Below, one piece after another: positions 1-64,000 of a stretch of 64,000 bases of DNA. Source of the stretch: Erythrobacter sp. F6033. GTDB lineage: Bacteria > Pseudomonadota > Alphaproteobacteria > Sphingomonadales > Sphingomonadaceae. Below the pieces are notes generated by a model, which did not search any database, was not told the DNA's origin, and saw nothing but the letters and a program-made list of their open reading frames with translations. The position numbers were made by a program, and so were the translations under genes. Within the stretch, counting starts at the first letter, position 1. Every line of letters starts with the position of its first letter. The stretch covers positions 1-64,000 of the forward strand of contig NZ_JALKAZ010000001.1 in the NCBI RefSeq assembly GCF_023016005.1, written 5' to 3'.

Positions 1-1117
<1,117 letters not shown>

Positions 1118-1180
1118 GGTGTCTGGATACTTGCGCGCGATTGAGTCATTAAGTTGCCAATTCAATTCGGAGACATCGTC

Positions 1181-2065
1181 ATGAAAACCCGCACATTCCT
1201 GTCCTCAACCCTTGCATTGACAGCATTCGCCCTAACCCCGTCACCTGCTTTGGCTCAGGATGAAGATGAGCAGGTCGAGATGGCTGAGGGCGACGAGACT
1301 GGGGCCGATGAATTGGGGCAAGCGATGGCCATGCTCAGCGGCCTGTTCCCCGTCGAACCTTTGACAGCCGATCAGGAAGCCCGCTTGCCGCTGGCTCAGA
1401 ACATCATAGCGAAGATGATCCCTGAAGGGACGCTCGGCGAAATGATGGAAGGCATGATGGGAGATATGCTTGGCCCGATCATGGAAATGGGCCCCAAGGC
1501 ATCGACGACGACCGTTGCAGATAGAATTGGCGTAACGGCATTCGAGTTGGAAATGGACGACGAACAGGCAGCCGAAATCGCCAGCATTTTCGATCCGGCC
1601 TGGAAAGAGCGTAGCGATCGTCAAGCGGCGATCATGCCAGAGATGATGCGCGAGATGATGACGGCGATGGAGCCGGGCATGCGCAAGGCCATGTCAGAGC
1701 TGTATGCCATCAATTTCAGCGCCACCGAATTGACTGAAATCGACGCGTTCTTTTCAACCGAGACTGGTGCCAATTTCGCCCGCAAGAGCTTCACCATGGC
1801 GAGTGATCCGCGCGTGATGAGCGCGAGCATGGAGGCATTGCCGCAAATGATGGGTCAGTTCGCCAATCTTGAAGCGCGCATGGTCGAGGTGGCGGCAGAT
1901 CTGCCAGAGCAGCGGAATTTTGCAGACCTTTCAGATGCCGAAAAGGCGCGTATCGCCGAGGCTACCGGGTTCACAGTGGATGAGATCGAGTCCAACCTCT
2001 CTATGTCGGAAATAGAGTGGGACGAGGAGGCGGCCGAAGAGGCAAGTGAAGACGCCTCATCCTGA
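1181..2065 (+). CDS. Secreted DUF2059-like protein
   Basis: The product is 294 residues with a signal peptide (MKTRTFLSSTLALTAFALTP, cleavage after SPALA). I start at ATG 1181 because CGGAGA lies 7 bp upstream and the signal peptide begins there; an in-frame TTG at 1154 would only add nine residues. The mature part is acidic at both ends, with a Met-rich stretch around residues 75-105 and, around residues 180-210, an FFSTETGANFA segment like the DUF2059 domain of proteobacterial periplasmic proteins. No catalytic residues are apparent. The role is unknown; DUF2059 proteins are predicted to be periplasmic helical proteins. The family call is moderate and the coding call is strong. Confidence 0.8.
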   Translation: MKTRTFLSSTLALTAFALTPSPALAQDEDEQVEMAEGDETGADELGQAMAMLSGLFPVEPLTADQEARLPLAQNIIAKMIPEGTLGEMMEGMMGDMLGPIMEMGPKASTTTVADRIGVTAFELEMDDEQAAEIASIFDPAWKERSDRQAAIMPEMMREMMTAMEPGMRKAMSELYAINFSATELTEIDAFFSTETGANFARKSFTMASDPRVMSASMEALPQMMGQFANLEARMVEVAADLPEQRNFADLSDAEKARIAEATGFTVDEIESNLSMSEIEWDEEAAEEASEDASS

Positions 2066-2108
2066 TCACAGCTTGCGATGATCGGAGGGAAACGCCACAT
2101 CCATAGAT

Positions 2109-4568
2109 GTGAGTTCCACCTTGATCCCCGATGAAATCCAGCAATGGTTCGATGCGCGCGGTTGGCGTGTGCGCCGACACCAAAGCGATATGCTGGCCAA
2201 AGCGCGCGAAGGTCGCCACGCTTTGCTTGTGGCGGATACCGGCGCGGGCAAAACGCTCGCGGGATTTCTGCCGACTCTTTGCGACTTCGCGCCGTCTACC
2301 GGTGCTGCGCTGCACGATGGATTGCACACGCTCTATGTCTCGCCGTTGAAGGCGCTGGCGCATGATGTGAAGCGCAACCTGCTGACACCGATCGAAGATA
2401 TCGGCCTGCCGATCAAAGTTGAAACCCGCAGCGGCGATACGCCGTCTGATCGCAAGAAACGGCAACGCGAACGGCCTCCGCATGTCCTTCTGACTACGCC
2501 AGAAAGCCTGTCACTTCTGCTGTCCTATCCCGAAAGCCTAGATTTGTTTGCGGGGCTCAAGCGGATTGTTATTGATGAAGTGCACGCCTTTGCGACGGGC
2601 AAGCGAGGTGATCTGTTGGCGCTTTCGCTTGCGCGGTTGCAACGGATCGCACCGGATGCACAGCGGGTCGCGCTTTCGGCGACGCTAGCAAATCCGCTGA
2701 GCTTTCAAGAATGGTTGGCGCCGCAGCCGGCGGATGGGACAGGTGAAATCCATGCAGCCGATCTTGTGCTCGGCGAAAAAGGCGCAGAGCCCGAGGTCGA
2801 AATTATGCTTCCGATCGAGGAGCGCGTTCCATGGGGAGGGCATGCAGGGCGATGGGCCGTCAGTCAGCTCTATGAAGCAATCAAGGCCAATCGCACGACG
2901 CTGGTGTTTACCAATACGAGATTTCTTGCCGAGTTTATTTTCCAGTGCCTTTGGGAAGAGAACGAAGATCACCTGCCCATAGGCGTGCATCATGGCAGCC
3001 TGTCTGTGGAGGCGCGCCGTAAGGTCGAAGAAGCAATGGCACGCGGCGAACTGCGCGCGCTGGTCGCCACGGCCAGCCTCGATCTGGGGGTCGATTGGGG
3101 TGACATTGATCTGGTTGTGCAAATGGGGGCGCCGAAAGGATCGTCCCGTCTGCTGCAAAGGATTGGCCGAGCAGGGCACCGGCTCGACACCGCAAGCCGT
3201 GCCATGCTCGTCCCCGGCAATCGGTTCGAGTTTCTCGAAGCGATGGCCGCCAAAGACGCCGTTGATGAGGGCCAGCGCGATGGCGAGGATTTTCGTGCCG
3301 GCGGCCTCGATGTGCTCGCGCAGCATGTAATGGCTTGCGCCTGCGCCGGGCCGTTTCATGAGGATGACTTGCTGGCCGAAATCCAATCATCACTGACCTA
3401 TTCGTGGGTTGATGAGACCGCGTTTCAGCGGGTGCTCGGCTTTGTCGAGAATGGCGGATATGCGCTGAAAGCATATGACAAATTCAAGCGGATCGTGCGC
3501 GCCAAGGATGGCACCTGGCGGCTTGCGCATCCGAACCAGGCGCAGCGGCACCGAATGAATGCAGGCATTATTGTCGATAGCGAAATGCTCACCGTGCGAT
3601 TCAAGAATGGACGCAAGCTTGGCAAGGTGGAGGAGCGTTTCGCCGCGCAGCTATCCTCTGGAGACACCTTTTTCTTCTCCGGGATGAGCCTCGAAGTTGA
3701 GAGCGTCAAAGATATGGACGTGATTGTTCGCGCGGCGAAAAAGAGCGCGACCATCCCTTCTTATGGCGGCCTTCGTTTGCCGCTCACCACGCACCTTTCT
3801 TCGCGCGTTCAGGAGATGTTGAGTGATCGTGCGGGCTGGGGCCGGTTCCCCGATGACGTGCGGGAATGGCTGGAGGTGCAGGATTATCGGAGCCGCATGC
3901 CAGCGCCGGGTGAGTTGCTGGTCGAAAGCTTTCCGCGCGCGGGTAAGCACTACACCACTTACTATACTTTCGAAGGGTGGAACGCGAACCAGTCGCTCGG
4001 AATGTTGATAACGCGGCGGATGGAAGATCGCGGATTGATGCCCGGCGGATTTGTGGCGAATGATTACTGTCTGGCGGTATGGGGTTTGAAGCCAGTTGAT
4101 GATCCAAAACCATTGCTGTCGCCGGACATCCTCACAGATGAGTTCACCGATTGGGTGACCGAGAGCCATCTGCTCCGCCGCGCCTTTCGCGAAGTCGCCG
4201 TGATCAGCGGCCTTGTCGAACGCCAACATCCCGGAAAGCGCAAAACCGGTAAGCAGGTGACGTTCTCAACCGACCTAATCTACGACGTGCTCAAGAAGTA
4301 TGAGCCCGATCACGTTCTTCTTGAGGCGGCCTGGGCCGATGCGCGGGCGCGGATGACGGATGTCGGGCGGTTGGCGGATTTGCTCGAACGGTCGCAGCAC
4401 GAATTGGTTCATGTTGAGCTTGATCGGGTCAGCCCATTGGCTGTGCCTGTCATGACCATGATCGGTAGGGAGGCAGTTCCGCAAGGGGCGGTCGATGATG
4501 AATTGCTGATCGAAGCGGAAACGCTGGTGGGCGAGGCAATGCGGATTGAGCCTGAGCCTGAGGGTTAG
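2109..4568 (+). CDS. Lhr-type DEAD/DEXH helicase (ligase-associated clade)
   Basis: This 819-residue superfamily 2 helicase has a Walker A motif ADTGAGKT (residues 43-50), a DEVH motif (IDEVHAFATG), a SATLANP motif III, and a C-terminal RecA-like domain carrying GVDWGDIDLVVQMGAPKGSS and QRIGRAGHR (motif VI). A long C-terminal Lhr-type winged-helix and accessory region follows. Length and motif spacing fit the ligase-associated DNA damage response DEXH helicase clade, which unwinds DNA in repair together with an ATP-dependent ligase, an exonuclease and a metallophosphoesterase. None of those partners is next to it here. The start is GTG 2109 with a distant GGAGGG, so the initiation site is less certain. 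The stop overlaps the converging lipoprotein gene by a few bases. Confidence 0.9.
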   Translation: MSSTLIPDEIQQWFDARGWRVRRHQSDMLAKAREGRHALLVADTGAGKTLAGFLPTLCDFAPSTGAALHDGLHTLYVSPLKALAHDVKRNLLTPIEDIGLPIKVETRSGDTPSDRKKRQRERPPHVLLTTPESLSLLLSYPESLDLFAGLKRIVIDEVHAFATGKRGDLLALSLARLQRIAPDAQRVALSATLANPLSFQEWLAPQPADGTGEIHAADLVLGEKGAEPEVEIMLPIEERVPWGGHAGRWAVSQLYEAIKANRTTLVFTNTRFLAEFIFQCLWEENEDHLPIGVHHGSLSVEARRKVEEAMARGELRALVATASLDLGVDWGDIDLVVQMGAPKGSSRLLQRIGRAGHRLDTASRAMLVPGNRFEFLEAMAAKDAVDEGQRDGEDFRAGGLDVLAQHVMACACAGPFHEDDLLAEIQSSLTYSWVDETAFQRVLGFVENGGYALKAYDKFKRIVRAKDGTWRLAHPNQAQRHRMNAGIIVDSEMLTVRFKNGRKLGKVEERFAAQLSSGDTFFFSGMSLEVESVKDMDVIVRAAKKSATIPSYGGLRLPLTTHLSSRVQEMLSDRAGWGRFPDDVREWLEVQDYRSRMPAPGELLVESFPRAGKHYTTYYTFEGWNANQSLGMLITRRMEDRGLMPGGFVANDYCLAVWGLKPVDDPKPLLSPDILTDEFTDWVTESHLLRRAFREVAVISGLVERQHPGKRKTGKQVTFSTDLIYDVLKKYEPDHVLLEAAWADARARMTDVGRLADLLERSQHELVHVELDRVSPLAVPVMTMIGREAVPQGAVDDELLIEAETLVGEAMRIEPEPEG

Positions 4569-4954
4569 TCGCTGCCTGTTTCTGGCACGCGGTATTTCTC
4601 GTTGCCGACAAATCCAAATTTTGCGACGCCGGACTCCCTAATTGCGCCGAGCACTTGGACTGAGACATCGTAGCTCGCATCGGGTGCTGGCTCGAATTGC
4701 AGTTCTGGCTCTTTTTCTAGCTCGTTAGTTTGCCTTAACAGCTCGGGGAGATCGGCAAGCGAGACAAGTGCGCCATTCCAATGAATGGTGTCATCGGCTT
4801 TGATTTCGAGGCGGTTTCTATCGTGATTGATTGTCGGCTCGTTAATGGCTGATTGCGTTTGCGGTGCGTAGCAACCGGTGATGACGATTGGGATCGCTAG
4901 ACCGAGCGCTAGCGGTCCCAATCGCTTAAACCGGGCAAGTGTGAGCTTCTTCAT
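4565..4954 (-). CDS. Lipoprotein with an ExbD periplasmic domain only
   Basis: The product is 129 residues. The N-terminus is a lipoprotein signal (MKKLTLARFK, a hydrophobic core, then ITGC with the lipobox Cys at about 28) in place of the usual ExbD transmembrane helix. The rest aligns by eye with the periplasmic domain of the ExbD encoded at 5687-6118: both carry ELQFEP, an ASY motif, then FGFVGNEKYR near the C-terminus. The proton-pathway Asp of ExbD's helix is therefore missing. It follows the exbD at 5005-5490 by 50 bp and probably shares its transcript. I infer a membrane-anchored periplasmic partner or modulator of the Ton motor that cannot itself conduct protons. The role is untested and the domain call is good. 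Confidence 0.8.
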   Translation of the reverse strand: MKKLTLARFKRLGPLALGLAIPIVITGCYAPQTQSAINEPTINHDRNRLEIKADDTIHWNGALVSLADLPELLRQTNELEKEPELQFEPAPDASYDVSVQVLGAIRESGVAKFGFVGNEKYRVPETGSD

Positions 4955-5004
4955 AGCAGGAAATATAGCGACTTATGGCCGTGACCAAAAGGCCGCGATT
5001 ACAT

Positions 5005-5490
5005 TCACCGCCCAAACTCGCGGTGCCTCGCATTGCCCACAAACGCGAAGCTCTCGGCACCGGATTCTCGGATGAGCGCGATTGTGCGGGCAGAGCGATC
5101 ATAGCTTGCCAGTGCATCCGGCTCGAAGCGCAGCTGTGCTTCGGGCACAGCGGTGCTGGCGTTTTCTACCTCGGCGCGCAATCTGGCGGGCGTAACTGAA
5201 GTCCCGTTCCACAGCAGCTCGTCCTGCGCGGTGATTGCTACCACATTGATGTCGGGGTTGGCTTCGCAGTCGAAGCAGGGGGTGGTTGGGAGGTCGACGG
5301 TCGTTTGGTTCACTTTGATCGGCACGGCAAGAATGATCATGACAAGCAGCACCAGCAGTACGTCGATGAAGGGGGTGACGTTCATATCCCCCTTGGGCTG
5401 GCGGCGGGTGATGCGGGTCTGGGCCGCGTGGCGGCGGGCATTGGCGCTTTCTGAAAATCGGCTCCGGCGGGTTGGTGCGGCACTGGTCAC
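5005..5490 (-). CDS. exbD: ExbD/TolR family biopolymer transport protein (third paralog)
   Basis: The product is 161 residues: an unusually long Arg-rich cytoplasmic N-terminus (residues 1-33), then the ExbD signature DMNVTPFIDVLLVLLVM with the conserved Asp at about 43, one transmembrane helix and a periplasmic domain ending in FVGNARHREFGR. A CFDC pair lies just after the helix and could form a disulfide; it is absent from the other paralogs here. The start is GTG 5490, with GGAGAAG upstream. ExbD works with ExbB to convert the proton gradient into TonB movement. This copy is separated from the main tonB cluster by a terminator and so is probably transcribed separately, together with the lipoprotein that follows. 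Confidence 0.88.
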   Translation of the reverse strand: MTSAAPTRRSRFSESANARRHAAQTRITRRQPKGDMNVTPFIDVLLVLLVMIILAVPIKVNQTTVDLPTTPCFDCEANPDINVVAITAQDELLWNGTSVTPARLRAEVENASTAVPEAQLRFEPDALASYDRSARTIALIRESGAESFAFVGNARHREFGR

Positions 5491-5559
5491 GTCTCTTCTC
5501 CACTAATCACAGTTTCGATTTGATAGAGACTGTATATCATAACTGATAAGTTGCCTAAC

Positions 5560-5573
5560 GCATACCTGTATGC
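5560..5573. promoter_or_regulatory. Perfect inverted repeat, candidate operator for the second exbD unit
   Basis: GCATAC-CT-GTATGC is a perfect 6-bp inverted repeat with a 2-bp spacer. It lies about 70 bp upstream of the exbD start at 5490 and just after the terminator of the upstream unit. Its position suits a dimeric regulator site. I do not recognise it as a Fur or Irr box, and one short palindrome can occur by chance. Confidence 0.3.
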
Positions 5574-5615
5574 AGTTTGCGACTGATCGGTTGGGTTAGC
5601 GTACGTCAGGCAAAG

Positions 5616-5649
5616 AAAAGGGGCGGTCCCTTGATGGGCCGCCCCTTTT
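5616..5649. terminator. Bidirectional rho-independent terminator
   Basis: An 11-bp GC-rich stem (AAAAGGGGCGG paired with CCGCCCCTTTT), extended by CCC/GGG around a short loop, has T-rich flanks on both strands. It lies between the exbD ending at 5687 and the exbD starting at 5490, so it closes the tonB-exbB-exbD-exbD transcript and splits off the second exbD unit. Confidence 0.85.
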
Positions 5650-5686
5650 CTGTTCCGTGCGAAAGCCAGCTAGCCTTCAGAAGGGC

Positions 5687-6118
5687 TTACTTACCAAATG
5701 CACGATACTTTTCGTTGCCGACAAAGCCAAACTTGGTCACGCCGGATGCTTTGATAATGCGAACAACATTCGCGGAAAGCTCGTAACTGGCCTGCGGTTC
5801 AGGCTCGAATTGCAGCTCAGGCTCAACTGCCATAGCAGTGGTCTCCTGAAGCAGGCTAACCAATTGGCCCTGGCTGATTGTTTCAGCGTTCCAGAGGATT
5901 TGGTCTGAGTTGGTCAGAACGAGTTTGTTCTTTACCGGCTCAATAATGATGTCTTGCGGCGGGGGATCACCCTGCGGAAGATCAATATCTACCGAGTGCG
6001 TCGCCACCGGAATGGTGATGATGAACATGATGAGCAACACGAGCAAAACGTCGATCAACGGCGTCATGTTCATGTCGAGCATTGGCTCGCCGTCAAGCTT
6101 GCCTCCTGCCATACCCAT
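5687..6118 (-). CDS. exbD: ExbD biopolymer transport protein (second in main cluster)
   Basis: The product is 143 residues of typical ExbD length. It has a short N-terminus, the motif DMNMTPLIDVLLVLLIMF with the proton-pathway Asp at about 23, one transmembrane helix and a periplasmic domain with ELQFEP, ASY and FGFVGNEKYR. It begins 31 bp after the preceding exbD, as in the common tonB-exbB-exbD-exbD arrangement of sphingomonads. Its periplasmic domain is the closest relative here of the lipoprotein at 4565-4954, and the similarity is visible even at the nucleotide level near the 3' ends. It acts in the inner membrane with ExbB. Confidence 0.93.
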   Translation of the reverse strand: MGMAGGKLDGEPMLDMNMTPLIDVLLVLLIMFIITIPVATHSVDIDLPQGDPPPQDIIIEPVKNKLVLTNSDQILWNAETISQGQLVSLLQETTAMAVEPELQFEPEPQASYELSANVVRIIKASGVTKFGFVGNEKYRAFGK

Positions 6119-6149
6119 AGTCGTTACTCCTTAAACTTTGTACGCCAGA

Positions 6150-6683
6150 TCAGCCGTTAGGGTCGACTGGGTTCGAGATGAAGCCGACTGTCGGATAACC
6201 TGCAGCCTGAACATTGTAGATCGCACCAGCAACACAGCGCCAAGGCGCATTCTTGTCAGCGCGAATGTGAACTTGAGGAATCCGTTCCGGATCTTCCATG
6301 ATCGCTTCTGGGCCACCGGCCGCCTGAACGATTGCATCTAGGCGGTTGAATGCCTGATCAAAAAGTTCTTCCGAGGTTACGGCGGTGATGTTGTTGAAGT
6401 ACACTCGGCACTCGCCTGTACGGGTAGCGCCTGTAAAACCGGTCCGAGTTGTGCGGGCCGTATTGCCAGCCGCGTCGGTCGTGCTGATCGTCAGAAGCAA
6501 GTTCTCGACTTTATCCTTCGACTCTTCCGATCTGAAAACCGGAATTTCGAGTTCCTCAATCGTCTGGATCGCAACCGGAACTGCGATGAGGAAGATGATC
6601 AAGAGCACGAGCATCACGTCCACCAAAGGGGTGGTGTTGATGTCCGACATGGGCGTCTCACCGCCTCCCATCGAAATCGCCAT
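6150..6683 (-). CDS. exbD: ExbD biopolymer transport protein (first in main cluster)
   Basis: The product is 177 residues with the signature [18 protein letters not shown] (Asp at about 22), one transmembrane helix, then a longer periplasmic domain containing IRADKNAPW and ending in [12 protein letters not shown]. The insert with two Cys (GECRVYF and WRCVAG) is not seen in the other three paralogs, so the two main-cluster ExbD subunits are clearly different. It follows exbB by 93 bp. The expected role is proton-motive-force-coupled energisation of TonB for uptake of iron complexes, vitamin B12 or glycans through outer-membrane receptors. Confidence 0.93.
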
Positions 6684-6776
6684 TGCCTAATTCCTATCCC
6701 TAAAAAGTAATATCGTTCTGTGGTCTTGGTGCGGGGGTGACTAGCTTAGCCGACCCCCGCAGTGATCCTCAGAAAA

Positions 6777-7538
6777 TTAGGCTTTCTTCGCCGGTGCCGG
6801 CTTTGCAGCTGGCTTGGCTTTGCCAGCAGGTGCCGTAACGGCGGGCTTAACAGCGCCGTTTGAGCCGATGAACGCAACGATGTTGTTCGAGAAATCGGTC
6901 ATCAGAGCGTCGATACGGCGGTTGCGCGACTGCAGCCAGTTAAACGCAAGCACAGCAGGAACCGCAACAAGCAGACCAATCGCGGTCATGATGAGCGCTT
7001 CACCAACCGGACCAGCAACCTTATCGATCGAAGCAGAACCTTCGATACCGATGTTGATCAGAGCGCGGTAGATACCGATAACCGTACCAAGCAGACCGAT
7101 AAACGGTGCAGTAGCACCAACCGATGCGAGGAACGACAGGCCGCCTGAAAGCGACTGGTTGATGGTGTTCTGCGAGTGAGCGAGTTCTTCTTCTACGAAG
7201 TGGATCTCGTTGCCGGCACCTTCCATTTTGGAGTGGTGCTCTTGAGCGGTCACAGCATCGTCAGCGAGCTGGCGCCATGCGCTGTTCTTTTCGAGCTTGG
7301 TCGCGCCTTCTTTGAGCGACGGAGCGCGCCAGAATGCGTTTTTAACACCGTTATACTGCTTCATCACTTTGTTCTGTTCGAACAGTTTCGTGAAGAGAAT
7401 GTAGAACGAGCCAACCGACATGATGACCATGACGGCAAGGATCGACCAGGCGACTGGGCCGCCTTCTTCCATGGCTTTCCAGAAGCCAAATTCGTTGACC
7501 GGCGCTTCAGTGGCAGCGGCAAGAGTGTAAAGGTTCAT
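6777..7538 (-). CDS. exbB: ExbB/TolQ family proton channel protein
   Basis: The 253-residue product has a periplasmic N-terminus, a first membrane helix at about 29-50, a large cytoplasmic loop, and then the MotA/TolQ/ExbB domain with helices containing GLLGTVIGIYRALINIG and EALIMTAIGLLVAVPAVLAFNWL. These are the segments that form the pentameric channel around ExbD. The C-terminus is an Ala/Pro/Lys tail (AKPAAKPAPAKKA) typical of sphingomonad ExbB. It sits between tonB (76 bp upstream) and two exbD genes. Confidence 0.95.
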   Translation of the reverse strand: MNLYTLAAATEAPVNEFGFWKAMEEGGPVAWSILAVMVIMSVGSFYILFTKLFEQNKVMKQYNGVKNAFWRAPSLKEGATKLEKNSAWRQLADDAVTAQEHHSKMEGAGNEIHFVEEELAHSQNTINQSLSGGLSFLASVGATAPFIGLLGTVIGIYRALINIGIEGSASIDKVAGPVGEALIMTAIGLLVAVPAVLAFNWLQSRNRRIDALMTDFSNNIVAFIGSNGAVKPAVTAPAGKAKPAAKPAPAKKA

Positions 7539-7614
7539 TGCGAGTAGTCCTCTTAAAAAATCTTATGTCCCAGCAATCGAGGCCTCTTTGAAAAGCCCCG
7601 ATCGGCGTGCGTTA

Positions 7615-8286
7615 TCAATTCAAACGATACGTAATCCGCGTCGCATAGCGGCCAGTGGTCGGGTTACCAGCATCATCAAGTGCCGGATTGAAACGGGCAT
7701 ACCGTTCCATCCCTTTACAGGCAGCGTCATCGAGAATGCTCGAACCGCTTGATGCGGTGACCGAACATCCAGTTGCGCGACCGTTAGCAGTTACGGTGAC
7801 GCGAACGCCCACGGTGCCTTCGATCTCCTCACGCAACGCGCGTGATGGATAGTTTTCCTGGATACGCGCAGCCCAACGGCGTTCGCCGCGTGTCGTTGCA
7901 CCACGTGCCTGTGAAGGCGGAGGTGGTGGCGGAGCAGGCGCTGCGACCGGAGCAGGAGGCGGAATCACCAACGCCGGCGGTGCGGGCGGTGGGATCGTTG
8001 GCTGCGTCTGGATCGGTGGCGGCGCCGGAGCAATGCTAATCGGCGGCGGAGGTGCTACCGGCGGTGGCGGCGCAGTTTCCTGCGGCTGCTCGGGCGGTGG
8101 CTCATCCGGTTCTTCAGGGGGCGGGGGCTCCTCAATGTCAATCGTGGTAACGCGCTCAGCGATCTCTTTCACGGCAGAAATAGCCAGTCCAGAGATGAGC
8201 AAGTACCCGATCAGCACATGGATCAACGCCACGATGATAATGGAAACAACCTTGTTTCCACTCATTTGTTGGTCAGCGTAGGCCAT
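7615..8286 (-). CDS. tonB: TonB energy transducer
   Basis: I start at ATG 8286 (223 residues) because GGAGAGA lies 10 bp upstream and the protein then begins directly before its membrane anchor (VVSIIIVALIHVLIGYLLIS, about residues 13-32). A long Pro/Glu-rich periplasmic spacer follows, then the TonB C-terminal domain from about residue 145 (RWAARIQENYPSRALREEIE, then GTVGVRVTV) ending in TYRLN. It spans the periplasm to contact TonB boxes of outer-membrane receptors. It is the first gene of the tonB-exbB-exbD-exbD cluster; the 371-bp region upstream should hold its promoter. Confidence 0.93.
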   Translation of the reverse strand: MAYADQQMSGNKVVSIIIVALIHVLIGYLLISGLAISAVKEIAERVTTIDIEEPPPPEEPDEPPPEQPQETAPPPPVAPPPPISIAPAPPPIQTQPTIPPPAPPALVIPPPAPVAAPAPPPPPPSQARGATTRGERRWAARIQENYPSRALREEIEGTVGVRVTVTANGRATGCSVTASSGSSILDDAACKGMERYARFNPALDDAGNPTTGRYATRITYRLN

Positions 8287-8657
8287 CCAGTCGCTTTCTC
8301 TCCATACACAGGCCGGCGGACATACCGGCACAAATTCTCACAACACGCCCGAATCAGGTTTCGCCGAATCGGGCCACAACGATGTGAATCCCAGAATATT
8401 AAACCTCATAGATCGAAGCTTAAGGACTGCTTTTGGCAGTCTGTCCTCTCCTTATGAGGCACTCGTCGCAAATGTTGCCACAAGTGCTTGCATCTGTGCG
8501 GACGATGTCCCCGATAACCGCACAGACCTTCATGGCTTTAACGGTCAACCCTTAGGCAATCAAACGCTTTATCGGTTCAGATGCGATTCAGGGCTCTGGT
8601 ACTGGGGTGGCAACCTATGCAATCTAAGCCAATGATGCGGCACAGGAATAACACGCA
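8287..8657. other. Intergenic region between divergent tonB and a secreted-protein gene
   Basis: These 371 bp should contain divergent promoters for tonB and for the gene at 8658. An open frame at 8384-8635 has no ribosome binding site or protein-like composition and I do not call it. I see no tRNA, terminator or clear Fur-type site. Confidence 0.5.
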
Positions 8658-9563
8658 ATGAGCACCGTTAACCGAAATTTAAGAAGTAAATTCAGCAAGC
8701 TAGCGCGATTCGCTGGCGCGGCGCTTTTGGCTGTTGGTGCAGCGCCGGGTGCGCTTGCGCAAAATTCGAATTCGATTGTGGAGAGCGCCGCTGATCGCGC
8801 AACCTATGTCGATCTGGTGACTTTGGCGGAGCGGAGTGAGCTGGTCATCCGGGTCGAGATTCGTCGGCAAACACAATTGAAACCCGAACGCGCGCCTGGA
8901 TTGGAACCGGGATTCGCACGGCTCTACATCGAAGCCGACACTCAAGCGCTCATTGCCGGAAACACCTCTATCGGCGAATCGCTTGTCTATCTGGTTGATG
9001 TGCCGCTTACAGCGAAGGGTAAGGCGCCAAAGCTCAAAAAACGCCCGATGATCCTGTTCGCAAACACTGTTCCAGGCAGGCCGGCGACCCAGCGCGGGAC
9101 AGAGATACAGCTCACTGCGAAGAATGCGCAGTTGGATTACTCCCCCGCGTTCGAAGCGCGCCTGCGCCGAGTTTTGACATCGCTTGCCGGTGCTGACGTA
9201 CCGCCAAAGATCGATGGCATCGCTGATGCTCTTGCGGTGCCCGGCACTTTGGCTGGTGAATCCGAAACACAGATTTTTCTTCGGACCGCGGATCAATCAC
9301 CCGTATCGATTACAGTGTTGCGGCGCCCGGGTCTTAGACCGGTGTGGGGTGTTTCATGGGGCGAAATCGTGGATTCGGCTGCGCGCGCACCGGCGGAGAA
9401 TACTCTGCGCTGGTACAGGCTAGCGTGTTCGCTGCCCCGGGAATTGCCGAGCAATGCCAATCTCGCACGCGATTCCTCGGCGCGCCGTCTGGCTGCGAAC
9501 GACTATCGTTTTGTGGTCGATGGTTTGGGCGAATGTACGCGCGCTATAACAGAGGCTGAGTGA
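8658..9563 (+). CDS. Secreted protein of unknown function
   Basis: The product is 301 residues with a twin-basic N-region and a signal peptide ending GALA-Q at about residue 35. The mature part is beta-rich in appearance and contains several charged surface segments, a conserved-looking Cys near the C-terminus (LACSLPRELP) and another in GLGECTRAI. No enzyme motif is evident. It stands 114 bp before the homoserine dehydrogenase gene on the same strand, but the gap makes a shared operon uncertain. Coding is well supported by the signal peptide and length; function is unknown. Confidence 0.8.
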   Translation: MSTVNRNLRSKFSKLARFAGAALLAVGAAPGALAQNSNSIVESAADRATYVDLVTLAERSELVIRVEIRRQTQLKPERAPGLEPGFARLYIEADTQALIAGNTSIGESLVYLVDVPLTAKGKAPKLKKRPMILFANTVPGRPATQRGTEIQLTAKNAQLDYSPAFEARLRRVLTSLAGADVPPKIDGIADALAVPGTLAGESETQIFLRTADQSPVSITVLRRPGLRPVWGVSWGEIVDSAARAPAENTLRWYRLACSLPRELPSNANLARDSSARRLAANDYRFVVDGLGECTRAITEAE

Positions 9564-9677
9564 CCTGCTGAAGGTTGTAAGGAAGCGCGGCTTTCGCCCT
9601 TTGAAGACAAATTGCTTTTCGCCGCCTGTTCCGTGGGTATAGAGCCTCGCGCTGGGTAACGGACAGGGATCAACCAC

Positions 9678-11000
9678 GTGAAACAGAACAACGAAGCCGC
9701 GCCGCTGCGCATTGCCATTGCCGGTTTGGGCACGGTCGGTGCGGGTGTAATCAAGCTCTTGAACACTAACGGCGATCTGATTGCCGCGCGCGCGGGTCGC
9801 GCGATCGAAGTGGTCGCTGTCAGCGCGCGTGATCGCAAACTCGATCGGGGCGTCGATCTTTCCGGCTATGCTTGGGAAGACGATATGGGCGCTTTGGCAG
9901 CGCGCGATGATGTTGATATTTTGGTGGAGCTTGTCGGCGGATCTGATGGCCCGGCCTTGGCGGCATCACGCGCGGCGTTGAAAGCAGCCAAAGGGGTGGT
10001 TACCGCCAATAAAGCCATGATCGCTCATCATGGGCTCGAGCTGGCTGAGCTGGCAGAAGGCGCGGGTGTGCCGCTCAAATTCGAAGCCGCCGTTGCGGGC
10101 GGAATTCCGGTTGTCAAAGGGCTGCGTGAGGGCACCAGCGCCAATGCGCTGGCAAAAGTGTACGGCATTCTCAACGGCACCTGCAATTACATCCTTTCTG
10201 AAATGGAAGAGACCGGCGCGGATTTTGCCGAGACGCTCGCAGAAGCCCAAAAGCTGGGTTATGCCGAGGCTGACCCTACCTTTGACATCGAGGGTATTGA
10301 TGCCGCGCACAAGCTGGCCATCCTTGCAGCCATCGGATTTGGCGCAAAGGTTGATTTCGACGCGGTTCGCACAACAGGTATCGTACAAGTTCGCGCCGCA
10401 GACATCGCCCAGGCTGATGCTCTCGGTTTCGTGATCCGTCTGATCGCTCAGGCTGATGTCGAGGGCGAAGGCAGCGATGCCCGATTGCTGCAGCGCGTCC
10501 GTCCATGTCTGGTGGCAAAGGACCATCCGCTCGCTCCGGTCGACGGTCCGACAAACGCCGTTGTGGCTGAAGGCAACTTCTCGGGCCGCTTGCTCTTTCA
10601 GGGTGCGGGTGCTGGCGATGGACCAACCGCCAGCGCAGTGGTTGCTGATCTCATCGATATCGCGCGTTCAGAGGTGGGCGCGCCATTCTCTATGCCTGTG
10701 GCTCAGCTTACGGCTTTGCCTCCGGCCGAACCGGGTCACCGGATGGAGCGTACTTATCTGCGCTTTACTGTGAATGACCGGCCTGGCGTGCTCGCGGAAA
10801 TAACGGCGGCAATGCGCGATGCCGATGTGTCGATCGAAAGCCTGATTCAGCAAGGCCGCGCCAATCAGGGCGGCGATGTTCTTGTCGCGATGGTTACGCA
10901 TGAAGGGCCTGAGGCGAATGTCCGCCGCGCAATAGAGCTGCTGGACGGTTCGGACAGTCTGACGGATGAGCCTCTAATTCTACCCATCCTGCCGGCTTAA
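9678..11000 (+). CDS. hom: Homoserine dehydrogenase
   Basis: The 440-residue product begins at GTG 9678. The N-terminal Rossmann fold has the NAD(P) motif GLGTVGAG (about 16-23), then the catalytic domain with VTANKAMIAHHG, AAVAGGIPVVK and NGTCNYIL, and the Asp/Lys active-site segment AEADPTFDIEGIDAAHKLAI. A C-terminal ACT domain (LRFTVNDRPGVLAEITAAM, about 350-430) should bind threonine for feedback control. It reduces aspartate semialdehyde to homoserine on the way to threonine and methionine. The length matches the single-function ACT-containing form. Confidence 0.96.
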   Translation: MKQNNEAAPLRIAIAGLGTVGAGVIKLLNTNGDLIAARAGRAIEVVAVSARDRKLDRGVDLSGYAWEDDMGALAARDDVDILVELVGGSDGPALAASRAALKAAKGVVTANKAMIAHHGLELAELAEGAGVPLKFEAAVAGGIPVVKGLREGTSANALAKVYGILNGTCNYILSEMEETGADFAETLAEAQKLGYAEADPTFDIEGIDAAHKLAILAAIGFGAKVDFDAVRTTGIVQVRAADIAQADALGFVIRLIAQADVEGEGSDARLLQRVRPCLVAKDHPLAPVDGPTNAVVAEGNFSGRLLFQGAGAGDGPTASAVVADLIDIARSEVGAPFSMPVAQLTALPPAEPGHRMERTYLRFTVNDRPGVLAEITAAMRDADVSIESLIQQGRANQGGDVLVAMVTHEGPEANVRRAIELLDGSDSLTDEPLILPILPA

Positions 11001-11567
11001 GTCGTCAGTTATTGTTGGCGCGGGCAGGTTCAGTTCGCTTTCCGTGATCGGGCCGCGCCCTGCGTCACCATCTGCGCCAAGCGGCGGAAGACCGCGGGCA
11101 ATACGATCTGCGTCCGAACCAGCGGGCGCTTTCGGCAGAGCCTGTACGTCGACATAGAGGACTGGCTCCGCGACGCGGCCAAACTTCACCGTCACGAGCG
11201 GTGCCATCGGCGCGCCGCCCGGTGCGCGAAGACCCGATCCGTCAACTGGCACTGGCTTTGGCCCCTGGGTTGCCTCGGCATAGCGGCGCTCGAAATCTTC
11301 TTTGTCAAACCCGCTGAAGCCGGCGTCGTCACGGCTGCGACAAACGATGATCTCATTGGCGATGCGCGCGGCATCGGCCTCATCTTCGCATTCTTTCACG
11401 ATGATCGGGTCTGGAGCTTTTGAGGGGACGTTTGCCTTCACATCAATTTGAAGCGTTCCACCATCTGGCTCGATGTCTTGCGCGGGCTCTTGGTTTGCGG
11501 CGGTTATGATCGACGCAGGTGCCAGCAAAAGCGGGGCAAATCCTGCAACAATCTGTCCGCTGAGCAT
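10980..11567 (-). CDS. Secreted protein of unknown function, tandem paralog A
   Basis: The product is 195 residues, starting at ATG 11567 with a signal-like N-terminus (MLSGQIVAGFAPLLLAPASI). The frame stays open further upstream, but that part only overlaps the next gene and is not coding. It shares with the gene immediately upstream the blocks DEADAARIANEIIVCR, a RYAE segment and GSDADRIARGLPPLG, so the two are tandem duplicates. A Cys pair (KECEDE and IVCR) is conserved and may form a disulfide. Its 3' end overlaps the end of hom on the opposite strand. The family is not recognised; it looks specific to sphingomonads. Confidence 0.75.
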   Translation of the reverse strand: MLSGQIVAGFAPLLLAPASIITAANQEPAQDIEPDGGTLQIDVKANVPSKAPDPIIVKECEDEADAARIANEIIVCRSRDDAGFSGFDKEDFERRYAEATQGPKPVPVDGSGLRAPGGAPMAPLVTVKFGRVAEPVLYVDVQALPKAPAGSDADRIARGLPPLGADGDAGRGPITESELNLPAPTITDDLSRQDG

Positions 11568-11568
11568 C

Positions 11569-12174
11569 CTACTCTGGGTCGCTTCTAACGGGCGGCGCGT
11601 CGAGCCCCAATTTCCGGCGGCGCTCGGCAATCTCGTCGGGGGAAGGTTCCGGATCTTTGCCCAATGGCGGAAGTCCGCGCGCGATTCTGTCAGCATCCGA
11701 ACCTTCGGGAGCCTGCGGTAATGCCTCAACGTCGATAAAGATTGCGGGCGGCGGAACGCTGCCAAAGCCGATTGCGTTGCCGTGATTGGCGATGCCAAAC
11801 GTATTCGGAGTGCTGCGACCTTTGGTCTTTTCTGCGTAGCGCTTTTGCCATTCTTCTTTGTTCCATGAACCGTCGGTGGCTTCGCCCAATTGGCGGCACA
11901 CGATGATTTCATTGGCAATACGCGCGGCATCGGCTTCTTCTTCGCAGTCTTCCTCGAGCAGTTGATCCGATTCTGCTTTGGGTACGGTTACGGATAGGTC
12001 GAGGCGCAAAGGTTCCGGTGGCGGCCCAGCTTCTTCGGCTGCCTCTTCGGTGTCGTCTTCCGAAGTCACATTGCCGTCATCTTGCGCGCTCACAGGCGCT
12101 GCGAGCCCGGCAAAGGCGGCAAAACAGATCGCAAAAGTGGAAAAGCGCAGGTCTGGTTCAGCTTTACTCGACAA
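11569..12174 (-). CDS. Secreted protein of unknown function, tandem paralog B
   Basis: I start at TTG 12174 (201 residues) because GGAGA lies 5 bp upstream and the sequence then reads as a signal peptide (LRFSTFAICFAAFAGLAAPV, cleavage near VSA-QDD). A longer ATG form from 12288 would run over the start of the divergent glpX. The mature part is acidic, then shows the same CEEEADAARIANEIIVCR, RYAE and GSDADRIARGLPPLG blocks as the downstream paralog, with only one base between the two genes. The two probably form one transcript. Function is unknown. Confidence 0.75.
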   Translation of the reverse strand: MSSKAEPDLRFSTFAICFAAFAGLAAPVSAQDDGNVTSEDDTEEAAEEAGPPPEPLRLDLSVTVPKAESDQLLEEDCEEEADAARIANEIIVCRQLGEATDGSWNKEEWQKRYAEKTKGRSTPNTFGIANHGNAIGFGSVPPPAIFIDVEALPQAPEGSDADRIARGLPPLGKDPEPSPDEIAERRRKLGLDAPPVRSDPE

Positions 12175-12272
12175 GCGCGTCTCCTTCGGCCTAAGCGCGT
12201 CAGCATACGAATGCACACGATACATGCACTTAAGCAAGCGCCATGTGAAAGAGAATAGGGACTGAATTTCCG

Positions 12273-13310
12273 ATGAATATCCCCGCAAATACCGATGTCC
12301 TCGCAGAAAAAGAGTCAGACACAGAGGGCGCTCTCAACCGTGTTCTCGTGCTCGAAATGGTCCGCGTGACCGAGGCTGCCGCGGTTGCCGCTGCGCAGCT
12401 CGTTGGTCGCGGCGATGAAAAAGCTGCCGATGCGGCTGCTGTTGAGGCAATGCGCCGTGCCTTCGACAATCTCTACATGGATGGCACTGTTGTAATCGGT
12501 GAGGGCGAGCGTGACGAAGCGCCAATGCTCTATATCGGCGAAAAAGTTGGCGGCGCTCCGGGCAAAGGGCCCAAAATCGATATTGCGCTCGATCCCCTGG
12601 AAGGCACAACCATTACGGCAAAAGCTGGCCCGAATGCACTCGCCGTTCTGGCCGCTGCGGAGGAAGGCAATCTTCTCAACGCACCTGATACTTACATGGA
12701 TAAGCTTGCTGTTGGGCCGGGATATCCAGAGGGCGTGATTGACCTTGCGAAATCTCCGACTGAAAATGTGAAAGCCGTTGCAGCAGCGAAAGGTGTTGAG
12801 CCGGGCGAGATTAACGTTTGCGTTCTCGATCGCCCTCGGCATGCTGATCTGATTGCCGAACTGCGCGCGCTTGGATGCGGCGTTGTCCTTATCGGTGATG
12901 GCGATGTTGCTGGCGTGATCGCGGTGACCGATCAGGATACTACTGTCGATATGTATATGGGCCAAGGTGGCGCGCCAGAAGGCGTTCTTGCCGCCGCAGC
13001 CCTGCGGTGTGTTGGCGGCCAGTTCAACGGCCGGCTGGTGTTCCGCAACGACGATGAAAAAGCCCGTGCCAAGAAATGGGGCATCACCGACTATGACCGC
13101 ATATATAAGCTGGAAGACCTTGCGAAAGGCGACTGCATCTTTGCGGCAACGGGTGTGACAGATGGCTCGCTGCTCGATGGTGTGAAAAAGCGCAAGAAAG
13201 CGACCGGCGCGACGATCATGACAACCGATAGCGTGGTTATGCGTGCATCAAGCGGCACTGTGCGTTGGATCAAAGGTGAACACCGCATCACGCCGCATAG
13301 CGCTGGCTGA
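12273..13310 (+). CDS. glpX: Fructose-1,6-bisphosphatase class II
   Basis: The 345-residue product has the GlpX family blocks GTVVIGEGERDEAPML (metal binding Glu/Asp), ALDPLEGTTITAKAGPNAL (metal-binding DPLEGT), LIGDGDVAGVIAV and QGGAPEGVLAAAALRC. It hydrolyses fructose-1,6-bisphosphate in gluconeogenesis in the cytoplasm; some members also act on sedoheptulose-1,7-bisphosphate. Length matches the family (about 320-345). The gene is divergent from the paralog pair and 87 bp upstream of prs. Confidence 0.96.
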   Translation: MNIPANTDVLAEKESDTEGALNRVLVLEMVRVTEAAAVAAAQLVGRGDEKAADAAAVEAMRRAFDNLYMDGTVVIGEGERDEAPMLYIGEKVGGAPGKGPKIDIALDPLEGTTITAKAGPNALAVLAAAEEGNLLNAPDTYMDKLAVGPGYPEGVIDLAKSPTENVKAVAAAKGVEPGEINVCVLDRPRHADLIAELRALGCGVVLIGDGDVAGVIAVTDQDTTVDMYMGQGGAPEGVLAAAALRCVGGQFNGRLVFRNDDEKARAKKWGITDYDRIYKLEDLAKGDCIFAATGVTDGSLLDGVKKRKKATGATIMTTDSVVMRASSGTVRWIKGEHRITPHSAG

Positions 13311-13397
13311 ACTGAGGATAGCGCAACACGCTCTGTTGCGTTTCCATGACTCTGGTTTAGGCAATTTCCAACAAAACAGCCGAGGATTCGCGCAACC

Positions 13398-14333
13398 ATG
13401 AAGATCATGTCCGGCAATTCAAACTTGCCACTCGCCCGGGCGATCGCGGCCTATCTCGAAATACCTCTGACCGATGCCAGCGTGCGCCGGTTCGCTGACG
13501 AGGAAATCTTCGTCGAGATTCACGAGAATGTGCGCGGCGAAGATGTGTTTATCCTTCAGCCAACAGGCTTTCCGGCGAACGACAATCTTATGGAATTGTT
13601 GATCTGTATCGATGCGCTGAAACGCGCTTCGGCAAAACGGATTACGGCTGTTATTCCTTACTTCGGCTATGCACGTCAGGATCGCAAACCCGGTCCGCGC
13701 ACGCCAATCTCTGCCAAGCTGGTGGCAAACCTGATCACCGAAGCCGGTGCTGACCGTGTGCTGGCCGTTGATCTGCACGCAGGGCAGATTCAGGGCTTTT
13801 TCGATATCCCGACAGACAACCTTTATGCCGCGCCTGTCATGGCTGCCGATATTCAGGCGCGCTACGGCGATCAGGACTTGATGGTTGTCTCTCCCGATGT
13901 TGGCGGCGTTGTCCGTGCGCGTGCTCTTGCCAAGCGGCTCGACAACGCGCCGCTCGCTATTGTCGACAAACGCCGCGATCGCCCCGGCGAAAGCGAAGTG
14001 ATGAATATCATCGGTGAAGTCGAAGGGCGTCACTGCATTATGATCGATGATATCGTCGATTCAGGTGGCACGCTTTGCAACGCGGCAGAGGCTTTGCTCG
14101 CCAATGGCGCGAAATCGGTCGCTGCCTACATCACGCACGGTGTGTTGTCGGGCGGAGCTGTGGCGCGCATCAACGGCTCGAAATTGAAAGAGCTGGTCAT
14201 TTCGGATTCGATCCGGCCGACAGAAGCCGCCGAAGCAAGCGACCGTATCCGCATCCTGACCATGGCGCCGCTGGTCGGCGAAGCGATCCGCCGGATTGCC
14301 GACGAAAGCAGTGTCAGCTCGCTGTTTGATTAA
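13398..14333 (+). CDS. prs: Ribose-phosphate pyrophosphokinase
   Basis: The 311-residue product has the ATP-site block [11 protein letters not shown], the divalent-cation site [15 protein letters not shown] and the PRPP loop [20 protein letters not shown]. It makes PRPP from ribose-5-phosphate and ATP for nucleotide, His and Trp synthesis. The start ATG 13398 gives [13 protein letters not shown], the usual N-terminus of the family. It is nine bases short of a converging AraC-type gene. Confidence 0.97.
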
Positions 14334-14341
14334 GCGGCAGG

Positions 14342-15304
14342 CTATGCTCGCTGGGTCAGAAACGGCTTGCGCATCCACGGTCTGACAGCGCCCGGCTCAA
14401 GCCGGTCGAGCAATTCAAGCCTGCGTGCTTGCCTAATCTCGAGACTGAGTGTGAGCAGAGCCGAGCGATTGCGCTGAAACTCCATTGGAGTCATGCCGAA
14501 GAACACCTGAAATTCGCGGATCTGATGCGCCTGATCGAAGAAACGGAGCATGATCTCTTCTTCCTCTTCATCTGCCACCCCGCAAAGCCTTGCAGCGAGA
14601 TCGAGGATGCGCGCACGCCGCATAATCTGACTTGGCTGAAGGCCGAAATCGCGTTTGGCGGTGCGCTCAACCGTTCTCTGCGAAACGCCCTGACGATCGG
14701 CGAATTCATTCAATGAGCCGTTGGGGTCGGTAAATGCCTGCAATTCTAGCGCTTGCGCAATCGGGCTGGGGTGCTTTGCCCCTGTGCGTTGAACAAATTC
14801 CGCAAGCCAGTTTTCAATTCTCAAAAGCCATGCGGTCGGGCTGAGGGATTCGTCAAAGAGGCTGGTGACATCGTCATCATCGACCCCGCCGCGCTCAATC
14901 GAAACGATCCGGTCCAGCATCGCGCTGTCCTTTAACCCAAAGAGAGTGCGCAACGCGCCGGGGCGCAGCATCAGACCGGCCACTTTGATGCCGCCTGAAT
15001 ATCTGAGCGGCATTACCTGACTGTGCTGTCCGCAAAGGAATGTCTCGTCGCGAATGGACAATTCGCCATCCTTGGTGTCCACGGTCCAATCAACGCCAAC
15101 GGCACTGCGGAGATACGGTGCGTCATTGCAGAGCACCCCTTGAAGTGTCTCTGTTCCGTTCGGGTACGCGTAAGCCACCATTGATCGGCTTACCCACGGT
15201 CTGATCCGCTTATCCGGCGCCCTGTTAATCGATAGAGGGTCGCCTTCATCGGTCGCTCCGGTCCGTGACCGAAGCTTTGTGCCAGCATCTGTTTCGGATT
15301 TCAT
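14342..15304 (-). CDS. AraC family transcriptional regulator
   Basis: The 320-residue product has an N-terminal sensor part of the DUF6597 type (PGALRTLFGL segment) and a C-terminal AraC DNA-binding domain with two helix-turn-helix units: LNEFADRQGVSQRTVERTAK, then FGLQPSQIMRRARILD and DQAHQIREFQVFFGMTPMEF. It is likely a one-component regulator with an unknown ligand. An Arg-rich extension follows the second unit. It converges on prs. No target is evident nearby, although two further AraC genes lie 2-4 kb away. Confidence 0.88.
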   Translation of the reverse strand: MKSETDAGTKLRSRTGATDEGDPLSINRAPDKRIRPWVSRSMVAYAYPNGTETLQGVLCNDAPYLRSAVGVDWTVDTKDGELSIRDETFLCGQHSQVMPLRYSGGIKVAGLMLRPGALRTLFGLKDSAMLDRIVSIERGGVDDDDVTSLFDESLSPTAWLLRIENWLAEFVQRTGAKHPSPIAQALELQAFTDPNGSLNEFADRQGVSQRTVERTAKRDFGLQPSQIMRRARILDLAARLCGVADEEEEEIMLRFFDQAHQIREFQVFFGMTPMEFQRNRSALLTLSLEIRQARRLELLDRLEPGAVRPWMRKPFLTQRA

Positions 15305-15498
15305 TTCGACCCTATCCGCATTTTCGAGGCTATTTTGGACGCAGAGCTAGGTTTTGTCACGTAGTCTTAAGCACATGCCGCGAGCGACGCTGAATTGGAC
15401 CATCATTACCGGTGAAGTTTTGACCGCAGTATTTGACCGCAGCATTGTTCAAGTGTTTAGGGGCGGGGTCGATTTTCGCGCCAATACTTGAGGCATAA

Positions 15499-16266
15499 AT
15501 GACCCCTGCAGATTTAGAACTCGCCCATGCACTTGCCGACGCAGCCGGTCATGCAATCCGCCCCTTGTTTCGGGGCGAATGGGACCATGAGCGCAAATCG
15601 GATGCGTCTCCGGTAACCGAAGCGGACCGCGCTGCAGAGGCGGCTATGCGTGCGATCATCGAAGAGCGCCGGCCTGATGACGGGATCATCGGCGAAGAAT
15701 ACGGGACGCGAAACGAAGGCGCAGGGCGGCAATGGGTGCTGGACCCGATCGACGGTACAATCAGCTTCATGGCTGGCCGTCCGATTTTCGGCACACTGAT
15801 CGCGCTGATGCAGGATGGCTGGCCCGTACTAGGCGTGATCAATCAGCCGATTGCCGGGGAACGCTGGTCCGCGCGGATTGGTGAAGGGACCATATTCAAC
15901 GGCAAGCCCGTAAAGACACGGGCGTGCAAGGAATTGTCCGATGCGACCATCGCATCATCCGGGCCGCAATATTTCACCGATGATCAGGGCGCGGCATTCA
16001 TGTCGCTTGCGGCGCAAACATCGCAAATCGTGGTGTGGGGCGGCGATTGCTACAATTACGGCCTGCTCGCGGGCGGGCATCTGGATGTCGTGTGCGAAGC
16101 GGGGTTGAAGCTTTACGATTACGCTGCGCTCGTGCCGATTGTTGAAGGTGCGGGCGGCATGATGAGCGACTGGCAAGGCAATCCGCTCGACGCGAACAGC
16201 GACGGTATGGTTTTGGCCCTTGGCGAACCAGCGCGTTTGGAAGAGGTGTTAGAGGCGATGGGGTAG
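15499..16266 (+). CDS. hisN: Inositol-monophosphatase family phosphatase, probably histidinol-phosphatase
   Basis: The 255-residue product has the metal-binding motifs of the IMPase superfamily: GEEYG (about 73-77), WVLDPIDGTISFMAGRP (about 88-104) and a C-terminal LKLYDYAALVPIVEGAGG. The SFMAGRPIFGTLIAL segment and overall length match the HisN-type histidinol-phosphatases of alphaproteobacteria, which make histidinol in His synthesis, rather than SuhB. Substrate choice from sequence alone is an inference. It has its own 194-bp upstream region. Confidence 0.85.
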   Translation: MTPADLELAHALADAAGHAIRPLFRGEWDHERKSDASPVTEADRAAEAAMRAIIEERRPDDGIIGEEYGTRNEGAGRQWVLDPIDGTISFMAGRPIFGTLIALMQDGWPVLGVINQPIAGERWSARIGEGTIFNGKPVKTRACKELSDATIASSGPQYFTDDQGAAFMSLAAQTSQIVVWGGDCYNYGLLAGGHLDVVCEAGLKLYDYAALVPIVEGAGGMMSDWQGNPLDANSDGMVLALGEPARLEEVLEAMG

Positions 16267-16333
16267 CTTTGTCCTTCGATCCATCTGGCGGATTTGGCTT
16301 GATCTGATTTGGCAAAACCTCTTACTTCAATCC

Positions 16334-16759
16334 ATGGATATAAGGACAACCTCGGATTCCGAAATCGGAATACTTCGCAGTTTGAATGATGATGAAATAT
16401 TGGCGAATATTGGTCTTGAGGACAGCGGGGTTACCGCAACGAAAGCTCTGGGCGTCGCTGGTAAAAACTTTCTGAGACAAGGCGATTTCTCGACTGCTGG
16501 TATTTCAGAGACATTCGATGATCTTGTCGCGCGGGGTAGAGCGTTCTTCGCAAAACTTTGGGGCCAAGCCCGGAACGTCGTTTGTGCTCTGTATGATCAG
16601 CTCAATTCCAACAATCCGGACCGGGAATGGCTCAAGCTAGTCGCGGAGGAGCTCGTCAAGCTCCTCGGGATCGGTGGAAGGCTTGCTTTGCTGGTGGTGC
16701 AAGCGGCGATTGGGCGAGGGTTGCAAAACCTTTGTCAGATGAAAATCCAGCCCGCTTAA
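16334..16759 (+). CDS. Orphan hypothetical protein
   Basis: The frame encodes 141 residues without recognisable family. The first half is polar and acidic; the second half has two amphipathic or hydrophobic helices (EELVKLLGIGGRLALLVVQA at about 108-127). There is no good Shine-Dalgarno before ATG 16334, and the first 150 bases are more AT-rich than the neighbours, which suggests recent acquisition or poor coding support. It lies between hisN and the ribosomal genes rpmI-rplT. It may be a membrane-active or immunity-like small protein, but that is speculation. Confidence 0.5.
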   Translation: MDIRTTSDSEIGILRSLNDDEILANIGLEDSGVTATKALGVAGKNFLRQGDFSTAGISETFDDLVARGRAFFAKLWGQARNVVCALYDQLNSNNPDREWLKLVAEELVKLLGIGGRLALLVVQAAIGRGLQNLCQMKIQPA

Positions 16760-16892
16760 TGACGCGCCGAATCGCTTGCAAACCCCGGCAAAACCGTTAT
16801 GCGGGCGTCCTTCACGACACAGATTTCGAGTCCGGCCTGGCGAATAGGGCTGCCAGGGCTGGTCCAATGTGTCTCTGATAAAGGAGATAGAA

Positions 16893-17096
16893 ATGCCCAA
16901 GCTTAAGACCAAAAGCGGTGTGAAGAAACGCTTCAAAATCACCGCAACCGGCAAAGTGAAGCACGGCGTCGCTGGTAAGCGTCACCGCCTGACGCACCAC
17001 AATGCCAAGTATATCCGCCAGAATCGCGGTACTTCGGTGATCTCTGATCCCGATACCAAGACGATCAAGAAATGGGCGCCATACGGCCTCGATTGA
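16893..17096 (+). CDS. rpmI: 50S ribosomal protein L35
   Basis: The product is 67 residues and begins [15 protein letters not shown], the classic L35 start. ATG 16893 is preceded by AAGGAGAT at 16881, so the GTG frame start at 16869 is rejected. The protein is basic and includes the conserved KRHRL segment. It is followed after 50 bp by rplT, the usual partner. infC, often upstream in other bacteria, is not here. Confidence 0.98.
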
Positions 17097-17146
17097 GGGT
17101 GACGCGAGCCTCGTGCTCCTCCCCATCAGAATAAGGATATACTGAT

Positions 17147-17506
17147 ATGCCACGCATTAAACGCGGCGTTACCACGCGCCAAAAACACAAGCGTCTTCTG
17201 GACCAGGCCAAGGGTTACCGCGGCCGCCGTAAGAACACGATCCGTATTGCTCGCCAGGCTGTCGAAAAGGCCGGCCAATACGCATACCGCGATCGCCGGA
17301 TTAACAAGCGCAACTTCCGCGCTCTGTGGATCCAGCGTATCAACGCTGCGGTTCGCGCTGAAGGTCTCACATACTCGCAATTCATGCACGGCGTGAAACT
17401 TGCCGGTATCGAACTTGACCGCAAAGTCATGGCGGACCTCGCCATGAATGAAGAAGCGGCGTTCAAGACAATTATCGCTCAGGCCAAGGCTGCACTGCCA
17501 GCCTAA
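17147..17506 (+). CDS. rplT: 50S ribosomal protein L20
   Basis: The 119-residue basic protein starts [15 protein letters not shown] and contains the conserved [20 protein letters not shown] and [19 protein letters not shown] blocks. L20 binds 23S rRNA early in large-subunit assembly and, in several bacteria, represses its own operon. It is paired with rpmI and followed by a strong terminator. Confidence 0.98.
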
Positions 17507-17524
17507 CGCGCCTTTTCGAAGTTC

Positions 17525-17563
17525 AAAAAGGGCTCCGCTGCAGTTCGCAACGGGGCCCTTTTT
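17525..17563 (+). terminator. Rho-independent terminator of rpmI-rplT
   Basis: AAAAAGGGCTCCG pairs with CGGGGCCCTTTTT around a 13-base loop, ending in five T. It lies 18 bp after the rplT stop. Confidence 0.9.
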
Positions 17564-17642
17564 GTGTCTGCGTGGCACAGCGATTTGTACAGAACCGCCA
17601 AAAGCCTTGTACAAAACCGTCATTCTCGGCACATAGCCGCGC

Positions 17643-18545
17643 ATGGCAACGAGTAAGCGCGATGTCGGAGGATCTTCGACGGACTATACAGTCCGCAGCA
17701 ACTTCCACTCGCCTCCAAAGCAGTTCGATGGTTGCTTTACGACTTTCTATCACTTGTCTCTGAATGTCGGCGATGGCGGCAGTGTTCATGATTATCTGCA
17801 ACCCGAATGGGGCAATATCCGCTTCTTTTGCGGCGGCCGCCCCACGGCAAAGATCGGCTCGTCGATGGTATCGGGGGCCAGCTTCAATGCCACGGGCCCC
17901 AGTTCGCTTCCCGCAGAGTTTGAGCTGGGAACATCCGAGATGTGGGGCATAGGGTTCCTGCCGGTTGGTTGGGCGCGCTTTGTTGAAGCGGATGCCCACG
18001 AGCTGGCAAACACTGTGCATGACGGCACGCAGCATCCGGCCTTCGCCAAATATGCTCCGCTGGAAAGCGCACTTTGCGATCCCGATGTGACCCGCGAAGA
18101 ACAATTTGATGCGATTGTGGAATTGATGGGCCGGTTGATGCGGCCCAATCGGGATGAGCCAAAAATCGTGCGGGTCCATCAAGCGTTGGTTGATGGCGAG
18201 TTTTTGGCGGTCAGCGATCTGGCCGATGCATGCGGCATGTCGATCCGCACTCTGGAGCGAGTGTGCAGGCGCTATTTCGGCTTTACGCCCAAGAAATTGA
18301 TGCGCCGCCAGCGGTTCACGCGGTCATTGACCAGCTTCATGCTGCATCAAGGCAGCCGCTGGACCGAAGCGATGGACGGGGAATATCACGATCAGGCGCA
18401 ATTCACGCGCGAATTCCGTGAATTCATGACGATGAACCCGAGCGAATATGCGGCACTCGATCATCCGATATTGTCTTCCTTTATGGAGGCGCGGGCACGG
18501 GTGTGGGGCAGTGCCGCTCAGGCGCTCGATAAACCCAGTCGCTAA
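17643..18545 (+). CDS. AraC family transcriptional regulator, tandem copy 1
   Basis: The 300-residue product has an N-terminal DUF6597-like sensor domain (residues 1-150, with FTTFYHLSLN and QPEWGNIRFF) and a C-terminal AraC domain (VSDLADACGMSIRTLERVCR, FGFTPKKLMRRQRFTRSL, DQAQFTREFREFMTMNPSEY). It closely resembles the gene that follows at 18666 in length, domain order and motifs, so the pair arose by tandem duplication. The effector and targets are unknown. Confidence 0.88.
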   Translation: MATSKRDVGGSSTDYTVRSNFHSPPKQFDGCFTTFYHLSLNVGDGGSVHDYLQPEWGNIRFFCGGRPTAKIGSSMVSGASFNATGPSSLPAEFELGTSEMWGIGFLPVGWARFVEADAHELANTVHDGTQHPAFAKYAPLESALCDPDVTREEQFDAIVELMGRLMRPNRDEPKIVRVHQALVDGEFLAVSDLADACGMSIRTLERVCRRYFGFTPKKLMRRQRFTRSLTSFMLHQGSRWTEAMDGEYHDQAQFTREFREFMTMNPSEYAALDHPILSSFMEARARVWGSAAQALDKPSR

Positions 18546-18665
18546 AAGAGTTTGCCGCCTAGGCGTTATCGCGTTTTACATTTTCCTCCGATAAATCCAT
18601 TACATAGTCGCGCTCGGCGGGAACCGTCTGTCCGCGCCTTTACCACCGCTTGAATCGGAGCAGAA

Positions 18666-19559
18666 ATGCACGCCAGTACGGGAAATGCGGTCACGATCCG
18701 CTTCGCGCTGCCCGCGCCCGAACTGCGTGCCTACGTCACGACATATTACCACACCGATGTGCTTTGCAGCCCGTCAGAGCCTGTTCTCGAAGATTATCTC
18801 CACCCCGAATGGCCGAATTTGCGGTTCCTGACCAAAGGCTCATCGCATTCAGCGATCGGCAGTGAGCCTTTGTCCGAAAGCCCGGAATTTTCTGTCACTG
18901 GCCCGACCAGCCGCGCGGCGCGGTTCAGGCTTTCCAGCGGACGGAATTGGGGCATTGGCCTGCTCCCGCTTGGGTGGTCTGCATTGATCAATGCGCAGGC
19001 GGGCGATTACGCAGATCGCTCTGTTGACGGAGCACAGGACACCGCCTTTGAAGCGTTTCTGCCCCTTGCAAAAGCCTTGGTCGAAACTGATGGTGATTTT
19101 GATCGGGGTCTGTCGGAGATCGAGCGGCACATGGCTGGCTTGGCGGACAAAGTATCGCCGCAGGACCGCGCAATTTCCGCGATCAACGCGGCTCTCGTTG
19201 ACCCAGAGCTATCAAGCGTCAAAGATCTCGCCGAGCGTGTGGGTATGAATGTTCGTTCTTTGGAGCGTTTGTCGCGCCGTGCATTCGGCTTCACGCCCAA
19301 ACTTCTGCTGCGGCGGCAGCGTTTCTTGCGCAGCCTTTCCCGGTTCATGCTCGACCCTTCGATGAAGTGGCTGAGCACTTTGGATTATCAATACCATGAC
19401 CAGGCGCATTTCGTGCGCGATTTCAAACGCTTCATGGGGATGAGCCCGAGCGCTTACGCCAAATTGGAGAAGCCATTCCTGATCGCGGCTGCGCGGGCGC
19501 GGATGGAAATTGCGGGCGCGGCGGTGCAGGGCCTCCACAATCCCGACCGTGACGTTTGA
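18666..19559 (+). CDS. AraC family transcriptional regulator, tandem copy 2
   Basis: The 297-residue product shows the same architecture as the preceding gene: a sensor half with TTYYHTD and HPEWPNLRFL, then a DNA-binding half with VKDLAERVGMNVRSLERLSR, FGFTPKLLLRRQRFLRSLSR and DQAHFVRDFKRFMGMSPSAY. The intergenic gap of 120 bp is enough for a separate promoter. The GAGCAGAA before ATG 18666 is only a weak ribosome site. It lies upstream of pheS, but a role in controlling that gene is not implied. Confidence 0.88.
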   Translation: MHASTGNAVTIRFALPAPELRAYVTTYYHTDVLCSPSEPVLEDYLHPEWPNLRFLTKGSSHSAIGSEPLSESPEFSVTGPTSRAARFRLSSGRNWGIGLLPLGWSALINAQAGDYADRSVDGAQDTAFEAFLPLAKALVETDGDFDRGLSEIERHMAGLADKVSPQDRAISAINAALVDPELSSVKDLAERVGMNVRSLERLSRRAFGFTPKLLLRRQRFLRSLSRFMLDPSMKWLSTLDYQYHDQAHFVRDFKRFMGMSPSAYAKLEKPFLIAAARARMEIAGAAVQGLHNPDRDV

Positions 19560-19656
19560 GCAAAGAGTGATGTGAAAACGCGCCGGGTTTCCAATCGCGC
19601 TTTGCAACGCGCCCGATAGAACGCTAACGGACGCGCTCATTCTATTGAGCCGAAAC

Positions 19657-20757
19657 ATGACTGATTTGACACCACAAAAAGACGCGGCCCTCGCCGCAAT
19701 TGCTGACGCCGCTTCGTTGGAGGCGCTGGACGAGCAACGCGTCGCTGCGCTGGGTAAGAAAGGCTGGGTCAGTCTGGCCCTGAAAACACTCGGCGGAATG
19801 AGCCCTGAGGAGCGCCAAGAGGCGGCTCCCGCGATACAGGCCGTGCGCGGCGAAATCGCCCAAGCTATTGATGCGAAGAAAGCCGCATTGGAAACAGCCG
19901 AACTCGAAGCGCAGCTGGCCAGCGAGACGCTCGATCTGACGCTCCCGGCTCCGGCCACGCCGCAAGGTTCCATCCACCCTGTCAGTCAGGTGATGGATGA
20001 GTTGGCGGAAATTTTTGCCGACCTCGGCTTCTCGGTCGCAACCGGACCTGAGATCGAAGACGATTGGCACAACTTCACCGCGCTCAATATGGATGAAAGC
20101 CATCCTGCCCGCGCGATGCACGACACGTTCTATTTCCCTGATGCGGCACCTGATGGTGGGCAGATGCTCTTGCGCACGCACACGTCGCCCGTCCAAATCC
20201 GCAGCATGAAAGAGCACGGCGCGCCGATCCGTCTCATCGCGCCGGGCCGTGTGTACCGTTCTGACAGCGATGCGACCCACACCCCTATGTTCCACCAAGT
20301 CGAAGGCTTGGTCGTGGACCGTGACATCCATCTCGGCCATTTGAAGTGGACATTGGAGACATTCTTCAAGGCATTCTTTGAGCGCGAAGACATCACTTTG
20401 CGCCTGCGTCCGTCCTACTTCCCGTTCACCGAACCGAGTGTGGAAGTTGATGTGGGCTATTCCAACGAGGGCAACCGCCGCGTTGTCGGTGGCCACGGCG
20501 ATGCCGAGGGGCATGACTGGATGGAGCTTGGCGGCAGCGGCATGGTCAATCGCCGTGTGCTCGAAATGGCGGGCGTTGATCCCGATGAATATCAAGGCTT
20601 TGCCTTCGGCCTCGGGATCGACCGGATTGCCATGCTCAAATACGGCATGAACGATCTGCGCGCTTTCTTTGACGGCGATCCGCGCTGGCTTTCGCATTAC
20701 GGATTTGCTGCGGTTGATCAGCCGACCCTTTCCGCCGGTGTGGGAGCAGCCTCATGA
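19657..20757 (+). CDS. pheS: Phenylalanyl-tRNA synthetase alpha subunit
   Basis: The 366-residue product has an N-terminal coiled coil (residues 1-90) that binds tRNA, then the class II catalytic core with [24 protein letters not shown] (motif 2 region), [20 protein letters not shown] and the motif 3 [17 protein letters not shown] 19657 gives the usual short N-terminus; a TTG start 12 bp upstream is possible. It forms the alpha2-beta2 enzyme with PheT, whose gene overlaps its stop by 4 bp (ATGA). Confidence 0.97.
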
Positions 20758-23165
20758 AGTTCTCTGTCACATGGCTCAAAGACCATCTGGAAACCGATGC
20801 GACGCTTTCCGAAATCACGGATTGCCTGAACGCAATCGGCTTGGAAGTCGAAGGCGTCGAGGACCCGGCACAGAGGCTTGCGGGCTTCACCGTTGCTAAG
20901 GTTCTGACCGCTGAAAAGCACCCTGATGCTGACAAGCTTCAGGTGCTGAGCGTTGATACTGGCGCGGGCGACCCTTTGCAGGTTGTCTGCGGCGCGCCCA
21001 ATGCGCGTGCTGGCATGATGGGTGTGCTCGGCCAGCCGGGTGCGGTTGTTCCGTCCAACGGTATGGAGCTGCGCAAAAGCGCCATTCGCGGTGTCGAATC
21101 CAACGGCATGATGTGCAGCGTGCGCGAGCTTGAACTGGGCGAAGATCACGACGGCATTATCGAATTGCCTGATGATGCACCCGTTGGCCACAGCTTTGCC
21201 GATTATCACGGTTCCTCTCCGATCATCGACGTTGCGATCACGCCGAACCGGCCGGATTGCATGGGTGTGTACGGCATTGCCCGCGATCTCGCGGCGGCTG
21301 GGCTGGGCAGGCTCAAACCGATTGCGTTTCCGAAATTCGACGCATCCGGCGAATGCCCGGTCGAAATCCGCACCGATGATGCAGAGGGTTGCCCTGCATT
21401 CTATGGCCGCGTGATCAAAGGCGTGAAAAACGGTCCGTCGCCTGATTGGCTGCAGCAACGTTTGCAAAGCGCTGGCCAGCGCCCGATCTCGCTGCTGGTC
21501 GATCTGACCAATTATCTCATGCTGGCCTATGGCCGTCCGGCGCATGCTTACGATCTGTCTAAGCTGTCGGGTGCAGCTATCGCGCGTCGTGCAAAGACCG
21601 GCGAGCAGGTCCTCGCGCTTAATGAGAAGACCTATACTCTCGATGACAGTATGGTTGTGATCGCGGACGATAAAGAGGTCCACGACATTGCCGGCATTAT
21701 GGGCGGCGAGAATTCGGGTGTATCCGATGACACGACCGATCTGCTGCTGGAGATCGCCTATTTCGATCCGCCGCGCATCGGTGTGACGGGCCGGAAGCTT
21801 GGCCTTGCTTCGGATGCGCGCACGCGTTTCGAGCGCGGGGTTGATCCGGAATTTTTGGATGATGGCCTGGACCTGCTCACCGGCTTGATCGTCGAACTGG
21901 CGGGCGGCACGGCGAGCGGAAAAGTGCATGCAGGTGCAGCACCGGGCGACGCCAAAGTGGTGGCTTTCGATACCGCGCTCACCGCAAAACTGGGCGGCGT
22001 CGAAGTCGCGGGTGATGAACAGCGCCGTATTCTCGAAAGTCTCGATTTCGCGGTTTCGGATGATTGGCAGGTCACCTGCCCGCTGCGTCGTCACGATATC
22101 GAAGGGCCAGCCGATCTTGTCGAAGAGATCGTGCGTATTCACGGCCTCGACAAAGTGGAAAGCGTCGCCTTGCCGCGCGCCGAAGGCGTTGCGAGGCCGA
22201 CCGCTACGGCGGAGCAAATCCTTGAACGCAAGCTGCGCCGCGCAGCAGCGGCAAGCGGGCTCAACGAAGCGATTACGTGGTCGTTCCTTCCCGAAGCGGA
22301 AGCTGCGCATTTCACCGCGACCGATGATCTTTGGAAGCTCGCCAATCCGATCAGCGAAGACATGAAAGTGATGCGCCCGTCGCTCATTCCCGGACTGTTG
22401 ATGGCGGCGAAACGCGCGGCAACGCGGGGCAGCACGTCGAGCCGTCTGTTCGAAATCGGGCGGCGGTATTTCCGAGGCTCTGACGGCATGAGCGATGAAC
22501 GCGCTACGGTGGGTGTTGTGCTGTCGGGTGAGAAAGTGGCGCGCGGCTGGGCCAATGGCAAAGCTGCGATGTTTGACGCTTATGATGCGAAGGCATCGGC
22601 GCTCGAATTGCTGGCCGCTGCGGGCGCGCCAGCGGACAAGCTGATGGTTATGGAGCCTGTCGTCGATGGCGAGGGCACGCAATTCCATCCGGGGCAATCG
22701 GCAACTCTGCGCCTTGGTCCGAAGAAGGTGCTTGCGCGGTTTGGCATGATCCATCCTGCGACGCTCAAGGCGTTTGATGTGGATGGCCCGATCGCCGCGG
22801 TCGAGATTTTCCTCGATGCGATCCCTCAGAAGAAAGCCGGCAAAGGCCCCGTCAGCTTCGCACGGCCAAGTTTCACGCCGCCGGCCTTGCAATCGGTGAC
22901 CCGCGATTTTGCGTTCCTAATTCCTACAAGCACAAGCGCAGCCGATCTCATTCGCGCAGTCCGATCTGCTGATAAGGCGAACATTACAGACGCCCGAGTG
23001 TTCGACGTTTTCGAAGGCCAAGGCGTGCCGGAAGGCAAGAAATCGGTCGCAGTCGAAGTGACGCTTCAACCGCAAGAGAAGTCTTACAAAGACGCCGATC
23101 TCAAAGCGATTTCGGATGCGATTGTGGCCTCTGCAGCCAAACAGGGGGCGGAACTGCGCGGTTAA
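20754..23165 (+). CDS. pheT: Phenylalanyl-tRNA synthetase beta subunit
   Basis: The 803-residue product starts [12 protein letters not shown] and contains, in order, the N-terminal tRNA-binding EMAP-like domain (about 40-150, [15 protein letters not shown]), the B3/B4 editing domain (about 210-380), B5, the catalytic-like core (about 470-690) and a C-terminal anticodon-binding FDX-ACB domain (about 710-803, [11 protein letters not shown]). It is translationally coupled to pheS by an ATGA overlap. Confidence 0.97.
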
Positions 23166-23186
23166 GCCGTTCGGGTCTGACACATC

Positions 23187-24719
23187 ATGTCCAATCGCCG
23201 CACCTTCGCGATCATTTCGCACCCCGATGCCGGTAAAACGACGCTAACGGAAAAGCTGCTGCTGCAAGGCGGCGCGATTCACTTGGCGGGCGAGGTGAAA
23301 GCTCGAGGGGCGCAGCGGCGTGCGCGGTCTGACTGGATGAAGATCGAGCAGCAACGCGGCATCTCGGTCACGTCTTCTGTGATGACATTCGAGAAAGAAT
23401 ACGAGGGCGAAACGATCACCTTCAACCTGCTCGATACGCCGGGCCACGAGGACTTTTCAGAAGACACCTACCGGACCCTAACCGCCGTAGACAGCGCCGT
23501 AATGGTGATTGACGCGGCTAAAGGTATCGAGCCGCAGACCAGAAAATTGTTCGAGGTTTGCCGGCTTCGCAATGTTCCGATCATCACCTTCGTCAACAAG
23601 GTAGACCGCGAAGGCCGCGATCCGTTTGAGACGCTCGATGAAGTGGCCGACATGCTCGCCCTCGACGTGTCGCCGCAAATGTGGCCCATCGGAATGGGTG
23701 GCCAATTTGAAGGCATACTGGATTTCGCCAGCGGCGAAGTCAGCCGTCCCGAGGGGCCGTCCAAAGAGTTTCTCGGCAAGCGCGATAGCGATCCTGAAAT
23801 CCCTGACAATTTCGCCGAAGAAGCCGAACTGGCGCAGGTCGGCTATCCCGAGTTTGACTTGGAGGCCTATCGCAGCGGCGATTTGACGCCTGTCTATTTC
23901 GGATCGGCTCTCAAGAACTTCGGCGTTACCGAACTGATCGATGCGATTGCCAAGCACGCTCCGCCGCCGCGTCCTCAACCGGCTGGCGATGAGCAAATTG
24001 CGCCTGATCACGATGAAGTCACCGGCTTCATCTTCAAAGTGCAAGCCAATATGGACCCGAACCACCGTGACCGGATCGCCTTTATGCGTCAGGTTTCGGG
24101 CACGTTTAAGCGTGGGATGAAGCTGACACCGTCCGGTCTTGGTAAACCGATTGCGATCCATTCGCCGATCCTGTTTTTCGCGCAGGACCGCGAGATTGCG
24201 GATACCGCCGAGGCAGGCGACATTATCGGCATCCCGAACCACGGCACTTTGCGCGTCGGCGATACGCTTTCTGAAAAGGACGTGCTGCGCTTCACAGGTC
24301 TGCCAAATTTTGCACCGGAGATCCTGCGCCGCGTTCAGCTGAAAGATCCGACCAAGACGAAACAACTTCGCAAGGCGCTCGACGATCTTTCCGAAGAAGG
24401 CGTCATCCAGGTGTTCTACCCGGAGCTGGGTGCGCAGCATATTGTTGGTGTTGTCGGACAGCTTCAACTCGAAGTGCTGATCTCGCGTCTATCGGCGGAG
24501 TATAAGGTCGAGGCTGCTCTGGAAGCAGCGCCCTTTGCAACCGCGCGCTGGGTTAAGGGTGATCAGAAGGCGCTGGATGAATTCGAGCAGTTCAATCGCG
24601 CCAACCTCGCAAAAGACCGTGATGGCGACATGGTGTTCATGGCCAAGAGCCCTTGGGATGTGAATTATCAGGTCGAAAAGAACCCCGACCTCACCTTTTC
24701 CGCCACCAAGGAAAGGTAG
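23187..24719 (+). CDS. prfC: Peptide chain release factor 3
   Basis: The 510-residue GTPase has G1 SHPDAGKTTLTEKLLL, the switch region EQQRGISVTSSV, G3 DTPGHEDFSEDTYR and G4 NKVDREGRDP, followed by domain II and the RF3-specific C-terminal domain. Its length is slightly under that of E. coli RF3. It recycles RF1 and RF2 from the ribosome after termination. It begins 21 bp after pheT. Confidence 0.95.
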   Translation: MSNRRTFAIISHPDAGKTTLTEKLLLQGGAIHLAGEVKARGAQRRARSDWMKIEQQRGISVTSSVMTFEKEYEGETITFNLLDTPGHEDFSEDTYRTLTAVDSAVMVIDAAKGIEPQTRKLFEVCRLRNVPIITFVNKVDREGRDPFETLDEVADMLALDVSPQMWPIGMGGQFEGILDFASGEVSRPEGPSKEFLGKRDSDPEIPDNFAEEAELAQVGYPEFDLEAYRSGDLTPVYFGSALKNFGVTELIDAIAKHAPPPRPQPAGDEQIAPDHDEVTGFIFKVQANMDPNHRDRIAFMRQVSGTFKRGMKLTPSGLGKPIAIHSPILFFAQDREIADTAEAGDIIGIPNHGTLRVGDTLSEKDVLRFTGLPNFAPEILRRVQLKDPTKTKQLRKALDDLSEEGVIQVFYPELGAQHIVGVVGQLQLEVLISRLSAEYKVEAALEAAPFATARWVKGDQKALDEFEQFNRANLAKDRDGDMVFMAKSPWDVNYQVEKNPDLTFSATKER

Positions 24720-24757
24720 TCTTGCAGGCTTGGCCCATTCGCGGCAAAGCCTGATCC

Positions 24758-25627
24758 ATGACTGTATCCGGCCCGACTTCGCAGACCTTTATCTCGCAGC
24801 GCCTCAAGCTGAACTATTTCGACTGGGGCAATCACGAAAAGCCGCCGCTTGTTCTCGTCCATGGCGGGCGTGATCATGCGCGTAGCTGGGATTGGACTGC
24901 CGAGCAGCTGGCGCAGGATTGGCATGTCGTTGCGATGGATCATCGCGGGCACGGGGACAGCGATTGGGTGTCTGACGGCAACTACAATTCCAACGATATG
25001 GTCTATGATCTTGCGCAGCTGGTGCATCAACTGGGGCGTGGGCCCGTTACGATTGTGTCCCATTCGATGGGAGGCAATGTCTCGCTGCGATACGCCGGTA
25101 TGTTCCCAGATATGGTAACAAAGCTGGTCGCGATCGAAGGGTTGGGGCCGTCGCCAGAGTGGAAAGAAAAGCAGCGTTCCACCCCCTATCCCGAGCGGAT
25201 GCGTGAGTGGATCGAGAAAAAGCGCAAGGCCGCTGGTCGAAGCCCGCGCAAATACGACACTATCGAAGCTGCCTTCGCCCGGATGATTGAGGAAAACTCC
25301 TACCTTACCGAGGTTCAGGCCAAGCATTTGACTGTCCATGGCGTGACCCGCAACGAAGATGGCACCTATACATGGAAATTCGATCCGCATCTGAACGTGT
25401 GGGGCGTGGAAGATGTCGCTGATGAATTTATCGAGGCGACATGGGCGGCGATCTCCTGCCCGACTTTGCTGCTTTATGGAGCGGACAGCTGGGCTTCCAA
25501 TCCGGAGAAAGACGGCCGGATCAAACACTTCAATAATGCGGAGGTGGTCGAATTCAAGGAAGCCGGGCACTGGCTTCATCACGACCAGTTCGACAAATTC
25601 ATGAAAGTCTTGCAAGACTTTCTCTGA
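24758..25627 (+). CDS. Alpha/beta hydrolase
   Basis: The 289-residue product has the alpha/beta fold landmarks: oxyanion HGGRDHARSW (about 35-44), nucleophile elbow SHSMGGNVSL (Ser at about 108) and a C-terminal catalytic His in EAGHWLHHDQ. The acid is probably the Asp in LLYGADSWA. No lid signature allows a substrate call; similar proteins are annotated as epoxide hydrolases, haloalkane dehalogenases or esterases. It is followed after 17 bp by a PNPOx-like gene and may share its transcript. Confidence 0.85.
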   Translation: MTVSGPTSQTFISQRLKLNYFDWGNHEKPPLVLVHGGRDHARSWDWTAEQLAQDWHVVAMDHRGHGDSDWVSDGNYNSNDMVYDLAQLVHQLGRGPVTIVSHSMGGNVSLRYAGMFPDMVTKLVAIEGLGPSPEWKEKQRSTPYPERMREWIEKKRKAAGRSPRKYDTIEAAFARMIEENSYLTEVQAKHLTVHGVTRNEDGTYTWKFDPHLNVWGVEDVADEFIEATWAAISCPTLLLYGADSWASNPEKDGRIKHFNNAEVVEFKEAGHWLHHDQFDKFMKVLQDFL

Positions 25628-25644
25628 ACTGACGGAGCGAAAAT

Positions 25645-26214
25645 ATGGCTGATTTCTTCGATGCGCTTGAGCCCAAGCATGTGGCGATGATTGAGAAACA
25701 GCCAGTGTTCTTTGTGGCCACCGCTGCCGCCGATGGACGGATCAATCTCAGCCCCAAAGGCTATGATGCCTTTCGCGTCATCTCGCCAACACGGGTTGCC
25801 TATCTTGATCTTGCCGGATCCGGCAACGAGACGCACGCGCATCTGATCGCTGACCAAGATGATGCGGGGCGTATCACGATCATGTTCACCAACTTTGACC
25901 GGCCTGCACTAATCCTGCGCATTTATGGCAAGGGGAAGCCCGTCCTGCCTCAGGATGATGGCTGGGATGAACTGGCGGATCATTTCACAATGATGCCGGG
26001 CACGCGGCAAATTTTTGATATTGCCATCGAAAGCATCCAGACCAGCTGCGGCTGGGGTGTTCCGTTTATGAGCCTTGAGGGCGAGCGCGAAACACTCAAA
26101 AAGGCGCACCGCCTGTCTGAGCCAGCCGAGTGGGAGGCGAAAGCCGCTACCAGAACCAAAAGCATCGATGGGCTGCCTACCCGGGCAACAGACAGGTATA
26201 TTACGGGTGAGTAG
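25645..26214 (+). CDS. Pyridoxamine 5'-phosphate oxidase-like flavoprotein
   Basis: The 189-residue product has a split-barrel FMN-binding fold: FFVATAAADGRINLSPKGYD near the N-terminus, then a strand pattern with RITIMFTNFDRPALILRIYG. The C-terminal half carries QTSCGWGVPF, as in the PNPOx-related proteins of unknown substrate and not in true PdxH. It probably binds a flavin and acts on a small cytoplasmic redox substrate. A GGAG site precedes ATG 25645. Confidence 0.8.
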   Translation: MADFFDALEPKHVAMIEKQPVFFVATAAADGRINLSPKGYDAFRVISPTRVAYLDLAGSGNETHAHLIADQDDAGRITIMFTNFDRPALILRIYGKGKPVLPQDDGWDELADHFTMMPGTRQIFDIAIESIQTSCGWGVPFMSLEGERETLKKAHRLSEPAEWEAKAATRTKSIDGLPTRATDRYITGE

Positions 26215-26373
26215 ATTCATCTGAAATTTTGTATCTTGCTCTAGCCCGGCCAGAGCATTCTTATGAATGTGATGCCTAAAAAATAAACAAAAGATTAAAT
26301 GTTGGGCAAGTTATCTGTCTGTTGTGCCGCCATAAGGGATGCCCGCCGCTCGGGAATTCGATGAATCGAGATT

Positions 26374-26389
26374 TGGCACACCGTTTGCA
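26374..26389 (+). promoter_or_regulatory. Sigma-54 promoter of glnK-amtB
   Basis: TGGCAC-N5-TTGCA matches the -24/-12 consensus of RpoN-dependent promoters exactly. It ends 46 bp before the glnK ATG, leaving room for a short leader. The family context (PII plus AmtB) is a classic NtrC/RpoN target, so control by nitrogen limitation is strongly implied. I could not identify clear NtrC-binding repeats in the 160 bp upstream. Confidence 0.9.
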
Positions 26390-26396
26390 CTCCTAA

Positions 26397-26774
<378 letters not shown>

Positions 26775-26786
26775 AGGGGACAACGC

Positions 26787-28115
26787 ATGATCCGCAAATT
26801 TCTCACCGGAGCAGGTGTCGCTGGCTCCTCGCTCTTCATATCAACTGCCGCCGCCGCGCAAGAAGCCGCTGCGGCAGTTCCCAATCCGGGCAACAATGCC
26901 TGGATGATGACATCAACCGTTCTGGTTCTGTTGATGATCCTTCCGGGTCTGGCCCTGTTTTATGGCGGTTTGACCCGTTCGAAGAACATGCTTTCGACCA
27001 TGACCCAGATCGGCTCGACCGCCGCTCTGGCGATGCTGATCTGGGTGATGTGGGGCTTCTCGCTCGCATTCGGATCGGTTCCGATTGAAGGCTTTTTGGG
27101 CCAGTTTATCAGTGGGGGCAGTTACTTCCTTGCTGGCATGAGCGCAGAATCCACGGCCGCGACATTCACTGATGAAGTCATCAGTGAATATGTCTTTGTC
27201 AGTTTTCAGATGACATTCGCCGCGATCACTGCCGCGCTGATCCTCGGCGCCACTGCCGAGCGCATGAAGTTCAACGCCGTGATGCTCTTCGTTCCGATCT
27301 GGCTGACAATTGTCTATTTCCCGATCGCCCACATGGTATGGGCAGGTGACGGATTGCTGTTTGAGGCGGGCGCGCTTGATTTTGCTGGCGGTACTGTTGT
27401 GCACATCAACGCAGGTGTTTCGGGTCTGGTTCTCGCATACCTTCTTGGCAAGCGTCGCGGCTACCCGGCTGAGCCGATGCCACCGCACTCGCTTACTATG
27501 ACAATGGTCGGCACTGGCCTTCTGTGGGTTGGCTGGTTCGGCTTTAACGCTGGCTCCGCCTTGGAAGCCGATGGCTTTGCTGGTCTTGCGATGATCAACA
27601 CATTCGTTGCGACTGCCGCTGGCGCGCTGACATGGATGGTTATCGAGCGCATGGCAGGACACAAGGGCTCCGCTCTTGGCTTCTGCTCTGGCGTGATCGC
27701 TGGTCTTGTTGCTGTCACACCGGCTGCGGGTAACAGCGGACCATTTGGCGCCATCCTGCTCGGCATCGCATCTTCTGTCGTTTGCTACTTCTTCGTTGCG
27801 AAGGTGAAGGCGAAGTTCGGATATGACGACTCGCTGGACGCATTCGGCATCCACGGCATTGGCGGCATTGTCGGCGCTATCGGAACAGGCCTTGTCTATC
27901 AGCCATTCCTCGGTGGTCCTGGCGACGGTTCTACCCCCCTCTTGGCTCAGCTTTGGGTTCAGACTGAGGGTGTGCTCGTGACGATTGTATGGGCCGGTAT
28001 CGGCACTCTGATCGCTGGCTTCATTGTCCAGATGCTGATCGGATTGCGTGTCGAAGAAGAAGCCGAAGTCGACGGGCTCGACATCTCCGAACACGGGGAA
28101 CGCGCCTACAATTAG
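26787..28115 (+). CDS. amtB: Ammonium transporter
   Basis: The 442-residue product has a cleavable signal peptide (about 1-24, ending AAAA) followed by the eleven-helix Amt core. Recognisable are MLSTMTQIGSTAALAMLIWV, the pore His in VVHINAGVSGLVLAYLLGKR, GWFGFNAGSALEADG and the second pore His in FGIHGIGGIVGAIGTG. It conducts ammonium across the inner membrane under nitrogen limitation and forms the second gene of the glnK-amtB operon. Confidence 0.97.
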   Translation: MIRKFLTGAGVAGSSLFISTAAAAQEAAAAVPNPGNNAWMMTSTVLVLLMILPGLALFYGGLTRSKNMLSTMTQIGSTAALAMLIWVMWGFSLAFGSVPIEGFLGQFISGGSYFLAGMSAESTAATFTDEVISEYVFVSFQMTFAAITAALILGATAERMKFNAVMLFVPIWLTIVYFPIAHMVWAGDGLLFEAGALDFAGGTVVHINAGVSGLVLAYLLGKRRGYPAEPMPPHSLTMTMVGTGLLWVGWFGFNAGSALEADGFAGLAMINTFVATAAGALTWMVIERMAGHKGSALGFCSGVIAGLVAVTPAAGNSGPFGAILLGIASSVVCYFFVAKVKAKFGYDDSLDAFGIHGIGGIVGAIGTGLVYQPFLGGPGDGSTPLLAQLWVQTEGVLVTIVWAGIGTLIAGFIVQMLIGLRVEEEAEVDGLDISEHGERAYN

Positions 28116-28200
28116 ACAACCAGTTTGGCGGGGGAAGAACTCTCTCCTCTCCTTTTCTCCCGCCTCCACACGTTCCTCCTGCGAACGAACAAACTGATAA

Positions 28201-28237
28201 GGGCCGGAGCGGCATACCCGCTCCGGCCCCTTTTTTT
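28201..28237 (+). terminator. Rho-independent terminator of glnK-amtB
   Basis: GGGCCGGAGCG pairs with CGCTCCGGCCC around a 7-base loop and is followed by seven T. It also stands at the 3' end of the converging GMC oxidoreductase gene but is oriented for amtB. Confidence 0.92.
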
Positions 28238-28273
28238 GGTATTTGCCCTTTAAGCAGAGACGCTTGAGTCAGA

Positions 28274-29863
28274 TCAGGCTTTTTCGGCTGCCTTGATAAA
28301 GTCAGCGCAGCGTTCGCCGATCATAATGCTGGGCGCGTTGGTGTTGCCGCTTACGATCTTGGGCATGACGCTCGCATCGGCGATCCAGAGACCTTCCAAT
28401 CCGCGCACTTTCAGCGTCGGATCAACAACCGCATCGTCGTCTGCGCCCATGCGGCACGTGCCGACCGGGTGATAGACTGTGTCCGCTCGGTTGCGGATCA
28501 TTTCATCGAGAGCGGCGTCGTCATTCAGATCGACTGGGTGCCGATCGGTCGGACCATAGACCTGCAACGGCGGCGCATCCGCAATCCGGTGCGACAGGCG
28601 AATACCTTCGCGTAAAGTTGCGATATCGCGATCATCGTCGAGGAAGTTCGGGTCAATCACAGGCGCCGCCGCAGCATCACCCGACCCCAGCCGAACCGTG
28701 CCTTTGCTTTCTGGACGCAGCACACAGGCGTGTAGAGAGAAGCCGTAACCTTTCACATTTTCGCGGCCATGATCTTCGAGCACAGCAGGAACAAAGTGCC
28801 ACTGAATATCCGGTGCTGGAGCGTCTTTCATCACGGTCCAGAATCCGCCTGCCTCGGCATATGGCGTGGTCATCGCGCCGGTGCGTTTGCGGCGGTGTTC
28901 GAAAATGGCGCCAGCCATCTTGAGCGTACCTTTCAGCGTGCCGCCAATCGGAACGTCGCTTTCCGTTTCCCAGCCGGACACATAGTCGATGTGATCCTGC
29001 AGGTTCCCACCGACATCCTTGCGGTCCAACACTACGTCGATACCGTTGTCTTTGAGGTGCTCCGCCGGGCCGATGCCCGATAGCATCATGATCTGCGGCG
29101 AATTGAATGCACCAGCAGAGAGAATCACGCCGCGCTGGGCATAGATCATCTCGCTGCGCTTCCCGCGCCGGACCATCACACCTGTCACACGGCCGCCTTC
29201 AACAACGAGCTTTTCAACCAGTGTCTTTGTGCGGATGGCGAAATTGCCCTGCTCACGGATCGGTTCGACATAGGCGCGGGCAGCGGACCAGCGTTCGCCG
29301 TTTCGCTGCGTCACTTGATACAGGCCAAAGCCTTCGTGCCGCTCGCCGTTGAAATCATCATTGGGACGCATTTGGAGCGATGCAGCCGCTTCGACAAATG
29401 CGTGGCTTGTGGGGTTGGGCGATCCTTGATCGGAGACGAACAATGGCCCGCCTTCGCCATGATATTTATCGCCTCCGCGCTCATTCGATTCCGCCCTTTT
29501 GAAATAGGGCAGCACATCCTCATACGACCAACCGTCGCAACCCATCGCCGCCCAGTTGTCATAATCCCATTTGTTGCCGCGAATATAGACCATCGCGTTG
29601 ATTGCGGATGATCCGCCGAGCCCTTTTCCGCGCGGTTGATACCCGATCCGGCCATTCAGCCCCTTTTGCGGAACAGTGTCGAATTTGTAATTCGAGGAAT
29701 TGCGGATGAACGGCATAAAGCCTGGCGTTTTGATAATGACATTGTCATTCCGTCCGCCCGCCTCAATCAAACAGACACGGCGGGTGCCATCAACAGCCAA
29801 GCGCCCGGCGACTGCGCTGCCACCACTTCCTCCGCCGATAACGACGTAATCGAAACTCTCCAT
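28274..29863 (-). CDS. GMC family FAD-dependent alcohol/choline dehydrogenase
   Basis: The 529-residue product has an N-terminal FAD dinucleotide fold [17 protein letters not shown], then GMC signature 1 ([19 protein letters not shown]), signature 2 in [16 protein letters not shown], and the C-terminal active-site region [10 protein letters not shown] followed by [12 protein letters not shown]. Length and motifs fit the choline-dehydrogenase-like branch, many members of which oxidise aliphatic or polyethylene-glycol alcohols in sphingomonads. It follows a sterol desaturase gene by 24 bp, so a lipid or long-chain alcohol substrate is plausible; no betaine genes are nearby to support choline. 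Confidence 0.9.
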
Positions 29864-29887
29864 GATCTCTCCTCTTGAGAGACAGGA

Positions 29888-30844
29888 CTACGCAGCTTCG
29901 CCTTGGCTTTCAATCGGGTTTCTCGAAGCAACTGGTTTTACAGCGTCGCTTTGGCCGGTTCTGGCGCGCCAGCGTTCGCGGATCGTGTCGGAGGTTTCGC
30001 GCGAGCCATCATGGCTCCAGCCGGGAGGACGCAGCAAATAGGACAGCTTATGCTTCCACGGGCTGCGCCAAATGTCGGTGATCATTCCGATCCACTCGTG
30101 GAACACGGCCCACAGCAGGTTGAAACTGCCTAGCTGTTTGATGATGCCATACCGGATTTTCTCATCATCGCGTTCGGCCTCGAACGTGCCGAACATCTTG
30201 TCCCAGATAATAAACACGCCAGCGTAGTTGCGATCGAGATAGCGTGGGTTGGTCGCGTGGTGCACGCGGTGATGGCTCGGCGTGTTCATTACGGCTTCAA
30301 ACCAGCGCGGCATCCTATCGATGGCTTCGGTGTGGATCCAGAATTGGTAGATCAGATTGAAGCCGCCGACGATGGCGATCATGGCCGGGTGAAAGCCAAG
30401 CAGCACCAATGGCAGGGCAAAGAGCAATCCGAACGTGAATGATCCGGTCCACGACTGCCTGAGCGCGGTTGATAGGTTGTAATGCTGGCTGGAATGGTGG
30501 TTCACATGGCTTGCCCACATCCATCGGATCCGGTGCCCCGCACGGTGAACCCAATAATATTTGAGGTCATCAAGAATAAAGACAAGCGGCCATGCCCACC
30601 AAACGATCCACCATTCAGGACCGAGGTCAAACAGGCGATATTCGTAAGCAGCGATAAACACATAAAGGGCAAAACCGCCGAACAAAGCGCCCGCGACTGT
30701 CGAGCCCAGTCCGAACGCCAAGCTTACCAATGTGTCCATCGGCTCATATTTCTCGGGTGCGCGGAACCTCGCCCACAGCATTTCAGCCAGGACGGCGACT
30801 ACGAAGAGAGGCACGGCAAATTGGGTGGGGGAGAATTCAGGCAT
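29888..30844 (-). CDS. Sterol desaturase / fatty acid hydroxylase family membrane di-iron protein
   Basis: The 318-residue product has several membrane segments in the first 160 residues and the eight-His di-iron pattern: HRAGHR, HVNHHSSQHYN, a His in the FWIHTEAID segment and HHRVHHATN. It probably hydroxylates or desaturates a membrane lipid, such as a carotenoid, hopanoid or fatty acid, in the inner membrane. It overlaps the upstream small membrane-protein gene by 8 bp and is followed closely by a GMC oxidoreductase gene, which could oxidise the resulting alcohol. Confidence 0.9.
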   Translation of the reverse strand: MPEFSPTQFAVPLFVVAVLAEMLWARFRAPEKYEPMDTLVSLAFGLGSTVAGALFGGFALYVFIAAYEYRLFDLGPEWWIVWWAWPLVFILDDLKYYWVHRAGHRIRWMWASHVNHHSSQHYNLSTALRQSWTGSFTFGLLFALPLVLLGFHPAMIAIVGGFNLIYQFWIHTEAIDRMPRWFEAVMNTPSHHRVHHATNPRYLDRNYAGVFIIWDKMFGTFEAERDDEKIRYGIIKQLGSFNLLWAVFHEWIGMITDIWRSPWKHKLSYLLRPPGWSHDGSRETSDTIRERWRARTGQSDAVKPVASRNPIESQGEAA

Positions 30845-31259
30845 CGTCTGTGCTGTTTAGCCGATTGATCGCTTCTGCCCAAGGCGCAGAGTTTGCGAGC
30901 GTTAGGTCAACGTCGCCAAAGCGCGCCTCCCCAGTGGAAACGGTGATTCTCTCGTCTGAAATTGAAGCCATTGCATCGGGCGTGAGGATGCGGCCCGCAA
31001 ACTGATTGCCATGCGGCTTTATGACCATGATCCGCCCCGACGAATCTTTCAGCAACGCGCCCGCTCCGCTTGCATCCAAGGCGACTGCGACCGCCTCATA
31101 CCCGTCCTCCACTTCGGCGGCGGCGCGCCGTGCCTCGGCCTCATCGCAGAATGCCGTCTCGCCCCCGAGCCGGAGCAGTTTGGCTAATCCGGTTATGGCA
31201 AGAATTGCGATCAATGAACCAGCGAAGATCAGGATTTGCGGATGAATTTCCATGTTCAT
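30837..31259 (-). CDS. Small single-pass membrane protein
   Basis: The product is about 140 residues, starting at ATG 31259 or ATG 31253. It has one N-terminal membrane helix (ILIFAGSLIAILAITGLAKL), then a soluble domain with GRIMVIKPHGNQFAGRIL that resembles a small beta domain. Its stop overlaps the sterol desaturase start by 8 bp, so the two are translationally coupled. Sphingomonads often have such a protein next to this desaturase, but I cannot name its role. Confidence 0.75.
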   Translation of the reverse strand: MNMEIHPQILIFAGSLIAILAITGLAKLLRLGGETAFCDEAEARRAAAEVEDGYEAVAVALDASGAGALLKDSSGRIMVIKPHGNQFAGRILTPDAMASISDERITVSTGEARFGDVDLTLANSAPWAEAINRLNSTDDA

Positions 31260-31315
31260 CCGGGATTGGCATGAGCTGCGCTTTGCGGCAAGCATGGCCG
31301 CAACAGGAGATTGCC

Positions 31316-32758
31316 ATGAAATTGCCTTTCACCACGCTCACCGCCGCTGCGTCTGCCACGCTTCTTGTTTCGGCTGCACCGCTGGCTGCCGACGATCACG
31401 CAGTCGATCCGACTGCCTTCGTCGAGGCCGATGCAAAGCGGACCGAGCGTGTGGCTCAGCAGCTCTGGGAATTGGCGGAGCTCGGATACCTCGAGACCCA
31501 AACAACGGCATTGTTGCAAAGCGAGCTGTCCGGAGAAGGTTTCCGCATTGAGCAAGGCATTGCCGATATTCCGACAGCCTTTCTGGCCGAATGGGGTGAA
31601 GGCGGGCCGGTCATCGCGATTATGGCGGAAATGGATGCGCTGCCCGGTATCAACCAGTCTGCCTCGCCTTTGCGGGAAATAATCGAAGGCAAGAATGCGG
31701 GCCATGCCTGCGGGCACAACCTGTTTGGCGCCGGATCGCTGGTCGCCGCCATCGCCGTAAAAAAATGGCTGGAGGAAACAGGCACACCGGGCCGTATTCG
31801 GTTTTACGGCACGCCAGCCGAGGAAGGCGGGTCAGGCAAAGTCTATATGACCCGCGCTGGCATGTTCGATGATGTCGATGTGGCGATCCATTGGCATGCC
31901 GGCGATGAAAACAGCGCGGCGGCGCAAACGAGCCTCGCCAACCGTTCCGCCAAGTTCCGTTTCAAAGGGATTTCTGCTCACGCGGCCGGCGCACCGGAAC
32001 GCGGGCGCAGCGCGCTCGATGGGGCTGAGGCCATGAACATGATGGCGAACATGCTGCACGAGCATATGCCGCAGGATGCGCGGATGCACTATGTGATCAC
32101 TTCGGGCGGTAACGCTCCGAATGTCGTTCCTGATTTTGCCGAGGTTTTCTATTACGTCCGCCATCCCGATCCCGATGGAGTTGAAGAGATTTGGGCGCGG
32201 CTTGAGAATGCTGCACGCGGCGCCGCTACGGGAACTGGCACCGAAGTCGAATGGGAAGTAATCCACGGCAACAATCCACTTTTGGTCAACGAAACATTGG
32301 CCAAAGTGATGGACCAAAAGCTTCGGCAGGTCGGCGGCGTAGAATACACCGATGAAGAGCGCGCCTGGGCGGAGCAGTTGCAAGAATCGCTCGGCGATGC
32401 GGCAAAGCCTCTCGCAAGTGCGGGTGAAATCGGTGAATACGAAAAGAGCCTGGGATACGGATCTACTGATGTCGGTGATGTATCATGGGCGACTCCAACG
32501 GTAGGCGTCCGTACGGCCACTTGGGTGCCAGGAACGAGCGCGCATAGCTGGCAAGCGGTTGCAGCGAGCGGGCACTCAATAGGACATAAGGGGACACAAG
32601 TCGCCGCGAAGTCGATGTCCTTGATGGCTGTGGAGCTGTTCACCAACCCCGAACTGCGCGCGGCCGCTCGGGCCGAATTCGATGCGGCTCGCGGCGAGGA
32701 CTATGAGTACCGCTCTCTGCTCGGCGACCGCGCACCGCCGCTCGATTACCGTAAGTAG
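31316..32758 (+). CDS. Secreted M20 family amidohydrolase
   Basis: I start at ATG 31316, preceded by CAGGAGA, where a signal peptide begins (MKLPFTTLTAAASATLLVSA, cleavage near LAA-DDH); the 480-residue product is AbgB-like. Zinc-site motifs are visible: MAEMDALPG, then HACGHNLFGAGSLVAA, GTPAEEGGSGK and HWHAGDENS. AbgB relatives hydrolyse p-aminobenzoyl-glutamate or other N-acyl amino acids. The periplasmic form suggests scavenging of peptides or conjugates. The neighbouring genes are divergent or convergent, so it is probably monocistronic. Confidence 0.9.
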   Translation: MKLPFTTLTAAASATLLVSAAPLAADDHAVDPTAFVEADAKRTERVAQQLWELAELGYLETQTTALLQSELSGEGFRIEQGIADIPTAFLAEWGEGGPVIAIMAEMDALPGINQSASPLREIIEGKNAGHACGHNLFGAGSLVAAIAVKKWLEETGTPGRIRFYGTPAEEGGSGKVYMTRAGMFDDVDVAIHWHAGDENSAAAQTSLANRSAKFRFKGISAHAAGAPERGRSALDGAEAMNMMANMLHEHMPQDARMHYVITSGGNAPNVVPDFAEVFYYVRHPDPDGVEEIWARLENAARGAATGTGTEVEWEVIHGNNPLLVNETLAKVMDQKLRQVGGVEYTDEERAWAEQLQESLGDAAKPLASAGEIGEYEKSLGYGSTDVGDVSWATPTVGVRTATWVPGTSAHSWQAVAASGHSIGHKGTQVAAKSMSLMAVELFTNPELRAAARAEFDAARGEDYEYRSLLGDRAPPLDYRK

Positions 32759-32760
32759 AG

Positions 32761-33192
32761 TTAGCGCGCGGCGAGCATGTCGATCATCGGACGGATCGGG
32801 CTGATGTCATAACCAGCCTGCATGGCCGCTGCGGCGATTTCATCGGGATTGCCGCCGTTTTTCGCTTGGGCAAGCGACCATAGGAATGTCGAGCGGGTGC
32901 CCGAGCGGCAATAGGCGAGCACTTTCGCATCATCGCTAGCAAGCGCTGCGACCATCTCGTCGACTTGCGGTTCACTGAACCCGGAATGGCCGATGGGAAT
33001 TTCTAAATAGGCGATGCCTGACTGTTCAGCTGCCGCAGCAATCTCGCTCCCTTGCGGCGCACTTGGATCTTCACCATCTGGCCGATTGTTGATGATCAGG
33101 GTGAAGCCGTCATCCTTGGCGGCCGCGACATCGGGAAGCTCAATTTGCGCGCTGGCGAATACCGAATCGGTTAGTTTGCGAAATTCGTTCAT
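32761..33192 (-). CDS. DUF442 / TIGR01244 family phosphatase-like sulfur transferase
   Basis: The 143-residue cytoplasmic protein has the Cys-based phosphatase loop YCRSGTRSTFLWSL (Cys at about 95) and the N-terminal FRKLTDSVFASAQIE block that defines the beta-lactamase-hydrolase-like DUF442 family. Relatives are fused to sulfide-metabolism enzymes (Blh) or stand alone as here. The substrate is unknown. The gene converges on the M20 gene with a 2-bp gap. Confidence 0.88.
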   Translation of the reverse strand: MNEFRKLTDSVFASAQIELPDVAAAKDDGFTLIINNRPDGEDPSAPQGSEIAAAAEQSGIAYLEIPIGHSGFSEPQVDEMVAALASDDAKVLAYCRSGTRSTFLWSLAQAKNGGNPDEIAAAAMQAGYDISPIRPMIDMLAAR

Positions 33193-33478
33193 GGAATGAT
33201 GGCCTCATCTGATTTCGGTTCGAACTACGCTGCGCAGCAATCGAATTCAATTTCGCATTTTGGCGTGATCATCATAAATTCCGTGCGAAAATGTCATAAT
33301 TATGCGCGATAGAGGCTCTGCAAGTTAAAACATTCGCAAAGCAGGGCTTTGTGCGCTATGACACGCTTAAGAGGGCTGTTCCGATCCATCGGATTATTGC
33401 CCGCGTTCGGTACGGATTACTGTCCTCGCTATCGGCGTTTTGAAGGTTTGGGCAGTGTGACAAGGTACGTACGGAATT

Positions 33479-34267
33479 ATGGGTTACGATAGAGGACGTC
33501 GGCGCGGCAAGGACAAGCGCGACGGATTCGGCGAGGACAGCTTTGATCCTTTTGGCGGCGGCATGGATGGATATTCCCCGCCGAGCGATTTCGGCAATGA
33601 CCGTGGCGGCGACCGTTTTGGCGGCGGCGATCGCGGTGGCGACCGTTATAGCGGCGGCGATCGCGGCGGACCTCGCGGTGGCGGTGGTTTCGGCGGCGCA
33701 GATCGCGGTGGCCCACGTGGCGGCGGCGGTGATCGCGGCGGCGGCGGTGGTGGCGGTGGTTTCAACCGCATGCCAGCGCAGGTCGTTGGTACCGGCAAAG
33801 GCACCGTGAAATTCTTCAATAGTCAAAAAGGCTTCGGCTTTATCGCTCAGGAAACTGGCGGCGAAGATGTGTTTGTTCATATCAGTGCAGTCGAGCGGGC
33901 TGGTCTTGAAGGCTTGGCCGAAGGTCAGGAGCTTGAATTCAACCTCGTCGATCGCGGCGGAAAAGTTTCGGCTCAAGATCTGCAGATTGTCGGCGATGTT
34001 ATCGCAGCGCCTAAAGCCGATGCAGGCCCACCGAAGCGTGAGCTTACCGGTGAAAAAGCGACAGGAACGGTCAAATTCTTCAATTCGATGAAGGGCTTTG
34101 GCTTCCTCGTGCGTGATGATGGCCAACCAGACGCGTTTGTGCATATCAGCGCGGTCGAACGTTCGGGCCTTACGGAAATTGCCGAAGGTGAACGGTTTGA
34201 ATTTGACCTTGAGGTGGATCGACGCGGAAAGCATTCTGCGGTCAATCTTTCGCCTGTTCAGGAGTAA
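33479..34267 (+). CDS. RGG-rich protein with two cold-shock domains
   Basis: The product is 262 residues. Residues 1-98 form a low-complexity arm of RGG, GGD and FGGG repeats (for example [15 protein letters not shown]). Two cold-shock domains follow: about 104-165 ([27 protein letters not shown]) and about 193-257 ([26 protein letters not shown]). Two-domain CSPs are common in alphaproteobacteria, where they bind single-stranded RNA; an RGG arm of this length is less common and resembles eukaryotic condensate-forming RNA-binding proteins. The 286-bp upstream region is large enough for a regulated leader, but I see no fixed structure. A terminator follows. Confidence 0.92.
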
Positions 34268-34327
34268 ACCTCCTAAAACTTGTCAGGCCGTTTGACCCAG
34301 CGAACGAGCGGCCTTATCTCAATCCAG

Positions 34328-34361
34328 ATGGCGGCTCATTTATGGGCCGCCATTTGTTTTT
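34328..34361 (+). terminator. Rho-independent terminator after the double cold-shock gene
   Basis: ATGGCGGC pairs perfectly with GCCGCCAT around a 10-base loop, followed by TTGTTTTT. It lies between the cold-shock gene and argD. Confidence 0.85.
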
Positions 34362-34391
34362 GCACTCGATTTCGGAATTGGGAATCACCGT

Positions 34392-35591
34392 ATGTCCATT
34401 ACCCCGCTTATGCCTGTTTACCCGCGCTGCGGCGTTCGTCCGGTCCGCGGCGAGCACTGCCATTTGATTGATGAAGATGGCACCCGTTATCTCGATTTCG
34501 CGAGTGGTATCGCGGTGAACTTACTCGGCCATTCACACGAAGGCCTGATTGGCGCAGTGCAAAAACAGGCGGAAACGCTGATGCATGTGTCTAATCTTTA
34601 CGGCAGCCCTCAGGGTGAGAAGCTGGCCCAACAATTGGTCGATAACACCTTTGCCGACACGGTGTTCTTCACCAATTCGGGTGCGGAAGCAGTTGAAACA
34701 GCGATCAAGTGCGCGCGCGCTTATCACCAAAATGCAGGTGACGAAGGCGATGCAAACCGGTTTGAGATCATCACCTTCACCAATGCCTTTCACGGTCGGA
34801 CGATGGCGACGATCAGCGCTTCGAATCAGACCAAGATGCACCATGGCTTCTCGCCATTGTTGGAAGGGTTCAAATACGCTGAGTTTGACGATCTTGAAGC
34901 CGCGAAAGCGCTGATCGGGCCGAACACAGCCGGCTTTCTGGTTGAGCCAATTCAGGGTGAAGGCGGTATCCGCCCAGCGTCCGATGAATTCATGAAAGGC
35001 CTTCGCGCGCTGGCAGACGAGCATGATCTGATGCTCGTGCTGGACGAAGTGCAATGCGGCGTCGCGCGGACTGGCAAGATGTACGCGCATGAGCACTATG
35101 GGATTGATCCCGACATTCTTGCGAGCGCTAAGGGTCTCGGCGGGGGCTTTCCAATAGGTGCGTGCCTCGCAACGGAGAAAGCGGCGCGCGGGATGACCTT
35201 CGGCACACATGGCTCGACTTACGGCGGGAATCCGCTCGGGATGGCTGCGGGCAGCGCGGTAATGGACGCAGTGGCAAATGATGAATTTCTCGCCGAAGTC
35301 ACCGACAAAGGCGAACGCATCCGCTCGCGTCTCGAACAGTTTATCGGGAATTATCCTGAACTGTTTGAATTGGTGCGCGGTAAGGGCCTGATGCTTGGCA
35401 TCAAGATGAAGGTCGAAAGCCGCCCGTTCTTTGTCCATCTCCGCGATAACCACCAGTTGCTTACGGTGGCTGCGGGCGATCAGACCTTACGTGTGATACC
35501 GCCATTGGTGATCGGTGATGCTGAGATCGACGAGTTCTTTGAAAAACTCTCGGCCGGTGCGGCGAGCTTCAAGGTGCCTGAATCAGCATAA
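34392..35591 (+). CDS. argD: Acetylornithine / succinyldiaminopimelate aminotransferase
   Basis: The 399-residue class III aminotransferase starts [20 protein letters not shown]. It has [15 protein letters not shown], the cofactor-binding [20 protein letters not shown] and the PLP-lysine segment [16 protein letters not shown]. It makes N-acetylornithine in arginine synthesis and, in many bacteria, also serves DAP synthesis. Its stop overlaps the argF start by one base. Confidence 0.95.
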
Positions 35592-36523
35592 TGGCCTATC
35601 AGCACTTCCTGGATTTAGGCGACGCAGGTCCTGATGCTATCGCGGAGATGATCAATGACGCGATTGATCGCAAATCGGCGCGCGCTGGTTGGCCAAAAGG
35701 CAGGGCCGACGCTGATCGTCCGCTCGACGGACGTGTGCTGGCGCTGGTGTTTGAGAAGAATTCGACCCGAACTCGGGTAAGCTTCGACATCGCAATGCGT
35801 CAGCTAGGCGGCACGGTTCTCATTCTCGAAGCGGGGTCAAGCCAACTTGGACGGGGCGAAACCATTGCGGATACAGCGCGCGTGTTGAGCCGGATGGTCG
35901 ATGCAATTATGCTGCGAACGGATGATCACGCGAAGATTGAAGAAATGGCGCGTCATGCGAGCGTGCCCGTGATCAATGGCCTTACGGACCGGTCCCATCC
36001 GTGCCAGATCGCAGCAGACCTCCTCACCGTGATCGAGCATGGCAAAGCTCTCCCGGGTCTCGAGGTCGCATGGTTGGGTGATGGCAACAATGTGCTTCAC
36101 TCGATCCTAGAAGCGGCGGGATTGATGAAATTCAACGTTCGCATCGCGACACCCGCTGGATACGAACCGGAGGGCGAATTCGTCGAAATGGCGAGGGCTG
36201 GCGGGGCAATTGTCACGCTCACGCATGATGCGAAGGCTGCCGCAAGCAAAGCCGATGTCGTTGTAACCGATACGTGGATTTCGATGGGTCAGGCTGACGC
36301 TGATGAAAAGCGGGCTGCGATGGAACCGTTTCAAGTTAATTCAGAAGTGATGGCCTCGGCAAAATCTGATGCGATATTTCTGCATTGTCTTCCGGCACAT
36401 GTCGGCGAAGAAGTAAGCGAGGATGTGTTCGAAAGCGATCAGTCCGTCGTCTTCGATGAAGCCGAGAACCGCATTCATGCGCAGAAGTCGGTTCTTCTCT
36501 GGAGCTTCGGCTTGCTGGGATAG
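35591..36523 (+). CDS. argF: Ornithine carbamoyltransferase
   Basis: The 310-residue product has the carbamoyl-phosphate site [12 protein letters not shown], then [34 protein letters not shown] and the ornithine/catalytic loop [12 protein letters not shown]. It converts ornithine to citrulline. It directly overlaps argD (TAATG), so the arginine pair is co-translated, and is followed after 70 bp by hslO. Confidence 0.97.
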
Positions 36524-36593
36524 CCCCGCATAAACCTCGCAGATTTCGCTGAGGGTCTTCCACAGCTGCCTGGGAGGCACCATATGCCCGGTT

Positions 36594-37484
36594 ATGAACA
36601 CGCAAACGGAAACATTCTCAGATAAAATCCTGGGGTTCACGCTGCCTGCGCGAAATGCCCGTGCTCGCATTGTGCGTCTTGATCAGGTTATCGCGGATGT
36701 ACTCTCAGCACATGACTACCCTGCACCCATCACGCATTTGTTGAGTGAAGCGCTTGTACTCGCAGCTCTTATGGGAGGCTTGTTGAAGGGGGAGCAGGCA
36801 CAAATGACGCTGCAGGCTCAATCGCAGACGGGCGTTGTATCCTTGCTCGTTTGTGATTTTCGCGCTGGTGATATGCGCGGCTATGCCGAGTTCGACGGGG
36901 AGCGATTGGAGGGGCTTGGTGCGAATCCATCATTGTCCGCAATGTTCGGAGATGGCTATCTCGCGATCACTTTCGAAACCGGACCGGGGCAGCGATACCA
37001 AGGTATTGTGCCGCTTGAGGGTGAGACGCTTACCGATGCGTGCGAAGCGTATTTTACTCAATCAGAACAAATCCCGACGATGATTCGCGTGGCCAGTCAG
37101 GCGGGAGCGAGCGGCTCGTTCGCGGGCGGTCTTTTGCTTCAGCACCTTGCGGATGGTGAGGAAGGCCGCGAGCGGTTGCATGTCAAAATGGACCATCCGG
37201 ACTGGGAGCATGTAGCCGTGATGGCGTCGAGCATCAGCCATGATGAATTGCTCGATCCGGCACTTTCGATGGAAGGAATCGCTTGGCGTCTCTTTCACGA
37301 AGAAGAGGAGGTGCGAGTGCAGTCTGGCGCCAGCCTATCGCGCGGTTGCCGGTGCAATCAGCAATATTATGAAGGCGTCATCCGACGCTTTCCGACCGCT
37401 GAGCAGGCCGAGATGCGCAATGAACAAGGGAAGATCGTGGTGGATTGCGCGTTTTGTGCAAAGGCTTTTGAGCTACAGATTTAA
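36594..37484 (+). CDS. hslO: Redox-regulated chaperone Hsp33
   Basis: The 296-residue product has the HSP33 core with the conserved QAQSQTGVVSLLVCDFRAG and MRGYAEFD segments, and a C-terminal zinc switch with CRC (GCRCNQQYYEGVIRRFP) and CAFC (DCAFCAKAFEL). The four Cys bind Zn when reduced and form disulfides under oxidative stress, which activates holdase activity. The argD-argF-hslO order is common in sphingomonads. Confidence 0.95.
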   Translation: MNTQTETFSDKILGFTLPARNARARIVRLDQVIADVLSAHDYPAPITHLLSEALVLAALMGGLLKGEQAQMTLQAQSQTGVVSLLVCDFRAGDMRGYAEFDGERLEGLGANPSLSAMFGDGYLAITFETGPGQRYQGIVPLEGETLTDACEAYFTQSEQIPTMIRVASQAGASGSFAGGLLLQHLADGEEGRERLHVKMDHPDWEHVAVMASSISHDELLDPALSMEGIAWRLFHEEEEVRVQSGASLSRGCRCNQQYYEGVIRRFPTAEQAEMRNEQGKIVVDCAFCAKAFELQI

Positions 37485-37568
37485 CAATTGGCCGCTATTC
37501 AGAAACGGCTCATCGCTCAATGGCCACTATGTGCAAGCGATCTTCCGCAAAAAGGCGATGATACACGA

Positions 37569-37982
37569 ATGAAAAAGCGCAAACTTAATCCAGTTAGAAA
37601 TGTGGCCGCTTTGCTTGGTGCAGGAGCGCTAGGTTTCGCATTGCCCGCGCTCGCGCAATCCGGTGGCCTTTCCATGCTCACTGAGCTGGTCAAAGGCGAA
37701 TGGACGATCAAGTATCGTGATGGTTCGCCAGAGCGGAAGATTTGCGTTCGTAGTGGACAGGAGCTTATTCAACTCCGGCACGGCGACGGTGGGTGCAACC
37801 GCTTTGTAGTCGAAGACAGCGCTTCACGTGTTACCGTTCAATACACCTGTCCGGGCAACGGTTATGGGCGAACATCGATCCGCCGTGAAACTGGCTCGCT
37901 CGTGCAGATTGAAAGTCAGGGTATCGCATCCGGAACTCCATTTCAGCTTGCAGGTGAAGCTCGCCGAACGGGCAGCTGCTGA
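37569..37982 (+). CDS. Secreted DUF3617-like protein
   Basis: The product is 137 residues, starting at ATG 37569 with a signal peptide (KKRKLNPVRNVAALLGAGAL, cleavage near ALA-QSG). The mature part reads GEWTIKYRDGSPERKICVRS, then DGGCNRFVVEDS and TVQYTCPGNGYGRTSIRRE. This resembles DUF3617, in which Cys residues form disulfides in a small beta domain. The role is unknown. It sits between hslO and queC on the same strand. Confidence 0.8.
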   Translation: MKKRKLNPVRNVAALLGAGALGFALPALAQSGGLSMLTELVKGEWTIKYRDGSPERKICVRSGQELIQLRHGDGGCNRFVVEDSASRVTVQYTCPGNGYGRTSIRRETGSLVQIESQGIASGTPFQLAGEARRTGSC

Positions 37983-38017
37983 TTGCTTAATAAGTGTATC
38001 CGGCTAAGTGACTGGCC

Positions 38018-38707
38018 ATGAAAGACACGACTTCCAAACCAACAGCTATCGTCCTGCTCTCCGGCGGACTGGATTCTATGGTAACCGCCGCGATCGCAAA
38101 GGAACGGGGTTATGAAGTTCGAGCGCTATCGGTCGATTACGGCCAGCGGCACAAACTTGAGCTGAATTCTGCCAAGAAGATTGCAGAAAAGCTGGGTTTG
38201 GCGAGCCAAGTCGAAATCGCGCTAGATCTTCGTGCCTTTGGCGGTTCGGCTCTGACCGATTCAATTGACGTTCCGAAGTCGGGGGTCGGTGACGATATTC
38301 CTGTCACCTACGTTCCAGCACGAAACTTGGTATTCCTGGCGCTAACGACGGCATGTGCAGAAGCGGCCAATTCGCGCGATGTCTTCATCGGCGTGAACGC
38401 GCTTGATTATTCTGGTTATCCAGATTGTCGCCCAGAATTCATCGAGAGTTTCACCGAGACGGCGCGATTAGGCACAAAGTCGGGGATCGAAGGGCGCCCA
38501 TTCACGATCCATGCGCCGCTCCAAAATATGACGAAAGCGGACATCGCGGCGGAGTGTGAGCGACTGAATTTGGACCCTTCGTGGAGTTGGTCTTGTTATG
38601 ATCCAACCGAAGCTGGCAAGGCCTGCGGACTCTGCGATTCCTGTCGTTTACGCAAAAAGGGTTTTGCCGAAGCGGGAATAACAGATAGCACTGCATACGC
38701 AGCCTGA
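38018..38707 (+). CDS. queC: 7-cyano-7-deazaguanine synthase
   Basis: The 229-residue product has the PP-loop ATP motif LLSGGLDSMVTAAIAKERG near the N-terminus, then VDYGQRHKLEL, VPARNLVFLALTTACAEA and a C-terminal zinc site CGLCDSCRLRKKGF with Cys upstream in SWSCYDP. It converts 7-carboxy-7-deazaguanine to preQ0 for queuosine. GluQRS, which modifies queuosine tRNA-Asp, is also in this window at 61.8 kb. No preQ1 riboswitch is visible in the 35-bp gap upstream. Confidence 0.96.
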   Translation: MKDTTSKPTAIVLLSGGLDSMVTAAIAKERGYEVRALSVDYGQRHKLELNSAKKIAEKLGLASQVEIALDLRAFGGSALTDSIDVPKSGVGDDIPVTYVPARNLVFLALTTACAEAANSRDVFIGVNALDYSGYPDCRPEFIESFTETARLGTKSGIEGRPFTIHAPLQNMTKADIAAECERLNLDPSWSWSCYDPTEAGKACGLCDSCRLRKKGFAEAGITDSTAYAA

Positions 38708-38760
38708 CGCTTCCACGGCGCAAGCTCAAAAAAATAGTAGCGTGGACGAGGGGATCAATT

Positions 38761-40419
38761 TTGTCAGAAGCGAAGACTGTCGAGCCGGAGCAGGTCGAAC
38801 AACCAGTTCCAGCTTATAGCTGGTATGCCCTAAGCGTTCTGGTCCTTATCTACGTTTTGAACTTTATTGACCGGCAAATTCTCTCGATCCTAGCCAACGA
38901 TATCAAAGCGGACCTTGGCGTTGATGACGCATATCTAGGCTTCTTATATGGTACCGCATTCGCGATTTTTTATGCGTTGTTCGGGATACCGCTTGGAAAA
39001 CTCGCGGACAGTTGGAAGCGCGTGAGACTTATGACCCTTGGTTTGACCTTATGGTCGGCCATGACAGCCGTTTCTGGATTTGCGAAAGATGCGGCGACTC
39101 TTACAGTTGCGCGGATCGGTGTTGGTGTAGGTGAGGCGACGGCAAGCCCTTCAGCATACTCGCTGATCTCCGATTGGTTTCCGGCTCGCTTGCGGGCAAC
39201 GGCGCTCGCGATCTATTCCTCCGGCCTTTATATTGGCGGCGGCGTTTCACTCGCCATTGGCGGGCTGATTGTCGATAACTGGAATCGCACATTCCCAGAT
39301 GGCGACCCATTTCTAGGTCTTGCTGGCTGGCAGGCTGCGTTTATCGCGGTCGGACTGCCTGGGCTGCTCCTCGCGGTTTGGGTTTTCACTCTTCGGGAAC
39401 CGGTTCGAGGGGCAATAGATGGTCTGCCAACTGAAGAAGACCCACACCCATTCCGTGGTTTCATTCAAGAACTCTACACGGTGATTCCACCGTTCACATT
39501 TGTCGGGGCTGCCCAACGCGGTCTTGGCTCTTTTGCCATCAACATCGCGGTTTTTCTGGCTGCACAAGTGGCTGCTCACTTTATCACTGTGTGGCTCGGG
39601 TCCGGCCAAGGGATAATTATCGCAGCCCTTGGCAACTTGATTGGTTTAGAGATGCCCGCCATTTCGGACCAATGGGCCTTGTTGGCTATCGGCTATTACG
39701 CGGTCTTTTGTTGGGCGAGTGCGTTGCGCATTCGAGACTATCCGACATTTGCACTGACATGGGGCTCGCCGGCATTTCTCTGCACGATCTTAGGTTACGG
39801 CACTGTGGCCTTCATGGCCTATTCCGCATCATATTGGGGCGCGCCCTACGCAGAACGCGTCTTTGATGTGTCAAAAGCAGAGTTGGGTTTCTGGCTCGGC
39901 GGTGGAGGAGCTGCAGGCGGTTTCCTGGGGGTAATACTCGGCGGCCGCATGGCTGATTCGTTGTATCTCAAGACGCAAGGAGGGCGGATATGGGTGATCC
40001 TTTTCGGTCTGCTCAGCCCAATTCCTTTTGCTTATGTTCAATATACAACGGAGAGTTGGGCACTGTTCCTTGTGCTTAACGTGGTTGTGGGTGCATTGGC
40101 GGCGTCAGCTCTTGGCGCGGCGGCGGCGAGCAGCCAAGCCTTGGTCCTACCGCGGATGCGTGGGACGGCCACAGCAACATTTTTCCTCGCGACAACATTG
40201 GTCGGTTTGGGCCTTGGGCCATATACCGCAGGATACGTGTCGGCCCTCAATGACGGTGATTTGAGCGCCGGAGTTTTGTCGACTTTGTGGATTACACCGA
40301 TCGGATTTGTGTTGCTTGTGTCAGCTCTGAAATTGGTGCCTAAGGCTAACAAGACCGTTGTTGAGCGCGCAACCGCTGCAGGTGAGCCAGTTGGAGCAAA
40401 GCAGGTCACCGCTTCATAG
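38761..40419 (+). CDS. MFS transporter, spinster-like
   Basis: The 552-residue integral membrane protein starts at TTG 38761. Twelve or more helices are visible, with NFIDRQILSILANDIKADLG in the first helix, the MFS motif A region GKLADSWKRVRLMTLGLTLW and the helix-4 block ARIGVGVGEATASPSAYSLI. These are characteristic of the spinster-type MFS family that is expanded in sphingomonads. It carries an extra central segment of about 100 residues between the two halves. The substrate is unknown; relatives are proposed to carry lipids, sugars or organic acids. Confidence 0.88.
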   Translation: MSEAKTVEPEQVEQPVPAYSWYALSVLVLIYVLNFIDRQILSILANDIKADLGVDDAYLGFLYGTAFAIFYALFGIPLGKLADSWKRVRLMTLGLTLWSAMTAVSGFAKDAATLTVARIGVGVGEATASPSAYSLISDWFPARLRATALAIYSSGLYIGGGVSLAIGGLIVDNWNRTFPDGDPFLGLAGWQAAFIAVGLPGLLLAVWVFTLREPVRGAIDGLPTEEDPHPFRGFIQELYTVIPPFTFVGAAQRGLGSFAINIAVFLAAQVAAHFITVWLGSGQGIIIAALGNLIGLEMPAISDQWALLAIGYYAVFCWASALRIRDYPTFALTWGSPAFLCTILGYGTVAFMAYSASYWGAPYAERVFDVSKAELGFWLGGGGAAGGFLGVILGGRMADSLYLKTQGGRIWVILFGLLSPIPFAYVQYTTESWALFLVLNVVVGALAASALGAAAASSQALVLPRMRGTATATFFLATTLVGLGLGPYTAGYVSALNDGDLSAGVLSTLWITPIGFVLLVSALKLVPKANKTVVERATAAGEPVGAKQVTAS

Positions 40420-40507
40420 GAGCGTGAGTTTCCCCTAGCTGGCCGCTGGAATGAATCGGCTCCGTAGGCACTTGCGTGCACTTTGATGACCGCGATTGCC
40501 TAACCCC

Positions 40508-40741
40508 TTAGATCAACGAGGGCACTTCAGAGGCATTCAAGCGGTTCTCGGGATTTCGTTTTACAAAGGCTATGCTGTCTAACCGCAGGAAGTTTCTTGC
40601 GAAGGCACCGGCGTGCCCGCATCCCTCTACTTCAACCTTCGAAGAACTTTCCAAGTGAACTGAATATAAATGTTGGAGTTCGGACTGAACGGTCGTCGAT
40701 CCTGCCGTTAGACTTAGAGTGGATTGCTTTCGGCGCATCAT
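40508..40741 (-). CDS. Possible small hypothetical protein
   Basis: The frame encodes 77 residues, beginning at ATG 40741 with GGAGGGAG about 10 bp upstream, a strong ribosome site for a spurious frame. The product is Ser-rich and polar with one Cys and no hydrophobic segment; no family is recognised. It lies in the 426-bp gap between an MFS gene and the OmpA terminator. The good ribosome site argues for it; composition and lack of any family argue against. Confidence 0.35.
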   Translation of the reverse strand: MMRRKQSTLSLTAGSTTVQSELQHLYSVHLESSSKVEVEGCGHAGAFARNFLRLDSIAFVKRNPENRLNASEVPSLI

Positions 40742-40794
40742 AGCGCTGCTCCCTCCAAGCTATGATTCATTTCCCGACCTTAATGGCAACAAAA

Positions 40795-40820
40795 AAGGGG
40801 CCGGATTTCTCCGGCCCCTT
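40795..40820 (-). terminator. Rho-independent terminator of the OmpA gene
   Basis: AAGGGGCCGG pairs with CCGGCCCCTT around a 6-base loop. The A-run at 40790-40796 on the plus strand supplies the T-run for minus-strand transcription, so it ends the OmpA-family gene. Confidence 0.9.
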
Positions 40821-40845
40821 AATTCGTAGAGCGTGAAGCTCAGTC

Positions 40846-41961
<1,116 letters not shown>

Positions 41962-42145
41962 TTCTATATTCCCCTTTTTATAGGATTGAGGCACTGGCTG
42001 TATCTAACTTCTCGGCAAAAGGGAGGCAAGCAATCAATACACCGAAACTGTTGCAAGAATGCCGCTATAAGGTGCTCAGTGCGGAAAAATTGAAGCAAGA
42101 TTGGTAATTATCGCGAAAATCGCGCCTCAACCGCACGCCTTTGAC

Positions 42146-42556
42146 TCAAGCAGCAGCGAAAATGCCAGCGTTTCGAAGCGCTTGAATCAGGTCTTCGATT
42201 GCCGCCCTTGCTTGATTGTCAATGATTTGACCACCTGAAGGAATGTCTGGAGCAATGGCCTCGACCCAACCCGATCTGAATAACAAGAATCGGTCAGCGG
42301 TACGATCAAAGACTCGCATTCCTTCGTTGGGTTCGAAATAATTCCAACTATCTGCGATCTTGATCGCGATCTTGTTATCTTGTCCCATCCATTCCCCGGT
42401 GCCTTCGGGTGTGATCCTGAAGGTTGCGCCATTTTCGGCGTTTGTCGGTGGTTCGGATAGGCTTGCGTCGACAGCTAGCTGAAGCAACCCATCGATCATC
42501 GCAAAGCTCTGATTGACAAAGAACTCTTTCTGGGCCTGCCCGGAGAGCGTGGCTGT
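42146..42556 (-). pseudogene. DUF2793 protein, 5'-truncated (GTA cluster remnant)
   Basis: The frame contains the DUF2793 pattern from near its usual N-terminus (SGQAQKEFFVNQSFAMIDGL) through GEWMGQDNKIAIKI and EPNEGMRVFDR to a typical C-terminus (ARAAIEDLIQALRNAGIF). The normal first residues are missing: the frame upstream of LSGQAQKE belongs to a terminase gene read in another frame. The ATG at 42616 that would open it lies inside that terminase sequence and is probably accidental. DUF2793 proteins are usually encoded at the distal end of GTA or related prophage tail clusters in alphaproteobacteria, which I recall with moderate confidence. Confidence 0.8.
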
Positions 42557-42995
42557 GTTGAGGGCCTCGAAAAGATTCCGGTTCTGCCGCCGAGAAAATC
42601 TGCGCTTGGGCACCATTGGGCCAACGAAGACGTCTTAGAGAGGCCTCGAAAATGGGTGCACGATCAGGTGGGGAGCAAGCCATGATGCCGCTTTCTCCTT
42701 CGACCATTACGGCTCGCGCTTCAGCCAAAGATGATGACACAAGAGCGACCCTCGCATTGCAATCCGTTTCCGCGATGTTGCGCACCCATTCTGAGCCAGC
42801 CCGTGTCTTCCCAAATCCGCGTCCCGCCATCACAAGCCAAACCCGCCAATCGCCAGCCGGCGGCAGTTGGGCTGGGCGGGCTGTCATACCCCAATGGTAG
42901 TCAAATTCGGCCCGTTCGGTTCCGTTCAGAGCATCGGCAATCCGGGAACGAACCTGTTTCGGCTCACAAGCCAGCCAATCCAATCCTGGTGTCAC
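42541..42995 (-). pseudogene. GTA/phage terminase large subunit, 3'-truncated
   Basis: Beginning at GTG 42995, the frame has the N-terminal part of a Terminase_6-type ATPase: LACEPKQVRSRIADALNGTE, the Walker A AGRGFGKTRAGSEWVRNIAE and the downstream AAEPESFRGPQHSHA. Family members continue with an ATPase Walker B region and a nuclease domain, but here the frame breaks exactly after HSHA and reads into DUF2793 DNA in another frame. About 150 of the usual 400-plus residues remain. The Walker motif and adjacent residues match the GTA type of TerL. The product cannot package DNA. Confidence 0.85.
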
Positions 42996-43468
42996 TTCGA
43001 TTGGCCTGCGCGGTCTTTTTCTTCTTTGACCTTCTGCCTGATGGCTTCGACTTTCCGGTCAATCGAGGCGCGGATCTCTGCCGCGCTGACATTGCGTTGA
43101 TCGGCCTGAGCGCGAACTGCGCTTTCCCTGTGTACGTTCAACAAACGGATTGCATTGGCGAAATCGTATTTGTCGGAATCGTCGGTTTGTTGGTCGCCTT
43201 CCCTAAGCCGGCGCAACACCTCCATTTCCAAATGCACATATCCTTCCCACAGAGCGGCGAGCCACTGACGGGCGAATTCGGGCTCTTCACGGCGAACTTT
43301 GTAGGCGCGGCTGGGATTGATGCCCGCTTTGCTCGCTGACTCGGAAACGTTCGAACTTTCCGCCAGATAATCGAGGAACAGGCCGCGCCAGTGACGGTTT
43401 AACTTCGCACTTTCACCTTCTTTGAGCTGTTTTTTGATCTTTGTACGCTGCCTTCCCTTGGCGGCCAT
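42992..43468 (-). CDS. GTA gp1-like small terminase / DNA-binding protein
   Basis: The 158-residue product starts at ATG 43468, with GGAG 7 bp upstream. It is basic and helical: an N-terminal KGRQRTKIKKQLKEGE, a helix-turn-helix-like segment (ESASKAGINPSRAYKVRREE) and a C-terminal coiled coil (IRASIDRKVEAIRQKVKEEK). Its stop overlaps the terminase start by 4 bp (GTGA). Position and helix-turn-helix match the small terminase (gp1) of alphaproteobacterial gene transfer agents. It looks intact, but its partner is broken. Confidence 0.7.
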   Translation of the reverse strand: MAAKGRQRTKIKKQLKEGESAKLNRHWRGLFLDYLAESSNVSESASKAGINPSRAYKVRREEPEFARQWLAALWEGYVHLEMEVLRRLREGDQQTDDSDKYDFANAIRLLNVHRESAVRAQADQRNVSAAEIRASIDRKVEAIRQKVKEEKDRAGQSK

Positions 43469-43491
43469 AAGCAATCTCCGGACCAAGAACG

Positions 43492-43524
43492 AAAAAAGGC
43501 AGCACCCCGGACCGGGAGGCTGCC
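43492..43524 (-). terminator. Rho-independent terminator upstream of the GTA remnant
   Basis: GGCAGC (43498-43503) pairs with GCTGCC (43519-43524), with an inner CCCGG/CCGGG pairing and six T on the minus strand. It terminates minus-strand transcription only about 25 bp before the gp1-like start, yet no minus-strand gene lies upstream of it. It may be an attenuator or the end of a short RNA. Confidence 0.8.
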
Positions 43525-43557
43525 TGCTGGCGAATCGCTATTTTTTGACTATGCCCT

Positions 43558-43586
43558 TCTCTAACCAGAGAGCGTGACAATGTCAA
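43558..43586 (-). promoter_or_regulatory. Candidate sigma-70-like promoter for a short minus-strand transcript
   Basis: On the minus strand TTGACA (43586-43581) is followed after 17 bp by TAGAGA (43563-43558). The -35 is perfect and the -10 matches three of six. A transcript starting near 43551 would reach the terminator at 43492-43524 after about 60 bases. Confidence 0.4.
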
Positions 43587-43680
43587 TCATAAAGTGCCAA
43601 ATAGGTTAATTATTTCGTGCTTGCTCCCATGTGGTGGCTCGCCTAATCCGTCTACTTAACACCGGATAGGAACTTTTACA

Positions 43681-44331
43681 TTGGCTTGGTTGCGCGCGCT
43701 TTACGATTGGACGATGGACAAGGCCGCGCATCCCAAGGCGGTATGGTGGCTGGCCTTTTTCTCTTTCATAGAATCTAGCTTCTTCCCGATCCCGCCGCAC
43801 CCGCTTCTTGGCCTTATGTGTTTGGCAGAACCGAAAAAGGCGCTCCGATTTGCAGCGGTGGCTACAACAGCTTCGGTCGCGGGCGGCTTGTTCGGATACG
43901 GGATTGGGTACTTTCTTTACGAAGCTGTGGGTGCGTGGATCATCGGCGTATTGGGCCTGACAGAGAGCTTCCCGGTCGCGGCTTGTTATATCCGTGAGCA
44001 AGGCGCGCTTGCCGTGTTTTTCGCCGCTGGCACACCCGTACCGTTCAAATTGATGACGATCACGGCAGGCTTCATCGAAATGAACTTGCTGACCTTCACG
44101 CTGGCCGCCATCGCTGGGCGTGCTCTGATCTTTATGGTCGTGGGGATCCTCTTCCAGCTGTTCGGCGCGCCGATCAAAGCCATAATCGACAAATATCTCG
44201 GCTGGGTCACAACCGCATTCGTCGTGCTAGTGGTCGGCGGATTTGTAGCTTTCACCCAGCTCGCTGGCGGGGATGATGAAGCAGCCTCGGACAATGTTTG
44301 TGATTCTGTTACAGAGGTTCGCGGAAGTTAG
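43681..44331 (+). CDS. YqaA/DedA-family inner membrane protein
   Basis: The 216-residue product starts at TTG 43681 with ALYDWTMDKAAHPKAVWWLA. It has about five membrane helices and the VTT/DedA-like region FIESSFFPIPPHPLLGLM and AGTPVPFKLMTITAGF. Short YqaA-type members of this superfamily are common in alphaproteobacteria and may move lipids across the membrane, by analogy with DedA undecaprenyl-phosphate flippases. The C-terminus ends in a polar acidic tail. Confidence 0.85.
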   Translation: MAWLRALYDWTMDKAAHPKAVWWLAFFSFIESSFFPIPPHPLLGLMCLAEPKKALRFAAVATTASVAGGLFGYGIGYFLYEAVGAWIIGVLGLTESFPVAACYIREQGALAVFFAAGTPVPFKLMTITAGFIEMNLLTFTLAAIAGRALIFMVVGILFQLFGAPIKAIIDKYLGWVTTAFVVLVVGGFVAFTQLAGGDDEAASDNVCDSVTEVRGS

Positions 44332-44364
44332 GCTCAAGGTCAAAGGCTTGAGTTTCATCGGCCG

Positions 44365-45819
44365 TTAGAGCGCTTCCTGCGATATCTCAAACAGCTCGCC
44401 ATCTCCATCAAGCAGGTAAAAGAAGGTCGAGGCGATACCTGCGCCATAGCCGACAATTGTATCAATCTGCCCTGCATCAGGCACAAAATCATTGGTTTTG
44501 TCCTCAAACACATCGGATGAATTGCGGAATCCATTGTTCAACGTCGCTGTCGGGATTGAGAATATGGATCCGTTCACATCGAAGAAGACATAAGCATCGC
44601 CAAACGCGGGATCAAAATCACTGCGGAACAGCTGCCCAGCGATAATACCTTGGCCTTCCTTTCTTCCATCTCCGACGCGGTAAACAAGGCTTGGCCCATT
44701 TACAGCTGCAGGAGGGTCAGTTCTGACTACCTCACCGCCTTCATAAAACGGCCATCCAAAGTCGAGAGGACGCCACTCTGGACGCAGGATTGTTAGCTCG
44801 TGCTCAACGCTTGAACCCTGATCAACCAAATAGGAAAAATCAGCCGCCGACGAAAAACCTCCAGGCCGCTGGATGCCATCTCCAATAATCTCTGGAAGCA
44901 AAATCATATCCGAAGGACCAGGAACGCTTGCAACTGCGTACGGGTTGAAATTTCTGAGCTGAATCAGCTTGCCATAGGCGGTCGAACCATCCTGCGCATC
45001 AGATTCTGACGGGGAGCCTACGGCGATTAGGGGTTCGCGCTGATTAATAAATGAAACGGTCGTTGGCGCGGACCATGGTTCTGCCAGCTTTGTCCAATTG
45101 AAGGCGTTTCGGTCCGGATCGAAGGCTTGCAACAATAGCCCCTCTGTCGGACTATGCGTCACCATGTAAACGCCCCTCTGATTGGGGCCGTTTGGAAAAG
45201 CAAACCCAATTGCTAGGATTTCACCTGGCAACCGAAAATCGCGAATAAATGTATCTTCGACGATTGAGTTATCAATCTGGTCAAATCTCAAAACGCGGCC
45301 TGATGCCTCGGCTATCAACAAAGTCGGCTGCCCGCCAATTTGCGCAATCGCTACCGGATCTTGGAAACCAGTCGCAACGCGCTTTACGACAATGCCTTCG
45401 CGTTCGTTGGTAACGTCAATACGGATTCCAAAGGTCCGTGATCCGCCTCCTGCCGTAAGACGAAGGTTCATTTCGTAAATGTTGTCGCCATTTGCATCGG
45501 TCGGCAGATCGAAATTCGGACTCGTGTTGAAGCGGATATTGCTGCCAGCCTCCATCACGAACTTATCAGCATCGGGCCCGGAGAATATCTCGATTGCCAC
45601 TGTGCCGCCCTGAGGATCGGTTGCGGTGGCTGTGTAGAAAGGCTCTGCAGTATTTTCGGCAACGCTAACCGACGTGCTTGATGTCAGTGTAGGAGCGGTT
45701 TGTACTGGTGTCGGTGACGGCGCTGTTGAACCGCCACCGCCGCCACAAGATGTCAGCGCAAGAGCGGCAACGCACACGTAAGCGCCCAGCGCCACTCTAG
45801 AAGTTAATACAGCATGCAT
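44365..45819 (-). CDS. Lipoprotein with cadherin-like domain and beta-propeller
   Basis: I start at ATG 45819, giving a lipoprotein signal HAVLTSRVALGAYVCVAALA with lipobox LTSC; ATG 45837 is also possible. A Gly/Ser/Pro linker leads to a cadherin-like domain (about 45-130, VSVAENTAEPFYTATATDPQ), then a six-bladed propeller like PQQ-dependent sugar dehydrogenases (VKRVATGFQDPVAIAQIG through LDFGWPFYEGGE). The catalytic His/PQQ residues of true Gdh are not obvious, so the propeller may be binding-only. It faces the periplasm or cell surface. It lies downstream of the sphingolipid pair but 69 bp away, so a functional link is uncertain. Confidence 0.85.
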   Translation of the reverse strand: MHAVLTSRVALGAYVCVAALALTSCGGGGGSTAPSPTPVQTAPTLTSSTSVSVAENTAEPFYTATATDPQGGTVAIEIFSGPDADKFVMEAGSNIRFNTSPNFDLPTDANGDNIYEMNLRLTAGGGSRTFGIRIDVTNEREGIVVKRVATGFQDPVAIAQIGGQPTLLIAEASGRVLRFDQIDNSIVEDTFIRDFRLPGEILAIGFAFPNGPNQRGVYMVTHSPTEGLLLQAFDPDRNAFNWTKLAEPWSAPTTVSFINQREPLIAVGSPSESDAQDGSTAYGKLIQLRNFNPYAVASVPGPSDMILLPEIIGDGIQRPGGFSSAADFSYLVDQGSSVEHELTILRPEWRPLDFGWPFYEGGEVVRTDPPAAVNGPSLVYRVGDGRKEGQGIIAGQLFRSDFDPAFGDAYVFFDVNGSIFSIPTATLNNGFRNSSDVFEDKTNDFVPDAGQIDTIVGYGAGIASTFFYLLDGDGELFEISQEAL

Positions 45820-45888
45820 TGTGTTGAATGTCCCCATTTCATTGAGGAGACTAGGGGAATGCAAATTAATTTCAACAAACCATTGAAA

Positions 45889-47127
45889 TTAGGAGCCAAT
45901 AATTCCCACTGCCTTTCCCGCACGCTCAAACATATCGAGGATCATCTGCACTTCTTCGGCTGAATGTTCAGCGCAAAGCGAGCAGCGCAGCAGCGTCATG
46001 CCCGCCGGAGTTGCCGGTGGCCGCGCAAGGTTGACGTAGAGACCCTCTTTCAGCAGCGCTTCCCACATCATCGCACCCTGCTGAAGGTCTGGCATGATCA
46101 CCGCGATAATCGCGCTTTGCGGTTCTTGCGTGCCAAGCTCGAAACCGAGGTCCAAGAGACCTTTGTGCAGCGTTTTTGAGTTCTCCCACAAATGCGCGCG
46201 TTTGTTTGATCCGTGCATTAGCTTACGGATCGACGTGGCTGAAGTCGCCACAACACTCGGCGGGAGGCTGGCGGTGAAGACATACGGGCGGCAGACGAGA
46301 CGCATGATGTCGAATTTCGGGTGGTTGGACACGCAGAAACCGCCGACCGTCCCGACGCTCTTTGAGAATGTACCGATGATGAAATCGCAGTCGTCCATGA
46401 CGCCTTGCTCTTCGGCGACGCCGCGACCATTCTCGCCGATAAAGCCCATGGAATGCGCTTCGTCGACCAGCACCATTGCACCGTACTTTTTAGAGATGGC
46501 GACCATCTCTTTAAGCGGAGCGACGTCACCCATCATCGAGTAAACGCCTTCCAGAATAACGAGTTTGCCAGCATCTTCAGGAATACGGCGGAGACGCTTC
46601 TCGAGCGCTTCGACATCGTTGTGGCGGAAAGGGACGATTTCAGCATTGCCCATCGCACAGCCATCATAAATCGACGCGTGACTATCGATGTCGAGGATCA
46701 CGTAATCGCCCTTGCCAGCTATTGTCGAGATGATCCCGAGATTGGCTTGGTAACCGGTTGAGAAGACCATGGCATGGTCCATCCCGTAAAACTCTTTAAG
46801 TGCGTCTTCGCACTCTTTGTGCCCCTGGAATGTGCCATTCAATACGCGGCTGCCGGTGGTGCCGGACCCATAATCGGCCAGCGCTTGCTTACCCGCATCC
46901 AGAACATCCGGATCAAAGGTCATGCCCATGTAATTATACGTGCCGAGGAGCACCGTATCACGCCCGTTGCAAATCGCACGGGTCGGCGACAGGACCTTTT
47001 CCATCACCAGATTGTATGGGTCTTCAACACCGCTCGCGAGAAGCGTCTCGCGGGTTTGAATGATGTCGTCGAATTTCGAGAACAGATCGCCTTTGGGCGC
47101 TGTATCCGTGGTCACGTTATCAGTCAT
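45889..47127 (-). CDS. spt: Serine palmitoyltransferase
   Basis: The 412-residue alpha-oxoamine synthase has LLGTYNYMGMTFDPDV, GSGTTGSRVLNGT, the PLP-binding DEAHSMGFIGENGRG and the Schiff-base Lys in IGTFSKSVGTVGG. The N-terminus and the adjacent ACP distinguish SPT from KBL or BioF. It condenses serine with an acyl thioester to 3-ketosphinganine, the first step of the sphingolipids that replace LPS in sphingomonads. The ACP gene ends 14 bp upstream. Confidence 0.95.
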   Translation of the reverse strand: MTDNVTTDTAPKGDLFSKFDDIIQTRETLLASGVEDPYNLVMEKVLSPTRAICNGRDTVLLGTYNYMGMTFDPDVLDAGKQALADYGSGTTGSRVLNGTFQGHKECEDALKEFYGMDHAMVFSTGYQANLGIISTIAGKGDYVILDIDSHASIYDGCAMGNAEIVPFRHNDVEALEKRLRRIPEDAGKLVILEGVYSMMGDVAPLKEMVAISKKYGAMVLVDEAHSMGFIGENGRGVAEEQGVMDDCDFIIGTFSKSVGTVGGFCVSNHPKFDIMRLVCRPYVFTASLPPSVVATSATSIRKLMHGSNKRAHLWENSKTLHKGLLDLGFELGTQEPQSAIIAVIMPDLQQGAMMWEALLKEGLYVNLARPPATPAGMTLLRCSLCAEHSAEEVQMILDMFERAGKAVGIIGS

Positions 47128-47141
47128 GCGCAGAGCCTTTA

Positions 47142-47384
47142 TCAGCTATCCTGCAGTTTGTGCACTGCTGCGACGAGCTGACCGTAATTTTCAATCTCGG
47201 CCTGCTGGTTCATGCTGATGATAATATCAAACTCGTCTTCAATCTCGGCGACGAAATCCATCACAGTGAGGCTGTCAAATTCGAGGTCATTTGCGAAGGT
47301 TGTGCCTTCGGCAATATCGACGCCTTTCTTATTGAACGGCTCGATCAAAGCGCGGATGCGTGTGTCGACTTCTGCTTCGGTCAT
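47142..47384 (-). CDS. Acyl carrier protein for sphingolipid synthesis
   Basis: The product is 80 residues, starting at ATG 47384. The phosphopantetheine Ser is in DLEFDSLTVMDFVAEIEDEF (DSL motif). It is distinct in sequence from the fatty-acid AcpP and directly precedes spt, matching the sphingolipid-specific carrier known from Sphingomonas and Caulobacter clusters. It is expected to present the acyl chain to SPT. Confidence 0.9.
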   Translation of the reverse strand: MTEAEVDTRIRALIEPFNKKGVDIAEGTTFANDLEFDSLTVMDFVAEIEDEFDIIISMNQQAEIENYGQLVAAVHKLQDS

Positions 47385-47529
47385 AGTGAAACGGGTGCTT
47401 TCGTTTTTCCTGCTTGCGGGAATGGTATGCCACTTGAATACGGCTGCAAAGCGGCTGTGGATGCGGCTTGTCAAGTTTTCGTGCGGCTGGCACATCAAGT
47501 CTGCGGGCTTGATTTGGGGGTAAATTGAC

Positions 47530-48093
47530 ATGGCTCAAGACGAGAGCGATGGATCAGAGCGGATTTCCGACGAGAAAATTGTGCCGAGGCAATTTTCGGC
47601 TAATGCCATCCATCTCGCGCGGACCGCACAGCTCAACACGCTCACTCTGTCGCAAATGGCCGATCAAAAAGCCAACATCCTGATCGGTGCGACTTTTGTC
47701 GTATTTTCGCTTTCGGTGACGCGCCTGCTGGGCAGCGAGATAACTTTGGCGACAGTCTGTCTCGCGCTTACTGCGTTCATTTCCTCTTTGTTCGCTGTGC
47801 TGTCAGTCCTTCCGACGACGGGCCGCATTGATCCGAAGGATGAGAGTTTCAACATCCTGTTCTTCGGGCATTTTACGGGGATGGATGAAGAGGAATGGAA
47901 ACGGAAGCTGCTCACCGAATTCGAGCGAGACGAAACGGTTTACAGGGCGATGCTGCGCGACATCTACCAGAATGGGCAGGTGCTCTACGGTAAGAAATAC
48001 CGTTACCTGGCCTATGCCTATCGGATATTCTTAAGCGGCCTGTTCATAACGATGATTGTGTATGCCGGAGAGTATGCCGCTTCCTTAAACTAA
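47530..48093 (+). CDS. PycTM-like (DUF5706) membrane protein
   Basis: The 187-residue product has an N-terminal soluble part, a DQKANILIG motif (about 45-53) leading straight into two membrane helices (ATFVVFSLSVTRLL and LATVCLALTAFISSLFAVLS), an acidic cytoplasmic domain and a third helix near the C-terminus (FLSGLFITMIVYAGE). The (A)DxKAN-then-helix pattern and layout resemble the transmembrane effectors of Pycsar anti-phage systems. No cyclase is adjacent. It is divergent from the sphingolipid ACP and convergent with divK, which suggests a chromosomal housekeeping role or an orphan effector. Confidence 0.75.
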   Translation: MAQDESDGSERISDEKIVPRQFSANAIHLARTAQLNTLTLSQMADQKANILIGATFVVFSLSVTRLLGSEITLATVCLALTAFISSLFAVLSVLPTTGRIDPKDESFNILFFGHFTGMDEEEWKRKLLTEFERDETVYRAMLRDIYQNGQVLYGKKYRYLAYAYRIFLSGLFITMIVYAGEYAASLN

Positions 48094-48458
48094 GCGGGCA
48101 AGAGCTCTTTCACGGCATTCATAAACGGCATGATCGATACGGGCTTGGACAAATAGCCCGAAGCGCCTGCCTTTCGAATTCGTTCCTCGTCACCCTTGGC
48201 GGCGAAAGCTGTCACGGCAAGCACCGGAATCTGCGCGAGCAGCATGTCTTGCTGCGCGGCTTCGATGAGATCGACACCAGAAATCCCTGGCAATTGGATA
48301 TCCATAATGATCAGATCCGGCGTTACAGCGCGAGCTGTTTCAAGCACACTCTCACCATCGGCAACGGGCTCAACGTCAAAGCCATTGGCTTTTAAAACGT
48401 CACAAAACAATTTCCGGTTGAGGTCATTGTCCTCGACAACCATTATTCGCTTTGCCAC
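48090..48458 (-). CDS. divK: Single-domain response regulator DivK
   Basis: The 122-residue receiver domain only has the phospho-acceptor Asp53 (LIIMDIQLPGISG), N-terminal Glu-Asp (VVEDNDLNRKLF), the Thr of VTAFAAKGDEERIRKAG and Lys in SKPVS. The motif order and AKGDEERIRKAG match DivK, which in Caulobacter links the DivJ/PleC kinases to CtrA control of the cell cycle. Its 3' end overlaps the PycTM-like gene by 4 bp on the opposite strand. Confidence 0.92.
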   Translation of the reverse strand: MAKRIMVVEDNDLNRKLFCDVLKANGFDVEPVADGESVLETARAVTPDLIIMDIQLPGISGVDLIEAAQQDMLLAQIPVLAVTAFAAKGDEERIRKAGASGYLSKPVSIMPFMNAVKELLPA

Positions 48459-48523
48459 TGCTCGCCCCGATCCGTTAAGTTACCTTCGCTTACCCCGACC
48501 AAGAGGCCTTCACAATCCCGCAT

Positions 48524-48802
48524 ATGGACGAGTCTTTGCCCGAACCTACTTCATTGTCAGCAAGCACTCTTGCGCTGGCCGTTCTTGGCTGGGTGTTGGA
48601 GAATGATGATCGTGCGGAACGTTTCTTGAGCCTGACGGGTTTGACCCCTGACGCCCTGCGCGCCGGTTTGGACGATCCGTCTATCTTGGCCGCACCACTC
48701 GATTTTCTTGCCAACCACGAACCCGATCTGATCCGCGCTGCCGAAGCATTGGCTGTAACACCGGAAGAACTGATCGCCGCCCGCCAGGAGCTATCCCGAT
48801 GA
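48524..48802 (+). CDS. DUF3572 protein
   Basis: The 92-residue acidic protein has the pattern ALAVLGWVLENDDRAERFLS, LTGLTPDALRAGLDDPSILA and LDFLANHEPDLIRAAEALAV, typical of the short DUF3572 proteins of alphaproteobacteria. The role is unknown. It opens a five-gene operon in which each junction is a 4-bp overlap, beginning with ATGA into the HAD gene. It frequently neighbours divK in this group. Confidence 0.85.
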   Translation: MDESLPEPTSLSASTLALAVLGWVLENDDRAERFLSLTGLTPDALRAGLDDPSILAAPLDFLANHEPDLIRAAEALAVTPEELIAARQELSR

Positions 48803-49428
48803 GCCGCCCGCTAATTATCTCCGATTGTGACGAAGTGCTGTTGCACATGGTCGTACCGTTCAAAGAATGGCTTGAAGAAAGTCAGGGTATCAATTTCAAC
48901 CTAGATGGCGCCAATTTCGGTGAGGCTTTGCGTTGGCAGAAAAGCGGCACTCTGCTCGAAGCGAACGAAGTCTGGCGGATGCTGGGTGGATTTTTCGACA
49001 CAGAGATGAGCAGGCAGACGCCAATTGCAGGCGCTGTGGAATCGATCAACGCTCTGGCCGAACATGCTGACATTGTGATCTTGACCAACCTGGTCGATAA
49101 ACGCCGCGATATGCGCGCCGAGCAGCTTGCTGATCACGGCATTCAAGCGCCCGTTTACACCAATCAGGGGCCCAAAGGCCCGGCCTTGCAAAAAATTGTC
49201 GAAGAGCTCGCGCCAAGCCGTGCGTTCTTTATCGACGATCTGCCGCAGCACCACCATTCGGTTTCCGAGATCACGCCTGATGTGGTCCGTCTGCATATGT
49301 GCGGGGAGCCATTGGTCGCGGGCGCTATAGATTGCGCTCACAAAGCGGGTCACGCTGATGCGCGGATCGACGTGTGGTCGCAGGCCTTGCCTTGGTTGAT
49401 GAACAAATTGGAGGAGACACCCGCATGA
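48799..49428 (+). CDS. HAD-superfamily hydrolase
   Basis: The 209-residue product has HAD motif I IISDCDEVLLHMV (nucleophile Asp and +2 Asp), motif II LTNLVDKR and motif IV FIDDLPQHH. A helical cap lies between residues 20 and 90 (SQGINFNLDGANFGEALRWQ). The substrate is unknown; it is probably a small phosphate ester. It is coupled to the DUF3572 gene upstream and to the ridA gene downstream by ATGA overlaps. Confidence 0.88.
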   Translation: MSRPLIISDCDEVLLHMVVPFKEWLEESQGINFNLDGANFGEALRWQKSGTLLEANEVWRMLGGFFDTEMSRQTPIAGAVESINALAEHADIVILTNLVDKRRDMRAEQLADHGIQAPVYTNQGPKGPALQKIVEELAPSRAFFIDDLPQHHHSVSEITPDVVRLHMCGEPLVAGAIDCAHKAGHADARIDVWSQALPWLMNKLEETPA

Positions 49429-49907
49429 GTATTGAATCGTGTTTGGCTGAACTCGGCATCACTTTGCCAGAGGCTGCTGCTCCTGTTGCGAGTTATCAGC
49501 CGGTGGTGGTGCATAGCGGATTTGCCCATGTTTCGGGCCAGTTACCTTTCATCGATGGCGAGCTGGCAACGGGCCGTTTGGGCGAAGATGTTGATCTTGA
49601 TGGCGGAATGGCCGCAGCGCGCGCATGCGGGCTCATGATCCTAGCTCAACTGAAGGCAGCAGGCTTGCTGGAGAGGGTCGAACGGGTCGTCAAGCTAGGC
49701 GCCTTTGTCAGTTCGACAGCCGATTTCACCGACCAACCTAAAGTCGCCAATGGTGCTTCGGATTTGATGTTCGAAGTGTTTGGCGAAAAAGGGCGTCATT
49801 CGCGCGCAGCTGTCGGCGTGCCAGTCTTACCGCTCGGCGCTGCTGTCGAAGTCGATGCAGTCATCGCCGTATCTGAAGTGAGGATTGCCGCATCCTTGGC
49901 TGGCTGA
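49425..49907 (+). CDS. RidA/YjgF family protein
   Basis: The product is 160 residues from ATG 49425, which overlaps the HAD stop. It has the YjgF chorismate-mutase-like fold with FAHVSGQLPFIDGELATGRL and a C-terminal SRAAVGVPVLPLGAAVEVDA; the Arg of the reactive-enamine pocket is in the HSRAAVGV segment. RidA proteins hydrolyse 2-aminoacrylate-type imines. This longer form belongs to the subgroup related to TIGR endoribonuclease-like RidA proteins. It lies within the overlapping operon. Confidence 0.85.
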   Translation: MSIESCLAELGITLPEAAAPVASYQPVVVHSGFAHVSGQLPFIDGELATGRLGEDVDLDGGMAAARACGLMILAQLKAAGLLERVERVVKLGAFVSSTADFTDQPKVANGASDLMFEVFGEKGRHSRAAVGVPVLPLGAAVEVDAVIAVSEVRIAASLAG

Positions 49908-50605
49908 CGAAATGGGAGTATGCTCATCGCGGTTTGCATGGGAAGGGCGTGCCCGAGAACTCTCTAGCCGCCGCTGAAGCCGCTATTGCGGCAGGCATGG
50001 GCATTGAGTGCGATATTCAACGCAGCGCTGATGATGTCGCAATGGTGTTCCACGATTGGGATGTCGAGCGATTGACCGGCGCGGCGGGTGCGACGGGCGC
50101 TTTGAGCGCTGAGGAGCTTCATCAGTTGCAGTACTCCGGTAGCGACCAGCGCCCGGCGACCTTGCGCGAATTGCTCAGTCTGATTGAAGGATGTGCGCCG
50201 CTGCTGATCGAGATCAAGTCAAAGCCCGGGTATGGTGTCGAGCGTAGCTGCGAAATTGTGGCTCAAGATCTCGCCTCATATTCGGGCGATGTGGCGATAA
50301 TGAGCTTCGATCCGCGAGCTGCTGCTTGGGTGCGAGAGCATTCCCCTGATACGTGCTGCGGCTTGGTGATGCGCGAGGATGAGCATGGTTACACCCAGAC
50401 CGCTGCGGAACGGTGGGAGGCGTTTGAGTATGCTCAGCCTGATTTCCTCGCCTATCACATCGCAGCGCTGCCAAATGACTGGGTCGAAGGTCTTCGCGCC
50501 GACGGGTTGCCAATCTTGAGCTGGACCGTGAATTCTCCGGAAACGCGTCAGCGGGGCTTGTTACATGTCGATGCGTTGGTGAGCGAAGGTGCCGGCTTGC
50601 CGTGA
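49904..50605 (+). CDS. Glycerophosphodiester phosphodiesterase, probable CTG start
   Basis: Catalytic motifs are HRGLHGKGVPENS (His-Arg), ECDIQRSADDVAMVFHDW (Glu-Asp and HD) and IEIKSK. The only canonical in-frame starts come too late: TTG 49934 removes the catalytic AHRG. In frame upstream is CTG 49904, which overlaps the ridA stop as CTGA, the same position an ATGA overlap would take, and no stop intervenes back to 49877. I therefore call CTG 49904 (233 residues). It hydrolyses glycerophosphodiesters to glycerol-3-phosphate. It is coupled downstream to the GNAT gene (GTGA). Confidence 0.8.
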   Translation: MTKWEYAHRGLHGKGVPENSLAAAEAAIAAGMGIECDIQRSADDVAMVFHDWDVERLTGAAGATGALSAEELHQLQYSGSDQRPATLRELLSLIEGCAPLLIEIKSKPGYGVERSCEIVAQDLASYSGDVAIMSFDPRAAAWVREHSPDTCCGLVMREDEHGYTQTAAERWEAFEYAQPDFLAYHIAALPNDWVEGLRADGLPILSWTVNSPETRQRGLLHVDALVSEGAGLP

Positions 50606-51756
50606 GCGACACCGATCCTCCCAACAGCGAACTCACCGTCCGTCTCGCGCCATCTGTTGGCTCGTTTGGACGTGAGGAATGGAACGCGCTGGATAAGACG
50701 GGCAATCCGTTCGTGAGCCATGAATTCCTGACTGCAATGGAGGACTCCGGAAGCGTGGGCGAGGGGACCGGCTGGGACCCCGTGCCGATTGTGATCACGG
50801 ATGATGCGGGCCAGCTACTCGCCGCCATGCCAAGTTATGCGAAGGGGCACAGCCAAGGTGAATATGTGTTCGACCATTCATGGGCCGATGCACTGCACCG
50901 CGCTGGTGGTCAATATTATCCAAAGCTCCAGATTGCCGCACCGTTTACGCCTGCCAGCGGCCCGCGCCTCTTGCTATCGGACGATGCGCTCGCGCCGCAT
51001 CTGTTGAAAGGTGCGGAGGCAGTCTGCCTCCAGAACAACCTTTCATCGGCTCACGCGACTTTCATTGATCCCGCTCAGGTGCAGCTCTTCGAAGCGGGCG
51101 ATTGGCTGATCCGCAACGATATCCAGTTCCACTGGCTCAATCGTGACTATGACAGCTTTGATGGTTTCCTCGGCGCGCTGACATCGCGCAAACGCAAGGA
51201 TTTGCGTAAGGAACGGGCCAAAGCGGTCGAGGGTTTGCGGATCGAACGCTTGCAAGGCGGCGATATCAAGCCGGAGCATTGGGACGCCTTCTGGATATTC
51301 TATCAGGACACTGGCGCGCGCAAATGGGGCACGCCTTACCTAACGCGTGAAGCCTTTACTCTGCTTGGCGAGCGAATGGGCGATCAAATGATCCTGATCC
51401 TCGCGTTTGACGGGGACACACCGATTGCTGGTGCTCTGAATTTTATCGGGTCAGAGGCGCTGTACGGACGGTACTGGGGATGCACGCAGGATGTGCGATT
51501 TTTGCACTTCGAACTGTGCTATTATCAGGCGATCGATATCGCCATTGAATTGGGCCTGCCGCGCGTCGAGGCGGGTGCGCAAGGCGGGCATAAACTGGCC
51601 CGCGGATATGAGCCAGTGCAGACGCATTCAGCCCATTGGCTAGCCGATCCCGGTTTCCGAGCAGCGGTATCGGGCTTTCTCGAGCGAGAGCGCGAAGGTA
51701 TCGCGACCGATCAGCTTTATCTGGACGATCGAACGCCCTTTAAAACCAAGAATTAG
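50602..51756 (+). CDS. GNAT-fold peptidoglycan-biosynthesis-like protein (COG3146)
   Basis: The 384-residue product starts at GTG 50602, overlapping the GDPD stop. It has WNALDKTGNPFVSHEFLTAM near the N-terminus, SRKRKDLRKERAKAVEGLRI in the centre, then SEALYGRYWGCTQDVRFLHF and a FemAB/GNAT-type LPRVEAGAQGGHKLARGYEP. These match the COG3146 family of predicted N-acyltransferases. The acceptor is unknown. It is the last gene of the overlapping operon. Confidence 0.85.
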   Translation: MSDTDPPNSELTVRLAPSVGSFGREEWNALDKTGNPFVSHEFLTAMEDSGSVGEGTGWDPVPIVITDDAGQLLAAMPSYAKGHSQGEYVFDHSWADALHRAGGQYYPKLQIAAPFTPASGPRLLLSDDALAPHLLKGAEAVCLQNNLSSAHATFIDPAQVQLFEAGDWLIRNDIQFHWLNRDYDSFDGFLGALTSRKRKDLRKERAKAVEGLRIERLQGGDIKPEHWDAFWIFYQDTGARKWGTPYLTREAFTLLGERMGDQMILILAFDGDTPIAGALNFIGSEALYGRYWGCTQDVRFLHFELCYYQAIDIAIELGLPRVEAGAQGGHKLARGYEPVQTHSAHWLADPGFRAAVSGFLEREREGIATDQLYLDDRTPFKTKN

Positions 51757-52082
51757 GCTGCTTTGCGGCGCTCTTCGCTAAGCCATTGGCGAGCGCGACG
51801 TTGAGCTTCGGCGATTTCGCGGGCGGTCATTTCATCGGACACATCTGCACGGCACCAGCCAGCTTCTTCATGACCGCGCGATGCGGCGATATTGAACCAT
51901 TTGTGCGCTTCGACCAGATCGCAGGTCACGCCATTGCTACCAGTGGAAAATGCAACGCCCAAGTCAAACAGTGCAGCGTTGTCTCCGTTCGACGCAGCAG
52001 CAAGACACTTTGCAACAACCATATCGACTTCGGCGCTATGGGCTGTTTCAAACTCGCCCCCGTTAAGCGGTGTCAGTTTCAT
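51753..52082 (-). CDS. Small Sel1-like repeat protein
   Basis: The product is 109 residues with one clear Sel1/TPR-like repeat (LFDLGVAFSTGSNGVTCDLV and HKWFNIAASRGHEEAGWCR) and a C-terminal basic helix (EIAEAQRRARQWLSEERRK). There is no signal peptide, so it is probably cytoplasmic. Such short Sel1 proteins mediate protein contacts. Its stop overlaps the end of the GNAT gene on the other strand. Confidence 0.85.
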   Translation of the reverse strand: MKLTPLNGGEFETAHSAEVDMVVAKCLAAASNGDNAALFDLGVAFSTGSNGVTCDLVEAHKWFNIAASRGHEEAGWCRADVSDEMTAREIAEAQRRARQWLSEERRKAA

Positions 52083-52397
52083 TTTCTAATTCCCCGTTAC
52101 TGTTTCGATCCACCCCCTCGCGGATCGGGCAAACACAGAAGTCGCGGAACATGGTCAACAAATGGTTAACGCGCTTAAAGCTTTTACATAATCGTGGCTT
52201 ACCCACTCAGGCAGGATGCGGCGAAAACTCCAATCCACCGATTGCAGACATTCTCTTTTCAAAGCGACTTGTGCCGTAAGGTCGCGTTGCCTATAGGCGC
52301 GCCAAGCAACGAGTTGCTGGGGTAAGAGATGCTCTGAAGAAATTCAGGCGTTTTGATGGGACAGTCTCGCGGGAAGTGATTGGGATAAGAGGATCAC
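52083..52397. other. Gap upstream of dksA
   Basis: These 315 bp separate the divergent Sel1 and dksA genes and must hold both promoters. I see one small inverted repeat (AGCAACGAGTTGCT, about 52305-52318) and no other structure or gene. Confidence 0.5.
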
Positions 52398-52856
52398 ATG
52401 GCCACGGCGGTGTCTAAAGAAACTGAAGTTTTGGAAAATGCGAAGTCGATGTTCGCGGCGGATTATACGCCGAGCGAGAAAGAAGACTATATGTGCGAAA
52501 AGCACAAAGCGTATTTTCGGATGCTCTTGATCGAATGGAAACTTTCGATCCGGGATGCGGCTGACCAAACGCTGCAATCGCTCGCGGACGGACCGATCCG
52601 AGAGGCTGACCTCAATGATCGCGCCTCCAGTGAAACCGATTGGGGCATTGAGCTGCGCACGCGTGATCGTCAGCGCAAACTCGTTTCCAAGATTGAATCT
52701 GCTCTTCACCGGATCGATGACGGTGAATACGGGTACTGCGAAGTAACTGGCGATCCGATCGGCCTGAAACGCTTGATGGCGCGTCCGGTCGCAACGATGA
52801 CAGTCGAAGCGCAAGAAGCGCATGAGCGGCGCGAGAAAGTCTCCCGCGACACTTAG
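52398..52856 (+). CDS. dksA: RNA polymerase-binding transcription factor DksA
   Basis: The 152-residue product has an N-terminal coiled coil (about 35-110, including DAADQTLQSLADG) with DRASSETDWGIELRTRDRQR, where the tip Asp residues that contact the polymerase secondary channel would lie. The C-terminal zinc-finger region reads YGYCEVTGDPIGLKRLMARP and keeps only one of the four zinc Cys, as in alphaproteobacterial DksA. It works with ppGpp to reset transcription under starvation. Confidence 0.95.
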   Translation: MATAVSKETEVLENAKSMFAADYTPSEKEDYMCEKHKAYFRMLLIEWKLSIRDAADQTLQSLADGPIREADLNDRASSETDWGIELRTRDRQRKLVSKIESALHRIDDGEYGYCEVTGDPIGLKRLMARPVATMTVEAQEAHERREKVSRDT

Positions 52857-53102
52857 CAGAACTGAGGGAACATCCCTCTGCAGATGCGCTCGGAATAGAC
52901 CGCGAACCGTTTTACCTACGACCCCGGTTCGTCTCAGATTGGGACGCACATAGCTTCTCTGTGTCCGCCGCGTACAAATTTTACGAAGCATTTACCTCAA
53001 AATCATAGCCAACATGCACGCGGTGCACGTAGTCCCTTTGCAATTCAGGGCGCGTAAGCCGCAGGTGGATTAACTTTGAAGCGCCAAGGAGGCGACCCGA
53101 AT

Positions 53103-53480
53103 ATGTCAGCTGTTGAAACAAGGACGGTGAGCCGTGACAGTCTATTTCTGCTCGCCAGCATCCGTGTGGAGCAGGATGATGAAGTGCACAAAGTGCGCGT
53201 GCGTAATCTCTCTGATGGCGGCATGATGGGCGAAGGCAATATTCGCGTTAAGCGCGGCAATCGCCTGCAGATCGAACTGCGCAATATCGGCAAAGTCGAA
53301 GGCAGCGTAGCGTGGGTCCAAGATAATCGTTTCGGCATTGCATTCGATGAAGAAATAGATTCGCAGTCTGCAAGGAAGCCTGCCAGCGAGGCGGATCCCC
53401 TTACAAAGCCGAAAAGCGAGAATTCGTGGGCACACCGGGCACCGCCGACACCTACACCTCAGTCGCTTCGCAAAGTCTGA
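53103..53480 (+). CDS. PilZ-domain protein
   Basis: The product is 125 residues from ATG 53103, with AAGGAGG 10 bp upstream (an in-frame TTG at 53076 is less likely). The domain reads RDSLFLLASIRVEQDDEVHK, VRVRNLSDGGMMGEG and VEGSVAWVQDNRFGIAFDEE, the PilZ beta-barrel pattern, but the N-terminal c-di-GMP RxxxR motif is weak or missing. It may be a non-binding PilZ adaptor. A disordered Pro/Ser tail follows. Confidence 0.88.
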   Translation: MSAVETRTVSRDSLFLLASIRVEQDDEVHKVRVRNLSDGGMMGEGNIRVKRGNRLQIELRNIGKVEGSVAWVQDNRFGIAFDEEIDSQSARKPASEADPLTKPKSENSWAHRAPPTPTPQSLRKV

Positions 53481-53550
53481 CATTCAACATTGCTGATTGT
53501 GGCGCTGTGAAGCGCTGACCTTCACGCTGCAAGCTGCTAGGCATCGCAGC

Positions 53551-55020
53551 GTGAAGAGATTCTCCGTCCTATTTGCGCTGTGCTGGGCGCTTGCCGCGTG
53601 CGGACCCTCCAATGGCTCCGGCCCCGTTGCCGTGGCTATTGTCGGCGAGCCGGAAAGCCTTTTTCAACAAGGGGTTCGCCTTTCGCCAGCAGCTCAGCAT
53701 GTGAGAGCTGCATCGTTCGAGGGGCTCGTATCTCTCGATCCCGCCGGACAGATTGTCCCCGCCCTCGCAGAGCGCTGGATCGTTACCGAAGATGGCCGCA
53801 GCTACATTTTCCGATTGCGGAACTCATCTTGGCCGGATGGCGAAGATATAACGGCTCGCGATATCCGTGTTTTGCTGCGTGATACGATCGCGCGGCTTGA
53901 GGGTACGTCGCTCGATCTGGACTTGGCAAAAGTCGTCGAAATTAGAGCCATGACCGGTCGTGTCGTAGAGGTGCGCCTTTCCAGCCCGATGCCCGAATTT
54001 CTGCGCTTACTTGCGCAGCCCGAGCTTGGCTTGGTCAAGAACGGCGGCGGAGCAGGTCCGATGATTGCTTCGCGCGATGAAGAGGCTCCAATTGTCACGC
54101 TAAACGCTCTGCCACCAGAAGCGCGCGGTTTTCCGGCTCGTCAGAACTGGGAGGAGCTGGCCCGGCCGCTCACCGTGCGAGCATTGCCTGCTGAAGCTGC
54201 TGTAGAGGCATTCACAAATGGCGATATCGATTTGCTGCTGAACGGCAGGCTTTCAAGCTTCCCTTTGGCGCAGCTAGGACCTTTGTCCCGAGGGGCAATT
54301 CAGGTTGATCCATCGCTGGGCCTGTTCGGGCTGGCTATTCGCAATGACAGCGGCTTGCTAAGCGATCCGTCTCGGCGTGAGGCGCTGTCCATGGCGCTTG
54401 ATCGCAATGCCCTTATTGAGCCGTTCGGGCTTGGTGGCTGGCAGCCAACGACTTGGATCGTTCCCCCTATTTTGTTTGCGACACCTGCCTATCCGGAATC
54501 TCGGTGGTCGAACCTGTCCATCGAAGAGCGTCAGAATATGGCGGCTACAAGGATCAGAGGGTGGGAAAGCTCTAGCGGTCAAGACGCTGTAATTCGCGTC
54601 GGAATGCCTTCTGGCCCGGGCAGTGATTTGTTGTTCGAACAATTGAATGATGCGTGGTCTGCGATCGGCGTTAATGCTGTGAAAGTTGCCCCGGGTGCCG
54701 GAGCCGACGTTGAGTTGCGCGACCGTTTGGCACGATATTCCTCTCCCCGTTGGTTCTTAAATCAGTTCAACTGCGAGTTGGAAATCGGCCTTTGCTCATC
54801 CGAGGCGGACGCATTGGTCCGCGAATCTCTGACGCAATCTGATCTCGCGGCCAAGCAGCAACTTCTCGCCGAAGCTCACGCAGAATTGGTCGCGCAGGAG
54901 GTTTTTATTCCGCTTGGTGCTCCGGTTCGTTGGGCCTTGGTGCGGGGCGCTATTGGGTCTTATCAAGCCAACCAATGGGGCCTCCACCCCTTGTTCCCGC
55001 TGTCTCAACCCACCACATAG
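53551..55020 (+). CDS. Peptide/oligopeptide-type ABC solute-binding lipoprotein
   Basis: I start at GTG 53551 (489 residues), which puts a lipoprotein signal at the N-terminus (KRFSVLFALCWALAACGPSN, lipobox LAAC). The mature part has the family 5 SBP pattern: ASFEGLVSLDPAGQIVPALA, WIVTEDGRSYIFRLR and WPDGEDITARDI near the start and a C-terminal PLGAPVRWALVRGAI. No permease or ATPase gene is nearby, so it may be an orphan receptor. The ligand is unknown. Confidence 0.88.
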   Translation: MKRFSVLFALCWALAACGPSNGSGPVAVAIVGEPESLFQQGVRLSPAAQHVRAASFEGLVSLDPAGQIVPALAERWIVTEDGRSYIFRLRNSSWPDGEDITARDIRVLLRDTIARLEGTSLDLDLAKVVEIRAMTGRVVEVRLSSPMPEFLRLLAQPELGLVKNGGGAGPMIASRDEEAPIVTLNALPPEARGFPARQNWEELARPLTVRALPAEAAVEAFTNGDIDLLLNGRLSSFPLAQLGPLSRGAIQVDPSLGLFGLAIRNDSGLLSDPSRREALSMALDRNALIEPFGLGGWQPTTWIVPPILFATPAYPESRWSNLSIEERQNMAATRIRGWESSSGQDAVIRVGMPSGPGSDLLFEQLNDAWSAIGVNAVKVAPGAGADVELRDRLARYSSPRWFLNQFNCELEIGLCSSEADALVRESLTQSDLAAKQQLLAEAHAELVAQEVFIPLGAPVRWALVRGAIGSYQANQWGLHPLFPLSQPTT

Positions 55021-55038
55021 GAGGCGTAAGGAGATCGC

Positions 55039-55455
55039 ATGGAAGGCCCTCAGCGCCCGCAAACCCTCAGTCTACAACTGCCTACGGGCACCGACCCTGC
55101 TGCAATCCGCGCTCGGGTCGAAGCGGTGGAGTTACTGCTCGAACGGAGCCTGCGTGTTCCTGGCACCAACGTGCCAATCGGGCTCGACGCGATCATCGGA
55201 TTGGTGCCAGTCATTGGGGACATTGTCACAACCGCATTGGGTGCCTACATCGTTTGGGAAGCGCGCAATCTGGGCCTGTCAAAATGGCACCTGACCCGGA
55301 TGGGCGCAAATGTGGCATTCGATACGGTGCTGGGTCTTGTTCCGCTCGTGGGTGACGCGGCTGACTTTGTTTTCCGCTCCAACACGCGAAATTTGCGGAT
55401 TATCAAGAAGCATCTCGACAAGCATCACCCTGAGACGCGTGTGATTGAGGGCTAG
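55039..55455 (+). CDS. DUF4112 membrane protein
   Basis: The product is 138 residues with two hydrophobic hairpins (GLDAIIGLVPVIGDIVTTAL and FDTVLGLVPLVGDAADFVF) that carry the repeated GLVPxxGD motif of DUF4112, and a basic C-terminus. The two halves look like an internal repeat. Function is unknown. It follows the solute-binding gene by 18 bp. Confidence 0.88.
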   Translation: MEGPQRPQTLSLQLPTGTDPAAIRARVEAVELLLERSLRVPGTNVPIGLDAIIGLVPVIGDIVTTALGAYIVWEARNLGLSKWHLTRMGANVAFDTVLGLVPLVGDAADFVFRSNTRNLRIIKKHLDKHHPETRVIEG

Positions 55456-55504
55456 TTTCCTTCTTGGCTTGTGGGGTGAGGCTTTGCAGCGCTAGAGCAG
55501 CGGC

Positions 55505-56296
55505 ATGACCAACACAGTCACCTATTCAAGCTATCTCGATCTCGGCAAAATTCTTGATGCTCAGCATCTTAGTTCTGGCGCGCATGATGAGATGCTGTTT
55601 ATCGTCGTTCATCAGGCGAGCGAGCTGTGGCTAAAACTGTGCTTACATGAGCTCACCGAAGCGCGCGAATGCATCGAACGCGATGATTTGCGCCCTGCTT
55701 TCAAAATGCTTGCCCGTGTTGCCAGAGCGCAGCAGCAATTGATCCAGAGCTGGGATGTGCTCAGCACAATGACCCCGCATGATTATTCACGCATTCGCCC
55801 GCATTTGGGCGGGTCGAGCGGGTTCCAATCGCCGCAATACCGGATGATGGAATTCATGCTGGGCGGACGCGATGAAAAGCATATCCACCTGCATGAAAAA
55901 ACCGGCGATTGGGCCGCGCGTTTGAGCCATGAAGTCACCCGCGATAGCCTGTATGATGCGGCAATCCGCCTACTTGCGCGGCGCGGTTTTGAGATTGACC
56001 AGAAAGTGACAGAGCGCGACTTAAGGGCTCCGTATCAGCATGATCCCAGCGTCGAAGAAGCTTGGGCGGCCATCTATCGCGATCCACAAGAGCATTGGGA
56101 TTTGTACGAGCTGGCCGAAAAGCTTGTCGACCTTGAATATCATTTCCAACGCTGGCGTTTTGGCCATCTCAAAACTGTTGAGCGGATTATCGGCTTCAAA
56201 CGCGGCACTGGCGGGACACCGGGCGTTCCCTATCTGGAAGGCGTGCTCAAACAGGCATTCTTCCCTGAACTGCTTAGCGTGCGGACAGCAATATGA
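55505..56296 (+). CDS. kynA: Tryptophan 2,3-dioxygenase
   Basis: The 263-residue heme enzyme has the distal His and substrate motif FIVVHQASELWLKLCLHEL, the SGFQSPQYRMMEFMLG loop and the C-terminal proximal His segment YHFQRWRFGHLKTVERIIG. It opens the indole ring of Trp to N-formylkynurenine. It is the first gene of a three-gene kynurenine operon; the stop overlaps the kynB start by 4 bp. Confidence 0.97.
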   Translation: MTNTVTYSSYLDLGKILDAQHLSSGAHDEMLFIVVHQASELWLKLCLHELTEARECIERDDLRPAFKMLARVARAQQQLIQSWDVLSTMTPHDYSRIRPHLGGSSGFQSPQYRMMEFMLGGRDEKHIHLHEKTGDWAARLSHEVTRDSLYDAAIRLLARRGFEIDQKVTERDLRAPYQHDPSVEEAWAAIYRDPQEHWDLYELAEKLVDLEYHFQRWRFGHLKTVERIIGFKRGTGGTPGVPYLEGVLKQAFFPELLSVRTAI

Positions 56297-56916
56297 GCCG
56301 CGTTTGGGACATTTCTCAAAAACTGCGCCCTGACCTGCCGGTTTGGCCAGGTGATACCGCTTTTTCGCATGAGCGGACGTGGCAGATGGAGGAGGGCTCT
56401 CCGGTTAATGTTTCGGCTGTCACTCTATCGACTCATACCGGAGCGCATGCTGATGCGCCGCTTCATTATTCACCGAGCGCGCCTGATATCGCCGAGGTGG
56501 CGCTGGCCCCGTATTTGGGTGAATGCCTTGTTGTTGACGCGCGCGGCTCTGGCTCATTGATTATGCCTAGCGATCTTCCTGAGCTGGGTGGTGTTACGCG
56601 GGTTCTGATGCGGACGTTCGATGCCTTTCCGCATGACACTTGGGATGAGGGCACAACGGCCATTGCGCCCGAAACTATTGACTGGCTCGCCGCGCAAGGC
56701 GTGAAGCTTGTTGGTCTGGATGGCCCTTCGATTGACCCGCAATCTTCCAAAGACATGCTGGCGCACAAGACCGTTCTCAAACATGACCTGCGCATACTTG
56801 AAGGGCTAGTCCTCGATGATGTGCCGCCGGGCCAGTACGAGCTGATTGCTCTGCCTTTGCCGATTGTCGGAGGCGACGCTTCACCTGTGCGCGCTATTTT
56901 GAGGGAACTGCCATGA
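56293..56916 (+). CDS. kynB: Kynurenine formamidase (arylformamidase)
   Basis: The 207-residue metal-dependent cyclase-fold enzyme has RVWDISQKLRPDLPVWPGDT, the metal-binding STHTGAHADAPLHY and DGPSIDPQSSKDMLAHK. It hydrolyses N-formylkynurenine to kynurenine. Length and the HTGAHADAP motif match bacterial KynB. Overlaps on both sides (ATGA) show one translationally coupled operon. Confidence 0.95.
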   Translation: MSRVWDISQKLRPDLPVWPGDTAFSHERTWQMEEGSPVNVSAVTLSTHTGAHADAPLHYSPSAPDIAEVALAPYLGECLVVDARGSGSLIMPSDLPELGGVTRVLMRTFDAFPHDTWDEGTTAIAPETIDWLAAQGVKLVGLDGPSIDPQSSKDMLAHKTVLKHDLRILEGLVLDDVPPGQYELIALPLPIVGGDASPVRAILRELP

Positions 56917-58142
56917 CGGATGCGATGGTGGACCGCGCGAAAACTCTCGACGCAAGCGATCCGCTGGCCGAATTTCGCGGGCGTTTCACATTGCCCGAGG
57001 GTGTGATCTATCTTGATGGAAACTCTCTCGGCGCGCTGCCGAAAGCGACACCCGCCGCGATGGCTTGTGTGGTCGAGCAAGAGTGGGGTGAAGGGCTGAT
57101 CCGTAGCTGGAATGACGCCGAATGGTTTGAAATGGGCGGCCGGGTTGGCGGCAAAATCGCCCCATTGGTAGGGGCGCGGCCGCACGAGGTCATGGCGTGC
57201 GACACGGTCAGCGTGAACCTGTTCAAACTCATCTCTGCTGCTCTGGCAATGCGACCGGGGCGCAAAGTGATCCTGTCCGAACCCGGTAATTTCCCGACTG
57301 ACATTTATATGATCGAGGGGCTGGAGCGTCAGGGATTGGCGACCCAGCGGCTGGCCGAACGCGATCAAATTCAGGAAGCGCTGGACGATGATGTCGCGCT
57401 GCTGATGCTGACCCACGCGCATTACAAAACCGGCGATCTGTTCGACATGGCAGCGATGACGAAAGCAGCGAATGATGCTGGCGCCTTGGTCCTATGGGAT
57501 CTCTCGCACAGCACCGGCGCGTTGCCGGTCGATCTGAACGGTGTAAATGCGGATTTCGCCACCGGCTGCGGATACAAATATCTGAATGGCGGCCCCGGTG
57601 CGCCGGCCTTCGTCTATGTCGCCGAGCGGCACCATGGCGACCTCGCGCAGCCGCTTACCGGCTGGTTCGGACATGCGCGCCCCTTTGCTTTCTCGGACAA
57701 ATACGAAGCCGCGCCGGGCATCGAGCAATTGCAATGCGGCACCTCGCCAATCCTTGGCCTGACAGCGCTGGAAGTGGGCGTTGATCTGATCGCAGAGATC
57801 GGTGTTGACCGGCTCTACGCCAAGTCGCGCGCGCTGTCGGAGTTCTTCCTCGATTGTTTGGGCGAACATAGCCTCGAACTCGATTTGGTCAGCCCATCTG
57901 AGAGTGGTGCGCGAGGAAGCCAGCTAAGCGTCCGCCACGAAAACGCCTACGCCCTGTGCCAAGCGCTCATCGCGCGCGGCGTGATCGGCGATTTCCGCGA
58001 TCCGGATATCCTGCGACTGGGCTTTGCGCCTGCCTATTTACGGTTCGAAGATATGGCAGAGGCCGCAAGGCATTTGGCCGAAGTGATTCAGAGCGGCGAA
58101 TGGCAGCGCGATGAGTTCAGCCAGCGCGCGGCAGTTACCTGA
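56913..58142 (+). CDS. kynU: Kynureninase
   Basis: The 409-residue PLP enzyme has YLDGNSLGALPKATPAAM, WDLSHSTGALPVDLNGVNAD and the Schiff-base Lys in GCGYKYLNGGPGAPAFVYV. It cleaves kynurenine to anthranilate and alanine. With kynA and kynB it completes tryptophan to anthranilate. No downstream anthranilate or NAD genes are present in the window, so the fate of the anthranilate is unclear. Confidence 0.97.
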   Translation: MTDAMVDRAKTLDASDPLAEFRGRFTLPEGVIYLDGNSLGALPKATPAAMACVVEQEWGEGLIRSWNDAEWFEMGGRVGGKIAPLVGARPHEVMACDTVSVNLFKLISAALAMRPGRKVILSEPGNFPTDIYMIEGLERQGLATQRLAERDQIQEALDDDVALLMLTHAHYKTGDLFDMAAMTKAANDAGALVLWDLSHSTGALPVDLNGVNADFATGCGYKYLNGGPGAPAFVYVAERHHGDLAQPLTGWFGHARPFAFSDKYEAAPGIEQLQCGTSPILGLTALEVGVDLIAEIGVDRLYAKSRALSEFFLDCLGEHSLELDLVSPSESGARGSQLSVRHENAYALCQALIARGVIGDFRDPDILRLGFAPAYLRFEDMAEAARHLAEVIQSGEWQRDEFSQRAAVT

Positions 58143-58187
58143 GTACTTGCAAGTGGCGGTGGAAGAAGAGGCCTAACCGTGCAGCGT

Positions 58188-59465
58188 TCAACGCGGCTTT
58201 TCGATCAAGCCAGCCGCGTCATAGACTGCTCTGCGAAATTTGGCCTGCGCATTCAAATCGAATGGCATCATTTGAGTAAAGAATACCGCCGTAATGTCGT
58301 TTGCAGGATCGACCCAAAACAATAGGCTTGCGGCACCGTCCCAAAAGAACTCGCCTTTAACGCCAAAGGGTTCAGCATCGGAGTTCGGCGGACCTGTCCT
58401 GACGGCAAAATTGAGACCAAAACCCATCTGGCCCTTTGTCATCAGAAAATCTCTGTCCGTCACGCCTTCTGGCAGATGATCACGAGCCATCAGCGCCACC
58501 GTTTCAGGCTTGAGAATCTGCACGTCTCCTAGCTTGCCCTCGTTTTGGAGCATAAGTGCAAACCTCAGGTAATCGTCGATTGTAGAGATCAGCCCATGAC
58601 CGCCATTTATCTGGATCGGTTTCGTCTCACGAAAGCCATAAACGCGATCATCGGATTGCCGGACAATAGTTCCGTCATCTTCTCGCATGTACCCTGCTGC
58701 AAGACGGAGTTTCCTCTCGCTGGAAACAAAATAACTGGTCTCCGTCATTCCTAACGGCTCCAATACCCGTTCGGTTACCAGTTCCTCATAAGGGCGGCCG
58801 GTGACGACCTCAGCAAGCCGAGCTTGGACATCGACCGAAACACCATACTTCCACGCTTTGCCCGGCTGGCAGAACAATGGGAGCGAAGCCAGCTCGGTGC
58901 TGAACTGAGACAAGGGTTTGGATGCGTTGAACAGGTCCGCTTTGGCCATGAAAGCAGCCGCCGGTGCACTGTCCCATTCATAGCCGAAGCATGCTGTGTG
59001 GCGAAAAACATCAATGACCTTTATCGGGCGCACTGGTTCTACAAGGATAGGGGTCCCGTCTTCGCGCACTCCGTCAAGGACCTGCACCCCTGCAAACTCT
59101 GGAAGATACTGGGATAGAGGATCGTCAAGATCGAACAGGCCGTCCTCGTAAAGCGACATCAGGGTCACCCCTGTGACCGGTTTGGTCATGGAATACAGCG
59201 TGGCTAGGGTATCGCGTTGCCAGGGCCGCTCAGCCTCTCGATCTGCAAACCCGAAGTTACCGTAATAGACCTCTTCCCCGCGCATATGAACGACAGCCGA
59301 TACGCCGACGAGAGATCCGTCCTCTATAAGCGCAGACAGGGCTCTATCTACCCGGTTGCCGTCGAACTCTGCTGAGGCTGGTTGAGCATTCAACGGAGCC
59401 AGTCCGACAGTCAGAAGCAGGAGACCCAACATCAATCGAACGTCTAAAATCGGCAATCGAATCAT
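58188..59465 (-). CDS. Secreted serine hydrolase, class C beta-lactamase fold
   Basis: I start at ATG 59465 (425 residues), with GGAGA 8 bp upstream and a signal peptide VRLMLGLLLLTVGLAPLNAQ cleaved near ASA. The domain has SMTK (catalytic SxxK in TLYSMTKPVTGVTL), an aromatic block FGYEWDSAPA and a C-terminal WDGAASLLFWVDP. The fold is shared by beta-lactamases, esterases and D-Ala-D-Ala peptidases; the relatives with this spacing are mostly EstB-type esterases of unknown substrate. It precedes a second hydrolase of the same superfamily. Confidence 0.87.
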   Translation of the reverse strand: MIRLPILDVRLMLGLLLLTVGLAPLNAQPASAEFDGNRVDRALSALIEDGSLVGVSAVVHMRGEEVYYGNFGFADREAERPWQRDTLATLYSMTKPVTGVTLMSLYEDGLFDLDDPLSQYLPEFAGVQVLDGVREDGTPILVEPVRPIKVIDVFRHTACFGYEWDSAPAAAFMAKADLFNASKPLSQFSTELASLPLFCQPGKAWKYGVSVDVQARLAEVVTGRPYEELVTERVLEPLGMTETSYFVSSERKLRLAAGYMREDDGTIVRQSDDRVYGFRETKPIQINGGHGLISTIDDYLRFALMLQNEGKLGDVQILKPETVALMARDHLPEGVTDRDFLMTKGQMGFGLNFAVRTGPPNSDAEPFGVKGEFFWDGAASLLFWVDPANDITAVFFTQMMPFDLNAQAKFRRAVYDAAGLIEKPR

Positions 59466-59585
59466 TATTGTTCTCCGCGCAAAAATCAGTTGGAACGTGA
59501 CCCAAAGAAAAGGAAAGGCAATAGCGAACCGTTCTTGATCGGATCCAAAACAGCGGGCCCGCAATTGGGTCGGCAGCGGAATCTC

Positions 59586-59618
59586 AAGCCTCCAGCTCGA
59601 TATCCCAATAGAGCCGAT
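59586..59618 (-). repeat. Duplicated 3' end of the HNH gene, distal copy
   Basis: This 33-bp segment matches 30 of 33 bases of 61048-61080 in the same orientation. Read on the minus strand it encodes LYWDIELEA-stop, as the HNH gene's end does. It lies in the gap between the two serine hydrolase genes, just after the 3' end of the second one. Confidence 0.9.
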
Positions 59619-59628
59619 ATTGTGTCAC

Positions 59629-61026
59629 TCATTTGCGGTAGGCCAGCGTTAACCTGACGATCGCCCAGATTGGACCTGCGACTGCCGCTGCTACCATGGC
59701 CCATCCAAAGTCGGGTTGAAACAGCAGCATCGTTCCGATTGAGCCACCAAACATCTGAGGCACAACAACAATCAGTGCGAATGCCATCGCAGAGGTAGCG
59801 ATCAAGGGGAACCACAGGCTGAACATGCCAAGAGCGCCCGATTTCGCTCGAAGCTGCTCTCTGCGGAGCCATGCCCAGCCTGCGCTCAAAGCGAAGATGA
59901 TGGGCAACGATACCATCATTAGATAAGTGAATTGCGGCCAAAATCTCGACCCTTCGCCGGAATAGTCTAGGTTCAGCGCTCTGGCGGTGATCCCATTTCG
60001 AAGTTCAAAATTTTCGCCAAAACCTATCCCGCCATTGGCATTGACCAACACCACCACACCCTTTCCATCGGCGGGCACAAGGGTGGCGAGCGTTTCAGTA
60101 CCCGGAACCAATCCGCTGTGTGATGCGGTCCTCGCTTCGACGTCGATAAACCAGCCTAGGCCGTAGAATGGTGAGGCATCGCTCGCGGGCTGCAGCATTT
60201 GCGATTTGCTCGCGGCGGTGATGATGTTGTCTTCACCATCGAGCATCATTGCGAGGTAAAGCGCGAGGTCATTTGCGCTGGCAAAGATCCCTCCCGCAGG
60301 AGCACCAACAGGTGTTGTGCGGCCCATATCATACGCGCGTTTGCCGCCGAACCACGGTCGATGCGGGATAGCGATTTTGCCGGGTATCCGGCCATCGGAA
60401 ACAAAGCTGCTGTCCATACCAAGCGGCCGGAGAATGTTGGCTTCGATATAGCTGGCATAGTCCTGACCGCTGACAGCCTCAATCACAGCGCCCAACACGT
60501 GATAATTCGCGTTGGAATATTCCCAACGTTCTCCCGGAGCGTAGGCAGGTTCCCATTGCGCCACATCGGCGACGTGATCCGCCAGCTTGCCCTCGCTCCG
60601 ACTTGCGTTGCCATGCAAGCTGTTGCCTTGCACCGTCGAATAGCCGCTGGTGTGCGAAAGCAATTGCCGGATCGTGATCGCGGAGGACGGGCGATCAGAA
60701 AACGCATCAAGATAGGTGCCGACGCTTGCTTCAAGGTCTATCTTCTCAGATTCGACCAGCTGCATAATGGCCAATGCAGCGAAGCTCTTGGAAATCGACC
60801 CGATCAAAAACGGTGTATCGGGAGTGATCTCATCCGTTCCACCGGACAATGTCTTTCCGCGAACACCGGTGCGGACCTTCCCGTCCTCAATAACGGCATA
60901 TGCGACGCCAGGAGCGCCGGATTCGGGCCAGGATTTGTCGACGAATTCTTCGATGGATTGCGGTGGTTCGCTTGCTTGCAACCCAAATGGAATCGCAAGC
61001 ACGATCAACGCCAATAACAGCCGCAT
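59629..61026 (-). CDS. Serine hydrolase with C-terminal membrane region
   Basis: The 465-residue product has a signal peptide RLLLALIVLAIPFGLQASEP, SISK (catalytic SxxK in LIGSISKSFAALAIMQLVE), the YSN motif in YSNANYHVLGAVIEAVSG and HSGLVPG. After about residue 350 come three or four membrane helices (YLMMVSLPIIFALSAGWAWL and others). The extracytoplasmic catalytic domain is therefore anchored. The class C fold is shared with the previous hydrolase. The short repeat beyond its 3' end matches the end of the HNH gene upstream, suggesting insertion at that site. Confidence 0.88.
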   Translation of the reverse strand: MRLLLALIVLAIPFGLQASEPPQSIEEFVDKSWPESGAPGVAYAVIEDGKVRTGVRGKTLSGGTDEITPDTPFLIGSISKSFAALAIMQLVESEKIDLEASVGTYLDAFSDRPSSAITIRQLLSHTSGYSTVQGNSLHGNASRSEGKLADHVADVAQWEPAYAPGERWEYSNANYHVLGAVIEAVSGQDYASYIEANILRPLGMDSSFVSDGRIPGKIAIPHRPWFGGKRAYDMGRTTPVGAPAGGIFASANDLALYLAMMLDGEDNIITAASKSQMLQPASDASPFYGLGWFIDVEARTASHSGLVPGTETLATLVPADGKGVVVLVNANGGIGFGENFELRNGITARALNLDYSGEGSRFWPQFTYLMMVSLPIIFALSAGWAWLRREQLRAKSGALGMFSLWFPLIATSAMAFALIVVVPQMFGGSIGTMLLFQPDFGWAMVAAAVAGPIWAIVRLTLAYRK

Positions 61027-61045
61027 ACATCCCTCTCGGTGCTTT

Positions 61046-61654
61046 CTAAGCCTCCAGCTCGATGTCCCAATACAGCCAATCGCGCCAAGTTTCGTGCAGA
61101 TAATTCGGCGGGAATTGCTTGCCGAATTGCTGCAATTGCCAGCTTGTCGGGCGGATCGGCTTCATCTGCACCGGCATATGCGCTTGCTTGGGTGTGCGTC
61201 CGCCCTTTTTCATATTGCATGGCGCGCAGGCGGTGATGATGTTTTCCCACGTGGTTTTACCGCCCAGACGGCGCGGGATCACATGATCGAAGGTGAGAGT
61301 ATCGCCGCTGCCGCAATATTGGCATTCAAACTTGTCACGCAGGAACACGTTGAAGCGGGTGAAAGCGGGAAATTCGCTTTGCTTTACATATTGCCTGAGC
61401 GCGATGACGCTCGGGATTTGCATGTCGAGGCTGGGCGAGTGGACCTCGCGGTCATAGCTCGCAACGATATCCACCCGGTCAAGAAACACCGCCTTGATAG
61501 CGGTCTGCCATGGCCACAAGCTGAGCGGGTAATAGGACAGCGGAGTGTAATCCGCGTTGAGCACCAAAGCGGGGCAACCTGAAAGGCTGCGCGTCGGATC
61601 TTCCTGAGCGCTGCGGAATTTCGCCGCTGTTTCGATCAGTTCGCTTTTGAACAC
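61046..61654 (-). CDS. HNH endonuclease
   Basis: I start at GTG 61654 (202 residues) because GGGAGG is 10 bp upstream; a longer frame from 61696 is possible. The HNH finger is CQYCG (first Cys pair) and LTFDHVIPRRLGGKTTWENI followed by ACAPCNMKKGG. The N-terminal ALVLNADYTPLSYYPLSLWP is shared by the common chromosomal HNH family of alphaproteobacteria. It probably nicks or cuts DNA; no cognate immunity gene is apparent. Its 3' end is the source of the repeat at 59586-59618. Confidence 0.9.
   Translation of the reverse strand: MFKSELIETAAKFRSAQEDPTRSLSGCPALVLNADYTPLSYYPLSLWPWQTAIKAVFLDRVDIVASYDREVHSPSLDMQIPSVIALRQYVKQSEFPAFTRFNVFLRDKFECQYCGSGDTLTFDHVIPRRLGGKTTWENIITACAPCNMKKGGRTPKQAHMPVQMKPIRPTSWQLQQFGKQFPPNYLHETWRDWLYWDIELEA
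61048..61080 (-). repeat. Duplicated 3' end of the HNH gene, in-gene copy
   Basis: This is the intact copy at the end of the HNH gene, paired with 59586-59618. The two repeats flank the gene at 59629-61026 as direct repeats about 1.46 kb apart. Confidence 0.9.
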
Positions 61655-61760
61655 GTCCTGCGTTCCTCCCTGATTGACACGAACATGACTTGGCATGCGC
61701 AGGAGTCAAAGCCGTGACACTGTGTATATCCACAGGGATAAACCTGTGCAGGACAAGTGG

Positions 61761-62615
61761 ATGGCGCGCAGCGGGTGCCTGTGGCAGAAGATCGGCGTGG
61801 AAATTGTGACCCGCTTTGCCCCAAGCCCGAATGGCCATTTGCACCTGGGCCATGCCTATTCCGCGATCTATGCGCATGATCTGGCAAAGGATGCCGGTGG
61901 GCAATTCCTGATGCGGGTTGAAGACATCGACGGGCCGCGTTCGCGCGCCGAGTTTGCCGATGAGTTTCGCCGCGACCTCGAATGGTTGGGGCTGGAATGG
62001 GACGATGTGCCTGCTCAATCGACCCGTATTGAAAGCTACGATGAAGCCGCCAATCGCTTGCTTGAGGACGGCTGGCTTTACGCCTGCAGTTGCAATCGCA
62101 AGGACATTGAAGCGCTGGAGCCGAGGCAAGGAGCAGATTGCATCGTCTATCCCGGTTCGTGCAAAGGTGCGGCGTGCGGCTCAGGCGAACCGGCGGCCCT
62201 GCGGCTGGATGTCGACAAAGCCATGGCGGCGCTGGGCGAGCTGGTCTGGACGGACGAAACAGCAGGCTCTGTGATCGCCGATCCGCGCGAATTTGGCGAT
62301 GTGGTGATCGTACGCAAAGACTTGCCCGCCAGCTACCACCTCGCCGCCACTTTGGATGATGCCGCCGACGGGATCACGGCAGTTACGCGCGGGGAGGATC
62401 TGTTCACGTCGACCCATGTGCACCGTATATTGCAGGAATTGCTCGAACTGCCCGTTCCGCACTGGCATCATCACAAATTGCTGCTGGATGATAACGGACA
62501 AAAGCTGGCCAAACGGCGCGGTTCGCCTGCGCTGAAAGACCGCCGGGAGGCAGGCGAAGACGGACTGGCGCTTGCCGAGCAATTGCGGTTGCAACAAATG
62601 CAGTCTGGAACTTAG
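61761..62615 (+). CDS. gluQ: Glutamyl-Q tRNA(Asp) synthetase
   Basis: The product is 284 residues from ATG 61761, or 273 from GTG 61797, which would begin nearer the usual N-terminus. It has a GluRS-like catalytic core without an anticodon domain: TRFAPSPNGHLHLGHAYSA (HIGH-like), VEDIDGPRSRAE, a Cys/zinc segment (ACSCNRKDIEAL and YPGSCKG), RGEDLFTSTHVHRILQE and QKLAKRRGS (KMSKS-like). It attaches Glu to queuosine of tRNA-Asp. The queuosine gene queC is at 38.0 kb. Confidence 0.92.
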   Translation: MARSGCLWQKIGVEIVTRFAPSPNGHLHLGHAYSAIYAHDLAKDAGGQFLMRVEDIDGPRSRAEFADEFRRDLEWLGLEWDDVPAQSTRIESYDEAANRLLEDGWLYACSCNRKDIEALEPRQGADCIVYPGSCKGAACGSGEPAALRLDVDKAMAALGELVWTDETAGSVIADPREFGDVVIVRKDLPASYHLAATLDDAADGITAVTRGEDLFTSTHVHRILQELLELPVPHWHHHKLLLDDNGQKLAKRRGSPALKDRREAGEDGLALAEQLRLQQMQSGT

Positions 62616-62639
62616 CGCGCGCAGGACTATTTAGACCCT

Positions 62640-62879
62640 ATGGACATATTCCTCAAAATCGTACTCGCCGTGCTTTGTGTGCTTGTGGTCGTTTCGCTCG
62701 TCCGCGGCATTATTGCATTCCTGAAAACGACCAAGATCGATCTGGAAACCGGTGAAGGCGAAACCGTCACCGAAATGCAGGCGGTTCAGAACAAAGCGAT
62801 GTTTTCGCGTATCAAGTATCAGGCGCTGGCCATCGGTGTGGTCGTCCTGATCGCTGTTGTCGCTGGCGGCAGCCAATAG
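62640..62879 (+). CDS. HIG1-domain twin-transmembrane protein
   Basis: The 79-residue product has two membrane helices (FLKIVLAVLCVLVVVSLVRG and ALAIGVVVLIAVVAGG) separated by an acidic loop, with NKAMFSRIKYQALAIG as in the HIG1 domain. HIG1 proteins support respiratory complexes in mitochondria; bacterial roles are unproven. The gene commonly lies next to a cobalamin adenosyltransferase gene, as it does here. Confidence 0.85.
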   Translation: MDIFLKIVLAVLCVLVVVSLVRGIIAFLKTTKIDLETGEGETVTEMQAVQNKAMFSRIKYQALAIGVVVLIAVVAGGSQ

Positions 62880-62916
62880 ACTGGACCGGTCTGGCACCGA
62901 CGCCTAACGAGGCCGC

Positions 62917-63492
62917 ATGGTAAAGCTCAACAAGATTTACACGCGCACGGGAGACGACGGGACCACAGGCCTCGTCGACGGATCGCGTTGTCCGAAGCAC
63001 TCGGCGCGCATTGCCGCCATTGGTGAAGTGGACGAGGCAAACAGCGTCATCGGCCACGCGATTTGCGCAATCGAAGATGAAGCGCAGCGGGCCACTCTCA
63101 CTCGCATACAAAACGACCTGTTCGATCTTGGAGCGGACCTCGCGACCCCTGCCGAGGATGGTGATTTCGCGCCGTCCGAAATGGTTCTACGCATGGTTCC
63201 CGAACAAGCAATCTGGATTGAGGAGCAGATCGATGCTCTCAATGATCGTCTTGAACCGCTGACCAGCTTTGTTCTGCCGGGTGGCAGCGAAGCGGCGGCG
63301 CGCGTCCACGTTGCCCGCGCAACGGCGCGTTCGGCAGAGCGCGCGATGACTGCGATGGCGGCTGAAACGCCGGTCAACCCATCGGCGACTGCTTACATCA
63401 ATCGGCTATCCGACTTGCTTTTCGTGCTTGCCCGCGTGCTCAACGATGATGGCGCTGCCGATGTGAAGTGGGTGCCGGGCGCCAATCGGTAG
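62917..63492 (+). CDS. Cob(I)alamin adenosyltransferase, PduO-type
   Basis: The 191-residue product starts MVKLNKIYTRTGDDGTTGLV, the ATP-binding N-terminus of the PduO/MMAB type. It continues with GEVDEANSVIGHAI and FVLPGGSEAAARVHVARATAR, then ends LSDLLFVLARVLNDDG. It adds the adenosyl group to cob(I)alamin to form coenzyme B12. It follows the HIG1 gene by 37 bp. Confidence 0.95.
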   Translation: MVKLNKIYTRTGDDGTTGLVDGSRCPKHSARIAAIGEVDEANSVIGHAICAIEDEAQRATLTRIQNDLFDLGADLATPAEDGDFAPSEMVLRMVPEQAIWIEEQIDALNDRLEPLTSFVLPGGSEAAARVHVARATARSAERAMTAMAAETPVNPSATAYINRLSDLLFVLARVLNDDGAADVKWVPGANR

Positions 63493-63590
63493 AAACACCC
63501 CGCTAGCAATTCCACGATGCCGCCGCTAACAGGCGCGCAGACACAAATTGCTGCACTTGCGAAGTGCACTTTACGCGAGGGAATTGAGCC

Positions 63591-64000
63591 ATGCGGAATA
63601 TCGCTGTTATCGGAGCGGGTCAGATGGGGACGGGCATCGCCCAGACCGTGGCCCAGCATGGCATGAATGTGATGCTGTCAGACGTTGATCTGGCGCGTGC
63701 TGAGGCTGGTAAAGCGGCCGTTGAAAAAGCCTTGGTCAAGCTGATGGGGCGCGGCAAGATCGAAGCTGACGCAGCCGAGGCACTGCTCGCAAAGATCACC
63801 CCTGTTGCCGATTACGCGCCGATGGCCGAAGCCGATATCATTATTGAAGCCGCGACCGAGCGCGAAGAGATCAAGAACGCGATTTTTGAAAGCGCCGGCA
63901 AGGTCCTCTCAGCCGATGCGGTGATGGCATCGAACACCAGTTCAATCCCAATCACCCGCATGGCGAACCACTCGCCCGACCCAGAACGCTTTATCGGCCT
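63591..64000 (+). CDS. 3-hydroxyacyl/3-hydroxybutyryl-CoA dehydrogenase, 3' end outside window
   Basis: The frame starts at ATG 63591 with GAGGGAATTGAG upstream and stays open to the window edge, giving about 136 codons. It shows the NAD-binding VIGAGQMGTGIAQTVAQHG near the N-terminus, then ADIIIEAATEREEIKNAIF and ASNTSSIPITRMA, the pattern of single-domain 3-hydroxyacyl-CoA dehydrogenases (PaaH/Hbd). It oxidises 3-hydroxyacyl-CoA in beta-oxidation or reduces acetoacetyl-CoA. The C-terminal domain is not visible. Confidence 0.93.
   Translation, partial: MRNIAVIGAGQMGTGIAQTVAQHGMNVMLSDVDLARAEAGKAAVEKALVKLMGRGKIEADAAEALLAKITPVADYAPMAEADIIIEAATEREEIKNAIFESAGKVLSADAVMASNTSSIPITRMANHSPDPERFIG

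What the first reader, a model, noticed from the sequence alone, without database searches (positions are those of the whole stretch)
42146..43468. Gene transfer agent cluster collapsed by a single internal deletion
On the minus strand an intact gp1-like small terminase gene is followed by a GTA-type terminase that breaks after PESFRGPQHSHA and joins, in a different frame and with no gap, the LSGQAQKE start region of a DUF2793 gene. DUF2793 genes normally sit at the far end of alphaproteobacterial GTA clusters, so the portal, protease, capsid, tail and host-specificity genes appear to have been lost in one event. Both end pieces still read as good protein, so the loss looks recent on an evolutionary scale. 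This would make the lineage GTA-negative with the scar in place.
Basis: partly seen in the sequence, partly recalled or inferred. Interest (0 to 1): 0.7.

Follow-up and report, generated by a model that had tools for sequence, protein, structure and literature searches.

The report
Repeated exact excision of GTA genes
The window carries a gene-transfer-agent cluster whose middle is missing, and 33 genomes of other related bacterial species carry the same join, in 32 of them at the very same nucleotides, although most of their nearest sampled relatives lack it, so the block has likely been cut out many separate times by a still unknown site-specific process, which would leave the cells unable to build these virus-like DNA-transfer particles.

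Summary
In detail: an intact small terminase gene is followed by a large terminase cut just before its Walker B codons and joined, one frame off and without a gap, to a DUF2793 tail-fibre gene. It is not. The same join occurs in 34 species-level genomes, 33 at one nucleotide register and one with a 1-nt indel. They do not form a clade: 31 scars need 28 changes on a terminase tree, at least 20 forced by well-supported branches; one clade is rejected for 19 (p-AU 2.5e-53). No significant foreign tract shows beside the join. The two sites share no homology in this register. Fifteen other internal deletions all have different end points. The join's central dinucleotide matches one parent site or the other (18 and 13 of 33), as expected of a 2-bp staggered crossover. 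Best reading: recurrent site-specific excision of 12.2-14.8 kb (size from intact relatives), enzyme unknown. Unrelaxed N:S ratios and two assembly breaks exactly at the join suggest that it is young and may be ongoing.

The parts
42992..43468 (-). GTA small terminase (gp1-like), intact, 158 aa
   Evidence: 51 of 61 genomes searched, own included, have a match, not all at this locus
42547..42995 (-). N-terminal part of GTA large terminase (Walker A GRGFGKT kept), cut after HSHA, directly before the Walker B codons WCDE (motif names recalled)
   Evidence: no stop in codons ~21-148 in 31 of 31 scar genomes
42545..42546 (-). junction dinucleotide (TC here, the type of the DUF2793 parent site)
   Evidence: TC in 13, NT in 18, other in 2 of 33 ungapped junctions
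42146..42544 (-). C-terminal part of DUF2793 tail-fibre gene, +1 frame relative to the terminase; ORF open back to ATG at 42616
43504..43520 (-). hairpin plus T run just upstream of the small terminase, terminator-like; possible GTA leader terminator
   Evidence: 5 such sites found in the stretch, shuffles mean 2.1; function not tested
40846..41994 (-). OmpA-like gene (name recalled) downstream; a like gene follows the intact cluster of G023 (reference ORF at +13287) and the deleted ones of G018, L176 and others
   Evidence: likeness to the window's gene judged by eye
43681..44331 (+). DedA-like membrane protein gene, upstream flank (name recalled, not searched)

Best explanation
The same join, which lacks the same block of gene-transfer-agent genes, is found in 34 species-level genomes, 33 of them at one nucleotide register, and it has likely arisen many separate times through a site-specific breaking-and-joining process with a 2-base stagger whose enzyme is not known. 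The process would act between a site T in the large-terminase gene (codons SHA just before Walker B WCDE) and a site D in the DUF2793 gene (before codons AGQAQKE), remove 12.2-14.8 kb, and leave small terminase + terminase N-part + DUF2793 C-part. Shown: the shared register, the scattered distribution on trees, the absence of homology between T and D, the two-state dinucleotide. Inferred: that one enzyme cuts both sites, that the dinucleotide reflects a mismatched 2-base overlap resolved either way, that the cells become GTA-negative, and that the events are young or still going on.
For: Same register: gap from terminase residue 150 to DUF2793 residue 1 is -14 in 18 of 19 junctions (G132, -13, has a 1-nt indel), in 15 of 15 scars among 80 named loci (3 repeat genomes already counted), and in G144; G257 and G223 (with a second deletion nearby) show the same join by letters; 33 align without a gap. 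Separate events: 28 changes for 31 scars on a 124-row terminase tree, at least 20 forced; 16 and 18 changes on terminase and DUF2793 trees of 60 and 63 rows (shuffled means 16.2, 16.5; at least 8 and 5 forced); nearest row by flank is not a scar in 24 of 31; one clade rejected, p-AU 2.5e-53, 19 rows against 40; species tree from rpoB/rpoC, 8 scars need 7 changes, at least 4 forced, or 5 if genomes with other losses are not counted. Host-own flanks: mismatches in the last 30 nt before the join vs the 240 beyond, per base, 0.81 in 28 scar-intact pairs and 0.67 in 80 intact-intact pairs, p 0.12; scars not more alike at D than shuffled labels (74 of 500 as high); lineage residues near the join are shared with intact relatives (QFSHA in G020 and L181; AAQ and PEHSHA in G061, G215 and G154). 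No homology: 23% identity and mean shared run 1.56 nt in the used register, rank 38 and 22 of 51. Dinucleotide NT 18, TC 13, other 2 of 33. DUF2793 codon before GQ/AQ never Pro in scars (0 of 31) vs 8 of 40 without the join, p 0.008. Controls: 15 other internal deletions, no two alike. Ongoing: MAG G257 contig ends at the join and overlaps the scar contig by exactly 141 nt; G199 has two contigs abutting at the join.
Against: No enzyme found. Serine recombinases (PF00239) occur in 6 of 6 scar genomes sampled but also in 12 of 17 others of the genus. T and D do not share the central dinucleotide that serine recombinases normally need (recalled). Synonymous positions at D vary freely in 40 genomes without the join, odd for a DNA-binding site. 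The small excess of mismatches next to the join (0.81 vs 0.67, p 0.12; visible in G020 and G139) leaves room for short imported tracts. Three pairs of scars stand together on the tree, though each pair differs in dinucleotide. No excised circle in 80 viral contigs with the terminase C-part. No conspecific strains in both states were found.
Confidence: 0.6

Rival explanations
1. One deletion arose once and the scar allele spread between species by homologous recombination with very short conversion tracts; the exact register is then identity by descent.
For: Explains the exact register without any enzyme. The join lies in well conserved stretches of both genes. TT and TC dinucleotides are one change apart. 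Slight, not significant excess of mismatches in the last 30 nt before the join.
Against: In the cases that can be checked, host-type letters come within 5-15 nt of the join, so tracts would be too short for ordinary recombination; scars are not clustered by kinship, as transfer between relatives would make them.
Confidence: 0.14
2. Random deletions, with selection keeping this one because of something it encodes (cut terminase, out-of-frame tail, DUF2793 expression).
For: Terminase N-part open in 31 of 31 scars, DUF2793 open to full length in 27 of 31, 3 broken, 1 cut by the locus end. N:S ratios in the remnant equal those of intact lineages.
Against: Selection on a product would accept many neighbouring joins; apart from the register itself no start codon or tail length is common to all. 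Fifteen other deletions exist with other joins.
Confidence: 0.07
3. Microhomology- or hairpin-mediated deletion at a hot spot.
For: A single G is shared by T and D at the join in most.
Against: Used register ranks 22nd and 38th of 51 for shared run and identity; T-D pairing no stronger than control windows, mean z +0.44 over 32 clusters; the in-frame register that would use the GC(N) common to both sites is used in none of 34.
Confidence: 0.06
4. One ancient deletion inherited vertically, with a conserved three-gene remnant taken over for a new use.
For: Remnant reads as good protein and shows no relaxed selection.
Against: Close relatives lack the join; single clade rejected.
Confidence: 0.03
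5. Assembly artefact or mixed cultures: cells are mostly intact and scars come from a minority or from mis-joining.
For: Contig breaks at the join in G199 and G257 suggest that two forms may coexist there.
Against: One-contig genomes carry it (G003, G020); isolates 9 of 38 and MAGs or uncultured 6 of 42; each join has host-specific letters; no portal match in G000.
Confidence: 0.04

Closest known systems
RcGTA-type gene transfer agent cluster of Alphaproteobacteria
   Same: small terminase, large terminase ... DUF2793 tail fibre in this order in intact relatives; DUF2793 called a tail fibre of the GTA in PMC10883770 (passages read)
   Different: here everything between the middle of the large terminase and the start of DUF2793 is gone, at a fixed pair of nucleotides
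Pseudogenised or lost GTA clusters (GTA-negative 'cheater' lineages)
   Same: pseudogenisation and loss in several lineages is stated in PMC10883770 (passages read); GTA-positive populations cannot resist invasion by GTA-negative cells in the model of PMC6209664 (passages read)
   Different: the passages name no recurrent exact join; none was seen in the listings (three of these eight searches returned no paper, two listings were capped)
Site-specific excision by serine recombinases (2-bp staggered crossover; recalled)
   Same: directly placed sites, precise loss of the block, two-state central dinucleotide
   Different: sites are inside two coding genes, D varies at synonymous positions, the sites do not share the central dinucleotide; no circle seen

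Membership tests
Functional RcGTA-type cluster | complete set from terminases through portal, capsid, tail to host specificity | tested here: not met
   (no portal match in the genome); other structural genes were not each searched in the whole genome
Remnant of an RcGTA-type cluster | co-linear first and last genes at the orthologous place | tested here: met
   by hand, rpoB lies 57-138 kb away in 7 scar and 10 intact genomes of the genus that have both on one contig
Serine-recombinase site-specific excision | 2-bp staggered crossover | tested here: inconclusive
   dinucleotide NT 18, TC 13, other 2 of 33: fits, but is indirect
Serine-recombinase site-specific excision | identical central dinucleotide in both sites | tested here: not met
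   T has NT, D mostly TC
Serine-recombinase site-specific excision | recombinase gene in the host | tested here: inconclusive
   2 matches in G000, 6 of 6 scar genomes sampled, 12 of 17 other genomes of the genus sampled; no link to these sites shown
Serine-recombinase site-specific excision | circular excision product | tested here: inconclusive
   0 of 80 viral contigs; the collection is not made to hold it
Repeat-mediated deletion | direct repeat or microhomology at the end points | tested here: not met
Scar inherited from one ancestor | scar genomes form one clade | tested here: not met
Scar allele spread by recombination | shared foreign tract around the join | tested here: inconclusive
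   no significant sign; tracts of roughly 20 nt or less cannot be excluded

The most novel reading that the evidence does not exclude
Sphingomonadaceae carry a dedicated, synonym-tolerant site-specific system that cuts gene transfer agents out of the chromosome between two conserved coding motifs. It makes GTA-negative cells at high frequency, an active switch that creates 'cheaters', and scar lineages turn over quickly because they die out or regain the block.
Probability: 0.3. Interest if true: 0.93.

Novelty: new variant of a known kind. Interest (0 to 1): 0.8.

Why it matters
Why bacteria keep GTAs that kill the producer is an open question, and a model says GTA-positive populations cannot resist GTA-negative cells (PMC6209664, passages). 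Here the same precisely placed loss is seen in 15 of the 80 named genomes closest in terminase and in 12 of 199 drawn evenly from the family, yet no scar group larger than two genomes appears on the tree. That makes the birth rate and fate of GTA loss measurable, and points to an unknown enzyme that recognises two coding motifs in different genes.

Tried and rejected
One ancient inherited deletion: rejected. Spread of a scar allele with flanking DNA: no significant foreign tract; two of ten pairs (G139, G020) have more mismatches in the 60 nt next to the join than just beyond, with intact pairs as control, gives 0.81 vs 0.67, p 0.12. Its 28 pairs are not independent (E. oryzae L213 serves several scars). 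Direct repeats, microhomology, T-D pairing: none. A chimeric template in genomes without the join: the 88-base G251 junction gave T and D halves apart and no joined copy in the 10 searched (in some only weak chance matches). Phage or plasmid carrying the join: no DNA match in phages; DUF2793 protein matches under 60% identity in phages and plasmids. Excised circle: 0 of 80 viral contigs with the terminase C-part have D-left before it (77 passed my pattern, the other 3, printed, read FSHA or HQIA). Conspecific intact contigs for four scar species: 92% aa or less among the rows shown. Relaxed selection on the remnant: none found, at low power for distant pairs (20 of 31 scars had a close enough relative; 19, 18 and 7 scars for terminase, small terminase, DUF2793). 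Correction: one search used 9 of 39 for Pro at D, miscounted by eye; the scripted count is 8 of 40, p 0.008. In 'intact' means 'without this join' and includes genomes with other deletions (G018; in the DUF2793 tree also G019, G027, G014). In 'intact' means only that the terminase reads through; 4 kb of flank was held. The 15 other deletions were mapped by protein matches to one reference cluster, so some gaps could be divergence.

Full report
OBSERVATION. On the minus strand a 158-aa small terminase gene (43468-42992) overlaps a large terminase that starts at 42995 and reads ...EPESFRGPQHSHA before it runs out of frame into DUF2793 sequence. Pfam gives Terminase_6N for the first piece and DUF2793 for the second. 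The genome has no portal match.

THE SAME JOIN ELSEWHERE. Searches of 61 genomes, own included, with the three pieces showed terminase and DUF2793 matches that overlap in 9 genomes of the genus, the window's included, and lie about 13 kb apart in others. The letters confirm one register. Stretches from other genera of the family gave 10 more: 19 in all, 18 with gap -14; G132, at -13, has a 1-nt indel. A scan of named genomes returned the 80 best terminase-N loci: 15 scars, all -14, 64 with the terminase reading through, 1 contig ending at the join. Three of the 15 equal G015, G017 and G028 in the 598 nt compared, giving 31. G144, G223 (where a second deletion has taken the small terminase's end and most of the terminase part) and MAG G257 make 34. 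Named scars include Erythrobacter crassostrea, E. ani, E. rubeus, Qipengyuania aquimaris, Q. algicida, Novosphingobium cyanobacteriorum and Porphyrobacter sp. AAP82.

HOW COMMON. In an even draw of 199 genomes of the family, reading the (capped) tables against each other by eye, 12 genomes have the join (G132 at -13, the rest -14), G199 has two contigs abutting at it and G223 the nested form. Genomes with both genes on one contig (about 100 by eye) are otherwise mostly at 12-20 kb. Fifteen other apparent internal deletions, from all sets, were mapped: each has its own end points. One of them, G161, breaks the terminase within one or two nucleotides of the same T site but is joined elsewhere. 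In the seven other families of the order, 0 of 10 genomes with both genes on one contig have the join.

INDEPENDENCE. On a terminase-N tree of 124 rows (6 of 130 rows with other deletions or cut contigs left out) 31 scars need 28 changes, as many as shuffled labels (27.8), at least 20 forced by well-supported branches; the bootstrap had not settled. Three pairs of scars stand together (L227/G015, L172/G000, L179/G017), and each pair differs in its dinucleotide. On smaller terminase and DUF2793 trees the counts are 16 and 18. The rpoB/rpoC tree (30 rows, 29 of the genus) needs 7 changes for 8 scars, at least 4 forced; if genomes with other losses are not counted, 5. Holding 19 scars together costs 531 log-likelihood units. 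Close scar/intact pairs: G251/G128, 92% over about 600 nt; AAP82/E. oryzae, 90%; G139/G206, 83%.

NO CLEAR IMPORTED TRACT. In 28 scar-intact pairs the last 30 nt before the join carry 123 mismatches against 1219 in the 240 nt beyond position 60; in 80 intact-intact pairs 314 against 3722 (per-base ratios 0.81 and 0.67, p 0.12). Two of ten pairs (G139, G020) look raised near the join, the others flat or irregular. Scar-scar identity at D+3..18 is 0.790 (scar-intact 0.774); 74 of 500 label shuffles reach it. Lineage letters close to the join are shared with intact relatives (QFSHA in G020 and its nearest intact L181; AAQ and PEHSHA in G061, G215 and G154).

NOT HOMOLOGY. In 32 intact clusters T and D are 23% identical in the used register, rank 38 of 51; the shared run at the centre averages 1.56 nt, rank 22. 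Pairing of the two regions is not above control windows. No chimeric template was found.

THE DINUCLEOTIDE. Left of it letters fit T (position 5 is C in 30 of 33), right of it D (position 8 is G in 29 of 33). Between them lies NT (T parent: wobble base of Ala plus T of Trp) in 18, TC (D parent: end of a Phe or Ile codon) in 13, TA or CC in 2 of 33 ungapped junctions. A 2-nt staggered cut of both sites, joined with a mismatch and resolved by replication, gives these two outcomes. This is inference. Against a standard serine recombinase: the two sites lack a common dinucleotide, and D varies at synonymous positions. T shows somewhat low synonymous entropy at L-8, R-7 and P-5 but not at G-6. In D the codon before GQ/AQ is Pro in 0 of 31 scars and 8 of 40 others (p 0.008; relatedness not corrected for).

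AGE AND POLYMORPHISM. N:S changes on scar tips are 225:321 in terminase-N (20 of 31 scars) vs 268:346 on the intact sisters and 589:855 for intact controls. Small terminase 298:310 vs 340:348 (18 scars), DUF2793 148:122 vs 142:136 (7 scars). So either deletions are young or the remnant is still constrained. DUF2793 is full length in 27 of 31 scars, broken in 3, cut by the locus end in 1; some scars are thus older. In MAG G257 the contig with terminase-N ends at the join and shares exactly 141 nt with the scar contig, as at a graph branch (141 as an assembler word size is recalled); the second continuation was not found. In G199 contigs end at ..AGCCATGC and start at TTGCCGGCC, with no other copy of the end.

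LITERATURE. PMC10883770 (passages) gives DUF2793 as a GTA tail fibre and pseudogenised or lost GTAs as possible cheaters. PMC6209664 (passages) models GTA-negative invasion. PMC3338782 (passages) states complete clusters in two Citromicrobium genomes. PMC7947584: no hit for truncated, deletion or pseudogen. PMC11150451 (passages) describes terminators and anti-termination in the Caulobacter cluster. The listings showed no paper on this join; three of these searches returned nothing, two listings were capped, and subscription journals are mostly not held.

VERDICT. Observation confirmed; the reading as a single collapse is replaced by recurrent exact excision. The recurrence is strong, the enzyme open.

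Noticed in passing
window 43504-43520 (-): Hairpin with T run 36-52 nt upstream of the small terminase; a terminator ahead of the cluster would fit anti-termination control as in Caulobacter (PMC11150451, passages).
   Followed up: partly
L568 (G223) about 2985: A scar with a second, nested deletion: small terminase joined to the last ~18 nt of the terminase part plus the same T-D join.
   Followed up: partly
L102 (G161): Terminase breaks within 1-2 nt of the T site but is joined to a different GTA region, hinting that T alone is a break site.
   Followed up: partly
G000:C1:486582-487040 and 515451-515906, outside the window: Two serine recombinase matches in long frames (538, 622 aa). By eye, frames over 500 aa occur in 5 of 6 scar, 2 of 7 intact and 6 of 10 otherwise deleted or GTA-less genomes of the genus: too few to judge.
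   Followed up: no
window 40846-41994 (-): OmpA-like protein with a proline run of about 30 residues between its two parts, beside the GTA locus; a like gene follows the intact cluster of G023.
   Followed up: no
L070 (G018), L176: G018, sister of the window's genome on the rpoB/rpoC tree, and L176 also lost GTA genes but by other joins: portal residue 186 or 288 to DUF2793 residue 39 or 71.
   Followed up: partly
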